From contig NZ_CP033169.1 in the NCBI RefSeq assembly GCF_003691585.1, positions 1,674,001 to 1,738,000 of the forward strand: a stretch of 64,000 bases of DNA, written 5' to 3'. Within the stretch, counting starts at the first letter, position 1. Each line of letters starts with the position of its first letter. Of the stretch, positions 1 to 64,000 are shown in pieces. The notes beneath the pieces are model-generated. The model was given only the letters and a program-made list of their open reading frames with translations. It ran no database searches and was not told where the DNA came from. This DNA is from Biomaibacter acetigenes. Its GTDB lineage: Bacteria > Bacillota > Thermosediminibacteria > Thermosediminibacterales > Tepidanaerobacteraceae. Made by a program: the position numbers and the translations under genes.

Positions 1-429
1 GCCGAAAATGAGTCGCAAAAAGATCCCGCTGTCGAAACCCTGGAACAAGCTGCAAAGGATTATTTAGGTAGCAGACTAAAATATGTTGTGGTTAATAGTC
101 TGCTTGATGATCAAAAAAAGAAAAATGTGGAGATTCATTTCAGGGGTTCTGATAATTTAACAACAAAATACATACGGTTAGGAATGCTAAAAGATTCGGC
201 GGAAGTATTTCAAAAAATTTTTACATCTAATATCCCTATTGAAGAAGCAGTTACATTTGTCTATTTTCCCCTTAAAGATAAATATGGAAATACCTCGGAA
301 GAAGTTGTTATGAAAGTTTATCTCAAAGGCGAAACTGCCAAAAAAATTAATTGGGACGGGGTTGATAAGTTACACTTTGACCAGGTGGCTGATGATATTT
401 GGATAATTCCTGCTTTACGAGAAGAATAA
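1..429 (+). CDS. Unknown protein, 5' end outside window
   Basis: An open frame runs from the first base of the window to a TAA at 427-429, so this is the last ~142 codons of a longer gene. A GTG at 88 is internal to the open frame and has no convincing ribosome binding site. The visible part is hydrophilic and mixed alpha/beta in character, with no motif I recognise and no transmembrane segment. It ends 70 bp before a tyrosine integrase on the same strand, so it probably belongs to the same integrated element. Function unknown. Confidence 0.55.
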   Translation, partial: AENESQKDPAVETLEQAAKDYLGSRLKYVVVNSLLDDQKKKNVEIHFRGSDNLTTKYIRLGMLKDSAEVFQKIFTSNIPIEEAVTFVYFPLKDKYGNTSEEVVMKVYLKGETAKKINWDGVDKLHFDQVADDIWIIPALREE

Positions 430-498
430 TAAAGATAACCTTGCTTCTTTTTTTTTCAGCAGAAAATCGAAACATATGTTCTAGAAAGGAGATCATAT

Positions 499-1731
499 AT
501 GGGTATACGCAAACGTGGTGATGCATGGCAAATAGTCGTCGATGTGGGCAAACCAATCAAGACAGAAGATGGAAAACTAAAAAGGCAGCAAAAAGTATTT
601 ACCTTCTATGGCACCAAGCCAGAAGCCAGAGCTGAGGAAGCACGGCTAAAGGCTCTGTATAAGTTTCAAACTTCTACTAAAAATATGACATTAGAGCAAT
701 ACATGCTACATTGGCTTGAAACATACAAAAAGCATAAGCTTGCCGTCAGAACCTACGAAAGCTATAAAGAGACCATAGAAGTCCATATAGGCAAAGATGA
801 GATAGGCAAAAAGCCCTTCGATAGAGTGATGCCGGATGATATACAAAAATACTACAACCGCAAACTTGCCCAGGGTCTCTCCGGCACCTCCGTTCTTTAC
901 CATCACCGAATACTTCATGCGGCTTATCAGCAGGCGGTAAAATCCCGTCTACTCCCCTGGACGATGAATCCCTGTGATGCCGTGGAGCCTCCGGAGAAAG
1001 ATGATTTTAGCCCTGCAGAGTTGAGCCCGGAAGATGTATCTAAAATCATAATCGTCACCAATGGCAAACCATTGCAGATGCCGATTATTATATCCGCTAT
1101 GACCGGGATGCGTGCCGGTGAAGTGTGTGGCCTGAAATGGCTCGATGTAATGTTCGATAAGATGGCTATAAAAGTACATCAAGCAGTTAAAAGAGAAAGT
1201 GGTGAGCTAGTTCTTGGTCCCACAAAGAATAAAAAGGAGCGATACGTGCCATTGACGCCGGGCCTGGCCGCCATACTCCAGAAACATAAAGAAGAGCAGG
1301 ATCGTATCAAAGAGATTTACGGAGCCGATGTAGAAAGGCCAGAAGATAAAGGTCCTAAATATAACGACCAGGGATTTGTTTTAGCCTGGGAGGATGGAAG
1401 ATTTTTTGATCCGCACTACTTGAGCACTGCATTTACTAAATTTATGAAGGCACCAAAAAATGAAAAGCTAAAGATACCGGAAAATGCCACATTCCATGCT
1501 CTCCGGCATTTCTATGCATCAGCCATGCAGCAGGCCGGTGCAAATCTGAAATATATCAGCGATGCCCTGGGACACGGTAAAATTGACAATATTACTGCTG
1601 ATGTATATATTCACACACAGATTGAAGACATGAGAAAATATGTAGATTGGCTGGATGAAGCTGTTTTGGTACCGGCATTCCCATGGCTAAAAGACGCCCT
1701 TCGTGAAAACGAGGCTAACGATGTGACCTAA
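499..1731 (+). CDS. Tyrosine recombinase/integrase of an integrated element
   Basis: A 410-residue phage/ICE-type integrase. The N-terminal ~60 residues resemble an AP2-like arm-binding domain (KRGDAWQIVVDVGK). Next comes a SAM-like core-binding domain (about 70-165), then the catalytic domain with R in TGMRAGEVCGLKW, a K in the beta-hairpin, HALRHFYAS (H-x-x-R) and a late Y in the ADVYIHT region. Length is normal for the Tn916/phage integrase class. The start ATG at 499 follows AGAAAGGAGATCATAT. The gene points at the 3' end of tRNA-Lys 80 bp away, the usual arrangement for an integrase beside its attachment site. It catalyses site-specific integration and excision. The element would extend left, out of the window. 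Confidence 0.93.
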   Translation: MGIRKRGDAWQIVVDVGKPIKTEDGKLKRQQKVFTFYGTKPEARAEEARLKALYKFQTSTKNMTLEQYMLHWLETYKKHKLAVRTYESYKETIEVHIGKDEIGKKPFDRVMPDDIQKYYNRKLAQGLSGTSVLYHHRILHAAYQQAVKSRLLPWTMNPCDAVEPPEKDDFSPAELSPEDVSKIIIVTNGKPLQMPIIISAMTGMRAGEVCGLKWLDVMFDKMAIKVHQAVKRESGELVLGPTKNKKERYVPLTPGLAAILQKHKEEQDRIKEIYGADVERPEDKGPKYNDQGFVLAWEDGRFFDPHYLSTAFTKFMKAPKNEKLKIPENATFHALRHFYASAMQQAGANLKYISDALGHGKIDNITADVYIHTQIEDMRKYVDWLDEAVLVPAFPWLKDALRENEANDVT

Positions 1732-1773
1732 AATGTGACCTATTACCAAAATTTCCCTGATTTTAAGGTCACA
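1721..1773. repeat. Three copies of a TGTGACCTA-type repeat beside integrase and tRNA
   Basis: ATGTGACCTA occurs at 1721-1730 and again at 1733-1742 (12-bp period). An inverted copy, TAAGGTCACA, lies at 1764-1773. The first copy overlaps the last codons of the integrase. Such short direct and inverted repeats between an integrase gene and a tRNA are typical of recombinase arm-type or excisionase sites. That role is inferred. Confidence 0.45.
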
Positions 1774-1797
1774 AAAAACCCTCCTTTTCCAGGAGGG
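1773..1797 (-). terminator. Rho-independent terminator of the tRNA operon
   Basis: On the minus strand, CCCTCCT pairs with AGGAGGG around a short loop (1779-1797) and is followed by TTTTTT (1773-1778). It lies 14 bp beyond the tRNA-Lys 3' end and would stop the tRNA transcript before it enters the convergent integrase gene. Confidence 0.85.
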
Positions 1798-1810
1798 CTG
1801 CGGTCTTAAT

Positions 1811-1886
1811 TGGTGGGCCATCAGGGACTCGAACCCGGGACACCCTGATTAAGAGTCAGGTGCTCTACCAACTGAGCTAATGGCCC
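1811..1886 (-). tRNA. tRNA-Lys(CTT)
   Basis: 76-nt cloverleaf with encoded CCA. Acceptor GGGCCAT pairs with ATGGCCC; the D arm has AGCTCAGTTGGTAGAGC; the anticodon loop CTCTTAA gives CTT; the T arm has GGTTCGAGTCC. It is the last gene of the tRNA operon, and its 3' half is the likely attachment site of the adjacent integrase. Confidence 0.96.
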
Positions 1887-1896
1887 TCGTATTTTA

Positions 1897-1982
1897 TGGT
1901 GGAGAGAGGTGGATTCGAACCACCGAAGGCATCGCCAGCAGATTTACAGTCTGCCCCCTTTGGCCAGCTCGGGAATCTCTCC
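1897..1982 (-). tRNA. tRNA-Tyr(GTA)
   Basis: 86-nt class II tRNA with a long variable arm and encoded CCA. Acceptor GGAGAGA pairs with TCTCTCC; the anticodon loop CTGTAAA gives GTA; the T arm has GGTTCGAATCC. The long variable arm fits bacterial tRNA-Tyr. Confidence 0.96.
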
Positions 1983-1998
1983 ATATTATCGGATTGTC

Positions 1999-2074
1999 TG
2001 GAGCCGACGATGGGACTCGAACCCGCAACCTGCTGATTACAAATCAGCTGCTCTGCCAATTGAGCTACGTCGGC
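1999..2074 (-). tRNA. tRNA-Thr(TGT)
   Basis: 76-nt cloverleaf with encoded CCA. Acceptor GCCGACG pairs with CGTCGGC; the anticodon loop TTTGTAA gives TGT; the T arm has GGTTCGAGTCC. Confidence 0.96.
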
Positions 2075-2079
2075 AAAAT

Positions 2080-2156
2080 TGGTGGGCCCACTAGGACTCG
2101 AACCTAGGACCAGCCGGTTATGAGCCGGCTGCTCTAACCAACTGAGCTATGGGCCC
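2080..2156 (-). tRNA. tRNA-Met(CAT), possibly tRNA-Ile2
   Basis: 77-nt cloverleaf with encoded CCA and anticodon loop CTCATAA (CAT). It is not the initiator, because the acceptor G1-C72 is paired. The anticodon stem GCCGG/CCGGC and loop recall CAT tRNAs that TilS modifies to read AUA, so elongator Met versus Ile2 cannot be settled by eye. It is the first gene of the tRNA operon. Confidence 0.9.
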
Positions 2157-2177
2157 TTCTTCCCAAACGCAATTATT

Positions 2178-2206
2178 AGTATACAATAAAATATTTTTTT
2201 CGTCAA
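2178..2206 (-). promoter_or_regulatory. SigA-type promoter of the tRNA operon
   Basis: On the minus strand TTGACG (2201-2206), a 17-bp spacer and TATACT (2178-2183) form a near-consensus promoter. It lies 22 bp upstream of the first tRNA. Confidence 0.8.
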
Positions 2207-2256
2207 GCCTATCAATAAAAAAAATGCAAGAAACTTTAAAGGTGTATGGATAGGAT

Positions 2257-3036
2257 TTAGCTGGCTTTACCTTTTTGGTAAAAAAAACTTCTAATGCTAA
2301 AAAAACCATATTTCTGCGGCATTATTATTTGTTCGGTGCTCCCCACAAACAATATACCTTCATCCACAAGGGCATCATGGAACTTTTTATATAATTTATC
2401 CTTGGCTTCCTCGGTAAAATATATCATAACATTTCTGCACAAAATCAAATCACATTGTTGTGGAAATCTGTCGTCTAGCAGGTTTAAAATTTTAAAATCA
2501 ATTTTTTTCTTTATTTCTTCCTTTAAGGTGAAGGTATCGTTGTTTTTCAAAAAAAATTTATCCAACAATTGACCGGGTATATTAACCACGCTTTTTTGCG
2601 GATATGAGCCTGATCTGGCATGTTCCAGAGCTTTTATATCGATGTCGGTGGCAATGATATCGGTATTGTCCAGTATGCCCATTTTTGCCAGCAGCAGGGC
2701 CAGAGAATAAGGTTCTTCACCGGCAGCACATGCAGAACTCCATATTTTAAGATGCTTTTTCTTTGAAACAAGGGCAGGTAGTATATCATGCTCTAGGACG
2801 GACCATTGGGATGGGTTCCGGAAAAACTCCGACACATTTATGGTTATGTAATCCATAAATTCTTTAAGGTGTTTATTACTGGTGATTAATAGCTTAAGAT
2901 ATGAATCATAATCACTAAGACCGTTTCTCCTAATCAGGGATTCAATCCGCCTTTTCATCTGTTTTTCTTTGTAATTGGCCAGGTCTATTTTGCAAAGGTT
3001 CTTTATTTGTATAGTGAACTCTTTGTATCCATCCAA
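2257..3036 (-). CDS. cheR: CheR-type chemotaxis protein-glutamate methyltransferase
   Basis: Transfers methyl groups from S-adenosylmethionine to receptor glutamates in chemotaxis. It has the CheR N-terminal helical domain with the basic RRIESLIRRNG helix. The Rossmann SAM-binding domain has KIWSSACAAGEEPYSLALLL, the ATDID acidic motif and CDLILCRNVMIYF. The frame is open further upstream, but a TTG at 3036 with AAGGAGGG eight bases before it gives 259 residues, the family's usual length, so I prefer that start. The gene stands alone, with no other chemotaxis gene nearby. Confidence 0.9.
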   Translation of the reverse strand: MDGYKEFTIQIKNLCKIDLANYKEKQMKRRIESLIRRNGLSDYDSYLKLLITSNKHLKEFMDYITINVSEFFRNPSQWSVLEHDILPALVSKKKHLKIWSSACAAGEEPYSLALLLAKMGILDNTDIIATDIDIKALEHARSGSYPQKSVVNIPGQLLDKFFLKNNDTFTLKEEIKKKIDFKILNLLDDRFPQQCDLILCRNVMIYFTEEAKDKLYKKFHDALVDEGILFVGSTEQIIMPQKYGFFSIRSFFYQKGKAS

Positions 3037-3196
3037 AACAAAACCCTCCTTACATTTTCCTAGAAAATAATTATAACACAAATTTTGTATAAAAAAATCC
3101 ATGATACACATTACGTGTATCATGGGGGCTAAATGTAAAGGGGGTCTTCGTTATTCTAATATAACCAGAAATAATTTTTTTATACAAATATAAACA

Positions 3197-3230
3197 GAAA
3201 AATGCGCGACTTTTGGTTCACGCATTTTTC
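3197..3230. terminator. Bidirectional terminator between speD and cheR
   Basis: GAAAAATGCG (3197-3206) pairs with CGCATTTTTC (3221-3230) across a 14-nt loop. The A/T-rich arms give a U-tract in either direction. It would end the speD transcript ahead of cheR. Confidence 0.7.
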
Positions 3231-3289
3231 TTGCTAAACGTATTCAAATTCGAAGGATTTCTTAAAACTCAAAAGAAAATCCCCTTCCT

Positions 3290-3664
3290 TTAAAAATTAA
3301 CAACTTTTACTGGCTTTTCAAAAATACCCCTTTTAACTTCAGTAGCAGTCATATGGCCGGCGTTAAACTTTTCCGAGATATAGTTGCATGCGTCCCAGGG
3401 GTTAACTCTTTCACCGCAGGTAAACACATCTACCGCGGCATATCCAAGTTCAGGCCAGGTATGGATGGCAAGATGAGATTCTGAGATGACCACGACTCCG
3501 CTGACGCCCTGGGGGCTGAATTTGTGAAAGGCAACTTCTCTTACTTCAGCTCCGGCTTCCAGCGCTGCTTTAACTAGAATTTCTTCGATTAATTCTCTGT
3601 CATTTAAAATGTTCGGATCACAATCATAAATCTCAGCCAAAATATGACGCCCCAAAGATTTCAT
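3290..3664 (-). CDS. speD: S-adenosylmethionine decarboxylase proenzyme
   Basis: Makes decarboxylated SAM, the aminopropyl donor for spermidine. The 124-residue length fits the short bacterial class. The self-cleavage region [19 protein letters not shown] contains the serine that becomes the pyruvoyl group; the downstream VFTCGE motif with its conserved Cys is present. It has its own promoter (3712-3739) and a terminator after it. The partner enzymes speE and speB lie at 11.6-13.4 kb, so the polyamine pathway is split between two loci. Confidence 0.95.
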
Positions 3665-3711
3665 TTTTCCATCAATACCCCCTTATCCAAATTTAAATTC
3701 AATCAAATTAC

Positions 3712-3739
3712 ATTTTAGCAGATTATCCCCGTTTGTCAA
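3712..3739 (-). promoter_or_regulatory. SigA-type promoter of speD
   Basis: Minus-strand TTGACA (3734-3739), a 16-bp spacer and TAAAAT (3712-3717), about 48 bp upstream of the speD start. Confidence 0.7.
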
Positions 3740-3792
3740 TAGATTCTAGAAAAATCTTTAATATTTTATAGTGGACAAAGATTTATATTAAA

Positions 3793-4839
3793 TTATATGC
3801 TAATACCTCGATTTTTCACCCAATTATATGTTTTTCCTTCTATTATTACCGGCCTTTTTCTCAGCTCACTCAAATTTTTTACCCCCGACATCGCCATGGT
3901 AAACATAAGTTCCCTTATTGTCCTGATAATATATTTTTTTAATGCTAGCGGTCCTTTTTTTAGCAATATATATAAAAACAATCCGGCAAAAGCGGCGGCT
4001 TTAGCTCCGAGGGCCAGAGACTTCGCCACATCAAGCCCGTTTCTTAAGCCACCCGAGCAAATTATGTCAGCTCTATTTCCGACCCGGTAAACTACTTCTA
4101 TCAGGCTGGCAGGTGTGGGAATTCCCCAGCTCTGCAGACTCCTTAAAGCATTGGTTGACCTTCTTTTATTTTCAATGGCAATAAAATTTGTTCCACCGGC
4201 CCCACCTATATCTATAATCTTTACACCTTTTTCCACCAGTATTTCGGCTTCTTCCATAGCTATTCCAAAACCAACCTCTTTTACAATGACGGGCACTTTT
4301 ACATTTTGAATAATTTCTTGTATATTATCCAAAGTACCTTTAAAATTTTTACGACCTTCTCGCATTACAATTTCTTGAGGTGCATTTAAATGTATCTGCA
4401 GGGCATCGGCTTTTATCATTTCCACCGCTCTAATAGCATCATCCACAGAAGCATCGGAACCTATATTGGCAAAAATTATTCCCTCAGGGTTGATTTCCCT
4501 TACAATTTGAAAGCTTGAAACAATTGAAGGATCATCCAGAGCTATTTTTTGCGAGCCCACTGCCATAGCCAAACCAAGATGCCGGGCTATTTTGGCAAGT
4601 TCGCCATTGATAATTTTAGCCCGGTAAAAGCCGCCGGTCATTGCATTGATTATAATTGGATTATTTAACTTAACACCGTTTAGGTCGGTTGATACATCAA
4701 TTTCATCAATGTCAACCTGTGTTAAGCAGTTATGCACCAATGTAATGTCATCAAAATTATTTCTATCCAGGTCTTTCTCCAGAAGCAGGCTATATTTTAT
4801 GTGCTCTCTTTTCCTCTTTTTCCTGATATAATATGGCAT
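3793..4839 (-). CDS. fni: Type 2 isopentenyl-diphosphate delta-isomerase
   Basis: FMN- and NADPH-dependent interconversion of IPP and DMAPP. The 348 residues carry the family's landmarks: N-terminal RKKREHIKYSL, INAMTGG, AVGSQKIALDDP, LQIHLNAPQE, the glycine-rich IDIGGAGGTNF and the C-terminal ICSGGLRNGLDVAKSLALGA phosphate-binding stretch. It lies just downstream of ispH-rpsA, so two isoprenoid genes are neighbours. A terminator hairpin precedes its ribosome binding site (AAAGGGG), so expression may rely partly on readthrough. Confidence 0.95.
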   Translation of the reverse strand: MPYYIRKKRKREHIKYSLLLEKDLDRNNFDDITLVHNCLTQVDIDEIDVSTDLNGVKLNNPIIINAMTGGFYRAKIINGELAKIARHLGLAMAVGSQKIALDDPSIVSSFQIVREINPEGIIFANIGSDASVDDAIRAVEMIKADALQIHLNAPQEIVMREGRKNFKGTLDNIQEIIQNVKVPVIVKEVGFGIAMEEAEILVEKGVKIIDIGGAGGTNFIAIENKRRSTNALRSLQSWGIPTPASLIEVVYRVGNRADIICSGGLRNGLDVAKSLALGAKAAAFAGLFLYILLKKGPLALKKYIIRTIRELMFTMAMSGVKNLSELRKRPVIIEGKTYNWVKNRGISI

Positions 4840-6895
4840 ATCAAGACCCCTTTAAAAAAAGGGGGATTAAACCCCCTTATCCTCATCATTTTTTTCTTTT
4901 TTGTCAAAACATTGCCCAGCATTTCTCCAATGGTAATTCCGCTGTCATCGGAAGCTTCATATACTTCTTTGCTGACAGGTTTTTCGCCTGATGCTTCTTT
5001 TATGCTGAGGCTTATTTTTTTATCTTTTGCATTGATATCTATGACTTTAACCTTTACAATATCTCCAACCTTTAATACGGCATCGGGACTGGGAATATGC
5101 TCTTTTGAAATCTGGGATATATGCACCAGGCCTTCAACGCCCGGTTCTATTTCAACAAAAGCACCAAAGCTTACAAGATTGACCACCTTGCCTTCTATTA
5201 CAGAACCAATTTTATATTTTTCTTCGATATTGTCCCAGGGGTTTGGCATAACTTGTTTTAACCCCAGGGAAATCCTGCCACGTTCGCGGTCAACCTTTAA
5301 TACCTTAACTTCTACTTCCTGTTCTTCTTTTACAACATCGGAAGGATGCTTTACCTTCTGCCAGGATAAATCGGATATGTGAATTAAGCCATCGACACCT
5401 CCGATATCTACAAAGGCGCCAAAGTCTGTCAACCTCTTTACAACACCCTTTATGACCTGACCCTCTTCAACGGTAGCCCAGGTCTGTTCTTTAAGTTTTT
5501 CTTTCTCTTCCTCCAGCACCAGCTTATGGGACAGTACTACACGGTTTTTATTCCTATCGATTTCAAGAATCTTCAATTTCAATTTCTTTCCCACATATAC
5601 GCTCAAATCAGGCACATATCTTAAATCGGCATGGGAAGCAGGAATAAATCCGATAACTCCGCCGATATTAGCCAGAAGACCTCCTTTAACCGCTTCAGTC
5701 ACAATGCCTTCCACAGCTTCATTTTTTTCAAAGGATTCTTCAATTTGATTCCAGGCATTTATGGCATCAGCCCTCTTTTTTGATAAAATGAGGTTTCCCT
5801 CTTTATCCTCCAATCTTAAAACATAAACTTTAATATTATCTCCAACGTTGACGATTTCTCCGGGGTTTTCAAAAGGTTTATTGGAAAGTTCATTTAAAGG
5901 TATAATTCCGTCGGATTTATATCCCACATTGACAAGAACTTCATTACTGCTGACTTTAACCACTGTTCCATCTATAACTGTGTCTTCCTTGATATCGGCA
6001 AAAGTCCTTTCATATGGGATTTCACCTTCCCCCGGGTTGTCAGTTTCCATGTTGTCTGTTTCTTTGTTGATTTCTTCCATTTTAGATATAACCTCCTTTA
6101 TAATCCAATCAGGTGTGGAAGCACCTGCTGTAATCCCAACCTTGTCTCGCGAATGGAACCATTCTTTTTTAATTTCTCCAGCTGTTTCGATATGGTAAAC
6201 CCTGGCTCCAGCATCCTGGCAAATTCTTGCCAGCTTTTGAGTGTTAGAGCTGTTTCGGCCACCGATTACCAGCATGATATCCACTTGTTTTGCCACATCT
6301 TCGGCGGCCCTTTGCCTTTGCCGTGTGGCATTACATCTGGTATTAAAAAAAACTTCTATATTCAATTTTGACTTCAATACATCCATTATCTTTTCTACAT
6401 TTTCTTCGGTCTGTGTTGTCTGAACCAAAACTCCAACTTTTTTATTGGTAAAAAAATTTTCAGCATCTTTTACATTTTCTATGACTTTAACGTCTCCTCG
6501 GCACCAGCTTTTGATGCCTTCTACTTCTGGATGACGCGGATCACCTATTATTATGACCAGGTAATCTTTTCCAGATAAATCAGCGGCTTTTTCCTGAACA
6601 TTCTTTACAAAAGGGCAGGTAGCATCAATAATGTTGAGGCCATAGTCCTTTGCTTGGTTTATAAGAGAGGGGCCTACCCCATGGGTCCTTATGACTAAAT
6701 TGCTTTTTTCTTTTATTTCATCAAGACCCGCCGCCATGATACCCCTGTTTTTAAGGTCGTCCACTACCTGTGGATTGTGAATAAGAGGTCCGAGAGTATA
6801 TGCCTTTTCACCCTTTTAATCAAATCTTCCACCATTTCCATTGCCCTTTTTACACCATAACAAAAGCCCGCATATTCGGCTATGATCAACTGCAA
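4797..6895 (-). CDS. ispH: IspH-ribosomal protein S1 fusion (4-hydroxy-3-methylbut-2-enyl diphosphate reductase), frameshifted
   Basis: Fusion of the last MEP-pathway enzyme, a [4Fe-4S] reductase making IPP and DMAPP, to a protein with four S1 RNA-binding repeats. Such fusions are known in Clostridia. A TTG at 6895 begins an IspH N-terminus with AEYAGFCYGVKRA (cluster Cys). The frame breaks at the T4 run 6814-6817 and resumes with GEKAYTLGPLIHNPQVV. Later come DATCPFV (Cys), HPEVEGIKSW, TQTTQT and NTRCNATRQRQ. The S1 repeats follow (TVIDGTVVKV..., VEGIVTEAVKGG, VIKGVVKRLTDFGAFVDIGG, VIEGKVVNLVSFGAFVEI). The last ~30 residues read through a terminator and are probably artefactual, the true end being near 4883. 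Confidence 0.9.
4854..4876 (-). terminator. Terminator at the natural end of ispH-rpsA
   Basis: On the minus strand a GGGGG-TTTAAT-CCCCC hairpin (4861-4876) is followed by TTTTTTT (4854-4860). It lies inside the C-terminal extension of the long ispH-rpsA reading frame. This suggests the true stop is the TGATGA just before it (about 4883-4888), missed because of an indel in the A7 run at 4889-4895. Confidence 0.7.
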
Positions 6896-7019
6896 AATCG
6901 ATTCACTTCCTACTATTTATTTTTATTATTAACCTCAAATGATATTTGATACAAGTAAAATCCAATTTTAATTGAATTCTATAAAGAAGTGCATTATTCC
7001 TGCTTTTAGACAAAAAAAT

Positions 7020-7601
7020 TTATAAAGACATTAATTTGGATACTTCATTGAAAATATTAATACTGATTTCTTTTAACTTCTGAGAATTTATTTTTTCTTC
7101 GGCCACTTCCAATTTTACCGGTCTACCGATGACAACATCAATACTGGAAAACCACCTGTAACTTCCCTTTATAGCAACGGGAACTATATCGGCATTCCTG
7201 CTCTTTAAATAAATCATGGCAATCCCCGGCTCGGGTTCTAAAAGATTACCGGTTTTACTTCTTGTCCCTTCAGGAAAAATACCAAGCACATGATTTTCAG
7301 CCAATACCTGCAGGCTCCTCTTAATAGCGCTTTTGTCGGGCGTTCCCCGCTTGACCGGAAAAGCATGTATATGTTTTAGTATAAAACCAAAAACCGGGAT
7401 TTTAAACAGTTCTTCTTTTGCCATAAAATATACCGGCCTCTTTAGAATGCAGCCTATAATTATAGGGTCCCACATGCTCTTATGGTTTGAATAAATTATA
7501 ACCGGCCCTTCTTCAGGGAAATGTTCCAGCCCGGTGGTTTTTATTCTAAACAAAAACGAGATTACCAGCGTACAAAGAAATTTTGCCAGATTATAAAACA
7601 C
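7020..7601 (-). CDS. plsC: 1-acyl-sn-glycerol-3-phosphate acyltransferase
   Basis: Acylates lysophosphatidic acid to phosphatidic acid at the membrane. It has the LPLAT motif NHKSMWDP (H-x4-D), the FPVKRG region and the glycerol-phosphate-binding FPEGTRSKTG block. I choose the GTG at 7601, preceded by AAGGGGGGAAG, giving 194 residues. The longer open frame overlaps the end of cmk too far. The gene overlaps cmk by about 11 bp, so the two are translationally coupled. A cmk-plsC pair is common in Firmicutes. Confidence 0.92.
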   Translation of the reverse strand: MFYNLAKFLCTLVISFLFRIKTTGLEHFPEEGPVIIYSNHKSMWDPIIIGCILKRPVYFMAKEELFKIPVFGFILKHIHAFPVKRGTPDKSAIKRSLQVLAENHVLGIFPEGTRSKTGNLLEPEPGIAMIYLKSRNADIVPVAIKGSYRWFSSIDVVIGRPVKLEVAEEKINSQKLKEISINIFNEVSKLMSL

Positions 7602-8251
7602 CTTCCTCCCCCCTTTTAACCCATGAAATAATCTCATCCACCACTTCCTGTATGGATTTATGGGTGGTATCGATAATTATGGCATCTTTTGCTGCCAGAA
7701 GAGGAGAACACTCTCTCTGGCTGTCCTGCAGGTCTCTTTCCAGAATATCCTTTTCTATTTGCTCTAACTCTACGTCCTGCCCCTTCTGTTTAAATTCTTC
7801 AAAACGCCTTCTCGCCCTCTCCTTTAGGTCGGCTGTCAGAAAAAATTTGTATTCGGCATCGGGCAAAACTGTGGTTCCAATATCCCGGCCATCCATTATC
7901 ACGCCTTTTCTCCCAGCCATTTTTTTTTTGCATCTCTACCATAATAAATCTTACTTCAGGGATTTTGGCTATGTAGGAAACTTTTTGGGTAACCTGCCTG
8001 CTTCTTATTTTTTCGGTGACATCTTCCCCATCCAGAATAACTTTATTATTTTTTATTTCAATATATGTGTCTTTTAACATTTCTACTATTTCACGAGCTG
8101 TATTTTTATTTTTTTCATGGGCCTTCAGGGTAACGGCTCTGTACATGGCTCCTGTATCTATATATGTCATATTAAGTCTTTCTGCCACCCTTTTTGCCAC
8201 GGTACTTTTTCCCGCTCCCGCAGGGCCATCAATCGCTATATTGTAAGCCAT
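7591..8251 (-). CDS. cmk: Cytidylate kinase, frameshifted at an A10 run
   Basis: Phosphorylates CMP and dCMP. The N-terminal part (8251 to about 7930) has the P-loop DGPAGAGKSTVAK and YIDTGAMYRAVT. The C-terminal part has GRKGVIMDGRDIGTTVLPDAEYKFFLTA, RARRR and the Asp-rich end. The two parts lie in different frames. On the minus strand the break is at an A10 run (T10 at 7920-7929), and nine A residues would restore the protein. The enzyme is normally essential, so either the consensus has an extra base or slippage restores the frame. Confidence 0.93.
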
Positions 8252-8278
8252 GTTAACCCTTCCTTTTAACAGTGCAGG

Positions 8279-8641
8279 CTATCTTGCCAAATCAGGTCTT
8301 AACCTTACAGCACCCTCTAAATAAACATGTTTGATATCTTCCATTTTTTTATCGGTGTTAAAAACCATCAATACCCTGATACACCTTTCCAGACCGCCCT
8401 CTACTTCAAGTTGGGCTACATCCAACAGTGGAACCAGGCCAAGCCCCATTTCCCGGGCTGCCCTGGCAGGAAAAGCGGCATTTAAGTCTGATGTTGCACT
8501 GAACATGATAAAACAAATATCATCAACTTTTATATCATTCTTTTTCATCATTTCATTTATTAGACTTTTGGTGGCGGCATAGATGGATTCCGCCGTATTG
8601 TCCGTTACAGTAATAGCCCCTCTTAACCCCCTGGCTTTCAT
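8279..8641 (-). CDS. aroH: Chorismate mutase, AroH class
   Basis: Converts chorismate to prephenate for Phe/Tyr synthesis. The 120-residue monofunctional AroH-type protein has RGLRGAITV (Arg near the N-terminus), the SATSDLNAAFPARAAREMG segment with FPARAAR, and the C-terminal HVYLEGAVRLRPDL containing the active-site Arg. It lies in a minus-strand run with cmk, 28 bp upstream of it. Confidence 0.95.
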   Translation of the reverse strand: MKARGLRGAITVTDNTAESIYAATKSLINEMMKKNDIKVDDICFIMFSATSDLNAAFPARAAREMGLGLVPLLDVAQLEVEGGLERCIRVLMVFNTDKKMEDIKHVYLEGAVRLRPDLAR

Positions 8642-8672
8642 TATGTCACCTCGATTAAAAATTGATTAAAAG

Positions 8673-9911
8673 TTATTCAACTGCGGCGGCGTGGATTCCC
8701 GCAAGGTAACCTGTCGAAAAAGCAGCCTGTAAATTGTAGCCTCCTGTTAATCCATCTACATCTATAACCTCTCCGGCAAAAAAGAGCCCCTTTACTATTC
8801 TTGATTCCATGGTTTTTGGATTTATTTCTTTTACCGACACCCCGCCTCTTGTCACAACGGCCTCTTTAGGCCTGCATCCCGTTATTGTAACCCTTAAATC
8901 TGTGAGTATTGCTATGATTTTCTGTTTTTCTTCCCGGGTAATCTGATTTACGGGTTTTTCCGGGTCAATTCCGCAAAGCTTTATAAACACGGGAATTATT
9001 TTTTTTGGGAGGAGGTCGTTGAGTGCATTTTTAAAGAACTTTCTTTCATAACGTTTGAAATCTCTCTCAAGTCTTTTTTCAAGTTCTGTCTGGTTTAATG
9101 CCGGTTTTAAATTTATGGAAAGCTGAATCGGTTCACCAAGATGCTCCACCACATCACGGCTCAATGTCAATATAACGGGACCGGATACTCCAAAATGAGT
9201 GAAAAGCATTTCTCCAAATATCGTAGTAACCTTTTTTTCTCTTAAATAAAATGTAATTTCCACATTTTTCAAGGTGAGACCCTGGAGCTGTTTTACCCAT
9301 TCTTCACCGGTGGTGAGCGGAACCAGGGATGGCATCAGTGGTGTAATGGTATGTCCTGCCTGACGGGCCAGTGTATATCCGTCGCCCGTAGACCCCGTTG
9401 AGGGGTATGAAAGGCCGCCGGTGGCCACTACTGCACTGTCGCAATTAAAAACTTCTTCTGAGTCAAAAAGTTTTATTGCTCTGATGCAGCCTTTATCAAT
9501 TATAAGCGTCTTTACGCGACTATTATATCTTATGGATACACCGGCATCTAAAACGGCTTTTTCAAGAGTTTTTACCACATCGAGAGACCTATTCGTTACG
9601 GGGAAAACCCTGCCTCCCCGTTCAACCTTGGTTTTTAATCCCATATTTTCAAAAAAAGCAATCAAGTCGGTGTTCGAAAACCTGGCCAGCGATCCATATA
9701 AAAACTTTCCGTTGCCCGGAATATTTTCAATAAAATCCTCAATACCTTTGATATTGGTCAGGTTACAGCGGCCCTTACCCGATATCAATATTTTCCTCCC
9801 GAGATTTGGATTTCTTTCAAAAAGCAATACCCTTGCTCCGCACCGTGCCGCTTGATATGCCGCCATAAGGCCGGATGCACCGCCGCCTATGACTGTTACT
9901 GTTTTATACAT
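8673..9911 (-). CDS. NAD(P)/FAD-dependent oxidoreductase, BaiN/HI0933 family
   Basis: 412-residue flavoprotein. It has an N-terminal FAD-binding GGGASGLMAAYQAARCGARVLLFERN motif and LGRKILISGKGRCNLTN, the signature of the HI0933/YhiN/BaiN family. ATGGLSYPSTGSTGDGYTLARQAGH is in the middle, and the C-terminal FAGEVIDVDGLTGGYNLQAAFSTG closes the FAD site. Family length is about 400-420. The physiological substrate of most members is unknown. It overlaps nothing and sits between aroH and a hypothetical gene. Confidence 0.9.
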   Translation of the reverse strand: MYKTVTVIGGGASGLMAAYQAARCGARVLLFERNPNLGRKILISGKGRCNLTNIKGIEDFIENIPGNGKFLYGSLARFSNTDLIAFFENMGLKTKVERGGRVFPVTNRSLDVVKTLEKAVLDAGVSIRYNSRVKTLIIDKGCIRAIKLFDSEEVFNCDSAVVATGGLSYPSTGSTGDGYTLARQAGHTITPLMPSLVPLTTGEEWVKQLQGLTLKNVEITFYLREKKVTTIFGEMLFTHFGVSGPVILTLSRDVVEHLGEPIQLSINLKPALNQTELEKRLERDFKRYERKFFKNALNDLLPKKIIPVFIKLCGIDPEKPVNQITREEKQKIIAILTDLRVTITGCRPKEAVVTRGGVSVKEINPKTMESRIVKGLFFAGEVIDVDGLTGGYNLQAAFSTGYLAGIHAAAVE

Positions 9912-9923
9912 GACATCATCCTG

Positions 9924-10385
9924 TTACTTTTTTATTTTTTTTGAAAAAAGCACGAGCTGACTCTTGAATTCCTCACTCATTTTAAAGAGCAATCTTTCGA
10001 GGTCCTTGTTGGTTATTAACATCTGTGATGGCTCCACCACTTCAAGCTTCCTGAACTCCTCTCTCATAACAAATCTCACCATGTCTTCTATTGAATCAGC
10101 ATTGATGGTTAAAAAAGCTGGAGCATAGGCCACTTTTTCATTCAAATTTTCATCAAAAACTATGTAGGGTTCTGCTGAAATGTCGTAGTCTTCAAAATAA
10201 ATACCCTGTATGGGGATGTTTTTTAGCAACGATACCTGCTCATCCCTGGCATCCTGAGCTGCTTGCTCTATGGATTTCCCTCCGAAAAGGAACCTCCCGG
10301 GCTTATATTCTCCCTTGAAATCAAATCTTACCTTGAATTTAATTTTGCTCTGGACTAATTCATCTCCTAATTTCACCTTAACCAT
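9924..10385 (-). CDS. Hypothetical protein, no family recognised
   Basis: About 153 residues from the ATG at 10385 (MVKVKLGDELVQSK), which is preceded by GGAGGGCC. It is hydrophilic and mixed alpha/beta, with no signal peptide or transmembrane segment; the C-terminus is lysine-rich and helical. It lies 12 bp from the flavoprotein gene and just downstream of the ABC ATPase gene, in the same direction, so it is probably co-transcribed. I cannot assign a function. Confidence 0.6.
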   Translation of the reverse strand: MVKVKLGDELVQSKIKFKVRFDFKGEYKPGRFLFGGKSIEQAAQDARDEQVSLLKNIPIQGIYFEDYDISAEPYIVFDENLNEKVAYAPAFLTINADSIEDMVRFVMREEFRKLEVVEPSQMLITNKDLERLLFKMSEEFKSQLVLFSKKIKK

Positions 10386-10403
10386 ATGCAGGCCCTCCAC
10401 TTA

Positions 10404-11648
10404 TCACAAAAAACTTTTTAGTTCATCAAAAGAATGTAATACTACAGCCCTATCTCTGATGTCGCGGTATATTTGCGAAGCCATACCATTGGTATAATCT
10501 CTTGATTCAATAGCCCTTTCCTCCATTACAAATATCTTTTTTTGATGTAATATATTTTTGAGGCATACAAGATTCTTTAAATTACCGTATCCAAAGGGTA
10601 CATCCGCAAGTAATACGGCTTCGGATTTTTTGACGTATTTTGTATTTTCTTCAATCTTCTCATCGGATATAGGGGAAAAAGGCACTTCCTCAATTACATC
10701 AAAACCCAGCATTTTTGCGGTCAACCAGTCCGTATCCCCCTTATTTAACACTCCGACGGAAACTTCATATCCCCTTTTTTTAAGATAATGCAGAAGCTTT
10801 TCTCCTTCTCCGCCTCCACAGATAACATGAAGGGTATTAAAAGGTCTCGGTATATTTATATTTTCCTTTCGGCCTAAAAACACAATTACAGGTCGCCCGG
10901 TATATTCCTGGAAACACACATGGACATCCATATTGAAGACTTCCTTAATGTTTTTTTCATTTATTACATCTATTAAAGGTCCCATCTTGAATATTTTATG
11001 GTCCTTCAAAAGAATTATCTTGTCGCAAAACATGGAAGCCAGATTGATATCGTGCATTACAGCGATAATTGTTATACCTCTGTTTAAACAAAGCTTTTTA
11101 AGGAAGCCCAATAGCTCCCACTGGTAATTTATATCCAGATGGGAGGTTGGTTCATCCAGAAGAAGTAGTTCCGGTTCTTGTGCGAGAGCCCTGGCTATCA
11201 AAACCCTTTGCTTCTCTCCTCCGCTCAATTCCCGGACCGGCTTTTCCTTTAAGTGCCAGATGTCCATGTATTTCATTGACTCTTCCGCTATGGCAAAATC
11301 CCTTTCTTTTTCCGCTTCAAAATTGACCAAATAGGGGTTTCGCCCCATCAAAACCACCTGTTCCACTGTAAAGCTCATTTCTATGGATGTATCCTGAGGC
11401 ACCGTTGCTATATGTTTTGCCAGTATTTTGGGTTTTAACTTTCTAATGTTTATATTTTTTAAATAAATGGATCCTCTATGAGGCTTAAGCCATTGATTGA
11501 TATTATTTAACAGCGTGGTTTTGCCGCAGCCGTTAGGACCCAATATGCCCACAAAATCTCCTGCATTTACTTCTAGATTAATACCCTTGAGCACATCTGT
11601 ATCCTGGTATTTAAAATCAAGATTTTCCACCTTCAGGAGTAATGACAT
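10404..11648 (-). CDS. ABC transporter ATPase (FecE/BtuD type) with extra C-terminal domain
   Basis: ATPase of the iron-siderophore/cobalamin importer class: Walker A GPNGCGKTT, Q-loop VPQDTSIEMSFT, signature LSGGEKQR, Walker B LLLLDEPTSHLD and the H-loop H in AVMHD. The first ~255 residues are the normal domain. About 160 further residues (IPRPFNTLHVICGGGEGEKLLHYL onward) form an extra domain that looks alpha/beta and is not part of the minimal ATPase. No permease or binding protein gene is adjacent, so its membrane partner must be elsewhere. Substrate (iron complex, cobalamin or other) is not determined. Start ATG at 11648 is preceded by GCAGGTG. Confidence 0.85.
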   Translation of the reverse strand: MSLLLKVENLDFKYQDTDVLKGINLEVNAGDFVGILGPNGCGKTTLLNNINQWLKPHRGSIYLKNINIRKLKPKILAKHIATVPQDTSIEMSFTVEQVVLMGRNPYLVNFEAEKERDFAIAEESMKYMDIWHLKEKPVRELSGGEKQRVLIARALAQEPELLLLDEPTSHLDINYQWELLGFLKKLCLNRGITIIAVMHDINLASMFCDKIILLKDHKIFKMGPLIDVINEKNIKEVFNMDVHVCFQEYTGRPVIVFLGRKENINIPRPFNTLHVICGGGEGEKLLHYLKKRGYEVSVGVLNKGDTDWLTAKMLGFDVIEEVPFSPISDEKIEENTKYVKKSEAVLLADVPFGYGNLKNLVCLKNILHQKKIFVMEERAIESRDYTNGMASQIYRDIRDRAVVLHSFDELKSFL

Positions 11649-11663
11649 GGCTTTTTTCACCTG

Positions 11664-12518
11664 CTAACATATGGCTATCAAGACTTCCCTCAATATCTTA
11701 GCGGCCAACAGTGAAGTTCTTTCAGATAGATCGCTGGCAGGGGATACCTCCACCAGATCGAAGCCTACGATATTCAAATCTTTAAAGGAAGACACAACAT
11801 CGAGAATATCCTGGGAACTGCAACCTCCGGGTTCGGGAGTCCCGGTGCCCGGAGCAAAAGCCGGATCAACGACGTCTATGTCCAGAGTAACATAAACGGG
11901 TTTTTGTTTTAATTCTTCCAGAGTTTCCATAAAAGGTTTTTTAACATTGATAGGATTCATGTGGGTATGCTCTTTTGCAAAATTGAACTCTTCCTTTATA
12001 CCCGATCTTATTCCAAATTGATAAAGATGCTTATCTCTTATGTGTTCGCATACCCTTCTCAGGACAGTGGCATGGGATAACCTTTCTCCAAAGAAGGTGT
12101 CCCTCAAGTCTGCGTGAGCGTCAAAATGTACTACAACCAGGTCCTCATATTTTTTTGCAACCTGTTTTATTATGGGATAGCTTATGAGGTGCTCACCACC
12201 CAGAAAAACCGGTATTTTGTTATTGTCGAGCAATTTGACCGTAACCTGTTCGATTATTTCAAGGCTCTTTTCTACATTACCAAAGGGGATGTCCACATCC
12301 CCAGCATCAAAGTACTCCTTGTCATTCAACGAGTCATCTGCATAAATGCTGTAATCTTCCAGGCCGTAGGAAACCTCACGTATTTTTCTCGGGCCCATGC
12401 GGGTTCCAGGCCTGAAACTAACGGTAAAATCCATAGGCACACCCACAATGACTGTCCTTGCGACGTCATAGTTTTGTTTTGCTCTTAAAAACTTTCCCTG
12501 GTCCATCAAATGTTCCAT
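11664..12518 (-). CDS. speB: Agmatinase / ureohydrolase
   Basis: Hydrolyses agmatine, or N1-aminopropylagmatine in thermophile-type pathways, releasing urea. It carries the Mn-binding ureohydrolase motifs GGEHLISYP, HFDAHADLRD and DIDVVDPAFAPGTGTPEPGG, with the Asp/His ligands intact; 284 residues is a typical length. It lies 20 bp downstream of speE, the common speE-speB pairing. No arginine decarboxylase gene is in the window. Confidence 0.94.
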   Translation of the reverse strand: MEHLMDQGKFLRAKQNYDVARTVIVGVPMDFTVSFRPGTRMGPRKIREVSYGLEDYSIYADDSLNDKEYFDAGDVDIPFGNVEKSLEIIEQVTVKLLDNNKIPVFLGGEHLISYPIIKQVAKKYEDLVVVHFDAHADLRDTFFGERLSHATVLRRVCEHIRDKHLYQFGIRSGIKEEFNFAKEHTHMNPINVKKPFMETLEELKQKPVYVTLDIDVVDPAFAPGTGTPEPGGCSSQDILDVVSSFKDLNIVGFDLVEVSPASDLSERTSLLAAKILREVLIAIC

Positions 12519-12537
12519 TATTTTTAGTTCTTCTCCT

Positions 12538-13362
12538 TTATTTTGAAATTATATTTTTTACAAAGGGGGGCAGGACAAAACAGCTTTTGTGTATATCACG
12601 GGAATAATACTTGGTATCCAGGTCCGGTAATTCTCCGGGGTCCACTGCTGTTGGGTCTATGGATTTGGAGCCCATGGTAAAGGTCCAAAAAGCTCCGGGG
12701 TAAGTTGGGATAACCGCCGTATAAATATTAGTAAACCTAAAAATCGATGAAATATCGCCGTAAACGCGTTTTAAAAAGTCACCATAGAAAAATGGCGATT
12801 CGGTCTGAGCCACCATAATTCCGTCATTATTTAAAGCACTAAACACGTCTTTATAAAACTCCCTTGAAAAAAGTCCCACCGCAGGCCCAAGGGGATCAGT
12901 CGAGTCGATGATAATGACATCATAACCCTTATTATTTTTTACAAATTCAATACCATCTTCGCAAAAAATGCTGGTTCTCGGGTCTGAAAAACCGAGGCTT
13001 AAAGATGGGAAAAACTTTTTGGAAGCCTCAATCACCTGTTCATCTATTTCAACCAGGTGAACCTTTTTTACCGGGTGTTTGAGAATTTCCCTTATGGTGC
13101 CTCCGTCGCCTCCGCCTATTACCAGCACCTTCTCCGGGGATCGGTGTGTGAAGAGTGGAACGTGGGATATCATCTCATGATATACAAATTCGTCCCTGGT
13201 GGTAAGCTGTACCACATCATCCAGAGTCATAATTCTCCCCATTTCTTCCGTTTCGAACACAGAAAGAAATTGATATGGGGTTTTCCTGGAATACAACATA
13301 TCTTTTATTCTCAATGAGAATCTGACATTTTTAGATTGGTACTCCGAAAACCATAACTCCAC
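12538..13362 (-). CDS. speE: Spermidine synthase (polyamine aminopropyltransferase)
   Basis: Transfers the aminopropyl group from decarboxylated SAM to putrescine or agmatine. Motifs: DDVVQLTTRDEFVYHEMI, VIGGGDGGTIREILKH, VEIDEQVIEASKKFFP and the catalytic DVIIIDSTDPLGPA. I prefer the GTG at 13362, preceded by AAAGAGGTGTTTAAA, giving 274 residues and starting VELWFSEYQ, the family's usual N-terminus. It forms an operon with speB. Confidence 0.95.
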   Translation of the reverse strand: MELWFSEYQSKNVRFSLRIKDMLYSRKTPYQFLSVFETEEMGRIMTLDDVVQLTTRDEFVYHEMISHVPLFTHRSPEKVLVIGGGDGGTIREILKHPVKKVHLVEIDEQVIEASKKFFPSLSLGFSDPRTSIFCEDGIEFVKNNKGYDVIIIDSTDPLGPAVGLFSREFYKDVFSALNNDGIMVAQTESPFFYGDFLKRVYGDISSIFRFTNIYTAVIPTYPGAFWTFTMGSKSIDPTAVDPGELPDLDTKYYSRDIHKSCFVLPPFVKNIISK

Positions 13363-13448
13363 TTTAAACACCTCTTTATACCAGTTTTCATTTCGCAAAA
13401 ATTATACCAGATATGTATAAAATATTCAAATATACCATGTCCTTTTTT

Positions 13449-13934
13449 TTAACATAAAAAAAGTCTGCGATTTTTACGGTCTACAATGTATATTATTAAA
13501 GAATTCTTTACATCCAGTTCCATTACACTGGAGAAAACAGGACAAATACCTCTGTACTGTTTTGAAGCTTTACATTTTTCATCAATGGATTCTCTTGAAA
13601 TAGGCTTAAACCCGATTTTTTCAAAAAATCCTCGAGCGGTTTGAGTAAATAAAAACAACTTTCTTATGTTTCTGCGGTCGGCAAAATTTATCATGGCTCT
13701 GACCAGACCGTCGCCCAGGTTCTGGTGTTGAAATTCCGGCATTACTGCTACCGATCTTAAAATGGCTGTATCTTGATATACTTCAAGCCCTGCTGTTGCT
13801 ACAATGGAGCCATCAATTTCCATTACCATGAAATTATCAATATAATCTTCGATGTCTGTCGATAAGTTAACTTTTAATAAAATCTCTTTAATTCTGGGAA
13901 TATCCGCAGGTGAAGCCTTACGAATAAATATCAA
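13449..13934 (-). CDS. GNAT-family N-acetyltransferase
   Basis: Acetyl-CoA-dependent acetyltransferase fold. N-terminal IRKASPADIPRIKEILL, then VATAGLEVY and the acyl-CoA-binding VMPEFQHQNLGDGLVRAMI (Q-x-x-G-x-G/D type), then KLFLFTQTARGFFEKIGF. Resembles the ArgA-like or YvbK-like stand-alone GNAT proteins of Firmicutes; substrate unknown. The C-terminal ~15 residues beyond MELDVKNSL are unusual and may reflect an indel near the end. Confidence 0.85.
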   Translation of the reverse strand: MIFIRKASPADIPRIKEILLKVNLSTDIEDYIDNFMVMEIDGSIVATAGLEVYQDTAILRSVAVMPEFQHQNLGDGLVRAMINFADRRNIRKLFLFTQTARGFFEKIGFKPISRESIDEKCKASKQYRGICPVFSSVMELDVKNSLIIYIVDRKNRRLFLC

Positions 13935-13947
13935 AACATCTCCTCCC

Positions 13948-14664
13948 TTAAAGATTTTTAATGTATTCTATTTCTTTTGCTGTCATAAATCTCCACTGGC
14001 CCGGCTTTAGATTTTTTAATGAAAGCGTACCTATATGTGTCCTTTTTAAATAAATTACAGGATTCCCAACAGCACTGCACATCCGTCTTACCTGACGTTT
14101 TTTGCCCTCGTGAATTTTTATCTCCAGAACCGTGGAATCACCGTCGTATTTTACGATCCTTACCTTTGCAGGTGCCGTAAGGCCATCTTCCAGCTTTACG
14201 CCCGTCTCCAGCATCAGTATTTGCTGTCTGCCAACCATTCCCCTGACATGGGCTAAATATGTCTTTTCAACTTCATGTTTCGGATGAGTCAACCTGTAAG
14301 TCACTTCGCCGTCATTGGTGAGTATCAAAAGACCCTCGGTATCCATGTCAAGGCGGCCCACAGGGTAGACCCTTTCCTTCAGACCTTTTATGAGATCAAG
14401 TACGGTAGGTCTGCCGAAAGGGTCTTTTACTGTGGTTACTACCCCTATGGGTTTGTTAATCAATATATATATATGGCGGGGTTCTTTACGACATGCCTTT
14501 CCATCTACTTTAATTTCATCGACATCCGGATCTATCTTAACACCAAGTTCTCTTACAATCCTGCCATTGACCTGAACCCTGCCGTCCTGTATTATTTTTT
14601 CACTGGCTCTTCTCGATGCTACTCCAACACTTGCTAAAAATTTCTGCAGTCGTATTTTCAACAA
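13948..14664 (-). CDS. rluB: 23S rRNA pseudouridine synthase, RluB/RsuA family
   Basis: N-terminal S4 RNA-binding domain (RLQKFLASVGVASRRASEKIIQDGRVQVNG), followed by the pseudouridine synthase domain with the catalytic Asp in YPVGRLDMDTEGLLILTNDG and the C-terminal IHEGKKRQVRRM motif. 238 residues fits RluB of Firmicutes. It ends 13 bp before the GNAT gene. It modifies rRNA in the ribosomal peptidyl-transferase region; the exact position is inferred from the family. Confidence 0.93.
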   Translation of the reverse strand: MLKIRLQKFLASVGVASRRASEKIIQDGRVQVNGRIVRELGVKIDPDVDEIKVDGKACRKEPRHIYILINKPIGVVTTVKDPFGRPTVLDLIKGLKERVYPVGRLDMDTEGLLILTNDGEVTYRLTHPKHEVEKTYLAHVRGMVGRQQILMLETGVKLEDGLTAPAKVRIVKYDGDSTVLEIKIHEGKKRQVRRMCSAVGNPVIYLKRTHIGTLSLKNLKPGQWRFMTAKEIEYIKNL

Positions 14665-14675
14665 AAACTCCCCTT

Positions 14676-15998
14676 TTAGAATCTATTATTATACATTCCT
14701 ACCACTTTTTCCTGCTTAATAGCAAGGTTTTCGTTAAAAAATCCTGTTAGACCCAATTTTGCAACTCTTTCTTTTATGACCTCCGGGGAGGTTTCATAAA
14801 GACCTAATTGCTTCATTCTTTCAAAATACGTTGAGCCTGCAAACGTGAACCTTTTATAAAGTCCATGTTCGGCCTTTAACTGTTCATTTACATAAGCGAT
14901 TATATCTCCTATGGCCAGGGTCCTCGGCAGCTTTACAAGTTCCATATTCAGTGCTTTTCTGACACTGTTATGACCTGCCAGAATTCCGGTACAAATGGCT
15001 TCAGTGTGCCCGACGAATGGTCCTGACTTTTCGCCGGCACAAAAGAGATTATTTAATCCCAATACCTGCATATAATCATCCCTCGGAGCCATAGACATAT
15101 ATCTTATGGAGTTTCCTTTACTCGCAGCGTAAGGATCTTCAAACCTGGCACTTTCGAACCCTTTTATTTTTCTCAGGTCTTCCAATGGAAAAAACGGGGT
15201 CATGAATTTAGCATATCCGGTATCCAGAAGAATAATATTTGCGGCATATTCTTCCAGGGCATATTGCTGGCATACTTTCATGGATATTTTTTCTCTTTTT
15301 ATATATTCTTCAGGTATTTTAACCACCACAACTCCCTTTTCATCCAGTTGTCTTTTTATATTTTCTCCCAAAGTATCTTTGTTTAATTTGCAGGACCCGC
15401 TCATTGCTCCATATGTGTCAACAGACCGCTTTCCGACTAAATCTTCCACACCGGCTTTTTTACTTATACTAACTCTCGGGCCATATGCCGGACATCTCTG
15501 AATACACATGGAGCAGCCATTGCCATGTTTCAAACAATTTCCCATAGGGCCGGATGAGCCGGTTGTTTCAATAAATTCGTCGCCTTCGATGATTTCTTCA
15601 TTGGCAAGCACAATACCCTGTATTGTATTATCCCTGACTTTTACATCCATTGCCCGGGATTTAAATTTTATATTTATACCCATGCCCTCTAAAAATTCAC
15701 GAACCTTCGGTTCGATTTTTGTCACATCATATAAAGTTGCATGTTTGTGGCCCGGAAAGTCCACATTTTTGTGTCTTGCGACGCTGTCAGCTATGTGAAA
15801 AAGTTCTCCTGCCCCCAGAGCAATTGCTTCTTCTGCTGCCGTAAACCTACCGTTATTGCGAATTATACCTCCTACGAGGCCGCACCCCAAAAGCATATCG
15901 GTCTTTTCCAGAATTGTTACATTTGCACCGGCCTTTCTCGCAGCCAGGGCAGCACCACAACCTGCCCATCCTCCACCTATCACTATTATTTCGGTCAT
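14676..15998 (-). CDS. FAD-dependent oxidoreductase with cysteine cluster (paralogue 1)
   Basis: 440 residues. An N-terminal Rossmann FAD site (VIGGGWAGCGAALAARKAGANVTILEK) and the C-terminal NLFCAGEKSGPFVGHTEAICTGILAGHNSVR resemble GidA/TrmFO-like flavoproteins. A mid-protein cysteine set, NCLKHGNGCSMCIQRCP (C-x6-C-x2-C-x3-C-P), could bind an Fe-S cluster; this is inferred. It is a close paralogue of the protein at 23624-24907. It lies 3 bp from the PyrK-like gene, whose end contains this gene's ribosome binding site (GGGAGGGTAA), so the two are coupled and may form an electron-transfer pair. Start ATG is clear. Confidence 0.85.
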   Translation of the reverse strand: MTEIIVIGGGWAGCGAALAARKAGANVTILEKTDMLLGCGLVGGIIRNNGRFTAAEEAIALGAGELFHIADSVARHKNVDFPGHKHATLYDVTKIEPKVREFLEGMGINIKFKSRAMDVKVRDNTIQGIVLANEEIIEGDEFIETTGSSGPMGNCLKHGNGCSMCIQRCPAYGPRVSISKKAGVEDLVGKRSVDTYGAMSGSCKLNKDTLGENIKRQLDEKGVVVVKIPEEYIKREKISMKVCQQYALEEYAANIILLDTGYAKFMTPFFPLEDLRKIKGFESARFEDPYAASKGNSIRYMSMAPRDDYMQVLGLNNLFCAGEKSGPFVGHTEAICTGILAGHNSVRKALNMELVKLPRTLAIGDIIAYVNEQLKAEHGLYKRFTFAGSTYFERMKQLGLYETSPEVIKERVAKLGLTGFFNENLAIKQEKVVGMYNNRF

Positions 15999-16001
15999 TT
16001 T

Positions 16002-16952
16002 TTACCCTCCCAGCACTTGTTCGCTTCTGAGCTGAATTTTGCAAAAATGTATCAATTCACCATCGATCAATGTCTCACAGCTCCCGCAAACCCCTTCGCC
16101 GCAGCACAGTTGATGGTTATTGGATATTATCAGCGGTATACTAAAGCTCAGCTTATTTAAAACATTTTGTATGAACTTGTGCTGAACATCCGAACCACCG
16201 CTATATACGAAATCTACACCATCTTTTTCTATAATCTCCCTCAACCGCATCTTATGGAAGGTGGTGTTCAAATCGAATTCTTGAGGGGTAATCCCCAATT
16301 TTTTTAGTTCATCTTCAGCCAGGTTTACTTTTATATTTCCGCAATCCAATAGAACAGTGATTTTGTTGTTTCCTCTCAAAAGGTTTTTAACCACAGGGAT
16401 TATTGATGCCTGGCCGATTCCCCTGCCTATTATGAGCCAGTGTTTATTGTAACTTGACTTAATGTGTTTTAAACCAAAAAGTCCATTCCAGTATGGCCCC
16501 CGGATCAAAACTTTGTTTTCTGATCTGGCTATGGCTTTTGATTTAGGACCAACTATATTTACAGCAAAGTTGATAATTTTTTTTGATTCATCCACATCCA
16601 TGACGCACAGAGGCACATCATAGTATTCCAGAGAATTTTCAGGCCTTAAAAAGGCAAAAGCCCCCGGTTGATTGTAGTCCCTGACAAGAGAAGCCGAGGG
16701 AATGAATATCTTGATGGTTACAAGTTTATCTGTGACAAAGTTTTTTTCTATTACAGGAACCGATAGCAATTTTCTTTCCTCTATTTTACCACCTGCCCAG
16801 ATATACTCCTGATATACGCAAATCCCCTGCCATCTACAGTCACAGGTGTCTTTTCCTTGGAGCATGGAGCAAATAAGGCAATTGTCCGTCTTTGCCAGAT
16901 GGCATGGACAGTATTGGGAACCGGCGTCTATACAATAGTAATTTAAAGTCAT
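16002..16952 (-). CDS. PyrK/sulfide-dehydrogenase-like FAD and [2Fe-2S] electron-transfer protein
   Basis: About 316 residues. The N-terminus has a cysteine-rich segment (YCPCHLAKTDNCLICSMLQG, then CDC). A ferredoxin-reductase-like FAD/NAD domain follows (GAFAFLRPEN, then IIGRGIGQASIIPVVKNLL for NAD binding). The C-terminal CCGEGVCGSC...C is a PyrK-type [2Fe-2S] motif. Such proteins pass electrons between NAD(P)H or ferredoxin and a partner flavoprotein, here plausibly the FAD oxidoreductase encoded directly downstream. The N-terminal cysteine pattern recurs in the small protein at 21838. Start ATG at 16952 follows AGAGGTGG. Confidence 0.82.
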   Translation of the reverse strand: MTLNYYCIDAGSQYCPCHLAKTDNCLICSMLQGKDTCDCRWQGICVYQEYIWAGGKIEERKLLSVPVIEKNFVTDKLVTIKIFIPSASLVRDYNQPGAFAFLRPENSLEYYDVPLCVMDVDESKKIINFAVNIVGPKSKAIARSENKVLIRGPYWNGLFGLKHIKSSYNKHWLIIGRGIGQASIIPVVKNLLRGNNKITVLLDCGNIKVNLAEDELKKLGITPQEFDLNTTFHKMRLREIIEKDGVDFVYSGGSDVQHKFIQNVLNKLSFSIPLIISNNHQLCCGEGVCGSCETLIDGELIHFCKIQLRSEQVLGG

Positions 16953-17024
16953 TTTATCCACCTCTTTTGAAAAAATATAAAGTTCATTAATAATCTATTC
17001 AAAACAGGTGGATTAGGTGAATAA

Positions 17025-17051
17025 AAAACTGATTCCAATGGAATCAGTTTT
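17025..17051 (-). terminator. Terminator-like hairpin after the Rossmann dehydrogenase gene
   Basis: AAAACTGATTCC (17025-17036) and GGAATCAGTTTT (17040-17051) form a 12-bp stem with a 3-nt loop. The TGA stop of the 17044-17724 gene lies in one arm. The minus-strand transcript continues with TTTTTTAT. It would partly separate the upstream genes of this operon from the flavoprotein pair. Confidence 0.75.
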
Positions 17052-17724
17052 GATTTTGATTTAGCTTTTTTATTATCTCCCGAGCAAAAGGCCCTGCATC
17101 TCCCACAGCATAAGCGTTCATGGTGCCGCAGGCCACATTTCTTATGGCAAAGCTCATATATTCTTCTGGTATATTGAGCTGCTTTAGCCTATTTTGAATG
17201 TTATAGGCAGCTTTAATGCCTTCTTCGCTGGCAATATGATTAATTTCCGCGACTATTTTTTCAGGCCCAAATTTAACTGCCCCGATATTGCCGAAGATTT
17301 CGGCGGTCTTATTGCGGGCTTTTTCATTTTCCCCATCTATCATTATAAGCGGAAGTTCTCCAAAGTCTATCTGAAGCGCATGGCCGATGATTTTTGCCGA
17401 AACAAGTTTGCAGCAATTCTTTAGGGGGGCAAACGCCTCCATATTGGTGTCTGTGGAAATATTTATCAAAATATGTTCCTGTTTTAAAAAAGGTTTTATT
17501 TCCCCGATAGCCCCGGGAATTATTGAAGCCGGTAAAGCTATGATAATAAAATCAGCCTCGCTAAGAAGCGAGTATTCCATGGTGCCTTCCGCTCCTAATT
17601 CCCTTGCTAGCATTCCGCATCGGCGTACATCTTTATCAATAAGTATAAGTTTATATTTTTCTGATAGTTTTCTGGCCAACAGCGAGCCCATCCTGCCTGT
17701 TCCGACTATGGCTACTGTCTCCAT
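17044..17724 (-). CDS. NAD(P)-binding dehydrogenase, P5CR/prephenate-dehydrogenase-like
   Basis: 226 residues starting ATG after AAGGGAGGTATCCTTT. N-terminal Rossmann site VAIVGTGRMGSLLARKL followed by LILIDKD (acidic end of beta-2, suggesting NAD). ADFIIIALPASIIPGAI then resembles pyrroline-5-carboxylate reductase or F420-dependent NADP reductase proteins. The C-terminal helical part has AYAVGDAGPFAREI. The substrate is unknown. In this operon a role in oxidising or reducing an amine- or imine-type intermediate is inferred only. Confidence 0.75.
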   Translation of the reverse strand: METVAIVGTGRMGSLLARKLSEKYKLILIDKDVRRCGMLARELGAEGTMEYSLLSEADFIIIALPASIIPGAIGEIKPFLKQEHILINISTDTNMEAFAPLKNCCKLVSAKIIGHALQIDFGELPLIMIDGENEKARNKTAEIFGNIGAVKFGPEKIVAEINHIASEEGIKAAYNIQNRLKQLNIPEEYMSFAIRNVACGTMNAYAVGDAGPFAREIIKKLNQNQN

Positions 17725-17740
17725 AAAGGATACCTCCCTT

Positions 17741-18817
17741 TTAAATATGTGCCTTTATCAATGATAACAACACATTTACCCCTTGTCTTTTTACATCCAC
17801 CACCGGAATCGGAACAGCATTTTTCATCTTTATAAAAAGTTCTTCTGCATTTACAAACCCTGCTTCGTAATTATTTTTTTCAAATCTGTAACGAGGGTAA
17901 AAGGGATTAACGCTAATGGCTAGAATTGGCAGTTTTTTTAAAACTTTAACTTTGCCGCCAAAAAATAATAAAGTATTTATTTCATTTATTATGTTTTCAG
18001 GGTTGCCACCGGCTACAATTTTTATAGGGTCTCTTACTACTAGCATCTTGTTTTGCCATAAACCACCTATATTATGGTTTAATTCTCTCAACATATTTTC
18101 CGAAAGCAGTGCCGGAATATAGACGGTGTTTATTTCCTCTATATGTTGTTTTATCTGGTCAGCACTTTTTTTATCTATTAATGAGCCATATTCAAGAGTT
18201 TTTATAATGCCTTTATCCTGCTGAACTAAGCAGATTTTGGTTTGTTCATGAAGATTCTTTTTTTCTTCGGAGCTTACTTCTGGGAGGTTGAATAGCTCAT
18301 AGAAAGCTCTGGTTTCCCTGACTAGTTCCTCGATATTGGTGTTCCTGGCAGCTCCTGTCGCAAGGATTATACCATCGGTTTCCACCATAGGAGCTATTCG
18401 GTTTAATGCCCCGTCTACTATGATAAATTTGCAGTTCCTCTTTTGGGTCAGCGTATTTAAAATATATCTAAGTTCACTGCTCTTATTAGGGCCAGCTATA
18501 ACCACCAGTCCGTCCTCAGTAATTTTTATAACCATTATCCTGCCCAGTGGGGTCATAATATCTGTGGACTCCAGTATTTCATATCTGGCGCTGCCGGCAG
18601 CAAGACATTTTTTTGCTGTAGCCACAATTGATCCTTTTTTTAATAAAAGACGGGGTTTGGGTAACCCGGTAATATTGTCAACTTCCTCACCGTCATAACC
18701 TATGCTGGTTAAACCTATTAAAATGTTATCCCTGTATAATTCATCCAGAATAGCAGAAGTAGTTGTGGTTTTGCCGGTATTTTTAGCAGTTCCTGCTGCT
18801 CCAATTATAAAAGCCAT
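17741..18817 (-). CDS. P-loop protein resembling aminomutase reactivase subunit KamB
   Basis: 358 residues. N-terminal P-loop AAGTAKNTGKTTTTSAILDEL, then GLTSIGYDGEEVDNITGLPKPRLLLKKGSIVATAKKCL, ESTDIMTPLGRIMVIK and VIIAGPNKSSELRYIL with KFIIVDGALNRIAP. From memory, this order of segments is that of KamB, or OR-1 in ornithine clusters, the accessory protein that restores inactivated cobalamin/PLP aminomutases. It ends 16 bp before the dehydrogenase gene, and its start lies 18 bp after the stop of the cobalamin-binding mutase gene. A reactivation role for that mutase is inferred. No MutS-like KamC partner is seen here. Confidence 0.6.
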   Translation of the reverse strand: MAFIIGAAGTAKNTGKTTTTSAILDELYRDNILIGLTSIGYDGEEVDNITGLPKPRLLLKKGSIVATAKKCLAAGSARYEILESTDIMTPLGRIMVIKITEDGLVVIAGPNKSSELRYILNTLTQKRNCKFIIVDGALNRIAPMVETDGIILATGAARNTNIEELVRETRAFYELFNLPEVSSEEKKNLHEQTKICLVQQDKGIIKTLEYGSLIDKKSADQIKQHIEEINTVYIPALLSENMLRELNHNIGGLWQNKMLVVRDPIKIVAGGNPENIINEINTLLFFGGKVKVLKKLPILAISVNPFYPRYRFEKNNYEAGFVNAEELFIKMKNAVPIPVVDVKRQGVNVLLSLIKAHI

Positions 18818-18835
18818 GTCCGGATCCTCCGCAAG

Positions 18836-20653
18836 TTACACTTTTATTACCGTACCTCTTCCGGCTCTTCCGGGGTATGCTCCTTCTTCCCTGCTGCCTA
18901 GCAGACCTTTGTACAGGGCATCAACAAAGTTGCCGTTTTTAGCAATGGATTCCAGCACTTTTTCTATGCCGCTTTCGATTTCTTCAGCCCATTTTTCTGC
19001 AAATTTTGTTGGAACGATATCGGATTTACCAAAAAATCTAAAAGCCGATTGAGTTGCCCTCAATGTGTCTATTCTTGCAGGAACTGAAATTGGGCCTCCC
19101 GAAAAGGCTTCATCTGCCGAAGCGATGGAGATGCCATCAACTCCAAGGGAAGAGGCCAGTGATGCATGCAGCGCTGTCATTAAAGAGGACTGAACCCTGT
19201 CTTCAGTCTGGGTTAAAAATCCTATGGGCGCTCCGCACCAGATGGGAGCGTTTACAATATTTCTGAGGCACATAATTTTTGCCGCATTGAAATCCACATA
19301 GTTATCTTCCATCTGACCGCTTACCATTACTTCCGGTGAATAACAAAACAGAGGCTGTAAAATGGGTTTTGCACCTAGCCTTAAGCCCAGTTTGGAAACT
19401 ATCAGCATACCCGCAAAAGCTTTGTATGCCGGTACGCCGCACAGTTCCTCATTTGTGACCACATCAAAAGGCATGTTGTATTCAGCAGCATATTTGATGG
19501 CACTGACCGCATCTACGGTCAGCCTTTCGGGGTCGGTGCCGCCTCCCAGAGAACCGTAGGCGATATTGATTTTTGTAAGATCCGCTCCTATCTTACCTGC
19601 CAACAATACCGTTTCCGGAGTGTTAAGACCCCGGTGGGCCCTCACCTGCCACAACGTAAACGAACTTAAAGAATCCTTGATTCCTTTCAGATTTTCATAG
19701 GTTATAACCGAGCCATCTTCTTCATGGGTTATATAACCATCAAAAAACCCTTCGGTTCTGGCTCCCCAGGATGGGTCAAAATGGACAACCCCATCGGCTC
19801 CCCATGCTTCACACGATTTTATATGGGCTATATCCATGAAGGGGCATCCTGTGCCGTATTGAATAAAGACCACGGGATTTTCTTCAATATGCTGCAACTT
19901 CAAAGGATTCATTCTGGAGTTAACTTCCAGGACATAATTTTCCAAAGACTTTAATTCAGCATAAGAAAGAGGTCTGGTTTTCTCCCTATATTTTCCGGAC
20001 TCATAAAAAGCCCTGACGGTTTCATCACACAGTTTGCTGTATTCCATCCGCAGGCTTTGCTTTTCAGATTCGTTTTGTACTTCCAGTATTTTTTTCCTCA
20101 GTTCAGCCCTTTGTATGGCAGTGGTGGTTTTATCGCTTACATAGTTCAGTATTCCGTCAACTATAGTGTCGAGGAGTTTTTCAATGGATTTGTTTTTAAA
20201 CTCATAATTATATCCTTGAGTAATATCTTTTTTGACCTTTTTACCCTTCACTTCTTCGGGAACATATTCACGGCCTTCAACGAAAGCAAGAGCCTCCTGC
20301 ACCGTTGTCCCCGGTCCAAACCCGGCATCGAATCCGAGTTCTGCAGCAAGCTCGGGTCGAATGGCCATACCTCCGATACCGATTTTAACCCTATCTCTAA
20401 TACCTGCCGCCTCCGCCAAGTCGATAAACTTTCCGAGAATCTCCGCTACACCGTATCCAAGAGTCCTGCTGACCAAAACCACATCAGCCTTGTTGTCTAT
20501 GATTGCCTTAATAATCTCCTCTTGAGAATAATCCGGCGGTAAAAGCAATGTTTCATGGCCTGCCTGATCCAGGCCTCTTTTAATCATTTTCAAACCTATA
20601 TCATGCACCGGATCAAGAGGAGCTAAAAGCACTTTCTTTTTTTGAACAGGCAT
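18836..20653 (-). CDS. Cobalamin-binding mutase-like protein (B12 domain fused to TIM-barrel-like domain)
   Basis: About 605 residues from the ATG at 20653 (after GGGAGGGAAATAT). Residues ~6-140 look like a B12-binding domain: VLLAPLDPVHDIGLKMIKRG, then VVLVSRTLGYG, GIGGMAIRP and a final GFGPGTT. The His that would ligate cobalt sits in D-P-V-H-D-I-G, one residue longer than canonical DxHxxG. A helical linker follows. A large domain (about 260-590) resembles the glutamate mutase E barrel, with VVHFDPSWGARTEG, WQVRAHRGLNTPETVLL, GSLGGGTDPERLTVDAVSAIK and SLGVDGISIASADEAFSG. Known family members perform carbon-skeleton or amino-group 1,2-shifts; the substrate here is unknown. The neighbouring small protein and KamB-like gene fit an aminomutase-type complex. 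Confidence 0.7.
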   Translation of the reverse strand: MPVQKKKVLLAPLDPVHDIGLKMIKRGLDQAGHETLLLPPDYSQEEIIKAIIDNKADVVLVSRTLGYGVAEILGKFIDLAEAAGIRDRVKIGIGGMAIRPELAAELGFDAGFGPGTTVQEALAFVEGREYVPEEVKGKKVKKDITQGYNYEFKNKSIEKLLDTIVDGILNYVSDKTTTAIQRAELRKKILEVQNESEKQSLRMEYSKLCDETVRAFYESGKYREKTRPLSYAELKSLENYVLEVNSRMNPLKLQHIEENPVVFIQYGTGCPFMDIAHIKSCEAWGADGVVHFDPSWGARTEGFFDGYITHEEDGSVITYENLKGIKDSLSSFTLWQVRAHRGLNTPETVLLAGKIGADLTKINIAYGSLGGGTDPERLTVDAVSAIKYAAEYNMPFDVVTNEELCGVPAYKAFAGMLIVSKLGLRLGAKPILQPLFCYSPEVMVSGQMEDNYVDFNAAKIMCLRNIVNAPIWCGAPIGFLTQTEDRVQSSLMTALHASLASSLGVDGISIASADEAFSGGPISVPARIDTLRATQSAFRFFGKSDIVPTKFAEKWAEEIESGIEKVLESIAKNGNFVDALYKGLLGSREEGAYPGRAGRGTVIKV

Positions 20654-20668
20654 ATATTTCCCTCCCAC

Positions 20669-20896
20669 TTATTCTTTATTTAACCATCCATAGCGGTCAC
20701 CGGGTTTGTAAACATAACCCCTCAGTCTTACTCGGGCACCGGGACCCTGGTGCTGAATGAATACTATGCTGACATCTTTAAAACCTAACTCATCCATCAG
20801 TTGAAGAGAGAGTTTTTTTCCCTCTTCTTCATCCTTACATACGAGAAAGGTTTCCAGGTCCACAGCATCCATTACCTTTTCCATTACCATGGACAT
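20669..20896 (-). CDS. Small protein encoded before the cobalamin mutase
   Basis: 75 residues from the ATG at 20896, preceded by AAAGGAGGCAATAAA. It is first in the operon and ends 15 bp before the mutase. A compact alpha/beta sequence (ETFLVCKDEEEGKKLSLQLMDELGFKDVSIVFIQ, then GARVRLRGYVYKPG), without cysteine clusters or membrane segments. Position suggests a small subunit or activator of the mutase, as with the small subunits of other aminomutases, but I see no sequence similarity to OraS. No family recognised. Confidence 0.6.
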   Translation of the reverse strand: MSMVMEKVMDAVDLETFLVCKDEEEGKKLSLQLMDELGFKDVSIVFIQHQGPGARVRLRGYVYKPGDRYGWLNKE

Positions 20897-20912
20897 TTTA
20901 TTGCCTCCTTTG

Positions 20913-20927
20913 CTCATCATAGATGAG
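20913..20927. promoter_or_regulatory. Putative operator CTCATC-ATA-GATGAG before the mutase operon
   Basis: A perfect 6-3-6 palindrome 17 bp upstream of the start of the first gene of the mutase operon, overlapping the leader just before its ribosome binding site. A nearly identical palindrome lies before the other operon of this block (27412-27426). The regulator gene between the two operons (21008-21757) is the obvious candidate to bind it; this is inferred. Confidence 0.6.
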
Positions 20928-21007
20928 GAGTAATAAGTAAAATAAAATTAGCTTAAAAAGCAAGCCACAACCTTTACACTTTATTTTAGCAAATAAAAAT
21001 CAATTAA

Positions 21008-21757
21008 TCAATTATTACCGTTAAAGTTATCATCATTGTATACTATTTCCCAATACTTTTTAACATCCTTTGCCAGGTTTTCTATATGACGCACCATAGC
21101 TTTTTCCGCCATTTCGGCATCTCTGGAAACAATAGCCTGAAATATGTTTTTATGGTCAAGAAGGACAGTGCTTCTTACTTCTTTTCTTATATATTCCAGG
21201 ATGGGAGATATCTGGCCGTGTTGTCTTATCAAATCCATGGCGGCATCTAGAACCCTGTTCTTTGCAGCCCGGGCTATCGCCTTGTGAAATTTTATATCGT
21301 CATCAGCAATCGATATGCCCCTATCCACATGTTCTTGTTGACTGCGGATTATTTCCTCCATTTCTTGGATTTCTTCCGGTGTTATAAATTGTGCTGCAAG
21401 TTTTGCCAGCTGGCTTTCTATGGCTTTTCGGGCTATTAAAATATCCAGCAATTCCTGTTTTCCGGTGACTTTGATAGCATTTACAAGTTCATTCCCATAA
21501 TGATTTATTCGATGTTCCTGTTCTAATTCCTTCAATTTTTTATGACCGGAAGCTGTCAAATTTCTACCCTTAAATCCGATTTTTTCGGTATAGCCTTTAA
21601 TATCCAGTTCCCTAAGAATACGGCCTGCCGTGGCTTCACTTATATCAAATCCCTGCATCTTTAAATTGTCGCGTATGAAGCCAGATCCTACCGGTATTTG
21701 AGAGTTTGCAATTATTTTTAAAATCATGTAGAACAGACGTTGCTTCTCCAGTAACAT
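21008..21757 (-). CDS. FCD-domain transcriptional regulator
   Basis: 249 residues. The N-terminal ~75 form a winged helix (KIIANSQIPVGSGFIRDNLKMQGFDISEATAGRILRELDIKG), more like the NrpR/crotonate-type wing than classic GntR. The rest is an all-helical FCD ligand domain with the metal/ligand-binding pattern DDDIKFHKAIARAAKN ... H ... MVRHIENL (D-x3-H and later His residues). FCD regulators sense small organic acids or amino-acid-derived compounds and bind palindromes in dimeric form. The gene lies between the two operons of the accessory block, 80 bp from the mutase-operon leader, with its own start after GGGGGGAGAAA. Confidence 0.85.
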   Translation of the reverse strand: MLLEKQRLFYMILKIIANSQIPVGSGFIRDNLKMQGFDISEATAGRILRELDIKGYTEKIGFKGRNLTASGHKKLKELEQEHRINHYGNELVNAIKVTGKQELLDILIARKAIESQLAKLAAQFITPEEIQEMEEIIRSQQEHVDRGISIADDDIKFHKAIARAAKNRVLDAAMDLIRQHGQISPILEYIRKEVRSTVLLDHKNIFQAIVSRDAEMAEKAMVRHIENLAKDVKKYWEIVYNDDNFNGNN

Positions 21758-21837
21758 TTTCTCCCCCCGATTGTCTTTATTTTTACTAAACTATATATTT
21801 TATTATACATTACTTTTAATCTAAAAAAAATATATTT

Positions 21838-22053
21838 TTATAAATAAAGCATTGAAACAAGAGAGCTTTGTTTTATTTCTTCTCTCAAAATTCCTATATC
21901 ATTACAGATGTTATCTTTCATACCGAAAAGTATCAGATCATATCCCTTTAAATGATCACAAACAGGACAGGCATTCACTTCTGCTAAAATACACGGACAG
22001 TTTTGTTCGGAAAGCCTTTCACATTCTTTATTCCAAAAACGATGAATAGTCAC
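21838..22053 (-). CDS. Small cysteine-rich protein
   Basis: About 71 residues from the GTG at 22053, after GGAGGGAGTTGCT. The cysteine pattern QNCPCILAEVNACPVCDHLKGYD closely matches the N-terminal segment of the PyrK-like protein at 16002 (QYCPCHLAKTDNCLICSMLQG): CPC-x-LA-x5-C-x2-C-x2-L-x-G. It may bind Fe-S or zinc and dock with the same partner. No known family. It lies downstream of the transporter gene on the same strand. Confidence 0.6.
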   Translation of the reverse strand: MTIHRFWNKECERLSEQNCPCILAEVNACPVCDHLKGYDLILFGMKDNICNDIGILREEIKQSSLVSMLYL

Positions 22054-22073
22054 AGCAACTCCCTCCATTAAAA

Positions 22074-22096
22074 AGAATATTTATATAAAATATTCT
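22074..22096. repeat. Perfect AT-rich inverted repeat between transporter and small cysteine protein
   Basis: AGAATATTT (22074-22082), ATATA, AAATATTCT (22088-22096): a 9-5-9 perfect palindrome in the gap between the transporter stop and the next gene. No U-tract follows on either strand, so a simple terminator is unlikely. An operator or mRNA-processing hairpin is possible. Confidence 0.4.
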
Positions 22097-22144
22097 CGGT
22101 AGAGAAATTGTGTGACTATTTTCCCTTAATATTGGTTCATCTTT

Positions 22145-23530
22145 TTACAGGATAAAGATTGCTACAATCGTAGTTACGATTAACCCAATTATGACAGGGA
22201 TAAAATTTTTTCGGGCGAGGTCATTGGGGTCGACACCGGCTATGGCAGCAACCGGTATTATGCCCCAGGGAATAATGGTGCCGCCTCCAACCCATACAGC
22301 GGCAATTTGACCGAGGGCTCCAAGAGTGGCTTTGTCCACATGAATAGCGGTGCTAAATGTCTGAGCCAGGGAACCCACCAGGGGAAGCCCTGAAAATCCC
22401 GAACCGTCCAATCCTGTGATGCCGCCAATTATCATTTGTATGAACGCCACTGGAATCTTGCTTAAAGGAACCGCCTGGGATAATGCAATACCGAGATCTG
22501 ATAAAAGGCCTGTAGCCTGGGGGCCTAAAATGGCTCTGGCAGTAGATTCGGACCCCAGGAAGAAAAATCCTCCTATCACTATAACCGGTGCAAAAACTTT
22601 CATTCCAAACAAGAAACCTTCTCTGACATAATCGGTAATTTTTTCGAGTGAATCCGCACCAAACCCCAATAATGAAATAACTGAAGTTATAACAAGGGCC
22701 GTTCCACCTATTAGCGCCGTGGCATCTCCGCCTCTTAATTTAAATTTTAAAAGCAAAAAAATGTCAATCAAAAATAAGATTACAAATAAGGCGGCCCCCA
22801 CATATGATACTGATGTAAATTTCCTATTTTTTTGTTTCTCATCAGCTTTTTCATATGCAAGTCTGTGGGCTTCATTTTCACCCTTATTTCGAGTTATATC
22901 CTTTTTTACAAAGATATAAGACAAAACAGTTGTCACTATACCCATTGTAAGCCATAATGGAAAACTTGCGCTCATTACAGGTGTGGCAGTGGCGAATCCT
23001 GCGGCTTTTGCGGTAATGGCGGGAGCACCCTGAATTACATAATCTCCTGATAATCCAAGGCCATGGCCGAAGATATTCATAGCCACAGCGGCTCCCATCA
23101 CCGAAAGCCCTGCTCTGACCGCAATGGGAAGCATAATTGCGCCAATCAAAGCTACAGCCGGGGATGGCCAGATAAATAGCGTTACAATCAACATCACAAA
23201 ACCGAGCACCCAGAATGCAATATCAGCGTTGACCATGATTCTGGCCGTAGGCCTCATTATTAGATAATCGCTACCTACATCGCCCATGGCCTTTGACATG
23301 GCCACCACCAGACCGATTACAGTTATTAAACCGAGAAACTCGGTTCCGGCAGCAATTAAAGCATTGAAAAGTACCTGTACAGATTTCCATGCATTTCCTG
23401 TCGATACAAAACCCACAAGCAATATGCCGATTACACAGGGCAAAACCGTATCCCTTCTCAATGCCATAGTTGCAATTATCACGATGACCATTCCAAAATA
23501 TACCCAGTGTATGGTAGAAAGGTGAACCAT
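22145..23530 (-). CDS. Polytopic membrane transporter of GntP/ion-transporter-like type
   Basis: 461 residues with about 11-12 hydrophobic segments. It starts MVHLSTIHWVYFGMVIVIIATMAL after GGAGGGGAAATA. A hydrophilic loop near residues 210-240 (KKDITRNKGENEAHRLAYEKADEKQKNRK) divides two halves. Glycine-rich segments such as GGITGLDGSGFSGLPLVGSLAQTF and WVGGGTIIPWGIIPVAAIAGVDP recall carboxylate or gluconate permeases. Substrate unknown. Its place in the mutase-linked block suggests uptake of the substrate being fermented; this is inferred. Confidence 0.75.
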   Translation of the reverse strand: MVHLSTIHWVYFGMVIVIIATMALRRDTVLPCVIGILLVGFVSTGNAWKSVQVLFNALIAAGTEFLGLITVIGLVVAMSKAMGDVGSDYLIMRPTARIMVNADIAFWVLGFVMLIVTLFIWPSPAVALIGAIMLPIAVRAGLSVMGAAVAMNIFGHGLGLSGDYVIQGAPAITAKAAGFATATPVMSASFPLWLTMGIVTTVLSYIFVKKDITRNKGENEAHRLAYEKADEKQKNRKFTSVSYVGAALFVILFLIDIFLLLKFKLRGGDATALIGGTALVITSVISLLGFGADSLEKITDYVREGFLFGMKVFAPVIVIGGFFFLGSESTARAILGPQATGLLSDLGIALSQAVPLSKIPVAFIQMIIGGITGLDGSGFSGLPLVGSLAQTFSTAIHVDKATLGALGQIAAVWVGGGTIIPWGIIPVAAIAGVDPNDLARKNFIPVIIGLIVTTIVAIFIL

Positions 23531-23569
23531 TATTTCCCCTCCAAAATATAAAATATTATAAAATAATAA

Positions 23570-23598
23570 AAAGGGGCCAAATTTATGACCCCTTTTTT
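23570..23598 (-). terminator. Terminator after FAD oxidoreductase 2
   Basis: On the minus strand AAAAAAGGGGTC pairs with GGCCCCTTTTT around a short loop, ending in a T-run at about 23570-23575. It lies between the stop of the FAD oxidoreductase and the transporter start, so the transporter may be expressed at a lower level or from its own promoter. Confidence 0.65.
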
Positions 23599-23623
23599 AT
23601 ATGATGTTCTCATGTCGTGATTT

Positions 23624-24907
23624 TTATACTATTTTCTGATTAAAGAAGTTTGTCATGCCTGCTTTTTCTACCCGTTGTTTTATGGCATTTACATCTGTAG
23701 TGTAAAGGCCCAGCTGCTTCATTCTTTCAAAATACACCGAACCTGAGAAAGTATATTTTTTGGAAATACCTTCTTCGGTTTTCATCTGTTCTTTTACATA
23801 AGCGATGGCATCACCTACAGCAAGTTCGGTGGGTATCTGTGCCAGTTCTTTGCCCATTGCAAACCTGACAGCATTGGCTCCGGCCAGAGTACCGGTGCAA
23901 ATAGCTTCGGTATGGCCTACCAGGGGGCCGGCCTTTTCACCGCCGCAGAAGAGATTGTCTACCCCTTCGGTCTTTAAGAAATTGTCTCTTGGAGAAATGG
24001 CCAGATACCTCATAGAATTACCTCGATTTCCGGCATATGGGTCCTCATATCTGGCATTTTCAAACCCTGGAATTCTCCTTAGGTTTTCCAGAGGGAAAAA
24101 TGGCGTCATCAATTTAGCATGGCCTGTATCCAAAAGCACCACATTTTCGATAAATTCCTTCAAGGCATATTGCTGGCATGCTTTTTTATTTAAAATATCG
24201 GCTCCTTCCCTTACCTCTTCAGGAACGGGAATTACCGCTACACCGGTAGAATCTAATTTATTAACTATATCTTTGGAAAGGGAATCCTTGTGAAGCTTAC
24301 AGGATCCGCTCATGGCTCCATAAGTGCCGTCGGCTTTCTTAGCCATCATTTCTTTTACTCCCATTTTGCCGGCAACGCTTATTCTGGGGCCGTAACTTGG
24401 GCATCTTATGATGCACATGGCACATCCGTTTCCATATTTAGTGCAGTTACCCTGAGGGCCTGCCGTTCCGGTACATTCTACAAAGACGTCGCCCTCAAAT
24501 CTTTCATCGTTATCGGTAATAACCGCTTTAATCTTTTTACCCTCGGCTTCAACATCTTTTACTCTGCTTTCGGTATGAATTTCGATACCTGCATCCAGTA
24601 AAACCTTTTTTACAGCCGGTTCAACCCTTGCCACATCGTATAATGTTGCATGCTTATGGCCCGGAAATTCGATATTTTTATGGCGGGCAACATTATCCGT
24701 TACCTGGAATAATTCTCCGCCACCCATTGCAATCATTTCTTCGGTAGCGGTAAATCTTCCGTTATTTCTCATAATACCGCCTACCAGGCCGGTTCCCAGC
24801 AGCATATCCGTTCTCTCAAGCAAAACTACATCGGCGCCGGCTTTTTTTGCGGAAAGTGCTGCGGCGCAACCTGACCATCCACCGCCAATTACAACTACTT
24901 TTGGCAT
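23624..24907 (-). CDS. FAD-dependent oxidoreductase with cysteine cluster (paralogue 2)
   Basis: 427 residues, start ATG after GAGGGAGGGAAAAAG. Same architecture as the 14676-15998 product: FAD site VVIGGGWSGCAAALSAKKAGADVVLLER, cysteine set NCTKYGNGCAMCIIRCP (C-x6-C-x2-C-x3-C-P) and C-terminal NLFCGGEKAGPLVGHTEAICTGTLAGANAVR. Identity to paralogue 1 is high along the whole length by eye. Having one copy in each operon suggests two redox steps on related substrates or a heteromeric enzyme. Substrate unknown. Confidence 0.85.
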   Translation of the reverse strand: MPKVVVIGGGWSGCAAALSAKKAGADVVLLERTDMLLGTGLVGGIMRNNGRFTATEEMIAMGGGELFQVTDNVARHKNIEFPGHKHATLYDVARVEPAVKKVLLDAGIEIHTESRVKDVEAEGKKIKAVITDNDERFEGDVFVECTGTAGPQGNCTKYGNGCAMCIIRCPSYGPRISVAGKMGVKEMMAKKADGTYGAMSGSCKLHKDSLSKDIVNKLDSTGVAVIPVPEEVREGADILNKKACQQYALKEFIENVVLLDTGHAKLMTPFFPLENLRRIPGFENARYEDPYAGNRGNSMRYLAISPRDNFLKTEGVDNLFCGGEKAGPLVGHTEAICTGTLAGANAVRFAMGKELAQIPTELAVGDAIAYVKEQMKTEEGISKKYTFSGSVYFERMKQLGLYTTDVNAIKQRVEKAGMTNFFNQKIV

Positions 24908-24932
24908 CTTTTTCCCTCCCTCTTTTTTTGGA

Positions 24933-24962
24933 AAATGCCAAAGGGAAGACCCTTTGGCATTT
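24933..24962 (-). terminator. Strong hairpin between PLP enzyme and FAD oxidoreductase 2
   Basis: AAATGCCAAAGGG and CCCTTTGGCATTT pair with a 4-nt AAGA loop (13-bp stem). On the minus strand it is followed by ATTTTCC, a weak U-tract, so it may act as an attenuating terminator or an mRNA-stabilising 3' hairpin. Confidence 0.6.
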
Positions 24963-24970
24963 AGAAAATC

Positions 24971-26437
24971 TTAGTCTATGAAACCGCTGTATTTAGCAAC
25001 GATTTCCATCAACTTAACCAGGGCTTTAACAGCATATCTGAAATTCTTTTCCACTATTTGGCCATTTTCGTCGGTTGTTCCAAGGCCCGGTGAGATCATT
25101 ATATTTGCGTCATAAGCCACGGTGGGAATTACACCCATTGGTCCCAAACCGCTCTGGAAGATGTTTGTTCCGGCATACATATCTTCTATGGAGAATATCG
25201 GCAGACCCAATTCAGTGCCGTTCCATGTGTTTTCATAGTTTACTTCAATAGCTCTGGAATTGTAGGATTTTGTGATGATTAAACCTTTCTTAATCTTTGG
25301 ATGAATCTGTTCAAACTCTTCTTTTACAATGTTGTACATGTCATCTACGGGTTTGGTCAATTCAGCGGGATTGTCCCTCAACTCCTTCAGGGCAGCAACT
25401 ACCCCAAGAAGAGCTTCTTTACCGGGATCATTTGTAACATAGGCTGCCTTGCCGTAGGAAGCCGTGGTGCCGTACCTGTCACCATGCATACCCAGGGCTC
25501 TTCTAATGGGTACCATGAATTCTTCTTTACCTATAATCAAACCAGCAGTTGTAGATTCACTGGCTTTGTCAAGACTGTAGATAATAACATCGGCACCGCT
25601 CTTTCTGATGTCATGGCCAATAAAGGGAACACCCCAGGCATTGTCAATTACATAGGGTATGTCAAAATCATGGGCAATTTCAGCCAGCCTCTTTTGCAAT
25701 ATTGGTGTTCCATCGGTATCCTTCACGCCATATCCATAACCCGGTGTGTCATATCCCAGTGAAGTGATACCTGTCAACATGGAGGCATGCCTGTCGGCTA
25801 TGGTTTTGATCTTTTTGGCAGAAGCTTCAGGATCCACTTTTGTCAATTGAATTACAGGATGGTATTTTATTCCATGGACTGAGTAATCCGCACCTACAAG
25901 AGGAGCAATATAAACACTGGTGTTGTTCTGCCTCTTGCCGTAGAAACCTAATTCTCCCGGAGTGGACCCCCTATCGGCAAGGATGTCTTTAAATCTTCCC
26001 GGGAAGGGTCTACCGTATCCACCATGATGATGCAGGTGTTTTTCATAGGGAATAATGTAACGAGCCTGGTAACTGTCTCCTCTTCCCTGCATAGGCGGAG
26101 TAAACAGAGCGTCGAAAGTTACCCAGAGACCTGCTTCACAGGTGTTGACAGGAGCTACATCATATTCATCGCCATAAACATCCTTTACAATTGAACGAAT
26201 TTCATCTACAAGTTTTGCAAGAGGGATAACCTCCGTGCTTCCCTTATCCAGAGCTTCCCTTACTTTTTTTGTAAGAGGCGAGGGACATCCGGATATGGCT
26301 CCGGTTAAACCAAATTTTCCTCTCAATTCAGCCGGAATCCCTATCTCATCGGCGGCTTTCCGGGCTTCGGCGTAGATATTGGGTATGTTGGCCTGTAGGA
26401 ACCTATACATTTCAAATTTCTTTGTGAACTTGGCCAT
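24971..26437 (-). CDS. PLP-dependent fold-type I enzyme, unknown substrate
   Basis: 488 residues, start ATG after AGGAGGAGTTTTAAA. Fold-type I PLP signs: an Asp in PYVIDNAWGVPFIG that would contact the pyridine nitrogen, and a candidate Schiff-base Lys in IIYSLDKASESTTAGLIIG. The N-terminal third has GLTGAISGCPSPLTKKV and APVNTCEAGLWVTFDALF; a histidine-rich stretch (EKHLHHHGGYGRPFPG) is unusual. It resembles beta-eliminating lyases or Sep/Sec synthase-like enzymes only in general layout. Directly upstream in the same operon is RidA, which hydrolyses enamine/imine products of PLP enzymes, so an eliminating or deaminating reaction is plausible. Confidence 0.75.
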   Translation of the reverse strand: MAKFTKKFEMYRFLQANIPNIYAEARKAADEIGIPAELRGKFGLTGAISGCPSPLTKKVREALDKGSTEVIPLAKLVDEIRSIVKDVYGDEYDVAPVNTCEAGLWVTFDALFTPPMQGRGDSYQARYIIPYEKHLHHHGGYGRPFPGRFKDILADRGSTPGELGFYGKRQNNTSVYIAPLVGADYSVHGIKYHPVIQLTKVDPEASAKKIKTIADRHASMLTGITSLGYDTPGYGYGVKDTDGTPILQKRLAEIAHDFDIPYVIDNAWGVPFIGHDIRKSGADVIIYSLDKASESTTAGLIIGKEEFMVPIRRALGMHGDRYGTTASYGKAAYVTNDPGKEALLGVVAALKELRDNPAELTKPVDDMYNIVKEEFEQIHPKIKKGLIITKSYNSRAIEVNYENTWNGTELGLPIFSIEDMYAGTNIFQSGLGPMGVIPTVAYDANIMISPGLGTTDENGQIVEKNFRYAVKALVKLMEIVAKYSGFID

Positions 26438-26454
26438 TTTAAAACTCCTCCTGA

Positions 26455-26912
26455 TTATTTTATTTTTACAATAAGTTCAACTTCACATGTGGCATCCATG
26501 GGTAGCTCGCTCACACCTACCGCGGAGCGCGCATGGGCCCCTGCATCGCCAAAAATCTGGCCCAGCAATTCTGAAGCACCATTTATGACTTTTGGCTGCT
26601 GGTTGAAACCATCGGCACTATTTACGAATCCGACAACTTTAACTATTTTTTCAACGTTGTCAAGACTTCCCGCCAAGGATTTTATAATGCTCAGACAGTT
26701 TAATGCACAAATTTTGGCCGCTTCATAAGCATCTTCCACCGTAACTTCTTTTCCGGCTTTCCCCTTATACTTCAACTCCCCATTTACGAAGGGAATCTGA
26801 CCTGCAGTATAGATATACTTATCTACTTTTACCCCTGGAACATAAGCTGCAACCGGTTTTGGCGGTTCAGGCAATGTGATGCCCAACTCCTGAAGCTTTT
26901 TTCGAATGACAT
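26455..26912 (-). CDS. ridA: RidA/YjgF-family enamine/imine deaminase, frameshifted near start
   Basis: Hydrolyses reactive enamine/imine intermediates released by PLP enzymes. Landmarks: AAYVPGVKVDKYIYTAGQIPFVNGELKY, EAAKICALNCLSIIK, and the C-terminal DAGAHARSAVGVSELPMDATCEVELIVKIK with the conserved Arg in ARSAVGV. The best start is the ATG at 26912 (MSFEK...), six bases after GGGAGGTG. That frame joins the body only if the A-run at 26897-26902 (six T on the plus strand) gains one base. It is followed 17 bp later by the PLP enzyme, a functional pairing. Confidence 0.88.
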
Positions 26913-26978
26913 AAAATACACCTCCCTTCAAAGCGTATTCCAAATTTATTTTTTTCATAAAAAACTTTTTTATTCTTT

Positions 26979-27401
26979 TTATCCGATTTCTACCTCATCA
27001 TCCAGCTTTAGATTTCTTTCATTTCCTGATATGCGCTCATCACTATAGATTACAATATTATAATGGTTTGGCATGTGAGTTTCGTCAAAACCTGCTATCT
27101 TTCCAACGACATTTCCCGCCACTTTTACCTCATCACCTACAACAATGACGGTGCTTTCCTTGACAGTAAAAAACCCAAGATAGGCAATTCTGTTTACTGT
27201 ATCTCCAGGTCCCTTTGTTTCGTCCGTTAGTATCATTTCATGAACTTCATTTTGCAAAAGGCAGCGGGATGGTTGAGCAATGAGTTTTAACCCACGTTCC
27301 TCATATTTCCCATCAAGGACAACCACGAGGTTCCCTTTTAAAGGTTTTTTCTTGGCATATGGATTCATTTTAAACATTCCTGTTTTATATGGATCTGCCA
27401 T
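26979..27401 (-). CDS. Conserved-looking hypothetical protein, first gene of the PLP/RidA operon
   Basis: 140 residues from the ATG at 27401, preceded by GAGGAGGTATAAG. The sequence is beta-rich (KGNLVVVLDGKYEERGLKLIAQPSRCLLQNEVHEMILTDE, then VIVVGDEVKVAGNVVGKIAGFDETHMPNHYNIVIYS), with no membrane segment, cysteine cluster or signal peptide. It looks like a small barrel or enzyme-associated domain. It follows a TATAAT -10 box and a palindromic operator. No family recognised with confidence. Confidence 0.6.
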   Translation of the reverse strand: MADPYKTGMFKMNPYAKKKPLKGNLVVVLDGKYEERGLKLIAQPSRCLLQNEVHEMILTDETKGPGDTVNRIAYLGFFTVKESTVIVVGDEVKVAGNVVGKIAGFDETHMPNHYNIVIYSDERISGNERNLKLDDEVEIG

Positions 27402-27411
27402 CTTATACCTC

Positions 27412-27441
27412 CTCATCAATGATGAGCTATTTTGCATTATA
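27412..27441 (-). promoter_or_regulatory. Promoter -10 box with overlapping-downstream operator CTCATC-AAT-GATGAG
   Basis: On the minus strand TATAAT (27436-27441) is followed ten bases later by the palindrome at 27412-27426, which abuts the ribosome binding site of the 27401 gene. A weak -35 (TTTCAA, 27459-27464) lies 17 bp upstream. The palindrome differs only in its 3-bp spacer from the one at 20913-20927. A regulator bound here would block initiation. Confidence 0.6.
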
Positions 27442-27546
27442 AGTATTCTACATTTTTATTGAAAATCCTTCTTACATACAAAAAATTTTTTTAGTTTTTT
27501 TCATTAAATGGTATTTATTTTTTATGATTGATATTTATTCCGCTTT

Positions 27547-28767
27547 TTACGTGGATTCTATATTAATCTTATTTTTTCTAAATATCCAGCCTTTAATAAT
27601 AGTAATATTTACATAGTAATATTTATATAGTAAAAAAGCACCAAAAGGTGCTTCGCTAAAACTCAACCATTCTCTTATAATTCTATAAAACATGTCAAAG
27701 AATGTTTTTTCACGTATATCTTGAGCGGACTTCAATACAGTTTTGCAAACCTGTTTTCCCTTAATAAAAACTTGAATTTCACCTATGGGCTGGTTTTTAA
27801 TTACCGGTGCCTTTATACTGTCGGGGACCACCATCTTCAAATCAACTGTTTCATTTTCGCCAACCGGAAGAAAAATATCTTCACCTGCCACCAGCAGTGC
27901 TATGTCAAGTATTCCATTTTCCACCCGGGCCGTAGTATATAATCTGTCTTTTACCACCACATGCTCGTATTTGTAATGGGAAAACCCGTAGTTCAACAGC
28001 TTATAAGAGTTGCCGAAATGATCCCCTGTTCCCAGGACCACAGCAATCAATTGAAAACCGTTTCTTGCCGCCGAGGCCACAAGGCATCTTCCGGCTGCGC
28101 CTGTATAACCAGTTTTTATACCATTAACTCCGATTTTACTCCACAAAAGCCTGTTGGTATTATAAATGTGCCTTGAATGGCTGCCTTCATTTATGATCTT
28201 TTCTCTGGTTTGAACTATTTCTCTGAATTTTGGGATACCCCATGCATACCGCGCAATCATTGCCAGATCCCGGGCTGTAGTATAATGTCCGGGCTCGTCA
28301 AGGCCGTGAGGATTCATGAAATGAGTATTTAATGCCCCAATTTCCAATGCTTTTAAATTCATTAAATCTACAAAGTTTTTTTCATTGCCCCCAATATGTT
28401 CTGCAATTGCTACGGCGGCATCATTCCCTGATGGCAGAAGAAGTCCGTAAAGTAGGTTTTCTAGAGACATGGTTTCTCCTGCTCGGAGGTAAAAGGATGA
28501 ACCTCCTATAGCGGCAGCTTTTGTACTAACTCTAACCTTTGACTCCAGATTCCCCCTTTCCAGGGCAATTATCGCCGTCATTATTTTCGTGGTGCTCGCC
28601 ATAGCCCTTTTTTCTTCAGAATTTTTCTCTATCAAAATCCGTCCGGTAACTGGTTCCATTAAGACATATGCCCGGGCGTCAACATTAAGAGAAATATTTT
28701 CCGCCCTTGCAAAACCCGAACATACTGTAACAAAAATAAATAATAGTATTAAAGTTTTTTTCAGCAT
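27547..28767 (-). CDS. D-alanyl-D-alanine carboxypeptidase (S11, DacB/DacF type)
   Basis: Penicillin-binding protein trimming peptidoglycan stem peptides. 406 residues: a Sec signal peptide (MLKKTLILLFIFVTVCSGFARA), then the catalytic SxxK in MASTTKIMTAI, the SxN in LPSGNDAAVA and KTGYTGAAGRC (KTG). The C-terminal region has the beta-rich PBP5-like domain and ends in an amphipathic/hydrophobic tail likely to anchor it to the membrane. It has a paralogue at 43328-44510 in the sporulation cluster. It is followed by an AT-rich gap before the accessory block. Confidence 0.93.
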   Translation of the reverse strand: MLKKTLILLFIFVTVCSGFARAENISLNVDARAYVLMEPVTGRILIEKNSEEKRAMASTTKIMTAIIALERGNLESKVRVSTKAAAIGGSSFYLRAGETMSLENLLYGLLLPSGNDAAVAIAEHIGGNEKNFVDLMNLKALEIGALNTHFMNPHGLDEPGHYTTARDLAMIARYAWGIPKFREIVQTREKIINEGSHSRHIYNTNRLLWSKIGVNGIKTGYTGAAGRCLVASAARNGFQLIAVVLGTGDHFGNSYKLLNYGFSHYKYEHVVVKDRLYTTARVENGILDIALLVAGEDIFLPVGENETVDLKMVVPDSIKAPVIKNQPIGEIQVFIKGKQVCKTVLKSAQDIREKTFFDMFYRIIREWLSFSEAPFGAFLLYKYYYVNITIIKGWIFRKNKINIEST

Positions 28768-28852
28768 ATATTTAATCCCTCCAGCTAAGGTTATTTTTTG
28801 GTTAATGATACAAATTCATTCGAATAATAACTGGAGGGATTACCAGTTTCAT

Positions 28853-29251
28853 TTATTCATAACAAATATTGCAGCCGAATTCTTTGGCTATTTTTTCCGC
28901 TTCTTTTACATCCTCATCGCTCCAAATAGACCAGCCTCCCTTTAACACCCCATTTACATATATTTCTACCTTATCTTTTTTAAAAATCATCATCTTCTCA
29001 TGTCTTTGTTTCATCTGAGTTACCTGGCGCATTACAGCTTCCTCGGGGTTGATATCAAGTACCTTCAGGGCAATAAAAAGGCATGATAAAGCATCTTCCA
29101 ATTCCCTTTTTGCCTTATCCTGTTCATTACGTAAAAGAGCTTTTAGAGATTCCGCAACTTCTTCATTTAAATGGCTTATGGCTTCTTTGGGATCGGTCGT
29201 TGTATATTTACGATTTTCCCATATTAATTCCACAGCTTTTTCTAGTTCCAT
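28853..29251 (-). CDS. MazG-like nucleotide pyrophosphohydrolase
   Basis: 132 residues. All-alpha NTP pyrophosphatase fold with the metal-binding pattern HLNEEVAESLKALL ... ELEDALSCLFIALKVLDINPEEAV (E-x2-E then E/D-x2-D), and KQRHEKMM. A C-terminal extension of ~40 residues (VEIYVNGVLKGGWSIWSDEDVKEAEKIAKEFGC) is not part of the basic fold. It likely removes non-canonical or damaged NTPs (family knowledge). Confidence 0.82.
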   Translation of the reverse strand: MELEKAVELIWENRKYTTTDPKEAISHLNEEVAESLKALLRNEQDKAKRELEDALSCLFIALKVLDINPEEAVMRQVTQMKQRHEKMMIFKKDKVEIYVNGVLKGGWSIWSDEDVKEAEKIAKEFGCNICYE

Positions 29252-29333
29252 TTATTTCACCTCTCCCGATTTATTTCTGATAATTTATATCTTAAACTTA
29301 AAAAAAAACTTTTTTCAATATAAAAAAGCCAGG

Positions 29334-29751
29334 CTATCTCGCCTGAACCGTAAATGACTCGTTGTTTTTCTTCAAAATACTCTTTAACTGGTCCAGAATT
29401 TGGGGAGCCACATCTATAATTCTTTCAATCATGGCGCTTTGTGTCACCGGCAAAAGCCTTATTTGACCCTGACCTACAACCATAAAAGCCACAGGTTGAA
29501 CCGATACGCCGGCGCCGCTACCCCCCTCCGAAGGGAAGTTTTTGCTGCCCACCTTTATCGGCGTTCTGGGAGCTTTTCGAATCAAATTCCCCGCCGCCGG
29601 CAGCAAAGCCAAAGGTTACTCTTGATACGGGTATTATAACACTACCATCCGGTGTTTCCACTGCATCTCCTACTATTGTATTTACATCCACCATTTCTTT
29701 AATACTTTCCATGGAAGTTTTTATTAAACTTTCAATTGGATGTCCATCCAT
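29334..29751 (-). CDS. gerW: GerW/YtfJ-family spore protein, frameshifted at a G6 run
   Basis: Spore germination-associated protein of the DUF YtfJ family. From the ATG at 29751 (AAGGAG upstream), HPIESLIKTSMESIKEMVDVNTIVGDAVETPDGSVIIPVSRVTFGFAAGGGEF runs to LPFGGG and then stops. GSGAGVSVQPVAFMVVGQGQIRLLPV continues in another frame. The break is a G6 run (C6 at 29521-29526); five G restore the protein. It overlaps the end of the DUF2953 gene, its usual partner. Confidence 0.9.
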
Positions 29752-30430
29752 ATTCTTTCGCTCTCCTTGCATTAAAATAACTTCTTCGTGAAATAAGCCA
29801 CATTACCGGAATAAATAAACCTGTAATAATAATATGACCAACCCTGACTTGAATTATACCTTTAAAGACTATTTGTGCGGGTTCAGTTTTTAATAATAAT
29901 GGGAATACTGTTATATCACTGGATACTCTTTCGAAATCGAAATAATATGACATAACACTTAAAATAAAATATATAAAACTCCATATTCCACCTGCTATAA
30001 TCCCGGCGATGGCAGGGTCCTTCACCCCAAATTTGATACCAATATCGAACTTGTTGATTTTTATGGTTTTTAAAAACACCCTGATTACCGGTTTAAATCT
30101 TTTAATCTGCGCAGACAATCTTTTTATAAAGTTTAATGCCATACCTATCCTGAATCTCAGGGGAGAAAATACAACCTTTTCGGTTTTCTTTACTTTTTTT
30201 ATTCTACGGTTTGATAAATTTACCTTAAAGGTCATAAATGGAATCATATTTTTAATATCAAAGCTCATTTCGGGGACTTTGACATCTACCTTAATTACTC
30301 TCAAATAAACAACAGATATTTCCATGTGTTCGTCAGAACCCTTTTTATAAAAATATAAATTAAATTTTACCGGAGATAAAACAAAAAGAGAAAAAGTTAA
30401 GGCTAATATTATGTAAATCAACAAAATCAC
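29732..30430 (-). CDS. DUF2953-domain protein
   Basis: 232 residues with an N-terminal membrane segment (ILLIYIILALTFSLFVLSPVKF) and hydrophobic stretches near 150-170 and 200-215. FDIGIKFGVKDPAIAGIIAGGIWSF is the DUF2953 core. The gene regularly lies between scpB and gerW/ytfJ in sporulating Firmicutes, as here. Function unknown; the link to sporulation is by neighbourhood. Confidence 0.85.
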   Translation of the reverse strand: MILLIYIILALTFSLFVLSPVKFNLYFYKKGSDEHMEISVVYLRVIKVDVKVPEMSFDIKNMIPFMTFKVNLSNRRIKKVKKTEKVVFSPLRFRIGMALNFIKRLSAQIKRFKPVIRVFLKTIKINKFDIGIKFGVKDPAIAGIIAGGIWSFIYFILSVMSYYFDFERVSSDITVFPLLLKTEPAQIVFKGIIQVRVGHIIITGLFIPVMWLISRRSYFNARRAKEYGWTSN

Positions 30431-30485
30431 CGTTTAACTTTTTCTCTTAGTTTATGGAAAATGATGCTAAAAAATACATGTTATA

Positions 30486-30985
30486 TTATTTTTGAATATC
30501 TTCCAATGTTGATATTCCAAAGTATTCCATACAGTAATCGGTAGCTCCGTAGAGGATAGGTCGTCCCGGCGCGTCCAGACGGCCAATTTCATGGACCAGA
30601 TTTTTTTCTTGAAGGCTGCTGAGGGCCTTTTCCACATTTACTCCCCTGATAGCTTCTATTTCGGTTTTGTTACGGGTTGTTTGAACAGGATTATGGCCAG
30701 GGTTTCCAGGGCAGCCCTTGAAAGTTGTGAATTTACTTTAGGTTTGAACATTTTCTCTACATAGGGAAAAATATCCGGTTTTGTCGTAAGTCTTACACAT
30801 TTTCCCACCTGCGAAACCATAATACCTCTTGCAGGAGAAGAGTAATCTTCCTGAAGCTTTCGAACACAATACAAGAGTTCGTCCTCCGATATCTCTAAAG
30901 TCCGGGATAAATCGCCGATATTGACAGGGTCGCCCGATACAAATAAAAGACCTTCAACAATTGACATTAATTTATCTATTTCCAT
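30486..30985 (-). CDS. scpB: Segregation and condensation protein B, frameshifted
   Basis: Winged-helix partner of ScpA/SMC in chromosome condensation. The first 109 residues (IVEGLLFVSGDPVNIGDLSRTLEISEDELLYCV ... SRAALETLAIILFKQPVT) are in one frame. EIEAIRGVNVEKALSSLQEKNLVHEIGRLDAPGRPILYGATDYCMEYFGI continues in another, ending at 30486. The break is a T4 run at 30664-30667, where one more base restores TEIEAIRGV. The start overlaps the scpA stop by 10 bp. Confidence 0.93.
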
Positions 30986-31725
30986 TGCCGAACCTCCCTG
31001 CTCGTCACCACAATCTCATCAAAAAGGCGTTCTTGGGCAGCAATTATTTTATTCATTTTAATCAATTCTAGAATGGCAAGGAATGTAACAATCAGTTCCA
31101 GTTTAGAACACTTTTTATTGAATAACTTGCTGAAAAGCACGCTGGATTTGCTGGCAATGATTTTATATATCTCTTTTACCTTTTTGGCCAAGGGATATGG
31201 GTCCTTTGACACCGTGTGCAATTTTCCTTCCTGGTTTTTCTTCATAATCAAATTTGAAAAAATAAACTTCATATTTTCCAGATTAACATTGGATATGTTA
31301 AATTCCCCATTCCATAGATATGACAGGTCTTCCGGGACTCGCTTAAATAATTTCCGCTGTTCTTCTTCGCGATTTTTTAAAACTTCCGCAATATCTTTAT
31401 ACTTTTTATACTCCACCAGCATGTTTACCAGTTCCGTTCTCGGGTCCAGTTCATCATCCCCTACCGCCAGTTCCAGTTGAACCTGATCATCTTTTGGGAC
31501 GGGTAGCAGCATTCTGGATTTAATACTCAAGAGGGTGGCGGCCATTACTAAAAATTCGCTGGCAAGGTCTATTTTGTTTTCTTCAATATCTTTCAGGTAT
31601 TCTAAATACTGGTCCGTCAGTTGGGCAATAGGTATATCGTAAATATCAATCTGATTTTTTTCTATGAGGTGAAAAAGAAGGTCAAAGGGCCCCTCAAAAG
31701 CTTCCAGTTTTACATTAAGTGCCAT
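30976..31725 (-). CDS. scpA: Segregation and condensation protein A
   Basis: Kleisin that bridges SMC heads. N-terminal FEGPFDLLFHLIEKNQIDIYDIPIAQLTDQYLEYL is the family signature, followed by FLVMAATLLSIKSRMLLP and a C-terminal winged helix (VTFLAILELIKMNKIIAAQERLFDEI). 249 residues from the ATG at 31725 (AGGTGAATATT upstream). It lies in the order M50 protease - scpA - scpB, as in many Firmicutes. Confidence 0.95.
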   Translation of the reverse strand: MALNVKLEAFEGPFDLLFHLIEKNQIDIYDIPIAQLTDQYLEYLKDIEENKIDLASEFLVMAATLLSIKSRMLLPVPKDDQVQLELAVGDDELDPRTELVNMLVEYKKYKDIAEVLKNREEEQRKLFKRVPEDLSYLWNGEFNISNVNLENMKFIFSNLIMKKNQEGKLHTVSKDPYPLAKKVKEIYKIIASKSSVLFSKLFNKKCSKLELIVTFLAILELIKMNKIIAAQERLFDEIVVTSREVRQWK

Positions 31726-31746
31726 AATATTCACCTGTAACTGAAC

Positions 31747-32370
31747 TTAAAATCTAAATAAAATTAGATTAGACAATGTATCCAACCCTATGTGGACAAA
31801 AGTAATGAGAGGATCCAGAATAATATTTAAAAGTCCAAAGTAAACCAGCAAAATAAGGATAAGCGGGCCATATGCCTCCATTTGAGAAAAGACATAGCCC
31901 TGCCTTCCCGGCAGCAGACTCATCAAAATTTTGGAGCCGTCAAGGGGTGGAATGGGTATAAGATTAAAAACTGCCAGCACAAGATTATAAACAAAAAGTA
32001 TATGAATAAATGTTGACAGAATCCCGCTGAAAAACAAATTCAGCTTTATTAAAACCATCGTGATAAAAGCCAGAAATAAGTTAGAAAGGGGACCAGCCAG
32101 TGATACCAGCAATATGCCTTTTTTAGGGTCTCTGTAATATGAGGGATTTATCTGGACAGGTTTCGCCCACCCGAACCGGAAAATCCATAGCATCAGCAAA
32201 CCCACCGGATCAAGATGGGCCATGGGATTTAATGACAGTCTGCCAGTCCACCGCGGCGTCGGGTCCCCCATGGCGTCCGAAACTTTGGCATGGGCATATT
32301 CATGAAAAGTAATGGCTATTAACAACGCAGGTATTCTCAATAGCATCTCGGGTCCGAAAAAATTTGCCAT
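31747..32370 (-). CDS. Site-2-protease-family membrane metalloprotease (M50)
   Basis: 207 residues with five or six membrane segments. Zinc site HEYAHAKVSD (HExxH) in the first third and the second motif NLIPIPPLDGSKIL (N-x-P-P-x-D-G) in the last third are intact. This is the short single-domain, PDZ-free YwhC-like class. Its substrate is unknown. It starts ATG after AAAGGAAGTAGTTTC. Confidence 0.92.
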   Translation of the reverse strand: MANFFGPEMLLRIPALLIAITFHEYAHAKVSDAMGDPTPRWTGRLSLNPMAHLDPVGLLMLWIFRFGWAKPVQINPSYYRDPKKGILLVSLAGPLSNLFLAFITMVLIKLNLFFSGILSTFIHILFVYNLVLAVFNLIPIPPLDGSKILMSLLPGRQGYVFSQMEAYGPLILILLVYFGLLNIILDPLITFVHIGLDTLSNLILFRF

Positions 32371-32440
32371 GAAACTACTTCCTTTCTTTGCCTTTTAATA
32401 TATCTCCTTATAGCATTATATCATTTATATTGAAATGAAA

Positions 32441-32463
32441 AAAGTGCGCTTTTTGCGCACTTT
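32441..32463 (-). terminator. Terminator of lysA
   Basis: AAAGTGCGC (32441-32449) pairs with GCGCACTTT (32455-32463), loop of five T on the plus strand. On the minus strand a TTTTTT tract follows. It lies 30 bp after the lysA stop. Confidence 0.85.
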
Positions 32464-32492
32464 AAAAATCCTAAGCAAAGGAAACAGATTTT

Positions 32493-33797
32493 TTATTGGT
32501 TTTTAAATACTTCATTTCTCAGCAGATCTTCATAAGTTTCTCTCTGAACCATTAACTGGGCGCTTCCGTCTTTTACAAATACCACCGCAGGCCTCGGAAG
32601 CATATTATAGTTGCTGGACATTGTATAGTGGTATGCTCCGGTGCAAAAAATGGCCAGAATATCTCCGGGAACAACCCTGGGAAGTTCTATATCCCATATA
32701 AGCATATCACCGGACTCGCAGCATTTTCCTGCCACGGAAACCTTCTCTTCAGGCGGATTTCCCGCCTTGTTTGCAATCATGGCACTATATTTGGCCCCGT
32801 ACAGCGCCGGCCTGATGTTATCACTCATACCTCCGTCTACGCTGATATATTTTCGGACGCCCGGGATATTTTTAATTGAGCCTACGGTATAAAGAGTGGT
32901 TCCGGCGGCACCTACTATAGCCCTTCCGGGCTCTATTAGGATTTTAGGAACCCGTATATTGAGTTTTTCAGACCACAATTTTACTGAATCCACCAGTGTC
33001 TCTAGATAATTTTCCACAGAAAGGGGTCTGTCATCATCCGTATATTTTATGCCAAACCCACCCCCAAAGTCTATTTCGCTGGTCTCAATACCGAAACTTT
33101 CATGGATATCCCTGGCGAATTTGAGCATGACCTCCGCCGCCATGTTAAATGGCTCTCTTTCAAATATTTGAGACCCTATATGACAGTGAAACCCCATAAG
33201 TTTTATACCCTTTGAGCTAAGCGCATGTTCCACTGCCATCACGGCATGGCCGTTCTCAAGACCGAATCCGAACTTTGAATCAAGCTGGCCAGTTTTAATG
33301 TAGTCGTGTGTATGAGCCTCTATGCCCGGTGTAATCCTTAGCAAAATTTTAATTTTGCTACGCTGCTTTTTAGCAAGGTCTTTTAGCATTTCCAGTTCGT
33401 AAAAGTTATCTACGATAATTCTGCCCACACCGTATTTCACGGCCATCCTGAGTTCTTCATAGGATTTGTTGTTTCCGTGAAAATAAATTCTTTTGGCCGG
33501 AAACTCCGCACTTATGGCTGTATACAGTTCTCCACCGGATACTACGTCCAGGCTTAAATCTTCTTCTTCAATGATTTTACACATACCCATGGTTAAAAAG
33601 GCCTTTCCGGCATATATAACTTCGCTGTTTTCATGAAGTTTCGACAATGTGTGTTTATATAAACGGCAGTTTTTCCTGATATATTCCTCATCCATCAAAT
33701 AAAGTGGGGTGCCGAATTCTCTTGCCAGGTCTACTGTGTCACAGCCGCCAATCTCTAAATGATTCAATTCATTGATTCTAGCAGTGCCAAAAAGCAT
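32493..33797 (-). CDS. lysA: Diaminopimelate decarboxylase
   Basis: PLP enzyme making lysine from meso-diaminopimelate, last step of the pathway. EVIYAGKAFLT holds the Schiff-base Lys; GFHCHIGSQ, DFGGGFGIKY, EPGRAIVG, CCESGD and GAYHYTMSSNYN are the fold-type III and DapDC signatures. 434 residues from the ATG at 33797, eight bases after GGAG. It is controlled by the lysine riboswitch and terminators upstream (33818-34241). Confidence 0.96.
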   Translation of the reverse strand: MLFGTARINELNHLEIGGCDTVDLAREFGTPLYLMDEEYIRKNCRLYKHTLSKLHENSEVIYAGKAFLTMGMCKIIEEEDLSLDVVSGGELYTAISAEFPAKRIYFHGNNKSYEELRMAVKYGVGRIIVDNFYELEMLKDLAKKQRSKIKILLRITPGIEAHTHDYIKTGQLDSKFGFGLENGHAVMAVEHALSSKGIKLMGFHCHIGSQIFEREPFNMAAEVMLKFARDIHESFGIETSEIDFGGGFGIKYTDDDRPLSVENYLETLVDSVKLWSEKLNIRVPKILIEPGRAIVGAAGTTLYTVGSIKNIPGVRKYISVDGGMSDNIRPALYGAKYSAMIANKAGNPPEEKVSVAGKCCESGDMLIWDIELPRVVPGDILAIFCTGAYHYTMSSNYNMLPRPAVVFVKDGSAQLMVQRETYEDLLRNEVFKNQ

Positions 33798-33817
33798 TAA
33801 ATATTCTCCTTTCAAAT

Positions 33818-33860
33818 AAAAAAGCTTTCATTAATTTAATTAAACAGAGGTAGCTTTTTT
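33818..33860 (-). terminator. Third terminator-like hairpin just before lysA
   Basis: On the minus strand AAAAAAGCT and AGCTTTTTT pair across a ~25-nt loop, ending in a T6 tract about 20 bp upstream of the lysA start. It could be an extra attenuator or part of the leader fold. Confidence 0.4.
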
Positions 33861-33928
33861 GAAATGTGCTACGGAAAGCCCTATATTAAGGAATATCTTT
33901 GCTTTCCTTAACATTTTAAAATAAAAAA

Positions 33929-33991
33929 ACAACCGTAGATATTTGCCGGTTGTAAAAAAAAAAAGACAACCAAGATATTTGCCGGTTGTCT
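33929..33991 (-). terminator. Two tandem near-identical terminators in the lysA leader
   Basis: Proximal hairpin 33964-33991 (AGACAACC/GGTTGTCT) and distal hairpin 33929-33953 (ACAACCG/CGGTTGT) share the loop-side sequence GGCAAATATCT. Each is followed by a T-run of seven or more. Together they form the expression platform of the lysine riboswitch; the distal one looks like a tandem duplication. Confidence 0.8.
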
Positions 33992-33999
33992 AATGGTCT

Positions 34000-34241
34000 A
34001 AAGGCAAATACCTCCTCTCTTTCCCTAAACTGAAGTAGCGCTCCACCAAAAAATTGGGATTTTTTTGGTGACAGTCCCATACCTGTTCGATATGGTCCCA
34101 GCACGGTTTTCCGGATAAAAACCGCACTTCGGCGGTGACCCCTTTCTCCTCACATTATTGGCTTCCAGCCTCCGCAAGGATACTCTTGATTCACCGCGCC
34201 TCTACCTCAACTCTTGCCGAGATGAGGTTCCTTATTTAATT
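34000..34241 (-). ncRNA. Lysine riboswitch (L box)
   Basis: On the minus strand the leader has the L-box landmarks in order: GAGGTAGAGGCGC near the 5' side (about 34200), AGAGTAT, GGAGGCTGGAAGCC, GGAGAAAGGGGTCACCGCCGAAG (the conserved core near 34140), GCTGGG and a final GGACTGTCAC arm. It lies between a promoter (34248-34277) and tandem terminators, upstream of lysA. Lysine binding should favour termination and shut off diaminopimelate decarboxylase synthesis. The exact 3' edge of the aptamer is approximate. Confidence 0.93.
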
Positions 34242-34247
34242 TTTTAA

Positions 34248-34277
34248 AATATAACATGCCATGGCCCGGGTTGTCAA
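34248..34277 (-). promoter_or_regulatory. SigA-type promoter of the lysine riboswitch/lysA
   Basis: Minus-strand TTGACA (34272-34277), an 18-bp spacer and TATATT (34248-34253). It lies just upstream of the L-box aptamer. Confidence 0.8.
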
Positions 34278-34294
34278 GTTAAATTTTTGTTAAC

Positions 34295-35263
34295 TTAAAC
34301 TGCCAGCGAAGAGGACCATTTGCCGCATTTATCTCCCCAGCGGGCCATTAGTCTGTCATCACCGTAAATTTGAATTATCTCGCATGAATTGGGACAACCC
34401 TTGCACTCAAAACTCTTCACTTCATAATTTTTTATGGTGGCATTAAATCCAAGGAAATTTGTCCTTTTGTTTCTTGATTGCATTACATATTTTCTAGCCA
34501 GTATTGCCGCCCCAATAGCTCCCATTACATTATAATGTTTCGGTACTGTAATATTAAGGCCCAGTTCCTCCTCAAACGCCTTCTTTATACCCACATTAGC
34601 GGCAACGCCTCCTTGAAAAAGCACCAACGGCCTTATTTCCTTCCCTTTAGCTACATTAGCCAGATAATTTCTCACCAGTGCCTGGCAAAGTCCCCAGATT
34701 ATATCTTCAATTCTGTGTCCCATCTGCTGTTTGTGTATCATGTCTGATTCTGCAAACACTGCGCACCGGCCTGCAATTCTTGTAGGTATGGTGGATTTTA
34801 GCGCCATTTTGCCGAATTCCTCGATAGGTATACTCAGCCTCTGGGCCTGCCTATCCAGAAACGATCCCGTCCCAGCAGCACAGACAGTATTCATGGCAAA
34901 ATCCACCACTATTTTATTTCTTAAAATGATAATCTTTGAATCCTGGCCTCCTATTTCAAGTATGGTTTGGGTATCCGGATATTCCTCCAGTGCAGCTACC
35001 GCATGGGTTGTAATTTCGTTTTTCACTATATCCGCACCCACCAGTACCGACGCCAATTGCCTTCCGCTTCCGGTGGTCCCCACTGCAAAAATTTCAAGAG
35101 AATCATTAAATTCATCCTGCAACATTTTAAGTCCTTCTACAAGCACTTCTATGGGTTTTCCGGCAGTGTTTAAATACAACTTTCTAACAACCTCATTATT
35201 TTCATCCAATAAAACAAGGTTTGTGCTTACTGAACCCACATCAATTCCAAGTGAACACCTCAT
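34295..35263 (-). CDS. 2-hydroxyacyl-CoA-dehydratase activase-like ATPase (HgdC/BadF family)
   Basis: ASKHA-fold ATPase that in known systems injects an electron into 2-hydroxyacyl-CoA dehydratases. 322 residues: SLGIDVGSVSTNLVLLDE (phosphate 1), GTTGSGRQLAS, EIGGQDSKIIIL and FAMNTVCAAGTGSFLDRQA, RCAVFAESDMIHKQQMG (cluster Cys ligands) and FQGGVAANVGIKKAFE. A C-terminal KGCPNSC...GDKCGKW adds cysteines. It is the last gene of a three-gene set with two DUF2229 proteins. Its role next to spoVA genes is unknown, but this arrangement is seen in other Clostridia. Confidence 0.88.
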   Translation of the reverse strand: MRCSLGIDVGSVSTNLVLLDENNEVVRKLYLNTAGKPIEVLVEGLKMLQDEFNDSLEIFAVGTTGSGRQLASVLVGADIVKNEITTHAVAALEEYPDTQTILEIGGQDSKIIILRNKIVVDFAMNTVCAAGTGSFLDRQAQRLSIPIEEFGKMALKSTIPTRIAGRCAVFAESDMIHKQQMGHRIEDIIWGLCQALVRNYLANVAKGKEIRPLVLFQGGVAANVGIKKAFEEELGLNITVPKHYNVMGAIGAAILARKYVMQSRNKRTNFLGFNATIKNYEVKSFECKGCPNSCEIIQIYGDDRLMARWGDKCGKWSSSLAV

Positions 35264-36369
35264 CTAAACTTTCTACCTCCGATTTATGATTAATCATATC
35301 TACAAAGGCTTCCAGGCGGGTCCTGAAACCCGCTTCCGCCGCATGTTCATCCAGCACCAGGGTCATTACAGGAATGGAATAGTGTTTACTTACGCTGGAC
35401 AGCACACTCTTAGCCACTATTTCAGGCATACCTGTAAATGGTAGAAGTTGAATAACCCCGTTAAAACCCTCTCCGGCAAATCTGGCTACCTGGGCCACCG
35501 TTTCCTGGCCATGTCCTCCGATAAAACAATTAATATATGGCTTTGACATTTCAAGAAGCATTTTGTGCTCTCTGGGCTTTATGAAAGATGGCAGCAGGTT
35601 ATGGCGGATCCAATCCGTAATATATATACTTCTATAAACCTCCACCCCTATTTCTCCCAGTTGTTTTTCTATATTAAGGTTTACAAAGGGCTCAAGAACA
35701 GTGTAAATTTCACCTATTATACCGATTCTCGGCAAATTAACTGTCGTTTTTATATCATGGAACATCATCTTTATTTCTTTTTGCACTTGTTTTATTTTGC
35801 CGGTTTCTTTTGTCCTTTCAATCATTTCGATTGCTATCTTATAACATTTATCTGTTGCCCCTGTTGATGCCTCTCGGGGTCTCGCTTTGCAGGCCAAGAC
35901 ATCAAGTTCATCCAGCAGCAGTGCCTTTTCCCAGGCAAGTTTCCCTGCTTCTAATATATCCCTGTAAGTATGTTTTTTTTTTGTTTGTTACCATTATAAG
36001 TTTGTGAATCAACTCCAAAAGATGCCCCTTGGGGGGCTCCAGCACCACCATATTAAATTCAAAACCCAGGTCTTTTAATATTTCTCTTTGAACCTCTGCA
36101 TAATACCCAAACCTGCATGGTCCGATTCCACCTGCCATTACTATGGTATCCGCACCATCTTCCAGGGCTTCGATAAAGTTACCTAAATTTATTTTCAATG
36201 GGAGACATGCAAATTCAGGTGAGTATTTTACACCAAGTTCCAGGGTTTTTTTACTGCATGGCGGCGGAACCACCACTTCTACCCCCAGGCTTTCAAAAAA
36301 ACTTTTTAGAGGAATATAGATATTACCCATGTGCGGAAATGTTACTTTCACTGACTTTCCTCCCTTCAA
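35241..36369 (-). CDS. DUF2229/CoA-activase-related protein A, frameshifted at an A10 run
   Basis: Protein of the acyl-CoA-dehydratase-activase-related family (HgdB-like cysteine domain). The N-terminal piece has FPHMGNIYIPLKSFFESLGVEVVVPP, SPEFACLPLKINLGNF and MAGGIGPCRFGYYAEVQREIL. The frame breaks at an A10 run (T10, 35973-35982), where nine A give NKKKHTYRDILEAGKLAWEKALLLDELD. The rest has PRIGIIGEIYTVLEPFVN, FIGGHGQETVAQVARF and LVLDEHAAEAGFRTRLEAFVDM. It overlaps the activase start by 23 bp. Confidence 0.85.
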
Positions 36370-37313
36370 GAATATCTAAAAATGCTTCCAATCTGGTATC
36401 AAACCCAGCTTCTCCGGAGTGTTCATCCAGAGTTAGGTATAAAAAAGGCACTTTATACTCCCTCATAACCCTGTGCTCCAGGAGTTCTCCGATTAGAGAG
36501 TCGGGACCGCATCCAAAAGATGCCACATGTATGATACCATCGATTTTTTTATTTTCCAAAAAATAATAGGCGCATCCAAGAATATTTTTACCCAGTGTCC
36601 AGAACATGTCCTTTGGTAAGTTTTTTTGTTCCCTGGACAATATTTTTTTCATTTATCATTTCATATGTTATTATCTTTGCATTTATTTTCCGCAATTTTG
36701 TTATCAAATCCATACTTATAAAGTTATCATAAAGATTGTATGGATGCCCTAATAATAAACCGTAAAACCGGGTTCGGTTTGTTTTTTATACACTTGAAAT
36801 TTTTCTGAGTTAAAATCTCATAGGGAGTAATCCTGTGTTTCCTGATGTAATTTTTATATGATGAAAAACTTTTACATGCCACAATATAGGCCTTCAAACT
36901 TCCCACCGCGTTTTATTCAGATTCTTTCCTATTTCAAAAAAATGTTCTAATATACGGGACTTTTTGTTATAAAGATCAAGTTTTATGTCTATTACAGGCG
37001 GTAAATCAGGCAGGTTATATTTTATCATATCAGGTAAGCCAAGAAATTTGGGGCAAATATATTCTCCCGGTTCAATACTTATTATTCTGGGAATGAATAT
37101 GGTATCGGCCTTATGGGCAAGGTCCATCACATGGCCATGAAATAGCTTCACCGGAAGGCATGCATCATCCACAGTAACTTCAACGCCCTTTTTTAATATT
37201 TGTTTGTTTGTCGGATTTGATAAAACAACCTCCTGTCCTAACGCTTTAAAAAAACTCTCCCATAGTGGATAATAATGATAAAAAAATAATGCTCTGGGAA
37301 TTCCAATTTTCAT
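36323..37313 (-). pseudogene. DUF2229/CoA-activase-related protein B, at least four frameshifts
   Basis: N-terminal piece MKIGIPRALFFYHYYPLWESFFKALGQEVVLSNP ... DDACLPVKLFHGHV and C-terminal piece KNILGCAYYFLENKKIDGIIHVASFGCGPDSLIGELLEH ... LTLDEHSGEAGFDTRLEAFLDIL bracket ~240 bp. There, coding for YKKQTEPGF, LLLGHPYNLYDNFISMDLI and KINAKIITYEMINEK is spread over three frames. Breaks lie near 36890, 36815, 36775 and 36640, mostly one base short in T/A runs. The full protein would be ~330 residues with the usual family order. Either a decaying gene or a locally poor consensus. It overlaps the previous gene's start. Confidence 0.75.
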
Positions 37314-38799
37314 GATAGTAAATACACCTCATAATATTTTTCGTTACCTATTGTTTCCATTTTTTTATTTTTATTTCCCCTTTCCTTGCTTCTTACTTCA
37401 GGAATCGGCTTTCTGAGAATTACCGTAGATAACGCTTTAAAATCCAGCGGAAATAACGGCCACAAATAGGAATCATTGTTAATTGATTTTGTTGAAATAA
37501 AAATCGATAATGTTATGATTATACCGACTAAAAAACCGGGCAGGGAAAAAAGGCCTGTAAGTATCAATATCATTAGCCTGAATAATCTCACAGCCAGGGA
37601 AAACTCGATACTTGGCGTTGCAAAAGTGCCAATAGCAGTTATTGCTACGTACAAAATAGTTTCCGGGGAAAAAAGGCCGATTTCAACAGCAAACTGGCCA
37701 AGCATTATAGCACCCAGCAATCCAAGAGAAGTGGCAAGAGCATTTGGTGTATGGATCAGCGCTATCCTGATTAAGTCCAGGCCAATTTCAAGGAGCAAAA
37801 ACTGTATAAATAAAGGGAATGGCAGCTGCCTTTTTAGGTCCTATAAATTCCAGCCATGATGGCAGCATTGTCTTGTTTAAAACCAGGACCAGCCAGAGGG
37901 GAGGCAGTATCAATGACAATAATATCCCCAGTGTCCTGACCCATCGGAGATATGTCCCCACCAGCGGGTTTTGATAGTAATCTTCGGCATGTTGGATAAA
38001 ATTGAATAAATTAGCAGGCAATATCATAACGCTCGGTGAAGTATCTACCATGACCGCCACATATCCCTCCAGCAAGTGTGCAGCCACCACATCGGGCCTT
38101 TCGGTAAAACGTGCCCGTGGAAGCGGGTTCCAATTTTTCCCCCAGTATGAATTCCTCCAGGCTTTTTTCAGCCATTACCAGGTCATCGGTCTTAATGGAT
38201 TTTATTTTTGTTTTGATATTTTCTACCAGGGAAGGGTCGCATTTATCCTTTATATATGACACCACTATGTCTGTCTTGGTTCTAAGACCGACTTTGAGGA
38301 TTTCATTGCGCAGCGAAGGGTCTCTCAAACGCCGCCTTACCAGAGCCGTATTAAAAACTACTGTCTCCACCAGGCCATCCCTTGGTCCTCTGGTTACCCT
38401 TTCAAGGTCGGGTTCTTCAGGATTTCTCACAGGGTATTCTCGGGCGTCAATTATAATTGCCTCGTTTTCTCCATCAATCAGTAAAGCCAGGGGGCCCGCC
38501 AGAACATTGTCAACTACCTCTTCAAGTGTAGATACGGATTCCACTTCAATATAACCTATACTGGTCTTGATTAAACTTTCTATATCGTCGATTTTTAAAT
38601 CTTTACGCTTTAATTTCATAAGCGAGTCCAGTATCCTGAGCATTACCTGGTCCTTTACTAATCCATCTATAAAAAGCAGAAAGGCATTTTTTTCTGCAAC
38701 CTTTAAGGGCCTTGAAATAACATCAAAACTCTCTCCTACTCCCAATTTTTCCGAAAGAAAATTAAGATTTTCTTTTAAATTTTTTGATATATCCACCAT
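37310..38799 (-). CDS. spoVAF: SpoVAF (GerA-type spore germination protein), two frameshifts
   Basis: Membrane protein of the GerA/SpoVAF family encoded with the SpoVA DPA-channel genes. From the ATG at 38799 (AGGGAAGTGAC), the soluble N-terminal domain has FLLFIDGLVKDQVMLRIL, REYPVRNPEEPDLERVTRGPRDGLVETVVFNTALVRRRLRDP and TKTDIVVSYIKD. The frame breaks near 38127 (one base too many in a G-run). FTERPDVVAAHLLEGYVAVMVDTSPSVMILP and membrane helices follow. It breaks again near 37812 (one extra T), then LLLEIGLDLIRIALIHTPNALATSLGLLGAIMLGQFAVE and ATPSIEFSLAVRLFRL complete the membrane domain. Confidence 0.9.
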
Positions 38800-38800
38800 G

Positions 38801-39181
38801 TCACTTCCCTGCAAAGAAAAATAAGAAAATAATCAACCTGAAAATAGCCGTTTTTATCATCATGACAGGCCATGGTCTTTTGTAAGCGGCCATGGGGTTA
38901 ATTAAATCGATCCAGAATATGTTGCTATGTTTTAATAATCCCGCACCGGTAATCAATAAAAAAGTTGGTCCGAGCAGTTGTAAAAACTCTTTATCTCCAG
39001 GGGACCAAACGATAGACGAAAAAATACCCCCTGCAATGACCTCGGTAACTCCATAGTGAAAGGCAGTAGTAATACATATAGAAAAAACTAGCTCCATCAC
39101 GGAAATGACAAGAACTATAAACCAGTACCGGGGGCTTACGATTAAAATTGTAAGAAGTATGCCTGTTATGTCTAAAAACAT
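38801..39181 (-). CDS. Membrane protein in the spoVA operon
   Basis: 126 residues from the ATG at 39181 (AAGGAGAAAAAA upstream), with about four hydrophobic helices (ITGILLTILIVSPRYWFIVLVISVMELVF ... TFLLITGAGLLKHSNIFWIDLINPMAAYKRPWPVMMIKTAIFRLIIFLFFF). It sits between spoVAE and spoVAF, 2 bp from the latter. I do not recognise it as SpoVAA, AB or AEa. Likely a spore inner-membrane protein by position. Confidence 0.65.
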   Translation of the reverse strand: MFLDITGILLTILIVSPRYWFIVLVISVMELVFSICITTAFHYGVTEVIAGGIFSSIVWSPGDKEFLQLLGPTFLLITGAGLLKHSNIFWIDLINPMAAYKRPWPVMMIKTAIFRLIIFLFFFAGK

Positions 39182-39293
39182 TTTTTTCTCCTTTATAATG
39201 GATAGGAAAGTAAAAATGTTCCTTAATAAATGGCTTTCCGTAATGCATTTCAAAAAAGCTACTACTGTTTAATTGCTTTAAATGAAAGCTTTT

Positions 39294-39647
39294 TTACTTG
39301 GATTTGGGATTAAAAAGAACTGCCATTAAATATCCAAATACCACCGCAGCTGTTATTCCGGCAGCAGCAGATGTAAGGCCTCCTGTAAATATTCCTAAGA
39401 AGCCCCGCTTATTTACATCTTCAATTACACCGGTCACCAGAGTATGGCCAAAACCGGTAAGCGGTATAGTGGCCCCTGCCTTCCCTATTTCTACAAGAGG
39501 TTGATAAAGTCCCAAACCGCTTAGAACAGCCCCTAGAGTCACAAATAAAACCAGAATATGGGCAGGAGTTAATTTGGTTGCATCCATAAGAATCTGGCCT
39601 ACAGCACAAATTAATCCGCCTATTAAAAATGCCATAACATAATCCAT
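39294..39647 (-). CDS. spoVAE: SpoVAE (SpoVAC/SpoVAEb family) spore channel protein
   Basis: 117 residues with three or four membrane helices: MAFLIGGLICAVGQILMDATKLTPAHILVLFVTLGAVLSGLGLYQPL, then GAGATIPLTGFGHTLVTGVIEDVNKRGFLGIFTGGLTSAAAGITAAVVFGYL. It forms part of the dipicolinic-acid channel loaded in the forespore and opened at germination. The SpoVAC paralogue shares the G-F-G/N-T/S-I/L-V motif. Expected to be SigG-dependent. Confidence 0.93.
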   Translation of the reverse strand: MDYVMAFLIGGLICAVGQILMDATKLTPAHILVLFVTLGAVLSGLGLYQPLVEIGKAGATIPLTGFGHTLVTGVIEDVNKRGFLGIFTGGLTSAAAGITAAVVFGYLMAVLFNPKSK

Positions 39648-39665
39648 TTTTAAATCTCCTCTAAA

Positions 39666-40674
39666 CTAAAGGTTTTCAATAGCTACTGCATGGGCAATAC
39701 AGGGGATGGTTTCACCCTGCTGTGTGCTGGTGGTGCTTAAAAGTGCACCTGTCGCCACCAGTAAAATTCTGTTGTATTTACCTTTTATCATCTCTTTATA
39801 AAGGTACCCGCATGTCACTACCGCTGCACAAGCACATCCACTGCCGCCGGCATGGACATCCTGTTCAGGTCTGAAAATCATCAGCCCGCAATCGGAAAAT
39901 TTATTTGACACATCAAAACCTTTTTGTTTTATAAGTTCTTCCGCAATATCCTTTCCAACGCTGGCCAGGTCTCCGGTAATAATCAGGTCATAGTCATCGG
40001 GGGTCCTATTTGTATCATTGAAATGGCGCACTATGGTATCCACAGCGGCCGGTGCCATAGCAGTACCCATATCATTTGGGTTTGCTTCGCCCATATCTAT
40101 GACTTTACCGGTAGTGACATATGTTATTCTAGGGTTTTGTGGTCTGGATGATATCACGGCAGCTCCGGCCCCGGTGACGGTCCATTGGGCTGTAGGTGGC
40201 CTTTGATTCCCGAGTTCTAGAGGAAATCTGTACTGCCTTTCGGATGTGCAGTAATGGCTTGAAGATGCCACCACCAGGTTGTCTGCGAATCCTCCATCTA
40301 CAATTATGGACCCAAGGCCCAGCCCTTCAGCCATGGTGGAGCAAGCACCGTATATGCCGAAAAATGGTAAACCGAGTTCTCTGGCGGCAAAGCCCGCTGA
40401 TATGATCTGGTTCAGGAGGTCTCCCGCAATAAAATACTCTATGCTTGAATAGGGGACATTGCTGTTTTTAATGGCCATTTCTACTACTTCTTTTAACATT
40501 TTCCTTTCGGCCTTTTCCCAGCTTTTTTCTTTGTATATATTATCATTTAAATAAGGTCAAAATAATCTTTTAATGGGCCCTGGCCTCCTTAGGTCCTACG
40601 ATGGAAGAGGCGGCAATGATTGAAGGGGGATTTTGAAATTTGATTGTCTGAAAACCCATTTTTTTACCTGCCAA
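39666..40674 (-). CDS. spoVAD: SpoVAD spore DPA-binding protein, two frameshifts
   Basis: Thiolase-fold protein that binds dipicolinic acid. The TTG at 40674, seven bases after AGGAGG, starts AGKKMGFQTIKFQNPPSIIAASSIVGPKE. The frame breaks near 40580 (one base short in GGCCAGGGCC), giving GPLKDYFDLI, then again near 40550 (one T short), then SWEKAERKMLKEVVEMAIK. After that the frame is clean: GDLLNQIISAGFAARELGLPFFGIYGACSTMAEGL, PPTAQWTVTGAGAAV, GSGCACAAVVTCGYL. Total about 336 residues, as usual. It lies 11 bp from spoVAC. Confidence 0.94.
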
Positions 40675-40685
40675 GATAGTTCCTC

Positions 40686-41135
40686 CTAGAGCTTTAATAT
40701 ATAATAAATCAAACCTACAATTACCGCCGAACACATACCATATACAAGTACAGGCCCTGCTACCACAAACATTTTAGCCGCTACTCCAAACACATAGCCT
40801 TCTCTCTTAAATTCCATGGCGGGTGATACAATAGAATTGGCAAAACCCGTAATTGGCACGATAGAACCCGCTCCAGCCCTCTTGCCTATTTTATCGTAAA
40901 CTCCAAGGCCGGTAAGAAAAGCTCCTAAAAATACCATGATGGCAGACGTGGGGGCTCCGGCTTCTTTTGGACTCAATCCCCTGGAAATAAAAAAATTCAT
41001 TATTCCCTGGCCTATAACACAAATCAACCCACCCACCACAAAAGCCATCATGATATTTTTTAAATAGGGCGGCTTTGGCCTTTTTTGTTTAACAAAATTT
41101 TGATAATCCTGTTGCTCCCTGGTAAGTTTTTTCAT
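40686..41135 (-). CDS. spoVAC: SpoVAC spore channel protein
   Basis: 149 residues. A basic N-terminus (LTREQQDYQNFVKQKRPKPPYLKN) precedes four membrane helices; MMAFVVGGLICVIGQGIMNFF, GLSPKEAGAPTSAIMVFLGAFLTGLGVYDKIGKRAGAGSIVPITGFANSIVSPAMEFKREGYVFGVAAKMF are the family signature. Mechanosensitive DPA channel component. First gene of the spoVAC-AD-AE set. ATG start after TAAAGGAAGG. Confidence 0.95.
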   Translation of the reverse strand: MKKLTREQQDYQNFVKQKRPKPPYLKNIMMAFVVGGLICVIGQGIMNFFISRGLSPKEAGAPTSAIMVFLGAFLTGLGVYDKIGKRAGAGSIVPITGFANSIVSPAMEFKREGYVFGVAAKMFVVAGPVLVYGMCSAVIVGLIYYILKL

Positions 41136-41188
41136 TTATACCTTCCTTTATTTTTTGGTTTAAAAACGAGCACTTACGTGCCCGTTTT

Positions 41189-41400
41189 CTAAGCTTCAGT
41201 TGAACCATCTACCTTAAAGGCAATTGCTACATCGGCTTTATACTCTACAATTTTCCCATTCTGGACGTTGGCAGTGTTATTTAAAACTTCCACTCCCGAA
41301 ATATTTCTAATGGTCTTGCTGGCATCCTTAACTGCATTTTCTACGGCTTCCTGCCAGCTATTTTTGATTCGCCTACCACTTCCACAACTTTTACAGTCAT
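41189..41400 (-). CDS. Dodecin, frameshifted
   Basis: Small flavin-binding storage protein forming dodecamers. The ATG at 41400 (ACTGTAAAAGTTGTGGAAGTGG; MTVKVVEVVGESK), after AAGGAGG, gives the correct dodecin N-terminus. Adding one A to the A5 run at 41361-41365 joins it to NSWQEAVENAVKDASKTIRNISGVEVLNNTANVQNGKIVEYKADVAIAFKVDG. The longer frame starting inside the ribosome binding site is wrong. Its start overlaps the stop of a small upstream gene (ATGA). Confidence 0.9.
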
Positions 41401-41601
41401 AAAATATAACCTCCTTCATCTGAAGTTACAATTTTATTTTTTCCCGTTATATAATCGTTATTCTCTAAATGCAATACAAGTTTGGCGCTTTTTGGCACTT
41501 TATTATAATAAATACTTTTTACTATTAAAAAGCTGGAAACAGCGAATAACATCGCAATCAATATTATTATGGTTATTCTTTTTCGGATTAACTCATTTCA
41601 T
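41397..41601 (-). CDS. Small single-pass membrane protein between sigF and dodecin, frameshifted at start
   Basis: From the ATG at 41601 (AAGAGGTGAATC upstream) the frame ends at once, but deleting one A in ATGAAATGAG gives MNELIRKRITIIILIAMLFAVSSFLIVKSIYYNKVPKSAKLVLHLENNDY..., about 67 residues with one membrane helix. The stop overlaps the dodecin ATG, implying translational coupling. The strong ribosome binding site, coupled stop and clean helix support a real gene. No family known. Confidence 0.5.
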
Positions 41602-41647
41602 GATTCACCTCTTGTTTATTATTGTGTGACACGGAAATTTTTATACA

Positions 41648-41673
41648 AAAAAAAGCCTTTATTACGGCTTTTA
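41648..41673 (-). terminator. Terminator after sigF
   Basis: AAAAGCC and GGCTTTT pair across a 9-nt loop on the minus strand, followed by an eight-T tract. It ends the spoIIA operon. Confidence 0.8.
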
Positions 41674-41678
41674 CTTTT

Positions 41679-42407
41679 TTAAGAAATTAACTCTCTTATT
41701 TTATTTAGAATCTTTTTTTTCCATTCTTGATACCTGGACCTGGGTTATTTTCAATAATTTGGCAACTTCCATCTGAGTTTTGTCTTTGAAATACCTTAAA
41801 ATAATAATCTGTCTTTCTTCTTTGCTTAATTTGGATAAAGCCTCTTTTAATGCGATCCTGTCCAGCCACTGGCTTTGATGGATTTCATCGACATCAATCT
41901 GGTCAATATAGTATATTGGAGAACCATCGTCCTGAAAAGCTACATCATTTAATGAAACGGGTGCCTGGGAAGATTCCATGGCCATTACCAGTTCCTCAGG
42001 CGAAATATTAATTTCTTCCGCCAGTTCATTGATGGTAGGCTCCCTGTCAAGAGCTTTAGTCAGGGCTTCTTTGGCTTTCTGAGCCTTGACCGACAGTTCC
42101 TTCAGAGACCTGGCAACCTTGACAGGCCTATCATCTCTTAAAAATCTACGAATTTCCCCCATAATCATGGGAACGGCATATGTAGAAAACTTTACATTAT
42201 AAGAAAAATCAAACTTATCTATTGCTTTCAAAAGGCCTATACTACCAATTTGAAACAAATCTTCCGGTTCATAACCCCTGTTATTAAACCTTTTACGATA
42301 CTCCATACAAGACCCAGGTTGAGTGAAACCAACTCATCCTTGGCTTTGTTGTCCCCCTGCTTGGCTTTTTTTAACAGCTCCATAGAATCATTCGGGTTCA
42401 TAGGCAT
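41679..42407 (-). CDS. sigF: RNA polymerase sporulation sigma factor SigF, two frameshifts
   Basis: Forespore-specific sigma factor held by SpoIIAB. The ATG at 42407, overlapping the spoIIAB stop, begins [39 protein letters not shown]. One base is missing in the A4 run at 42291-42294, after which RFNNRGYEPEDLFQIGSIGLLKAIDKFDFSYNVKFSTYAVPMIMGEIRRFLRDD (region 2) is clean. Region 4 ends with VAKLLKITQVQVSRMEKK, where an extra A in the A7 run (41713-41719) cuts off ILNKIRELIS. About 240 residues when repaired. Confidence 0.95.
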
Positions 42408-42847
42408 TACCTCGAATACTTGCTATCTTTAATATTTTTAGTCATCCTTACCAATGTTCCCGAACCGGGTGAGGATTCTACTTCCAGTTCATCCATAAAG
42501 TTCTCCATAATGGTAAAACCCATTCCCGATCTGTCTTGTTCCGGTTTTGAGGTCCACAGGGGCTGCCTTGCCTTTTCTATGTCTTCTATTCCCTTTCCCC
42601 AGTCCTGTACCACAATTTCAATCCTGCCATCATAAAGCTTTGCCTGAATCCTGATTATACCGGGCTTGTCCTCATAACCGTGGATTATAGAATTTGTTAC
42701 AGCCTCCGATACGGCAGTTTTTATATCAGCCAGTTCATCCAGAGTGGGGTCTAACTGAGATGCAAAGGCCGCAATAACTATCCTTGAAAATGCTTCATTT
42801 TCAGATTTACTTAAAAAATCAAGCTGCATTTCATTTAATAATTCCAT
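42407..42847 (-). CDS. spoIIAB: Anti-sigma F factor and serine kinase SpoIIAB
   Basis: GHKL-fold kinase that binds SigF and phosphorylates SpoIIAA. 146 residues with the N box [20 protein letters not shown]1 [14 protein letters not shown] and G2 [27 protein letters not shown]. Intact. Middle gene of the spoIIA operon, 11 bp after spoIIAA. Confidence 0.97.
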
Positions 42848-42858
42848 AAAATCACTCC

Positions 42859-43194
42859 CTACAATTTTTCCATGGCTTCTTTCTCATCATTGTAACACGG
42901 TATTATACTAAAAAGACCGGACATTTCAAATATTCTTCTTATCTGACTATTCAAGTTAGAGACTCCTACCATGCCACCGATCTTTTGCAGTGCCTTGTAA
43001 CGCCCTATTATCATACCAACTCCGGAACTATCCATAAAAGTAACATTTTTAAAATTAAACAATATCTTTTTAATTGAGGTCTTTTGGATAATGTTTTCTA
43101 TCTGGATTTTTATCATATGGGATGTGTGATGATCAAGCTCTCCTTTCAAATTTACTATCATCATGTCCTCTATGATTTTGATTGTCGAGTTCAC
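42859..43194 (-). CDS. spoIIAA: Anti-sigma F factor antagonist SpoIIAA
   Basis: STAS-domain anti-anti-sigma factor. 111 residues with [18 protein letters not shown] and the phosphorylation-site loop [20 protein letters not shown] (Ser in DSSG). Partner switching with SpoIIAB frees SigF in the forespore. First gene of the spoIIA operon. Confidence 0.97.
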
Positions 43195-43268
43195 CTATGT
43201 CTCACCCCCCATTATACCTAATAATATTCTACAGTTTAAAGGAAAATCCTGCTAAAAGCAAAAAATCA

Positions 43269-43300
43269 GCACAGCGTTATCCCCAGGGACGACGCTGTGC
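43269..43300 (-). terminator. Hairpin between dacF and spoIIAA
   Basis: GCACAGCG (43269-43276) and CGCTGTGC (43293-43300) form an 8-bp stem. On the minus strand it follows the dacF stop; the following T-tract is modest, so it may be a partial terminator. Confidence 0.55.
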
Positions 43301-43327
43301 CTTCAAATAATAGTCACTTTTTAATAA

Positions 43328-44510
43328 TTAAAAACTAAACCATCTTTCGAGAACCCTTTTGATCATATCCAGCATACTGGCCTTTTTGACATCTTCGGAA
43401 ACCACGAGATTTACCTCGCCTATTTTTTTACCGTCCTGCTCGGCTATTAATTTTCCAACCACTTGCCCCTTCCTGAGAGGAGCGAACAACTTATCGGGTA
43501 CCTCAATCTTTGTATTTATCCCGCTTTCCTTACCTTTTTCAGTTAGAATACTCAAATCACAATCTGCAATTATATTTACCTCTTTGACCATACCCTTTTC
43601 CACAGGTATGTTTTTTTGAGCCGAGCCCTTTTTTACTATCATAACGGAATTGAAATGCCCAAAACCGTAATCTAATAATTTAACTGTTTCTTCGAAGCGC
43701 TGATTTGAGTTTTCCGCATTCAGCACCACCGATATAAGCCTGAAATCCCCTCTTCGGGCAGTGCTTGCGAAACAGTAGCCGGCCTTCTGGTGAAAACCGG
43801 TTTTAATCCCGTCGAGGCCTTCGTATTTGCCCAGTAATTTATTGGTATTGGCCAGCATTGTGGCATCGCGCTTTTTATCCGTATGTTCCAGATAATCCAT
43901 CCAGACCGTGGACCATGTGAAAAATTTTGGATGCTTTACTAATTCCCTGGACATTATGGCTATATCATAGGCGCTGGTAAAATGATTCGGTTCGGACAGG
44001 CCGTGGGGATTCATGAAATTGGTATCCTGAAGGCCAAGAGCCTTAGCTTTGTCGTTCATCATTTTTACAAAGCCATCCACACTTCCTCCAATATATTCGG
44101 CAACTGCCACCGAAGCATCATTGGCAGAAGCCACGGTAATGCATTTTAATAATGTTTCCAGGGTTTGTTCTTCGCCCGGGCCCAGAAAGACCTGACTTCC
44201 GCCGGTTTTCCATGCTCTTTCACTGATTTTTATTTTGTCTGTCAGCTTGACCTTTCCAGCGTCAAGAGCTTCAAATGCCAGTAGTAATGTCATTATCTTT
44301 GTGATGCTGGCAGGTTCCAGCCTCTGGTGGGAATCCTTTTCAAAGAGTATGGTTCCTGTACCAGCATCTATAAGGATAGCTGAAGGTGATTTTATATCAG
44401 GCTGTGTTTGAGCAATGGCTGCACAATTTACGCTCAAAATAAGTAGATTAATGATTAAAAAACATATAATATAATTTTTTTTGTCCTTTAAAAACCATTT
44501 GAAACATTCC
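43328..44510 (-). CDS. dacF: D-alanyl-D-alanine carboxypeptidase DacF, start region frameshifted
   Basis: Sporulation-linked penicillin-binding protein of the S11 family. ILIDAGTGTILFEKDSHQRLEPASITKIMTLLLAFEALD holds SxxK; ITVASANDASVAVAEYIGG has SxN; LDGIKTGFHQKAGYCFASTA has KTG. A hydrophobic signal sequence (KNYIICFLIINLLILSVNCAA) lies in frame just upstream but has no start codon. An extra T in the ATGTTTCAAATGG stretch near 44507 would make the start MFKWFLKDKK. So 44437 (TTG) is probably not the true start. In the usual order pdp-dacF-spoIIAA. Confidence 0.92.
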
Positions 44511-44560
44511 TCCCTTCATATATAGATTTTCCAACCGGGAGGAATGTTATACAGCCTGTT

Positions 44561-44580
44561 AGAAGGCTTCGTAGCCTTCT
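44561..44580 (-). terminator. Hairpin after pdp
   Basis: AGAAGGCT and AGCCTTCT pair around a 4-nt loop, four bases beyond the pdp stop. The T-tract is short, so some readthrough into dacF is likely. Confidence 0.5.
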
Positions 44581-44584
44581 TCAG

Positions 44585-45882
44585 TTACAGTGCCATACAA
44601 TAAAATAGGTTATCAACAGGCTCCTCTTTTATGACAATTGCCTCTGCCAGGTCTCTTTCCGCTTGTTTTGCATCTTCCGAAGATCTTGCATGAATTTTAA
44701 TTAAGGGCTCGTTTATGTCGACAGCATCTCCGACTTTCTTTAACAATTCAAAGCCCACGGAATAGTCTATTTTATCTTCTGCTTTTAATCTGCCGGCTCC
44801 GAGTTTCATGGCACAAATACCTATTTTTTGAGCATCTATAAAATGTATGTATCCTTTTTTATAAGAATTAAACCCGCCTATAAATGGTGCCTCAGGCATA
44901 AGTTCCGGATTTGACACAACTTCGGGATTCCCACCCTGGAACTTGATCATTTGTTTGAATTTGTTTAGAGCTTCTCCGGTTTTTAATACTTGCGCAAGTT
45001 TCCGCCTGGCTTCATATAAGGTTTTTGCTTTATCCGCCAGAAGCAGCATATATGAACCCAGTGTTAGCATAGCTCCATGAGGTCATCCGGGCCCTTACCC
45101 TTCAAAGCTTCTATAACTTCCTTTATCTCCAGGGCATTTCCCACACAGTACCCCAGTGGTTGGTCCATGTTGGATATAAGAGCCACTGTTTTTTTCCCCA
45201 CTATATTCCCTATCTCCACCATCACCTGTGCGAGTTCAACGGAACTTTCAAGATTTTTCATGAATGCTCCGCTGCCGGTCTTTACATCAAGGACGATGGC
45301 ATCCGCTCCCCCGGCAATCTTCTTGCTCATAATGCTGCTGGCAATAAGGGGAATGCTGTCTACGGTGGCTGTCACATCTCTTAAAGCATAAAGTTTCTTG
45401 TCGGCAGGCACCAGATTCCCCGTCTGACCAACTATGGCTATTTGAATATTCTTTACTTGATCGATAAATTCCCGTCGGGTTAAACTTATTTTAAATCCCG
45501 GGATTGATTCCAGTTTATCCAGAGTCCCGCCGGTATGGCCCAAACCCCTGCCGGACATCTTGGCCACGGTCACCCCGGCTGCCGCCACCAGGGGCCCCAG
45601 CACCAGTGAAGTTTTATCCCCAACCCCACCGCTGCTGTGCTTATCTACCTTTATTCCGGGAATTTCCGAAAGATCCACCGTTTCTCCCGAATGTACCATT
45701 GCCATGGTCAGGTCTGCCATTTCCTCTGGAGTCATGCCTTTAAAAAAAACAGCCATCAGAAATGCTGATATTTGATAATCGGGTATATTTCCCCTGACAA
45801 AACCCGAAATCATAAAATTTATCTCTTCAGTGTCAAGTTCCTTTCCGTCCCTCTTTTTTAGTATAATATCATATGCCCTCAC
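44585..45882 (-). CDS. pdp: Pyrimidine-nucleoside phosphorylase, frameshifted
   Basis: Phosphorolysis of thymidine/uridine in nucleoside salvage. N-terminal part: [71 protein letters not shown]. The frame ends at GPDDLMELC, and [24 protein letters not shown] begins in another frame at the same point (near 45070); one base is missing there, not in a long homopolymer. C-terminal: [27 protein letters not shown]. Repaired length about 432 residues. It overlaps punA by one base. Confidence 0.94.
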
Positions 45883-46691
45883 TATTTCATCCCCTTTACA
45901 ATTACCCTTAAAAGTTTTTCCAGCATTTTTTCGGACTTTTTGGCTCCTTCCATCACCTCTTCATGACTTAACACATGATGACTTATGCCCGCCGCCATAT
46001 TTGTAATACATGAGATGGCCAGCACTTTCATCTCACACTGCCTTGCAGCTATAACTTCCGGCACGGTGGACATGCCCACCGCATCAGCTCCAATTATCTT
46101 AAGCATCCTTATTTCTGCGGGGGTCTCATAACTGGGACCAGTCATACATGCATATACCCCTTCACGAAAGGTTATGCCCAGGGCTTTACCTGCTCTTTTT
46201 GCAATTTCAATCAACTCAGGACTGTATGCCCGGCTCATATCAATAAATCTTGGACCCATTTCTTCAGGGCCGATTAAAGGATTGTCGCCCAGAAGATTTA
46301 TGTGGTCATTTATTAACATGAGGTCTCCGGACTCAAATTCATTGTTTATGCCTCCGGCGGCATTGGTAACTATCAGATTTTTTATGCCCAGTTGTTTTAA
46401 AACATATACCGGAAATACTACCTGCTTTAAATCATACCCTTCATAATAATGTATTCGCCCCTGCATCACTGCAGCGGGTACCCCTTCCAGTTCCCCGAAG
46501 ACCAGTTTTCCCGCATGGCCTTTTACGGTGGATACAGGGAAATGGGGTATGCTGTCAAAACCTATCTCGATGGGATTTTTTATTAAATCCACAATGCCTC
46601 CAAGGCCGGAACCCAGGATTAAACCTACCGTAGGTCGTAGCTTTAATTGGTTCTCAATGGCTTTTACGGCTTCTTCAACTTTATTTCTCAT
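45882..46691 (-). CDS. punA: Purine nucleoside phosphorylase
   Basis: 269 residues, PNP family II (trimeric). [53 protein letters not shown] and [35 protein letters not shown] are the family signatures. It acts with deoB and pdp in (deoxy)nucleoside salvage and lies in one operon with them. Confidence 0.96.
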
Positions 46692-46705
46692 TTACATTGC
46701 CCTCC

Positions 46706-47890
46706 TTATTGCACAATTATTTCTCCCGCAAAACTTTCACCAATGGGCAACCTGCCGAGTTGAAGCAGTTCCGATATGGTGGCGCCGATATCTGCAAAGG
46801 TTTTCCTTATGCCAAGGTTTTTCCCTCCGGTAAAATTATCGCATTTACTGTATGCCAGAAGGGGCGTGTATTCCCTTGAGTGGTCCGTGCTCTCCGTGGT
46901 AGGGTCACAGCCGTGATCTGCTGTGATAATCAATAAATCCCGGGGATTTATGCTTTCAATTATTTTGGGAACACTTCTATCAAAAGCTTCCAGTGCATTT
47001 TTATACCCTAAGGCATTGTTGCGGTGGCCGTAAAGAGTATCAAAATCCCCCAGATTGGCAAACAAGATACCTTTAAAACTCCTTTTGGCATGGTTGACTA
47101 TTTCAATGATACCTTCCTCGTTATTGGCTGTATGAATGGAAGCGGTGATACCCTGCCCATTAAAAATATCTTTAATCTTTCCGATGCCGAATACTTCAAA
47201 TCCCTTTTCGCTGGCCAGGTCCAGCACCGTTTTATGTGGAGGCGAAAGGGAAAAATCCTTTCTCCTATCAGTCCTTTTAAAGTTATCCGGAGATGTTCCT
47301 ATAAAAGGCCTGGCAATAACCCTTCCCACCGCATGTTTGCCTGTTAGGAGGGTTCGGGCTATCCGGCAAATGCGGTACAATTCTTCTACAGGAATGACAT
47401 CTTCATGGGCAGCAATCTGAAACACACTGTCAGCAGATGTATATACAATAGGCATTCCCGTCTTCATATGTTCCATGCCAAGTTTTTTTATTATTTCGGT
47501 TCCGGATGCCACCACATTCCCGAGCACTTTTTTGCCTATGGCCTTTTCAAAGGCGTCTATCACTTGTGCCGGGAAACCATGGGGATATGTGGGAAATGGA
47601 TCTTTTGAGATGATACCCATCATTTCCCAGTGGCCTGTGGTAGTATCCTTGCCTCTGGAAACCTCTGCGGATTTTCCGTAACAACCCATCGGCTCTTTTT
47701 CCGGCGCAACCCCCACAATGGGGAAAATATTTCCCAGCCCCAATTTCTTAAGATTTGGCAGCTTAAGGCCGCCGACGGCTTTTGCGGTATTTGCCAGAGT
47801 ATTGCTTCCCTCATCTCCAAAATCACGGGCATCAGGCAATTCCCCAATACCTACACTGTCTAGGACTATTAGTACAATCCTTTCAATCAA
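46706..47890 (-). CDS. deoB: Phosphopentomutase
   Basis: Interconverts ribose/deoxyribose 1- and 5-phosphates. 394 residues from the TTG at 47890, eight bases after AAGGAGG, giving [21 protein letters not shown] (metal-binding Asp, family N-terminus). Later [12 protein letters not shown] (Thr nucleophile), [16 protein letters not shown] and [25 protein letters not shown] with the metal ligands. Alkaline phosphatase superfamily. Intact. Confidence 0.96.
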
Positions 47891-47904
47891 CTTTTCAACC
47901 TCCT

Positions 47905-48791
47905 TCAAGCTCTGGGGTGGGTTCTATCATATACTTCCTTTATCTTGCTCCTTGTGATGTGAGTATAAATCTGGGTGGTGGATATATCGGCATGTCCCAG
48001 CATTTCCTGGACTGACCTCAAATCGGCACCATTTTCCAGAAGATGTGTGGCAAAGGAATGACGCAGGGTGTGGGGCGTTATATGCTTTTCAATGCCGGCT
48101 TTTTGGGCGTATTTTCTGATTATTTTCCAGAATCCCTGCCTGGTCAGTCCTTTCCCCAGGTGGTTCAGGAACAATATGCCGTTATCCTGCTCTTTTAAGA
48201 ACTTCGGCCTGACTTCATTTATATATTTGTCGAGATATTTTAAAGCCACTGACCCTACGGGCACAATTCTTTCTTTAGAACCCTTTCCGAAACAGCGTAA
48301 AAAGCCCATTTCAACATTAAGATCCTCAACTTTTATCAAAATCAATTCTGACACTCTTATACCGGTTGCATAAAGAAGCTCCAGCATGGTTTTATCCCTG
48401 AATCCCCATATCACTGACGTATCGGGTTGATTTAATAATTGTTCCACTTCATTTAATGTCAAAACCCTCGGAAGCCGGTGTTCCAGTTTGGGTGTATCGA
48501 GATTGAGGGTGGGATCTTTTTCAATAAGGCGCTCCATTACCAAAAAGTGGTAGAAAGACTTTATGGCTGCGCAAGCTCTGGATATGCTGCTGCTGGCTTT
48601 TCCTTTTTTGTGCATCAATAGAAGGTATGACACAATAACGGTCCTTGTGGTATAATTTATGTCATTTATTTTTTGTATTTTTAAAAAACCTATGTAGCTT
48701 TTTAAATCCCTTTTATATGAATTTATGGTGTTTTTGATAACCCTCTTTCTACTGTTAAAAACTCTAAATAATGATTTAAAAGCTCATCCAT
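47905..48791 (-). CDS. xerD: Tyrosine recombinase XerD-like, frameshifted
   Basis: Chromosome-dimer resolution recombinase. The ATG at 48791 (GGAGGAATCGT upstream) starts [20 protein letters not shown]. One base is missing in the A5 run at 48731-48735, after which [20 protein letters not shown]... joins [30 protein letters not shown]. Catalytic residues: R in [52 protein letters not shown] (H-x-x-R, H, Y). About 295 residues when repaired. Located before deoB, as in other Firmicutes. Confidence 0.95.
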
Positions 48792-48862
48792 ACGATTCCT
48801 CCTTAATAATCTTTATTAAATATTCCATAAAAACTACCCAATTCCTTCTTAAATAAAAAAAA

Positions 48863-48881
48863 CTCCAAAATCTATTTGGAG
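48863..48881 (-). terminator. Terminator of spoIIM
   Basis: CTCCAAA and TTTGGAG pair around a 5-nt loop; on the minus strand a T8 tract follows. It lies 10 bp beyond the spoIIM stop. Confidence 0.8.
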
Positions 48882-48891
48882 ATTAAAATAA

Positions 48892-49518
48892 TCAAATATA
48901 ATTCGTCAGCAATCTTATAAAAACGGGTGAAATATAACCTTCTATCAAGCCTGCCAGTATGAGCATTACACAAAAAGTAAAGTTAAATAAAAAATATCCC
49001 ATCAAAAGCCGCGGGTAATCTTCTGTATAATGTTTGAATCGGTTTTTCAAAACTGTTAAAGAAAGGGTCATCCCGGCCACGCCAATAGATATAATCGATG
49101 GTATTATAATAATATTTTGCGGTAGAATGGAGAGGATCGAAAACAGGATACCTTTTACCCCCAGGCTACCGATAAAAAACCCCACCGTAAACCCCAGAAC
49201 AAATCCCCGGAAAAAAATCACCGCAGGAATAAGTGGCAGGCCAACAATTGTTAAGCCCAGGATGCATAGAGTAAGGGCGGTTTTTAAATTATTTGAAATG
49301 GATACATAAAAAATGGTTGAGAAATTCACTTCTATGTTTTTAACATTGACAAAAAAACTGTTTATAAAATCCAGTGTAGCTTTCATCTGGTTATCGGACA
49401 TCATATTGACGGCAATACTTCCCAAAATGGTTCCTCCAACAAAAATCAGAAAAACAAAAATATAAAGCCCCATATTTTTCTTAAAATAATCGAATATCAC
49501 CCTGGGGAAATAATTCAA
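48892..49518 (-). CDS. spoIIM: Stage II sporulation protein M
   Basis: Membrane component of the DMP (SpoIID-M-P) engulfment complex. About 208 residues with five or six helices; the DUF95-type core includes LKTALTLCILGLTIVGLPLIPAVIFFRGFVLGFTVGFFIGSLGVKGILFSILSILPQNIIIIPSII. I prefer the TTG at 49518, after GGGAGGGATATC, to the ATG at 49545, which lacks a ribosome binding site. Intact. Confidence 0.93.
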   Translation of the reverse strand: MNYFPRVIFDYFKKNMGLYIFVFLIFVGGTILGSIAVNMMSDNQMKATLDFINSFFVNVKNIEVNFSTIFYVSISNNLKTALTLCILGLTIVGLPLIPAVIFFRGFVLGFTVGFFIGSLGVKGILFSILSILPQNIIIIPSIISIGVAGMTLSLTVLKNRFKHYTEDYPRLLMGYFLFNFTFCVMLILAGLIEGYISPVFIRLLTNYI

Positions 49519-49584
49519 AGATATCCCTCCCCACGTCCATTTCATAAAAATATTATGCCGGACGGAAGGAGAATATGATTTTGA

Positions 49585-50161
49585 TTATATAATTATTTTG
49601 CCATAATGCCCGCCGCCCCCTGCCTGAAGCTGTAGCAATCCCTGCCGGCTTAAGATGATATTGCTGGCTATAGCTTCACCGACTACATCAGCCAGTTCTT
49701 GTTTTTTTGCATGGTGTAGCACATTCATTTCACTGCCGCCATTTACAGCATCGAACAGGTTTTCAAAGTCGGGAGCATTGAGGCTTATCCTGTTATATTC
49801 CCTTGCTATCTTTTCGATAGAATGTGCATCGGAATTGCTCAGGAAAGTTTTACCTGATAACTCCCCAATGGTATCGGCAAAGTTGGTATCCGAACTCAAT
49901 CCCAGCTCCACCGCCGGTATCCGGTCAAATTTATCTTTAAAAGCATAATACAATCTATCGTAACAATTGCCATAAAAACTTTTAAAAGGTGTGAATACAT
50001 GGGCTGGCATGAGCTTACCACCCAGGCCGCTAATTATATCCAATTGTGAGACAGGCATTAAATATATTTTTAATTGTTAGTTGCCGGGAAGCTGTAATTT
50101 TGACGGCTTTATTTTTTGCAGTTCCTATGTGGACATGCAGGTCTGTAAAATATTCCATCAT
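49585..50161 (-). pseudogene. PHP-family endonuclease Q-like protein with internal deletion
   Basis: The ATG at 50161, overlapping the nudF stop, starts EYFTDLHVHIGTAKNKAVKITASRQLTIKNIF, the N-terminus of this PHP-type family. About 110 residues that normally follow (including metal ligands) are absent. After a frame change the sequence resumes at LDIISGLGGKLMPAHVFTPFKSFYGNCYDRL, then AVELGLSSDTNFADTIGELSGKTFLSNSDAHSIEKIAREYN and a C-terminal LQAGGGGHYGKI. Missing internal metal site and frame change imply a non-functional gene, or an assembly collapse. Confidence 0.75.
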
Positions 50162-50700
50162 ACGGCTCCTTTTAATATATTGTAGGCCAGCAGCAAACCG
50201 GAGATGGTTTTAGCATCCTTTATTTCACCGTCATATATCTTTCTTATGGCTTCTTCCAGGGGAACTGCTTCCAATTGAATATACTCGTCATCATCGGCTT
50301 GTCTTGCTTTCTTCTCAAGATCCCTGGCCAGATATAAGTGCATCCTTTCACTGGAAAAACCCGGAGATGTATAAAAATCCGTTATGTGCCGCAAATTACG
50401 GGCAAAAAAGCCCGTTTCCTCCATGAGTTCCCTCTGGGCACATACATCGGACTGTTCCTCCTTTTCAATTTTTCCTGCGGGAATTTCCAGAAGTGCTTCT
50501 TCCACCGGCTTTCTATACTGTCTTACCATTAAAACCTCATTTTTTTCATTTAATGCCACTATGGCCACAGCTCCAGGATGGTCGACTATTTCCCTGGTGG
50601 AAGTTTTGCCGTTGGGAAGCTTTACCTCATCCAGGCGAAGGTTCAAAATTTTACCCGAATAAATCACTCTTGAACTTATAGTAGATTCATAAAATTCCAC
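50158..50700 (-). CDS. nudF: ADP-ribose pyrophosphatase (NUDIX)
   Basis: Hydrolyses ADP-ribose and related diphosphates. The Nudix box G-x5-E-x7-REUxEExGU reads GKIEKEEQSDVCAQRELMEETGF, preceded by QYRKPVEEALLEIPAG and followed by FYTSPGFSSERMHLYLA. About 180 residues from the GTG at 50700 (GGGAGATGGTAA upstream); a longer frame begins at 50742. It is coupled to the EndoQ-like gene. Confidence 0.93.
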   Translation of the reverse strand: MEFYESTISSRVIYSGKILNLRLDEVKLPNGKTSTREIVDHPGAVAIVALNEKNEVLMVRQYRKPVEEALLEIPAGKIEKEEQSDVCAQRELMEETGFFARNLRHITDFYTSPGFSSERMHLYLARDLEKKARQADDDEYIQLEAVPLEEAIRKIYDGEIKDAKTISGLLLAYNILKGAV

Positions 50701-50777
50701 CTTACCATCTCCCGATAAATCATAATTTTTTTTGTTACACATATAATATTTTAAGACAAGTTAAGGGAGTGGTAAAG

Positions 50778-50972
50778 ATGGAATACATGATTTTTAAAAA
50801 CGGTTTTTATCTTGTAGGCAAGTCCAGGGATATACTGCAATTTTTAAAACAAAAAGCAAGATTGTATAAGACGATATCCGAAATGCTGACCATGGAACTA
50901 AAATTAGTTTTTCAACAGAAACAAAGTCCGCGGCAACCGGCCGTCAGGAAAAACTCAGGGTCTTTTTCATAA
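50778..50972 (+). CDS. Small hypothetical protein on the plus strand
   Basis: 64 residues from the ATG at 50778, eight bases after AAGGGAG. EYMIFKNGFYLVGKSRDILQFLKQKARLYKTISEMLTMELKLVF is helical and basic; the C-terminal part is low-complexity. It is one of very few plus-strand candidates in the window. It overlaps the 3' end of the DUF3866 gene by about 48 bp. Real gene status uncertain, function unknown. Confidence 0.4.
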   Translation: MEYMIFKNGFYLVGKSRDILQFLKQKARLYKTISEMLTMELKLVFQQKQSPRQPAVRKNSGSFS

Positions 50973-51975
50973 CTTCTACCCATGGTAGTCACATGAATAT
51001 CCAGCCTTTCAGGTGCATTATGCCGGAAAGCCTTTTCGCACTTCTACGGTATGTTTTTCAGTTATTTTGTATTGCTGAAGTTTTGTTTTGATGGATAAAA
51101 CTTGATTTTTCCGGTCAAGTTCTTCGGGAAGCACTTGGTAGCCGGAGTTATGGCAATAAGAGAAAGGGCTGTCAGGGTATGGTGGCTTATGCCAAAGTGG
51201 CGGCTATCTTTGTTCTGCGAAACTAATACGTGGCAACCGCTTATGGCAAATCCCTTGAGGATATTTACTGCATTATTATTTCACCCTGCTCGAGACCGGT
51301 ATGGCCAAACTTTGTACTCGTTTCCGGTTATCCCTGGCCCCATGGCCACCACCCCTATGCTGGCACCCCAGGCTTTAGCGGCCAGTAAAGCCGAGTAAAT
51401 ATTCACGGCCTCCAGATCCCCTCCAAAGGCATGACCTTCGGTAATGGTAATATCTATTAGTTTTTTTGTTTGAGAATATGTACAAGCCTGCTGAAGTATA
51501 TGGGAAGTGCCCCACTGTCGGTCATTACATAAGCCACTTTACTTTCCGGTTTATTGAGTTTTATGGCCGCACAAACCGCCGGAACCATGCTATGCAAGGA
51601 AGCTACCACTACAGGCATATTATCCAGTGAATCCAGTTGCTCGATCTTTTCTCTAAGGTAACTTTCTGGTTCCTCCGAGCTCAAGCATTTTATTTGAAAG
51701 GGCGTATATCTCAATTTCATTATGTGGCCCGGTGAAGATTCATCCAGAAAAGTATTGGAATAATTAAACATCACAAAATGATATCCGCCGGTTCCCAAAT
51801 TTAAAAAAACGGCAGTTGTATTTAAAGCCACCCTGTCGTCTTTTTTCGCCGGGCCTGTCATGGCCGGATAATTTATAGCTTTTTGTGTTATGCCATCAAC
51901 TTCCACTATCAGTTCTTCCATATCATCGCTTTTATTCAATATTTCCTTAACATTTCCCACTCTCAGCCGAATCAT
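50925..51975 (-). pseudogene. DUF3866 family protein, multiple frameshifts
   Basis: The first 172 residues (MIRLRVGNVKEILNKSDDMEELIVEVDG, AINYPAMTGPAKKDDRVALNTTAVFLNLGTGGYHFVMFN, VVVASLHSMVPAVCAAIK) are clean. One base is missing in the T7 run at 51461-51467, after which KLIDITITEGHAFGGDLEAVNIYSALLAAKAWGASIGVVAMGPGITG follows. At least two more breaks precede INAVNILKGFAISGCHVLVSQNKDSRHFGISHHTLTALSLI and VTTMGRSYEKDPEFF. The family is ~360 residues, function unknown; it occurs near steA/spo0A in clostridia. The exact 3' end is approximate. Confidence 0.75.
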
Positions 51976-51994
51976 TTATCTCCCTCTCTCAAAT

Positions 51995-52810
51995 TCAGGG
52001 CCGTCTTCCCATATCATCTATTAATCTCAACAACCTGACTTTTTGTATGATTACGGACAGAGACAACTTTTCTGCTGCCACATTTAAGCCGAAAAGAAAA
52101 ACAGCCATAATTATTTTATATTCCAGGGGCAGTATCCATGCCATACTTAAGCCAAAGCATATTCCCAGAACATTGGATCCCGTATCTCCCATCATCACAT
52201 ATTCCCTCAGGTCATAATAAAAGAAAACCGCGGTTGATACAAAAATAGGTAAAAAATGGTAAAAACTTTTTACCGGTCCCATATAAATATCATATACCGC
52301 CAGGATTGTCATGAATAACAAAAAAAATTTGCAGACCCTACCGGGCCTTAAATCGAGAATGTTTAACGAATTTATAGCAAAGGTTATCATAAGCGTGTCT
52401 GTTGCTAATTGAAGAAAGCTTGCGTATCCCCTCATAAATACTACGGCAGCAGATGTAACAAGCCCGGTAAAGGCTTTTAAAGCCCCGGTAGAAATCTCCC
52501 CTTTTAACAACAGATTGAAATGCCCCCTGAAACCCTTTGCCCTGCTGTTTCCGAACATATCATCCAAAAACCCTATAAACCCCATACACGCTACGGATAT
52601 GATGATGAATACAGTGTCTTCCTGGTAATTCCAGAGGAGGCTTATTAAAGACATCAACAAAGTTGTTAATACCATTACTATTCCACCGGCTGTCTTTACC
52701 CTTCGGTTTTTATAGTTTAATTTCTCTTTTACATTGTCCCACCGTAAAAAATTATTAATCAAAATATAGCTGAAAAAAGCAGGTAAAAAAAAGTAAAATA
52801 ATATTTTCAT
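51995..52810 (-). CDS. MraY/WecA-like polyprenyl-phosphate sugar-phosphate transferase (glycosyltransferase 4)
   Basis: 271 residues with about nine membrane segments. The family motifs FIGFLDDMFGNSRAKGFRGHFNLLLKGEISTGALKAFTG (DD and catalytic region), INSLNILDLRPGRVCKFFL (normally NxxNxxDGxxG; here D-L-R-P-G-R) and MMGDTGSNVLG are present. The asparagine-rich loop is slightly altered. Substrate not known. It sits between DUF3866 and steB. Confidence 0.82.
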   Translation of the reverse strand: MKILFYFFLPAFFSYILINNFLRWDNVKEKLNYKNRRVKTAGGIVMVLTTLLMSLISLLWNYQEDTVFIIISVACMGFIGFLDDMFGNSRAKGFRGHFNLLLKGEISTGALKAFTGLVTSAAVVFMRGYASFLQLATDTLMITFAINSLNILDLRPGRVCKFFLLFMTILAVYDIYMGPVKSFYHFLPIFVSTAVFFYYDLREYVMMGDTGSNVLGICFGLSMAWILPLEYKIIMAVFLFGLNVAAEKLSLSVIIQKVRLLRLIDDMGRRP

Positions 52811-52825
52811 ATTATATTCACCATT

Positions 52826-53557
52826 TCATTGGGAAAATCCGTTTTGGTTCATTATAAAAGACGCCAGGCGGTATATCCCTATAATACTGTCAATATCTTC
52901 AATGTAAACTAAATTTTTGATTTGTTTGGGATCAAGACGTTTTACTTCCGAACTCTGAACCAGCGCTACAGCTTTTTTGAATTCGGCAAATTTGCTCGCC
53001 ATGGTAAGGGTATTTGAATTTTCATCATTCCTTATAACAATAAAAAGGTCTACGGGAACTTCATATATACCGCAGAATTCCAATATACCCGTGTCTTTTA
53101 TGGCATTAAAGCCTTCCTGGTCCTCTTCTGCCAGGACCTGAACAATATTGTCAAGTCCATCGCTTAAGACATTTTGCTTTAGAGACATGGTATAAACAAT
53201 TTCTGCACCCGCCATTTCCAGATAGTGTGTAATGTTTTCCGTTACTTTTGGTTCTGAGGTTTCGATAATCGCTAACTTTTTCCCCTTCAATCTGTCTTTA
53301 AACAATTGGCCATATATTTGTTCAAGAAATTTTTGTTCGTCTATTTTCCTGGACTTTGTTTCTTGAAGCTGCTGCTCTTTTAACCTTTTTTCTTCTTTTA
53401 TACGGTTGAAATCCTTTTCCAGACTGTCTATAGTCTTTTTCTGCTGTTCCACCAGAACCTCGTCACTGTTTGCGGTAATCCTATAGCTATACCTATACCC
53501 AGGGCCAGGAAAACTGCGATTAGTAAAATGGCAAAATGTTTCAAGCTGTACAATCAA
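52826..53557 (-). CDS. SteB/MctB-like protein (copper-transporter family name), N-terminus frameshifted
   Basis: About 240 residues. From the TTG at 53557 (GAGGTGATT) the first ~30 codons change frame. In the other frame they read LKHFAILLIAVFLALGIGIAIGLPQT, the membrane helix typical of MctB/SteB proteins. The breaks are near 53545 and 53475. A coiled coil follows (VLVEQQKKTIDSLEKDFNRIKEEKRLKEQQLQET), then the alpha/beta domain RLKGKKLAIIETSEPKVTENITHYLEMAGAEIVYTMSL. It is adjacent to steA, its partner in Actinobacteria and Firmicutes. Confidence 0.8.
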   Translation of the reverse strand: MIVQLETFCHFTNRSFPGPGYRYSYRITANSDEVLVEQQKKTIDSLEKDFNRIKEEKRLKEQQLQETKSRKIDEQKFLEQIYGQLFKDRLKGKKLAIIETSEPKVTENITHYLEMAGAEIVYTMSLKQNVLSDGLDNIVQVLAEEDQEGFNAIKDTGILEFCGIYEVPVDLFIVIRNDENSNTLTMASKFAEFKKAVALVQSSEVKRLDPKQIKNLVYIEDIDSIIGIYRLASFIMNQNGFSQ

Positions 53558-53567
53558 AATCACCTCG

Positions 53568-54690
53568 TCACAACAATCCAAACATAAGTTTTACCTGCAA
53601 AACCATCAATCTAATTAAATGCTGGAAAGCCGGAGATGTAGTGCCTATTACCATCAAAGGGAAAAAAGCTGCAAAAAGAACGGCTGCTACATATTTCATT
53701 TTTATATTACTCCTGTAAAGTTTGTTTACCCCTTTTGCATCGATGAGTATATGTCCCACCTTCAATCTCACAAGAAATGTTGATGCCATCCCATGTCGGC
53801 CTTTTTCCAGAAAGTCGATAAGATTGGTATGTGTTCCCACAGCAACGATAAGATTTGCTTTTTTCTCATAGGCCAGTAAAAGAGCGGCATCCTCGCTGGT
53901 GCCCGGGATAGCCAGAATATGGTATTTTAATCCTTTTTTCTTAATTCTTTCAAGCCCCGGAGCCCTTCCATCGGTATATGCATGGACAATTATTTCTGCG
54001 CCGCATAATAGGCCACGGTCACTTATGCTGTCCATATCGCCGATTATTATATCCGGCCTCAAGCCAAAATCTAGAAGCACATCGGCTCCACCGTCAACAC
54101 CAATCAAAACCGGTTTCATTTCGTCAATATAAGACGAAAGAGTATAAAGATCTTCTTTATAATCTTTTCCTCTTATCACTACCAGCACATGCTTTCCTTC
54201 GAGTTTTACATCAAGTTCGGGAAAGCAGAAGTTTTCCGACAGGATATATTTTTCCCGGTGGATAAAGTCCAGTGTATTTATAGCAAATTTCTCCAATTCC
54301 CTGCAAGTAATTTTGCTTTGATTCATTTTCTTTCAACTTGATTAACTGTTCATCCACCGGAAATGCTTTGCAAAAAAAAATATTGTTTACATAGATGCAG
54401 CCATCATTTTTTATTTCAATAAAGTCACCTTCCTTGATACCATTGAAGTCTGCTTTTGCATCCATCAGTGGAATGCCCGCTTTTATCAATATCGCAGGCC
54501 CACCGGTATAAAAGGTCCCGCTTAAGGATGTATCAAAATTAATAACGGCTTTTACTCTAAGTCTCACCATTTCCTGGGCTGCTAGTTCATCCAGGTCTTT
54601 ATGGAGGATAACCGCTATCTGACCGGGTTTTATCCTTCTGAGCAAATTTTTAGTTCTTTTATCTACCACTGCTCTTCCGGAGTATATCAT
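53568..54690 (-). CDS. steA: SteA-like putative cytokinetic ring protein, frameshifted
   Basis: N-terminal piece MIYSGRAVVDKRTKNLLRRIKPGQIAVILHKDLDELAAQEMVRLRVKAVINFDTSLSGTFYTGGPAILIKAGIPL and C-terminal piece LIGVDGGADVLLDFGLRPDIIIGDMDSISDRGLLCGAEIIVHAYTDGRAPGLERI with a terminal membrane helix belong to one thiamine-pyrophosphokinase-like SteA protein. One base is missing in the T4 run at 54326-54329. About 370 residues when repaired. Family members affect septation and peptidoglycan. Confidence 0.87.
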
Positions 54691-54746
54691 AAAGACACCT
54701 CATGCTATTTCTAAATTTATTATTCCAATATCCCCCTTAAAAATTC

Positions 54747-54773
54747 AAAAAGCGCGTTATTACGCGCTTTTTT
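54747..54773 (-). terminator. Terminator of spo0A
   Basis: AAAAAGCGCG and CGCGCTTTTT pair around TTATTA, with a T-tract on either strand. It lies just beyond the spo0A stop. Confidence 0.88.
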
Positions 54774-54776
54774 ATT

Positions 54777-55562
54777 TTAACCGGCCTTTCTTTCCATCCT
54801 CAATTTATCGGAAATCATGGCAATGAATTCGGAATTCGTTGGTTTACCTTTGTCCCTCGGGATCGTATAACCGAACAGGTTGTTAATGGTTTCAATACAG
54901 CCCCTGTTCCATGCCACTTCTATTGCATGCCTTATGGCCCTTTCAACTCTGCTGGGGGGTGGTGTTGAATTTATTAGCGATGGTGGGATAAAGAACCTTG
55001 GTTACTGCAGATAGAAGCTCGACATTATTAATGACCATATATATGGCTTCCCTGAGGTAAAAATAACCCTTTATATGGGCGGGAACACCAATTTCATGAA
55101 TAATATTGGTAATTTCCACCTCGAGATTATCTTTTCGTTCAGCCGAAGCAGCCATACTTCTTTGCCTTTTTACGGTAAAATTGCTGCTTTCCGTCATTTC
55201 CCGGACACGCTCAATGAGTATATTCAGGTCAAACGGTTTTACAATATAATAAGCGGCTCCGAGATTTATGGCTTTTTGGGTAATTTTGTCCTGCCCCACT
55301 GCGGAAAGTACTATTATTTTAGGCTTTTTAGGGTTATCTGCCAGTTTTCTATTACTCCTAAACCGTCAAGATTTGGCATGATAAGATCCAGGATTAAGAC
55401 ATCGGGAGACAGTTCTTCAACTTTTTCCAGGGCCTCCAGACCATCATGGGCAATGCCCAGCACTTCCATGTCGCTTTCACCCTGGAAAAATTCCTGAAGC
55501 ATGTTACAGAATTCCTTGTTATCATCAGCAATTAACAACCCTATCTTTTTTGTATCTTTCAA
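54777..55562 (-). CDS. spo0A: Sporulation master response regulator Spo0A, two frameshifts
   Basis: Phosphorelay-controlled regulator that starts sporulation. The TTG at 55562 (AAGGGGGG upstream) gives [26 protein letters not shown]; receiver phosphorylation Asp in [18 protein letters not shown] missing base in the T4 run at 55345-55348 shifts the frame before [33 protein letters not shown]. The DNA-binding domain [47 protein letters not shown] is followed by an extra base in a G6 run (54954-54959) before [18 protein letters not shown] ... [28 protein letters not shown]. It is encoded next to spoIVB, as usual. Confidence 0.95.
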
Positions 55563-55650
55563 AAAAAAAACCCCCCTTATTTGTAATAAAATTATATTTT
55601 TTATATTCGACAAACTATGGAATATTCCTCCTATAATTCCAGAAAATGTT

Positions 55651-56974
55651 TTAAAAATTTTTTATGACCTGAGCTTCGGATTGTAGTCTTGATATCTCCT
55701 CCATCATCCACTCTGCAAAAACCCCATATCCTTTTGTAGGATCATTTACAAAAACATGGGTTTACAGCCCCTACTAGATATCCATCCTGGATAATTGGAC
55801 TTCCGCTCATACCCTGAATAATCCCGCCTGTTTTCTCTATTAATTTTGGGTCGGTTATTTTAATAATCATGCCCTTTCCATTGGGGTAAGCTTGCCTGAT
55901 GATTTTCTGGATCTCTATATCATATTTTTCTATTTTTTCTCCATTGATTACGGTTAAAATACTGGCTTTACCTTCATGGACCTGAGTTATGGGAGCTATT
56001 GGCAAAGAGGCGTAGTAGGGATTTTGAAAAGGATAGTATGCCTTTCCAAAAATACCAAATGGAGTATTGGCCAGAATATTTCCCATTATTCTATCTTCAT
56101 GGACAAACATTCCTTTTTTTTCACCTGGCTGGCTTTTTCGCCCCGGCGCAATGGATGTAACTTTTGCTCTTATTATTTCACCTTCACCTATTTCAATAAT
56201 TTTACCGGTGTCTGCATCCGATATGATATGCCCAAGGGCACCATAGAATCCTGTTTTAGGATCGTAAAATGTCAATGTCCCAACACCGGCCGCTATATCC
56301 CTGACCCATAATCCAATTTGATACATGCCTGAAGCATTTCTTATGGCATTTAAATTAGTTTCGAGTGTTCTATCGTTTCTCTTTATGGAAAGCACCACAG
56401 TTTTATCTTCGTCGTTATTTACTATTCTTGATAACTCATCAGCCTGGTATATTTTCTGGTGGTTTACCATGTAAATGGTATCTCCAATTTCTATGCCTGC
56501 CTCCTGAGCAGGATAATGTCTCTGGCCATTTTCATCTATTACCGAAGCAAAACCCACCACTATAACCCCATTTGGCCTTAACTTTACCCCTACGGAATGG
56601 CCCCCCGGGATAACCCTGGTTTCGGGCAAAACCTGAACTCTCATTTTTTTGACGGGAATGACTCCCAGTAACCTGAATTCAATGTTGTATGTTCCGAGTT
56701 TTGACGACTGGATAATAACCGGGTCTTTCAAGTTTAAACTCAATTTATCTTTTAAGCGGTTTCCGTTAATGGTTAAAAAATCGCTTTCATCACAAAATAA
56801 TTGAAAGGTCAGTGGAACTTTGAGTTTTATCTCTTGCTGTTTGCCTTCAATTATTCTGATTTCATCCGGAAAATCGTAAAAACTATAATAATCCAGAACA
56901 ACTGCGGTTATAACTATGGAAAATGCTAGAAAAATACCAATAATTTTTTTTGCTTTGTTTTGCAAAATATTCAC
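55651..56974 (-). CDS. spoIVB: SpoIVB signalling serine peptidase, C-terminus frameshifted
   Basis: Forespore protease that triggers SigK activation or related signalling. N-terminal membrane anchor (KIIGIFLAFSIVITAVVLDYYSF), PDZ domain (VGVKLRPNGVIVVGFASVIDENGQRHYPAQEAGIEIGDTIYMVN), S55 peptidase domain with DPKTGFYGALGHIISDADTG (catalytic His) and GGIIQGMSGSPIIQDGYLVGAV (catalytic Ser). An extra base near 55758 gives an early stop. Without it THVFVNDPTKGYGVFAEWMMEEI follows and the gene ends at 55651. About 440 residues. Confidence 0.95.
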
Positions 56975-57065
56975 TCCTCATCGCGGGATAAAAAATGGGG
57001 TCTGAAAAATAAGATAACCCTTAAAAAATCTTTTTATACCGTAATGAAAAAAGTAAATTTTTTGC

Positions 57066-57096
57066 AAAAAAAAAAAGCCCTTACTCAGGCTTTTTT
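57066..57096 (-). terminator. Terminator overlapping the recN stop
   Basis: On the minus strand AAAAAGCC and GGGCTTTTT pair around a short loop holding the recN TGA, followed by a T11 run. It separates recN from spoIVB. Confidence 0.75.
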
Positions 57097-58817
57097 AAGG
57101 TTTTTTATTTTTTTGGCCAGTTCTAACATTTCTCTGGCATGTGCAAGAGTATTATCTGTTATTTTCGCACCTCCAAGCATCCTTGCCAATTCGTTGACTC
57201 TTTCGGAACCAGTTAATTCTGAAACCTGTGTAAAGGTTGTTCCATCTATAGTTTGCTTTTTTATTAAAAAATGAATGTCGCCAAGACTTGCTATTTGCGG
57301 CGAATGAGTCACACACAGAACCTGGTGGCTCCTGGCTACCATTGACAGCTTTTCTCCCACTATTTGAGCTGTCCTTCCTCCAATGCCTGTATCGATTTCA
57401 TCAAAAATAAGGCATGGTACATTGTCCACCTTTGCCATTATGTTTTTTAATGCCAGCATGATGCGTGATGTTTCTCCGCCGGAAATGATTTTAGCCAGTG
57501 GTTTTAACGGTTCCCCAGGATTGGTGGAAATCAAAAATTCCACCTGGTCGAAACCTTCTTCTGAGATTCTTACTTTGGCGTTATCTATATCTATGCCATG
57601 TTCATCATACTGTTGCGTAAAATTAACCGAAAATTTGATGTTTTTCATTCCTAGATCTTTGAGTTCCCTAGAAATGTCTCTTTCAAGCTTCGCTGCAATT
57701 TTTACCCTCAAGGAATGAAGTTCAGTGGCTTTCTCCGCAAGTTTTGACATTACATCTTTCAGTTTTATTTTTAAATTATCAATTTCTTCATCAATATTGT
57801 AGACTTCATCCAGTCTGGTCGCAGCCTGCTGTTTGTATTCCATGAGCTCGGCTATGCTCATGTTGTATTTGGATTTGAGCCTATCTATAAGTTCAAGTCT
57901 GGACTGGATTTCATCCAGCCTCTGGGGGTCAAATTCAATGGAATCCCTTAACACCCTTATACTCGAAGTGAGGTCTTCAAATTCATAAAGTACATTTTTT
58001 AAAAAATCGAGATGAGAACAGATAGGTCTATAAAAATTTTGTATTTCCTCGAAACCGCTGATTATTTTATTGATATTATCTATTATGGATGGGGTATCTT
58101 CGCCCCGATATATAATATTATAACTTGATTCCAGAACCTGATATATTTTTTCTGCATTTTGCAGAACCTGTTTTTCTTCTTCCAGCAATACATCTTCATC
58201 AAGCTTTAATACTGCTTTTTCTATCTCATCGACCTCATATTTCAGCCTGTCTTTCTGCCTGTTAAATTCCGTTCGGTTTTTTTCAAGGTCCTGAATTTTT
58301 TTGGTCAGGTGCCGGTACTGTCTGTAATAATCTTGAACTTTCTTTTTGGCTTCCACAACATCTTCTGAACCCAGCAAATCCAGCAATAGTAAGTGGTTCT
58401 GGCTGTCAAGCAAGGATTGATGTTGATGCTGACCGTGAATGTCTATCAAATGTTTGCCAAGTCTTTTTAATACAGAAGCCGGTACAATTTTGCCGTTTAT
58501 GTGGCAAAAGCTTCTCCCCTGAACGGTTATTTCCCTGTCGATAAAAAGCAGATTGTCTTCATTTTCTATCCCGTATTCTTCAAGTAATTTTGCCACATCA
58601 TTGTTTTTACAATCAAAAACAGCTTCTACTGTTGAACTCTGCTTGCCTGTCCTGATGTATTCGCTGGAAGCCCTTTCTCCGATGATTACACCTATGGCGT
58701 CGATAATGATGGATTTTCCGGCTCCGGTTTCTCCTGTAAGGATATTCAAACCATCCTTAAAAGTTATTTCTAAATCATCTATTAGAGCAAAATCTTTATA
58801 TGGAGTTTAAGGAGCAT
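57085..58817 (-). CDS. recN: DNA repair protein RecN, frameshifted near start
   Basis: SMC-like ATPase in double-strand break repair. The ATG at 58817 starts MLLKLHIKDFALIDDLEITFKDG only if one base is added in AAAGATTTTG near 58795. Then NILTGETGAGKSIIIDAIGVIIGERASSEYIRTGK (Walker A). Coiled coils span about 150-350. ISGGETSRIMLALKNIMAKVDNVPCLIFDEIDTGIGGRTAQIVGEKL holds the signature and Walker B, then VTHSPQIA. About 577 residues repaired. The longest clean frame begins too late, at 58749. Confidence 0.95.
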
Positions 58818-58829
58818 CAAGCTGCCTCC

Positions 58830-59276
58830 TTATTTTATAATGTTTTCAAATTTTTCTACTATATCTTTTACCGCCGATTTTGCACTGGCTACGACCAGTA
58901 TAGTGTTGTCTCCCGCGATAGTTCCTATGATTTCATCCCAGTTTAGGCCGTCGATGGCCTCGGCAGCGGCTGAAGCGGTACCGGAAAGGGTTTTAATTAC
59001 AATTAGATTTTCCGAAGATGCGATGCTGATAATGGATTCCCTCAACATTCTGAGCAGCTTGTCTGAAATAAAAGCACTCCTGTCGGGCTCGGCATAACAG
59101 TAGTGTTCATTGTCCCGCAAAACCTTTATAAGCCTTAATTCCTTGATATCCCGGGATACGGTGGCCTGAGTAACATTGAAACCCTGTTTTCTCAGCTCTT
59201 CTGCCAGTTCCTCCTGAGTTTCTATGGGTTTTTCCTTGATTATTTCCCTGATTTTCATGTGTCTTTTGGCTTTCAA
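58830..59276 (-). CDS. argR: Arginine repressor ArgR/AhrC
   Basis: 148 residues: N-terminal winged helix ([47 protein letters not shown]) and C-terminal arginine-binding hexamer domain ([29 protein letters not shown], with GTIAGDNT). A shorter start at MKIREII is possible. Represses arginine synthesis and activates catabolism with L-arginine as corepressor. Lies between nadK and recN as in most Firmicutes. Confidence 0.96.
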
Positions 59277-59287
59277 GAGAGCACCTC

Positions 59288-60160
59288 CTATTCTTTAAAA
59301 TTGACCTCGGTCAACTTTTTTCTTAAGACATCATAGAAACTTCTTTTTTTAATTCTTATAAGCCTGGTACGGTAATCGGATTTTTTTACAATCACCTCAT
59401 CCCCGGGCAAAAGCCTGTAACCCTGTTGCCCATCCACCGTCAGCATTGTATCGGGATGTTCTGCGATTACCTGTATTTTTATAATATCATCCTTTGAAAG
59501 TACTATTGACCTGCTACGAAGAGTATGGGGACATATGGGTGTAAGTAATAGGAGTTCCATATCGGGATTAATTATGGGCCCACCGGCGGATAAAGAGTAA
59601 GCCGTTGAACCGGTAGGAGTGGATATAATTAAACCATCCGAAGGATATGTATCAATATATGCTCCATTGGAAAAAACCTTTAACCTTATCAATCTGGCAA
59701 AGGGCCCCTTGGTCACCACCGCATCATTTAAAGTTATAAATTTTTCAAGAATATGTTTTTCCCGGACAACCTGCGCTTCCAGCATCATGCGCGTATCAAT
59801 AAAATACTTATTTTCAACAAATAGTTCCAGGTCTCTATATAAATCGGGGAGTTCTATCTCCGTCAGAAAACCCATATGACCCATATTAATCCCCAGTATG
59901 GGAACTTCATAAGGAGCCAGTTGCCTTGCAAGGTTCAGCAGAGTACCATCTCCCCCGAGGGTCACGGCAATATCTATTTTGTCAAAAATTTCACCGTTTT
60001 CGAGACGGGATGAGGTATTATCCAGAGCTTTTATTGCATTATCGGGGAGTAAAACCCTGTAATTTTTTTCCTGAAACCAGTTGATTATAACATTGGCTAC
60101 CCTGGCGGAATTTTTTTTTAACAAATTCGGGAATAAACCAACCGTCTTCAATTCAATCAC
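59288..60160 (-). CDS. nadK: NAD kinase
   Basis: Makes NADP. 290 residues with [17 protein letters not shown] (GGDG), [71 protein letters not shown] ([18 protein letters not shown]). Overlaps the upstream hypothetical gene by 8 bp, implying coupling. Intact. Confidence 0.96.
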
Positions 60161-60674
60161 CTCTGGTTAAAAAACCTATGATAAACCCGGCAAAGAAAAT
60201 TACTGCAGGCCATCCCAGATAATCTACCAAAGAACGATATCTGGAATTTAAAATTGAATATTCTACCTTTCGTATCTTTTCCCTCTCCATATCCACCAGA
60301 AGTAAACCACTGGGTCTATATACAAGATAGTATTCCAGAAGCTGCCGCCGTGTGGCTATAAATCTTGGAGAAGGAGAACTTTCGCCGGATTTTACTTCCG
60401 CCACGTAGGTTTTATTGCCTTTTTTTACGATCATATCGGCTTTAACAGCAGCCTTATAGGGTTTATCATCAATGGAAAGAATATAATAGCTTTCTTTTTG
60501 AAGGTCTATTATTTCAAAACCATTTTTTTTCAATAATTCCACTGCTTTGAGCTCGCTTTTTTTTGCCTTGAAAATCCTTTTTTTAATTTTCCACCGTTTA
60601 AGGTATCTTAAAAATGTAGCGGCTGTCGTAGCCCCGATAACTACCCAGAGAAATATATAATAGAAATCATTCAT
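60153..60674 (-). CDS. Membrane-anchored protein with PD-(D/E)xK nuclease-like core
   Basis: 173 residues from the ATG at 60674 (AAGGAAGGTAAAACA upstream). N-terminal helix (FYYIFLWVVIGATTAATFLRYL), then a basic region and KAVELLKKNGFEIIDLQKE ... VKADMIVKKGNKTYVAEVKSGESSPSPRFIATRRQLLEYYLVYRPSGLLLVD. The D-x(n)-E-x-K pattern (ADMI ... VAEVKSG) is that of restriction-endonuclease-like folds (YraN/VRR-like). A C-terminal helix ([18 protein letters not shown]) closes it. Between tlyA and nadK. Function unknown. Confidence 0.7.
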   Translation of the reverse strand: MNDFYYIFLWVVIGATTAATFLRYLKRWKIKKRIFKAKKSELKAVELLKKNGFEIIDLQKESYYILSIDDKPYKAAVKADMIVKKGNKTYVAEVKSGESSPSPRFIATRRQLLEYYLVYRPSGLLLVDMEREKIRKVEYSILNSRYRSLVDYLGWPAVIFFAGFIIGFLTRGD

Positions 60675-60723
60675 TGTTTTACCTTCCTTAGCAATTAATT
60701 CTACAAAAAATTCAATTTTCCTT

Positions 60724-61527
60724 TCAGAGTAATTGTAAATGAGCATTTTCAACAACTTTTTCTATATTTATTATACCATCCTGTTTCGGATATTTTTTAA
60801 ACCATCCGAGAAATTCAATATTTCCTTTAGGTCCGGTAATCGGAGAAAAATCAAGACCCCATTCAAAAAAGTTATTTTGATTGGCACTTCCGAAAACTTT
60901 TATTATAGCTTTTACATGCAATTCTCGGCTTCTCACTACACCATTTTTGCCGACCTCTTGTTTTTCTACTTCGAATTGAGGTTTTATTAAAACCACCAGA
61001 TTCCCATCACTTTTCAACAATTTATTAAAAGGTTCAAAAACCAGGGAAAGTGATATAAAGGAAAGGTCAGCCGTTATTATGTCTACCTCTTCACCAATAT
61101 CTTCAAAGTTTAAATACCGCGCATTAGTCCTTTCCAGCACAACTACTCTCGGATCGTTTCTTAAACTGTAATCCAGCTGACCATAACCCACATCCACTGC
61201 AAAAACTTTTATGGCACCTTTTTTTAGAAGACAATCGGTAAAACCGCCGGTAGATGCACCCGCATCGATGGCAACTTTGCCTTCGGGTACTATATTAAAA
61301 ACCGATAAGGCTTTTTCCAGTTTCAATCCTCCCCGGCTGACATAGGGAAGGATTTTTCCTTTTATCTCTATCTTACTGTCTATGCTCACCGAAGTTCCGG
61401 GCTTATCCAGCATCCTGTCATCCACATAAATATTGCCGGCCATTATCTCGGCTTTAGCCCTTTCTCTGCTGGGGAAAAAGCCCTTCTGCACAAGCAGGAC
61501 ATCCAACCTTTCCTTTGTGTTGCTCAT
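60724..61527 (-). CDS. tlyA: TlyA-family rRNA 2'-O-methyltransferase (hemolysin A-like)
   Basis: 267 residues: S4 RNA-binding domain (RLDVLLVQKGFFPSRERAKAEIMAGNIYVDDRMLDKPGTSV), then an FtsJ-like methyltransferase (VAIDAGASTGGFTDCLLKKGAIKVFAVDVGYGQLDYSLRNDPRVVVLERTNAR, then ADLSFISLSLVFEP and LIKPQFEVEK, the K-D-K-E-type catalytic set). Intact. In many Firmicutes it follows dxs; here it follows oapA directly. Confidence 0.95.
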   Translation of the reverse strand: MSNTKERLDVLLVQKGFFPSRERAKAEIMAGNIYVDDRMLDKPGTSVSIDSKIEIKGKILPYVSRGGLKLEKALSVFNIVPEGKVAIDAGASTGGFTDCLLKKGAIKVFAVDVGYGQLDYSLRNDPRVVVLERTNARYLNFEDIGEEVDIITADLSFISLSLVFEPFNKLLKSDGNLVVLIKPQFEVEKQEVGKNGVVRSRELHVKAIIKVFGSANQNNFFEWGLDFSPITGPKGNIEFLGWFKKYPKQDGIINIEKVVENAHLQLL

Positions 61528-61556
61528 CTTAAACCATCCCCGAAATTAATTACTTT

Positions 61557-62183
61557 TTACCATTGCCACTCGGAAAAAAAATCAATTCCCAGACGCTTTT
61601 TCAAAAGATTCAGGAATAAAGCCACTCCATGAACTACCTTTTTCGAATTTTTTATGGCTATACCCTTGCCTATGGCTTTACCGCCTATAGTTAAAGTCGA
61701 AATGATTCCTGCCATCAATATGCTTAAAATTGTCTCGTTTATACTCTTTGCAAGAATAATGGCTTTTATCACAATGGCGGCACCAGCTGCACCGCTGACT
61801 ATCCCGCAAATATCTCCAACCACATCATTACAAAAATTCGACACTATATCGGCATTACGTATTAGCTTTACTGCTTCCCTCCCACCGGGCACCTTATCCG
61901 CTGCCATGGCGTGAAAAGGGGTTTCACTGGCGGAAGTTACAGCAATACCTATAATATCAAATAGGATGCCTATAGCTATTATTATTAGCAATAAAAAAAT
62001 AGATACAACGATGTTTACCCTATCCATAACTGTTTCTGAAATAAAACTAAAAAAAACGGATAGTCCAAAAGCTAAAATGAAAACCCAGTATACCCATTTA
62101 GCTTTTGTGCTTCCGTTGTTTTCATTATTTCTAATCTTTTTTGCTGTTTTCCCGGAAAGATGCTTTTTTGAGTCAGAACTCAA
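61557..62183 (-). CDS. oapA: OapA, OLE RNA-associated membrane protein
   Basis: 208 residues with a basic, hydrophilic N-terminus (SSDSKKHLSGKTAKKIRNNENNGSTKAKW) and four hydrophobic helices (WVYWVFILAFGLSVFFSF; VNIVVSIFLLLIIIAIGILFDIIGIAV; IVSGAAGAAIVIKAIILAK; ILSILMAGIISTLTIGGKA). DIIGIAVTSASETPFHAMAADKVPGGREAVKLIRNADIVSNFCNDVVGDICGIVSG resembles a DUF21/CNNM-like core. It lies directly after a ~620-nt structured non-coding region on the same strand, after ispA and before tlyA, argR, recN. That is the OLE/OapA context known from Bacillus halodurans. OapA binds OLE RNA and carries it to the membrane (established). Its identity here rests on context and topology. Confidence 0.82.
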   Translation of the reverse strand: MSSDSKKHLSGKTAKKIRNNENNGSTKAKWVYWVFILAFGLSVFFSFISETVMDRVNIVVSIFLLLIIIAIGILFDIIGIAVTSASETPFHAMAADKVPGGREAVKLIRNADIVSNFCNDVVGDICGIVSGAAGAAIVIKAIILAKSINETILSILMAGIISTLTIGGKAIGKGIAIKNSKKVVHGVALFLNLLKKRLGIDFFSEWQW

Positions 62184-62194
62184 CTTTTAACCTC

Positions 62195-62817
62195 CAAGTA
62201 CGTTGGCCGAAACAGGTGGCAGTGAATTGAGTAAATTTTGTGGCTTAGGTCCAGCTGGATTTCCCAGGAAGGCATCCTATCGTCGCCGATAAGACGGTTC
62301 CCCTTTAAGCCCGCCTTTGCCATGTCACCATAGGCAATGCTAGATTACCACTTAGTCCACACTGTAATCCTCAATCCACTTCCATATGGAACAGTCTAGG
62401 GGTTTTCCCCACCAAAATCCATCTTCTCCTAGCCCCTTTTGCAAAAAAGGTTTCAAAGGGTATTCCCTAAAATTTGAATTGGCCAATTCAAATTTTAGAC
62501 CAAAATGCCTTTTTCCACCCTTTTCACTCAAGGCAGGCTACACTGCACCCAACATGTAATCGAATGCAGGTTCACACCCCAAGCCATAACTTCAAGGAAA
62601 TTCCTTCTGTCACGAACTTGGGTCTCCACGGGAGTAGGGTCAACGCCTACATGCCATTGTAGATCGCCCCAGCTCCCTTACTCCCAGCACCAACCCCCGA
62701 CTGGGCGTCGGCAGCCAGCACCAGGAACTTCATCGATGTGCCCTTGACGGATTTTTAGCCCCGCCTTCAGAGAAGCGATTTTGACTAGAATACTGTACCA
62801 CCTGTTTTTCGATTCAA
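62195..62817 (-). ncRNA. OLE RNA (ornate large extremophilic RNA)
   Basis: About 620 nt without any credible gene lie between ispA and oapA, preceded by a strong promoter on the same strand as the operon. The region is GC-richer than its surroundings and full of helices, such as GGGGTTGGTGC/AGTCGGG-like and TGGGGAAAACCCC hairpins, and a 16-bp perfect palindrome stem. Length, position (ispA - RNA - oapA) and strand all match OLE RNA of extremophilic Firmicutes. OLE with OapA forms a membrane RNP linked to Mg2+, alcohol and cold tolerance. I did not match it to a covariance model; ends are approximate. Confidence 0.82.
62467..62498. repeat. 32-bp perfect palindrome inside OLE RNA
   Basis: CTAAAATTTGAATTGG (62467-62482) is followed directly by its exact reverse complement (62483-62498). 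In RNA it makes a long AU-rich hairpin with a minimal GGCC tip. It is probably a peripheral stem of OLE. Confidence 0.9.
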
Positions 62818-62823
62818 GAATTA

Positions 62824-62852
62824 TTATATCACAAAAGATATATGCCTTCAAA
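62824..62852 (-). promoter_or_regulatory. SigA-type promoter of OLE RNA
   Basis: Minus-strand TTGAAG (62847-62852), a 17-bp spacer and TATAAT (62824-62829). It is located between the ispA stop and the RNA, so OLE-oapA can be transcribed independently of the upstream genes. Confidence 0.82.
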
Positions 62853-62956
62853 CTGATAATAAGCGGTCATTAACCAAAAAAGCAAGCTAAACCCGCTTAC
62901 AAAAATATAGTGCATCAATGCTAGCCAATGATTCATACAACTTAAATCTGCTAGAT

Positions 62957-63865
62957 TTAATAACTTCTTGACTGTAAAAAATCCACCAGTTGAATAAAAA
63001 ACTCATTGTTATCAAACCTGGATACCAGGTCTTTGGCCTCCTGGCTAAGCTTTTCCACCATTTCAAGAGATTCTTGAAAGCCTAACACGGAAGGGAAGGT
63101 GTTTTTGTGATTTTTTACATCACTACCTGTGGGTTTGCCCAGTAATTTTTCATCACCATTGATGTCAAGTATATCATCAACTATCTGGAATATTAAACCG
63201 ATTTTTTCACCATAGTCATCCATTACTTTTAAATCCTGTGCTGGAGCTTCGGCAAGCCTGGCGCCGGACCATAGAGAGGCGCAAATCATACACCCGGTTT
63301 TATGCCTGTCAATATACAACAGGGTTTCTTTATCTATGCTCACACCTGTAGATTCTATATCTACAGTTTGACCTCCGACCATTCCATTGCTGCCTGCATC
63401 CTTTGACACCCTTTTTATAACGTCTATAACCGCTAAAGGAGAAATACCATCAATGTCGGAGTTTCTTGCAATAACGGAAAACGCATGTGTCAAAAGAGCA
63501 TCTCCGGCCAGCAGCGCTACCGCATCTCCAAAGACCCTGTGACAGGTAGGCTTTCCTCGCCTAAAATCATCATTATCCATCACGGGTAAATCATCATGTA
63601 TAAGTGAATAGGTATGTATCATTTCTATACCGCATGCGGTAGGAAGGACTTTTTCAAAAGGCAATCCGAAGAGTTTTGCGCTTTCCATAACCATTACGGG
63701 CCTCAGCCTTTTTCCTCCGGCAAGAGTGCTGTAGCGCATCGCCTGATGTATCTTTCCCGGATAATCATTTTCTCGGGGCAAATAAAAGTCCAGAGCGGCA
63801 TCTACCATTTTTGCTCTTTGGTTGAGAAATTTTTCAAATTCATCCAATCTCTTCAGAACCTCCAT
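62957..63865 (-). CDS. ispA: Farnesyl/geranylgeranyl diphosphate synthase
   Basis: Chain-elongating prenyltransferase. 302 residues: GGKRLRPVMVMESAKL, first Asp-rich motif IHDDLPVMDNDDFRRGKPTCHRVFG, GNGMVGGQTVDIES-like segment, KTGCMICASLWSGARLA and second Asp-rich motif QIVDDILDINGDEKLLGKPTGSD. Both DDxxD motifs are intact. Start ATG at 63865 lies within the xseB 3' end (overlap about 26 bp), so the two are coupled. Upstream of OLE RNA. Confidence 0.96.
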   Translation of the reverse strand: MEVLKRLDEFEKFLNQRAKMVDAALDFYLPRENDYPGKIHQAMRYSTLAGGKRLRPVMVMESAKLFGLPFEKVLPTACGIEMIHTYSLIHDDLPVMDNDDFRRGKPTCHRVFGDAVALLAGDALLTHAFSVIARNSDIDGISPLAVIDVIKRVSKDAGSNGMVGGQTVDIESTGVSIDKETLLYIDRHKTGCMICASLWSGARLAEAPAQDLKVMDDYGEKIGLIFQIVDDILDINGDEKLLGKPTGSDVKNHKNTFPSVLGFQESLEMVEKLSQEAKDLVSRFDNNEFFIQLVDFLQSRSY

Positions 63866-64000
63866 TAAATTCTTTTAAAGATATATTGCCATTCAGGTCT
63901 TTTACCAATATTTCTATTTTCCCCTCGGCTTCATCAAGTATCTTAGAACAAATTTTTGTCAAGTTTATGCCTTCTTCAAAGAGTGTAAGAGCTTCTTCCA
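63840..64000 (-). CDS. xseB: Exodeoxyribonuclease VII small subunit, 5' end outside window
   Basis: The last 53 codons are visible: LEEALTLFEEGINLTKICSKILDEAEGKIEILVKDLNGNISLKEF, the typical helical XseB sequence (...LeeslklYeeGikLak.C...L..ae.kv). It overlaps the ispA start and continues beyond 64000. Partner of XseA in single-strand DNA degradation. Confidence 0.92.
   Translation of the reverse strand, partial: EEALTLFEEGINLTKICSKILDEAEGKIEILVKDLNGNISLKEFNGGSEEIG

Follow-up and report, generated by a model that had tools for sequence, protein, structure and literature searches.

The window studied here is a stretch of 64,000 nucleotides from Biomaibacter acetigenes. It holds two operons on the minus strand, a gene for a regulator between them and two copies of a short palindrome (Table 1). 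A sequence-only reading of this DNA had claimed two perfect 6-3-6 palindromes and an FCD-domain regulator gene lying between them. Both palindromes are indeed there, each before the first gene of its operon, and the regulator gene lies on the same strand immediately upstream of site 1.

Table 1. Genes and predicted control sites of the two operons, with positions in the window.
Feature	Position	Strand	Remarks
Operon 1: GidA-like FAD oxidoreductase, paralogue of 23624-24907	14676..15998	-	
Operon 1: dihydroorotate-dehydrogenase-electron-transfer-like FAD/NAD protein (PRK05802)	16002..16961	-	364 bits, cut-off 313
Operon 1: NAD(P)-binding oxidoreductase (F420_oxidored-like)	17044..17724	-	domain hit
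Operon 1: reactivase, KamB family	17741..18817	-	NF052386, 255 bits, cut-off 210
Operon 1, gene 2: B12-binding domain fused to TIM barrel, lysine 5,6-aminomutase-like fold, 610 aa	18836..20668	-	B12-binding 3.2e-17
Operon 1, gene 1: small protein, 75 aa, putative small subunit of B12 enzyme	20669..20896	-	paired with large protein in relatives
Operator site 1 (predicted), CTCATC-ATA-GATGAG	20913..20927		minus-strand reading CTCATC-TAT-GATGAG; exact copy at orthologous position in relatives
Regulator, 249 aa: HTH_12 winged helix (residues 11-75) and FCD ligand-binding domain (105-227)	21008..21757	-	HTH_12 1.4e-11, FCD 7.3e-24
Transporter, 461 aa, downstream of operon 2	22145..23530	-	terminator-like hairpin before it
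Operon 2: GidA-like FAD oxidoreductase	23624..24907	-	
Operon 2: PLP-fold enzyme, 488 aa, distantly DgaE/SelA/SepCysS-like	24971..26437	-	weak matches, about residues 200-400
Operon 2: RidA/YjgF-family imine/enamine deaminase	26455..26958	-	4.8e-24
Operon 2, gene 1 (first after site 2): DUF6917 protein	26979..27401	-	DUF6917 1e-50, scan of ORF to 27437
Operator site 2 (predicted), CTCATC-AAT-GATGAG	27412..27426		exact copy at orthologous position in relatives
Promoter-like TTTTCA-N18-TATAAT	27436..27465	-	consensus match only; such sites barely above shuffles in region

At site 1 the ATG (20896) follows 16 nt after the end of the palindrome, with a GGAGG in between. At site 2 the distance to the ATG of the DUF6917 gene (27401) is 10 nt, and the 3' arm shares 2 nt with the Shine-Dalgarno sequence AGGAGG. 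The TATAAT hexamer of the promoter-like element is followed after 9 bp by the start of site 2. Near site 1 just one promoter-like sequence was matched on the minus strand, TTGATT-17-TAAAAT (21011-20983), whose second hexamer follows a TG, and the search for such matches found no clear -10 directly upstream of that site. The earlier claim that each palindrome sits in a leader between a -10-like element and the ribosome binding site is right for site 2; at site 1 the ribosome binding site is present and the -10 is not clear.

Base composition alone predicts 0.003 exact copies for the window and 0.15 for the genome. Of 200 shuffled windows, 2 contained a repeated perfect 6-3-6 palindrome whose arms each had three or more G/C. 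The next-best matches in the window carry 3 mismatches, and their number (20 seen, 17.7 expected) is at chance level. The sequence-only reading had noticed no third copy; this is true of the window, which has only the two exact copies, but genome-wide there are two more, at G000:375106 and G000:3079421.

The large protein of operon 1 is listed from a GTG start, and translation may in fact begin a few codons further on. Its structure matches 1xrs_A (TM 0.54/0.63, E 5e-17) and likewise 3kow: it has the fold of the lysine 5,6-aminomutase alpha subunit and a beta-like B12 domain, with the B12 domain first. The sequence match of its TIM barrel to known aminomutase barrels is weak (E about 0.02), and the PLP lysine was not located there. 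The 75-residue protein gave no family hit. The clusters of lysine 5,6-aminomutase (KamDE) and ornithine 4,5-aminomutase (OraSE) have the same B12-domain and TIM-barrel folds and a KamB-family reactivase. They differ in that the B12 domain here is N-terminal and fused into a single 610-residue chain, and in that the partners here are the family-less small protein, a DgaE/SelA-like PLP protein, RidA and DUF6917. The two GidA-like paralogues, one in each operon, have the cysteine-rich stretch GNGCSMCIQRCP in common. Across the 80 loci described below, the gene for DUF6917, a family without known function, is nearly always found ahead of that for the PLP enzyme, which suggests a shared complex or reaction. 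Judged by its gene content, the cluster encodes a B12-dependent pathway that probably breaks down an amino acid, and the predicted functions fit a catabolic route from an amino acid to a 2-oxo acid.

The neighbors of the DUF6917-PLP pair in other organisms bear on the substrate. In Fermentithermobacillus (L141, L149, L150 and L154, upstream of 9500) the pair lies beside NagZ-, AnmK-, MurQ- and D-aminopeptidase-like murein-recycling genes, which were assigned by eye. In Atribacteria (L134, L135) its neighbors are lysine/diaminopimelate biosynthesis-like genes; L135 also has a DapA-like gene, with 48% identity to a member of the regulon in the source genome, inserted between DUF6917 and the PLP gene. 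Because of these murein-recycling-like and lysine/diaminopimelate-like neighbors, a cell-wall diamino acid is a candidate substrate, and no more than a candidate.

The AlphaFold model of the regulator has a mean pLDDT of 90. Its C-terminal half matches the FCD folds of PdhR (Z 20.8, rmsd 1.4 over 146 residues) and DhdR (Z 20.7, rmsd 1.9 over 141 residues), while its N-terminal domain aligns separately with winged helices of the PadR/CggR type. HTH_12 and FCD occur together in all 33 regulator orthologues, and in the same 33 proteins the Pfam GntR winged helix was absent from the hits at E 0.01. Two sets of residues are invariant across these orthologues. The first is the motif SEAT-x-GR at the second helix of the HTH, which is likely the surface that reads DNA. 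The second consists of Asp154, His158, His202 and His224 (Asp-x3-His plus two further His), a pattern known for the FCD metal site; these four residues likely form the metal site of the domain.

A second HTH_12-FCD regulator (L057:1795-2511, minus strand), 32% identical to the first, is encoded near a DapA-like gene of the source genome. A related palindrome, CTAATCATTGATGAT (L057:2605-2619), lies 94 bp upstream of its gene, and this regulator may use a variant operator. When the wider family of HTH_12-FCD paralogues (L050-L055) was searched for a common motif, only the paralogue in the source genome had a similar site.

Among 299 genomes of the phylum, 25 (the source genome counted) encode a regulator orthologue, with 36-90% identity. 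In the surrounding loci the exact motif stands again before DUF6917 and before the gene for the small subunit, at orthologous positions and across many families of Bacillota, so the palindrome is conserved upstream of the orthologous operons. A second, independent set of 80 loci from other genomes was collected through the PLP gene, without the regulator as a query. The exact intergenic motif is present in 44 of the 48 loci that have a regulator orthologue and in 6 of the 32 that do not (Fisher p 5e-10, for loci of at least 17 kb only and uncorrected for kinship, be it common descent or horizontal spread of the cluster as a whole). Of the six regulator-less loci with the motif, three (L141, L149, L150) come from genomes that encode the regulator elsewhere (E 1e-77 to 1e-80), and the other three (L080, L085, L123) are short contigs. 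Four regulator loci (L096, L117, L147, L151) have imperfect sites only. In genomes with two clusters the motif occurs only at the one with the regulator, and the paralogous PLP cluster goes without it (L116/L124 in Heliorestis; L095/L120; L109/L125).

We also let every 6-3-6 palindrome within 300 bp of cluster genes compete in the 48 regulator loci. CTCATC-N3-GATGAG was found in 41 of them and the runner-up in 5. Palindromes with spacers of 1, 2, 4, 5, 6 or 8 gave nothing comparable near the cluster genes except shifted readings of the same site. Counted on sites with exact arms only, the spacer prefers A-N-T (74% and 89%), which makes the full site CTCATC-ANT-GATGAG. Its distance to the start codon in orthologues runs from overlap to more than 100 nt; it is mostly about 8-20 nt, and about 50-130 nt at some genes. 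Variants are few and mostly changed on one side. Variable distance and one-sided variants are what one expects of a protein-binding site.

Raw genome counts are less clear-cut, since exact copies also occur in 12 of 26 genomes without a regulator orthologue. The overlap arises because the motif spells common codons (CTC ATC NNN GAT GAG, Leu-Ile-x-Asp-Glu). In five of these regulator-less genomes (G305, G308, G012, G016, G001) each inspected copy is in frame inside a gene, and the copy in G020 is within an ORF as well.

The genome of the source organism was scanned with the palindrome. The four exact sites are well above the roughly 0.15 expected, all four are 5' of genes, and the reversed control pattern has no copy in the 3.4-Mb genome. 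One of the extra copies precedes GntP2 by about 85 bp; this transporter of 463 residues groups with its paralogue in the window. The other stands about 67 bp ahead of what is likely the ATG of a DapA-family gene, which is followed by oppD- and oppA-like (peptide-ABC-transporter) genes; this site would fall inside the longest ORF if a far-upstream TTG were the start. The copies support a predicted regulon of at least four transcription units in the source genome, larger than the two operons proposed at first. Ten sites in the genome have one mismatch. Eight are in frame within recognizable genes, often in Leu-Ile-x-Asp-Glu-like codons, one falls in a short unassigned ORF (L013), and the last (372296) lies at the 5' end of a GntP2-like gene that has decayed. 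This transporter remnant (G000:C1:372100-372310; L056:7107-7310) keeps a short stretch with 73% DNA identity to the intact gene, and ATCATCAATGATGAG, a decayed operator, still stands before it.

GntP2 belongs to the regulon, by its upstream motif, in at least seven relatives. Dethiobacter-like genomes (L133, L142, L226) have a 2-oxoacid:ferredoxin oxidoreductase operon among the members, and Fermentithermobacillus has a peptide-ABC operon behind one motif site. In Tepidanaerobacter relatives (L217:6117-9575) genes for a DUF34/NIF3-like protein, an amidohydrolase and a membrane protein have the operator in front of them too, possibly an extra branch of the regulon.

We believe, at a probability of roughly 80%, that CTCATC-ANT-GATGAG is the operator of the HTH_12-FCD repressor in the window and serves a B12-dependent, aminomutase-like catabolic regulon. 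The regulator would bind this site as a dimer, and its FCD pocket would sense a small carboxylate or an amino-acid-derived metabolite of the pathway. Free of ligand, it would occupy the beginning of the transcribed region (about +4 to +18 at operon 2), which would block transcription; on binding the ligand it would release the DNA. The regulon would consist of operon 1 with the aminomutase-like enzyme and its reactivase, operon 2 with DUF6917 and the RidA, PLP and FAD enzymes, the second transporter, and the DapA-like gene with its oppD/oppA-type genes. The protein may also control itself as a distal gene of operon 2, since its gene follows that operon on the same strand; a terminator-like hairpin (23597-23568) and several hundred bases separate the two. 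The sequence-only reading had proposed one repressor and one regulon. The part that ties the motif to the FCD regulator holds up, even where the regulator gene is unlinked; direct binding, the dimer, repression over activation and the class of ligand are what we infer. Of the two outcomes named in that reading as fatal to it, a lack of conservation before orthologous operons and a chance-level frequency in the genome, neither was observed.

The strongest competitor keeps the same operator and the same regulator but has the protein activate, or both activate and repress. Some FCD proteins are activators; CitO, for example, activates citrate genes (PMC4746285). The 50-130 nt between site and start codon at some genes would suit an upstream activator site if the transcript begins downstream, and at site 1, which has no clear -10 just upstream, position is no bar to activation. 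However, the two main operons and most orthologues have the site in the leader, about 8-20 nt before the start codon, and at operon 2 it follows the promoter-like element, a place where a bound protein would block transcription. We consider activation unlikely.

It could also be argued that the palindrome is the operator of some other regulator and that the FCD gene is a mere passenger of the cluster. Shared ancestry of the cluster could produce a misleading association, and one genome, G019, has motif sites, one of them right before DUF6917, yet no regulator was detected in it. That genome is only 78% complete, however, and no other regulator-like family is as recurrent in the 80 loci. Fermentithermobacillus keeps the motif though its regulator is unlinked, and the paralogous clusters that are without the regulator are also without the motif. 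This makes a passenger very unlikely indeed.

A third explanation has the palindrome act as an RNA hairpin at the ribosome binding site, in translational control or mRNA stability, rather than as DNA. It lies in the leader by the Shine-Dalgarno sequence, could form a 6-bp stem with a 3-nt loop, and the folded segments reach -8.7 and -7.8 kcal/mol. Yet this folding is not clearly beyond that of shuffles (z -0.8 and -1.2), the predicted structures differ from the simple 6-bp hairpin, and the mostly one-sided variants come without compensatory changes. The start-codon distance varies from overlap to more than 100 nt, presence of the motif tracks the gene of a DNA-binding protein, and Rfam returned no match. 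We give the hairpin hardly any credence, and the Rfam, folding and variant results speak against a riboswitch as well. Coincidence, a repeat born of codons or composition, has the least going for it: Leu-Ile-x-Asp-Glu codons do give chance copies inside genes, but the four genomic copies stand 5' of cluster, transporter or aldolase-family genes against 0.15 expected, the exact motif is kept in 44/48 regulator loci, and the co-occurrence with the regulator (44/48 versus 6/32) and the palindrome ranking (41/48 versus 5/48) refute it.

The predicted repressor and its operator can be compared with two known groups. The FCD-type (FadR subfamily) GntR regulators PdhR, LldR, DhdR, DgoR and TM0439 have in common with it the all-helical FCD sensor, adjacent catabolic operons and a palindromic operator, and the invariant candidate Asp/His metal ligands are a further likeness. 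The differences are in how DNA is read. Our regulator has HTH_12 instead of the GntR winged helix, and the operator of the FadR subfamily is of the type TNGT-N3-ACNA, unlike the site assigned to the regulator here. HTH_12 occurs in archaeal NrpR and in the N-terminus of ribonuclease R, and palindromic operators are known for NrpR. NrpR thus has the same Pfam DNA-binding domain as our regulator, but the FCD sensor here takes the place of the NrpR domain and the operator differs. The protein would work like an FCD-type catabolic repressor, and by its DNA-binding domain and operator it would not be a standard member of the GntR family. We found no published description of the motif, of DUF6917 or of an HTH_12-FCD regulator in the open-access literature.

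A bolder interpretation is that this HTH_12-FCD chimera, with an operator code of its own, belongs to a class of transcription factor not described before. Its signal would be an intermediate of a likewise undescribed fermentation that depends on B12 and may use a cell-wall-derived diamino acid such as diaminopimelate. The idea of a diaminopimelate-type substrate comes from the murein-recycling-like genes in Fermentithermobacillus, the lysine/DAP-like genes in Atribacteria, and the DapA-like and peptide-transporter genes in the regulon. We offer this interpretation tentatively and regard it as doubtful.

What does follow is that an aminomutase-like cluster without a described function, spread in anaerobic Bacillota and a few other phyla, now has a predicted operator and regulator assigned to it. 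The predicted regulon also enlarges the inventory of the pathway by a second transporter and a DapA-like aldolase, to which some relatives add a 2-oxoacid:ferredoxin oxidoreductase. The pairing of HTH_12 with FCD adds a type of DNA recognition to the FCD group. FCD regulators usually bind a metabolite of the pathway they control, so the compound that frees the regulator from its 15-bp site would be a direct route to the substrate.
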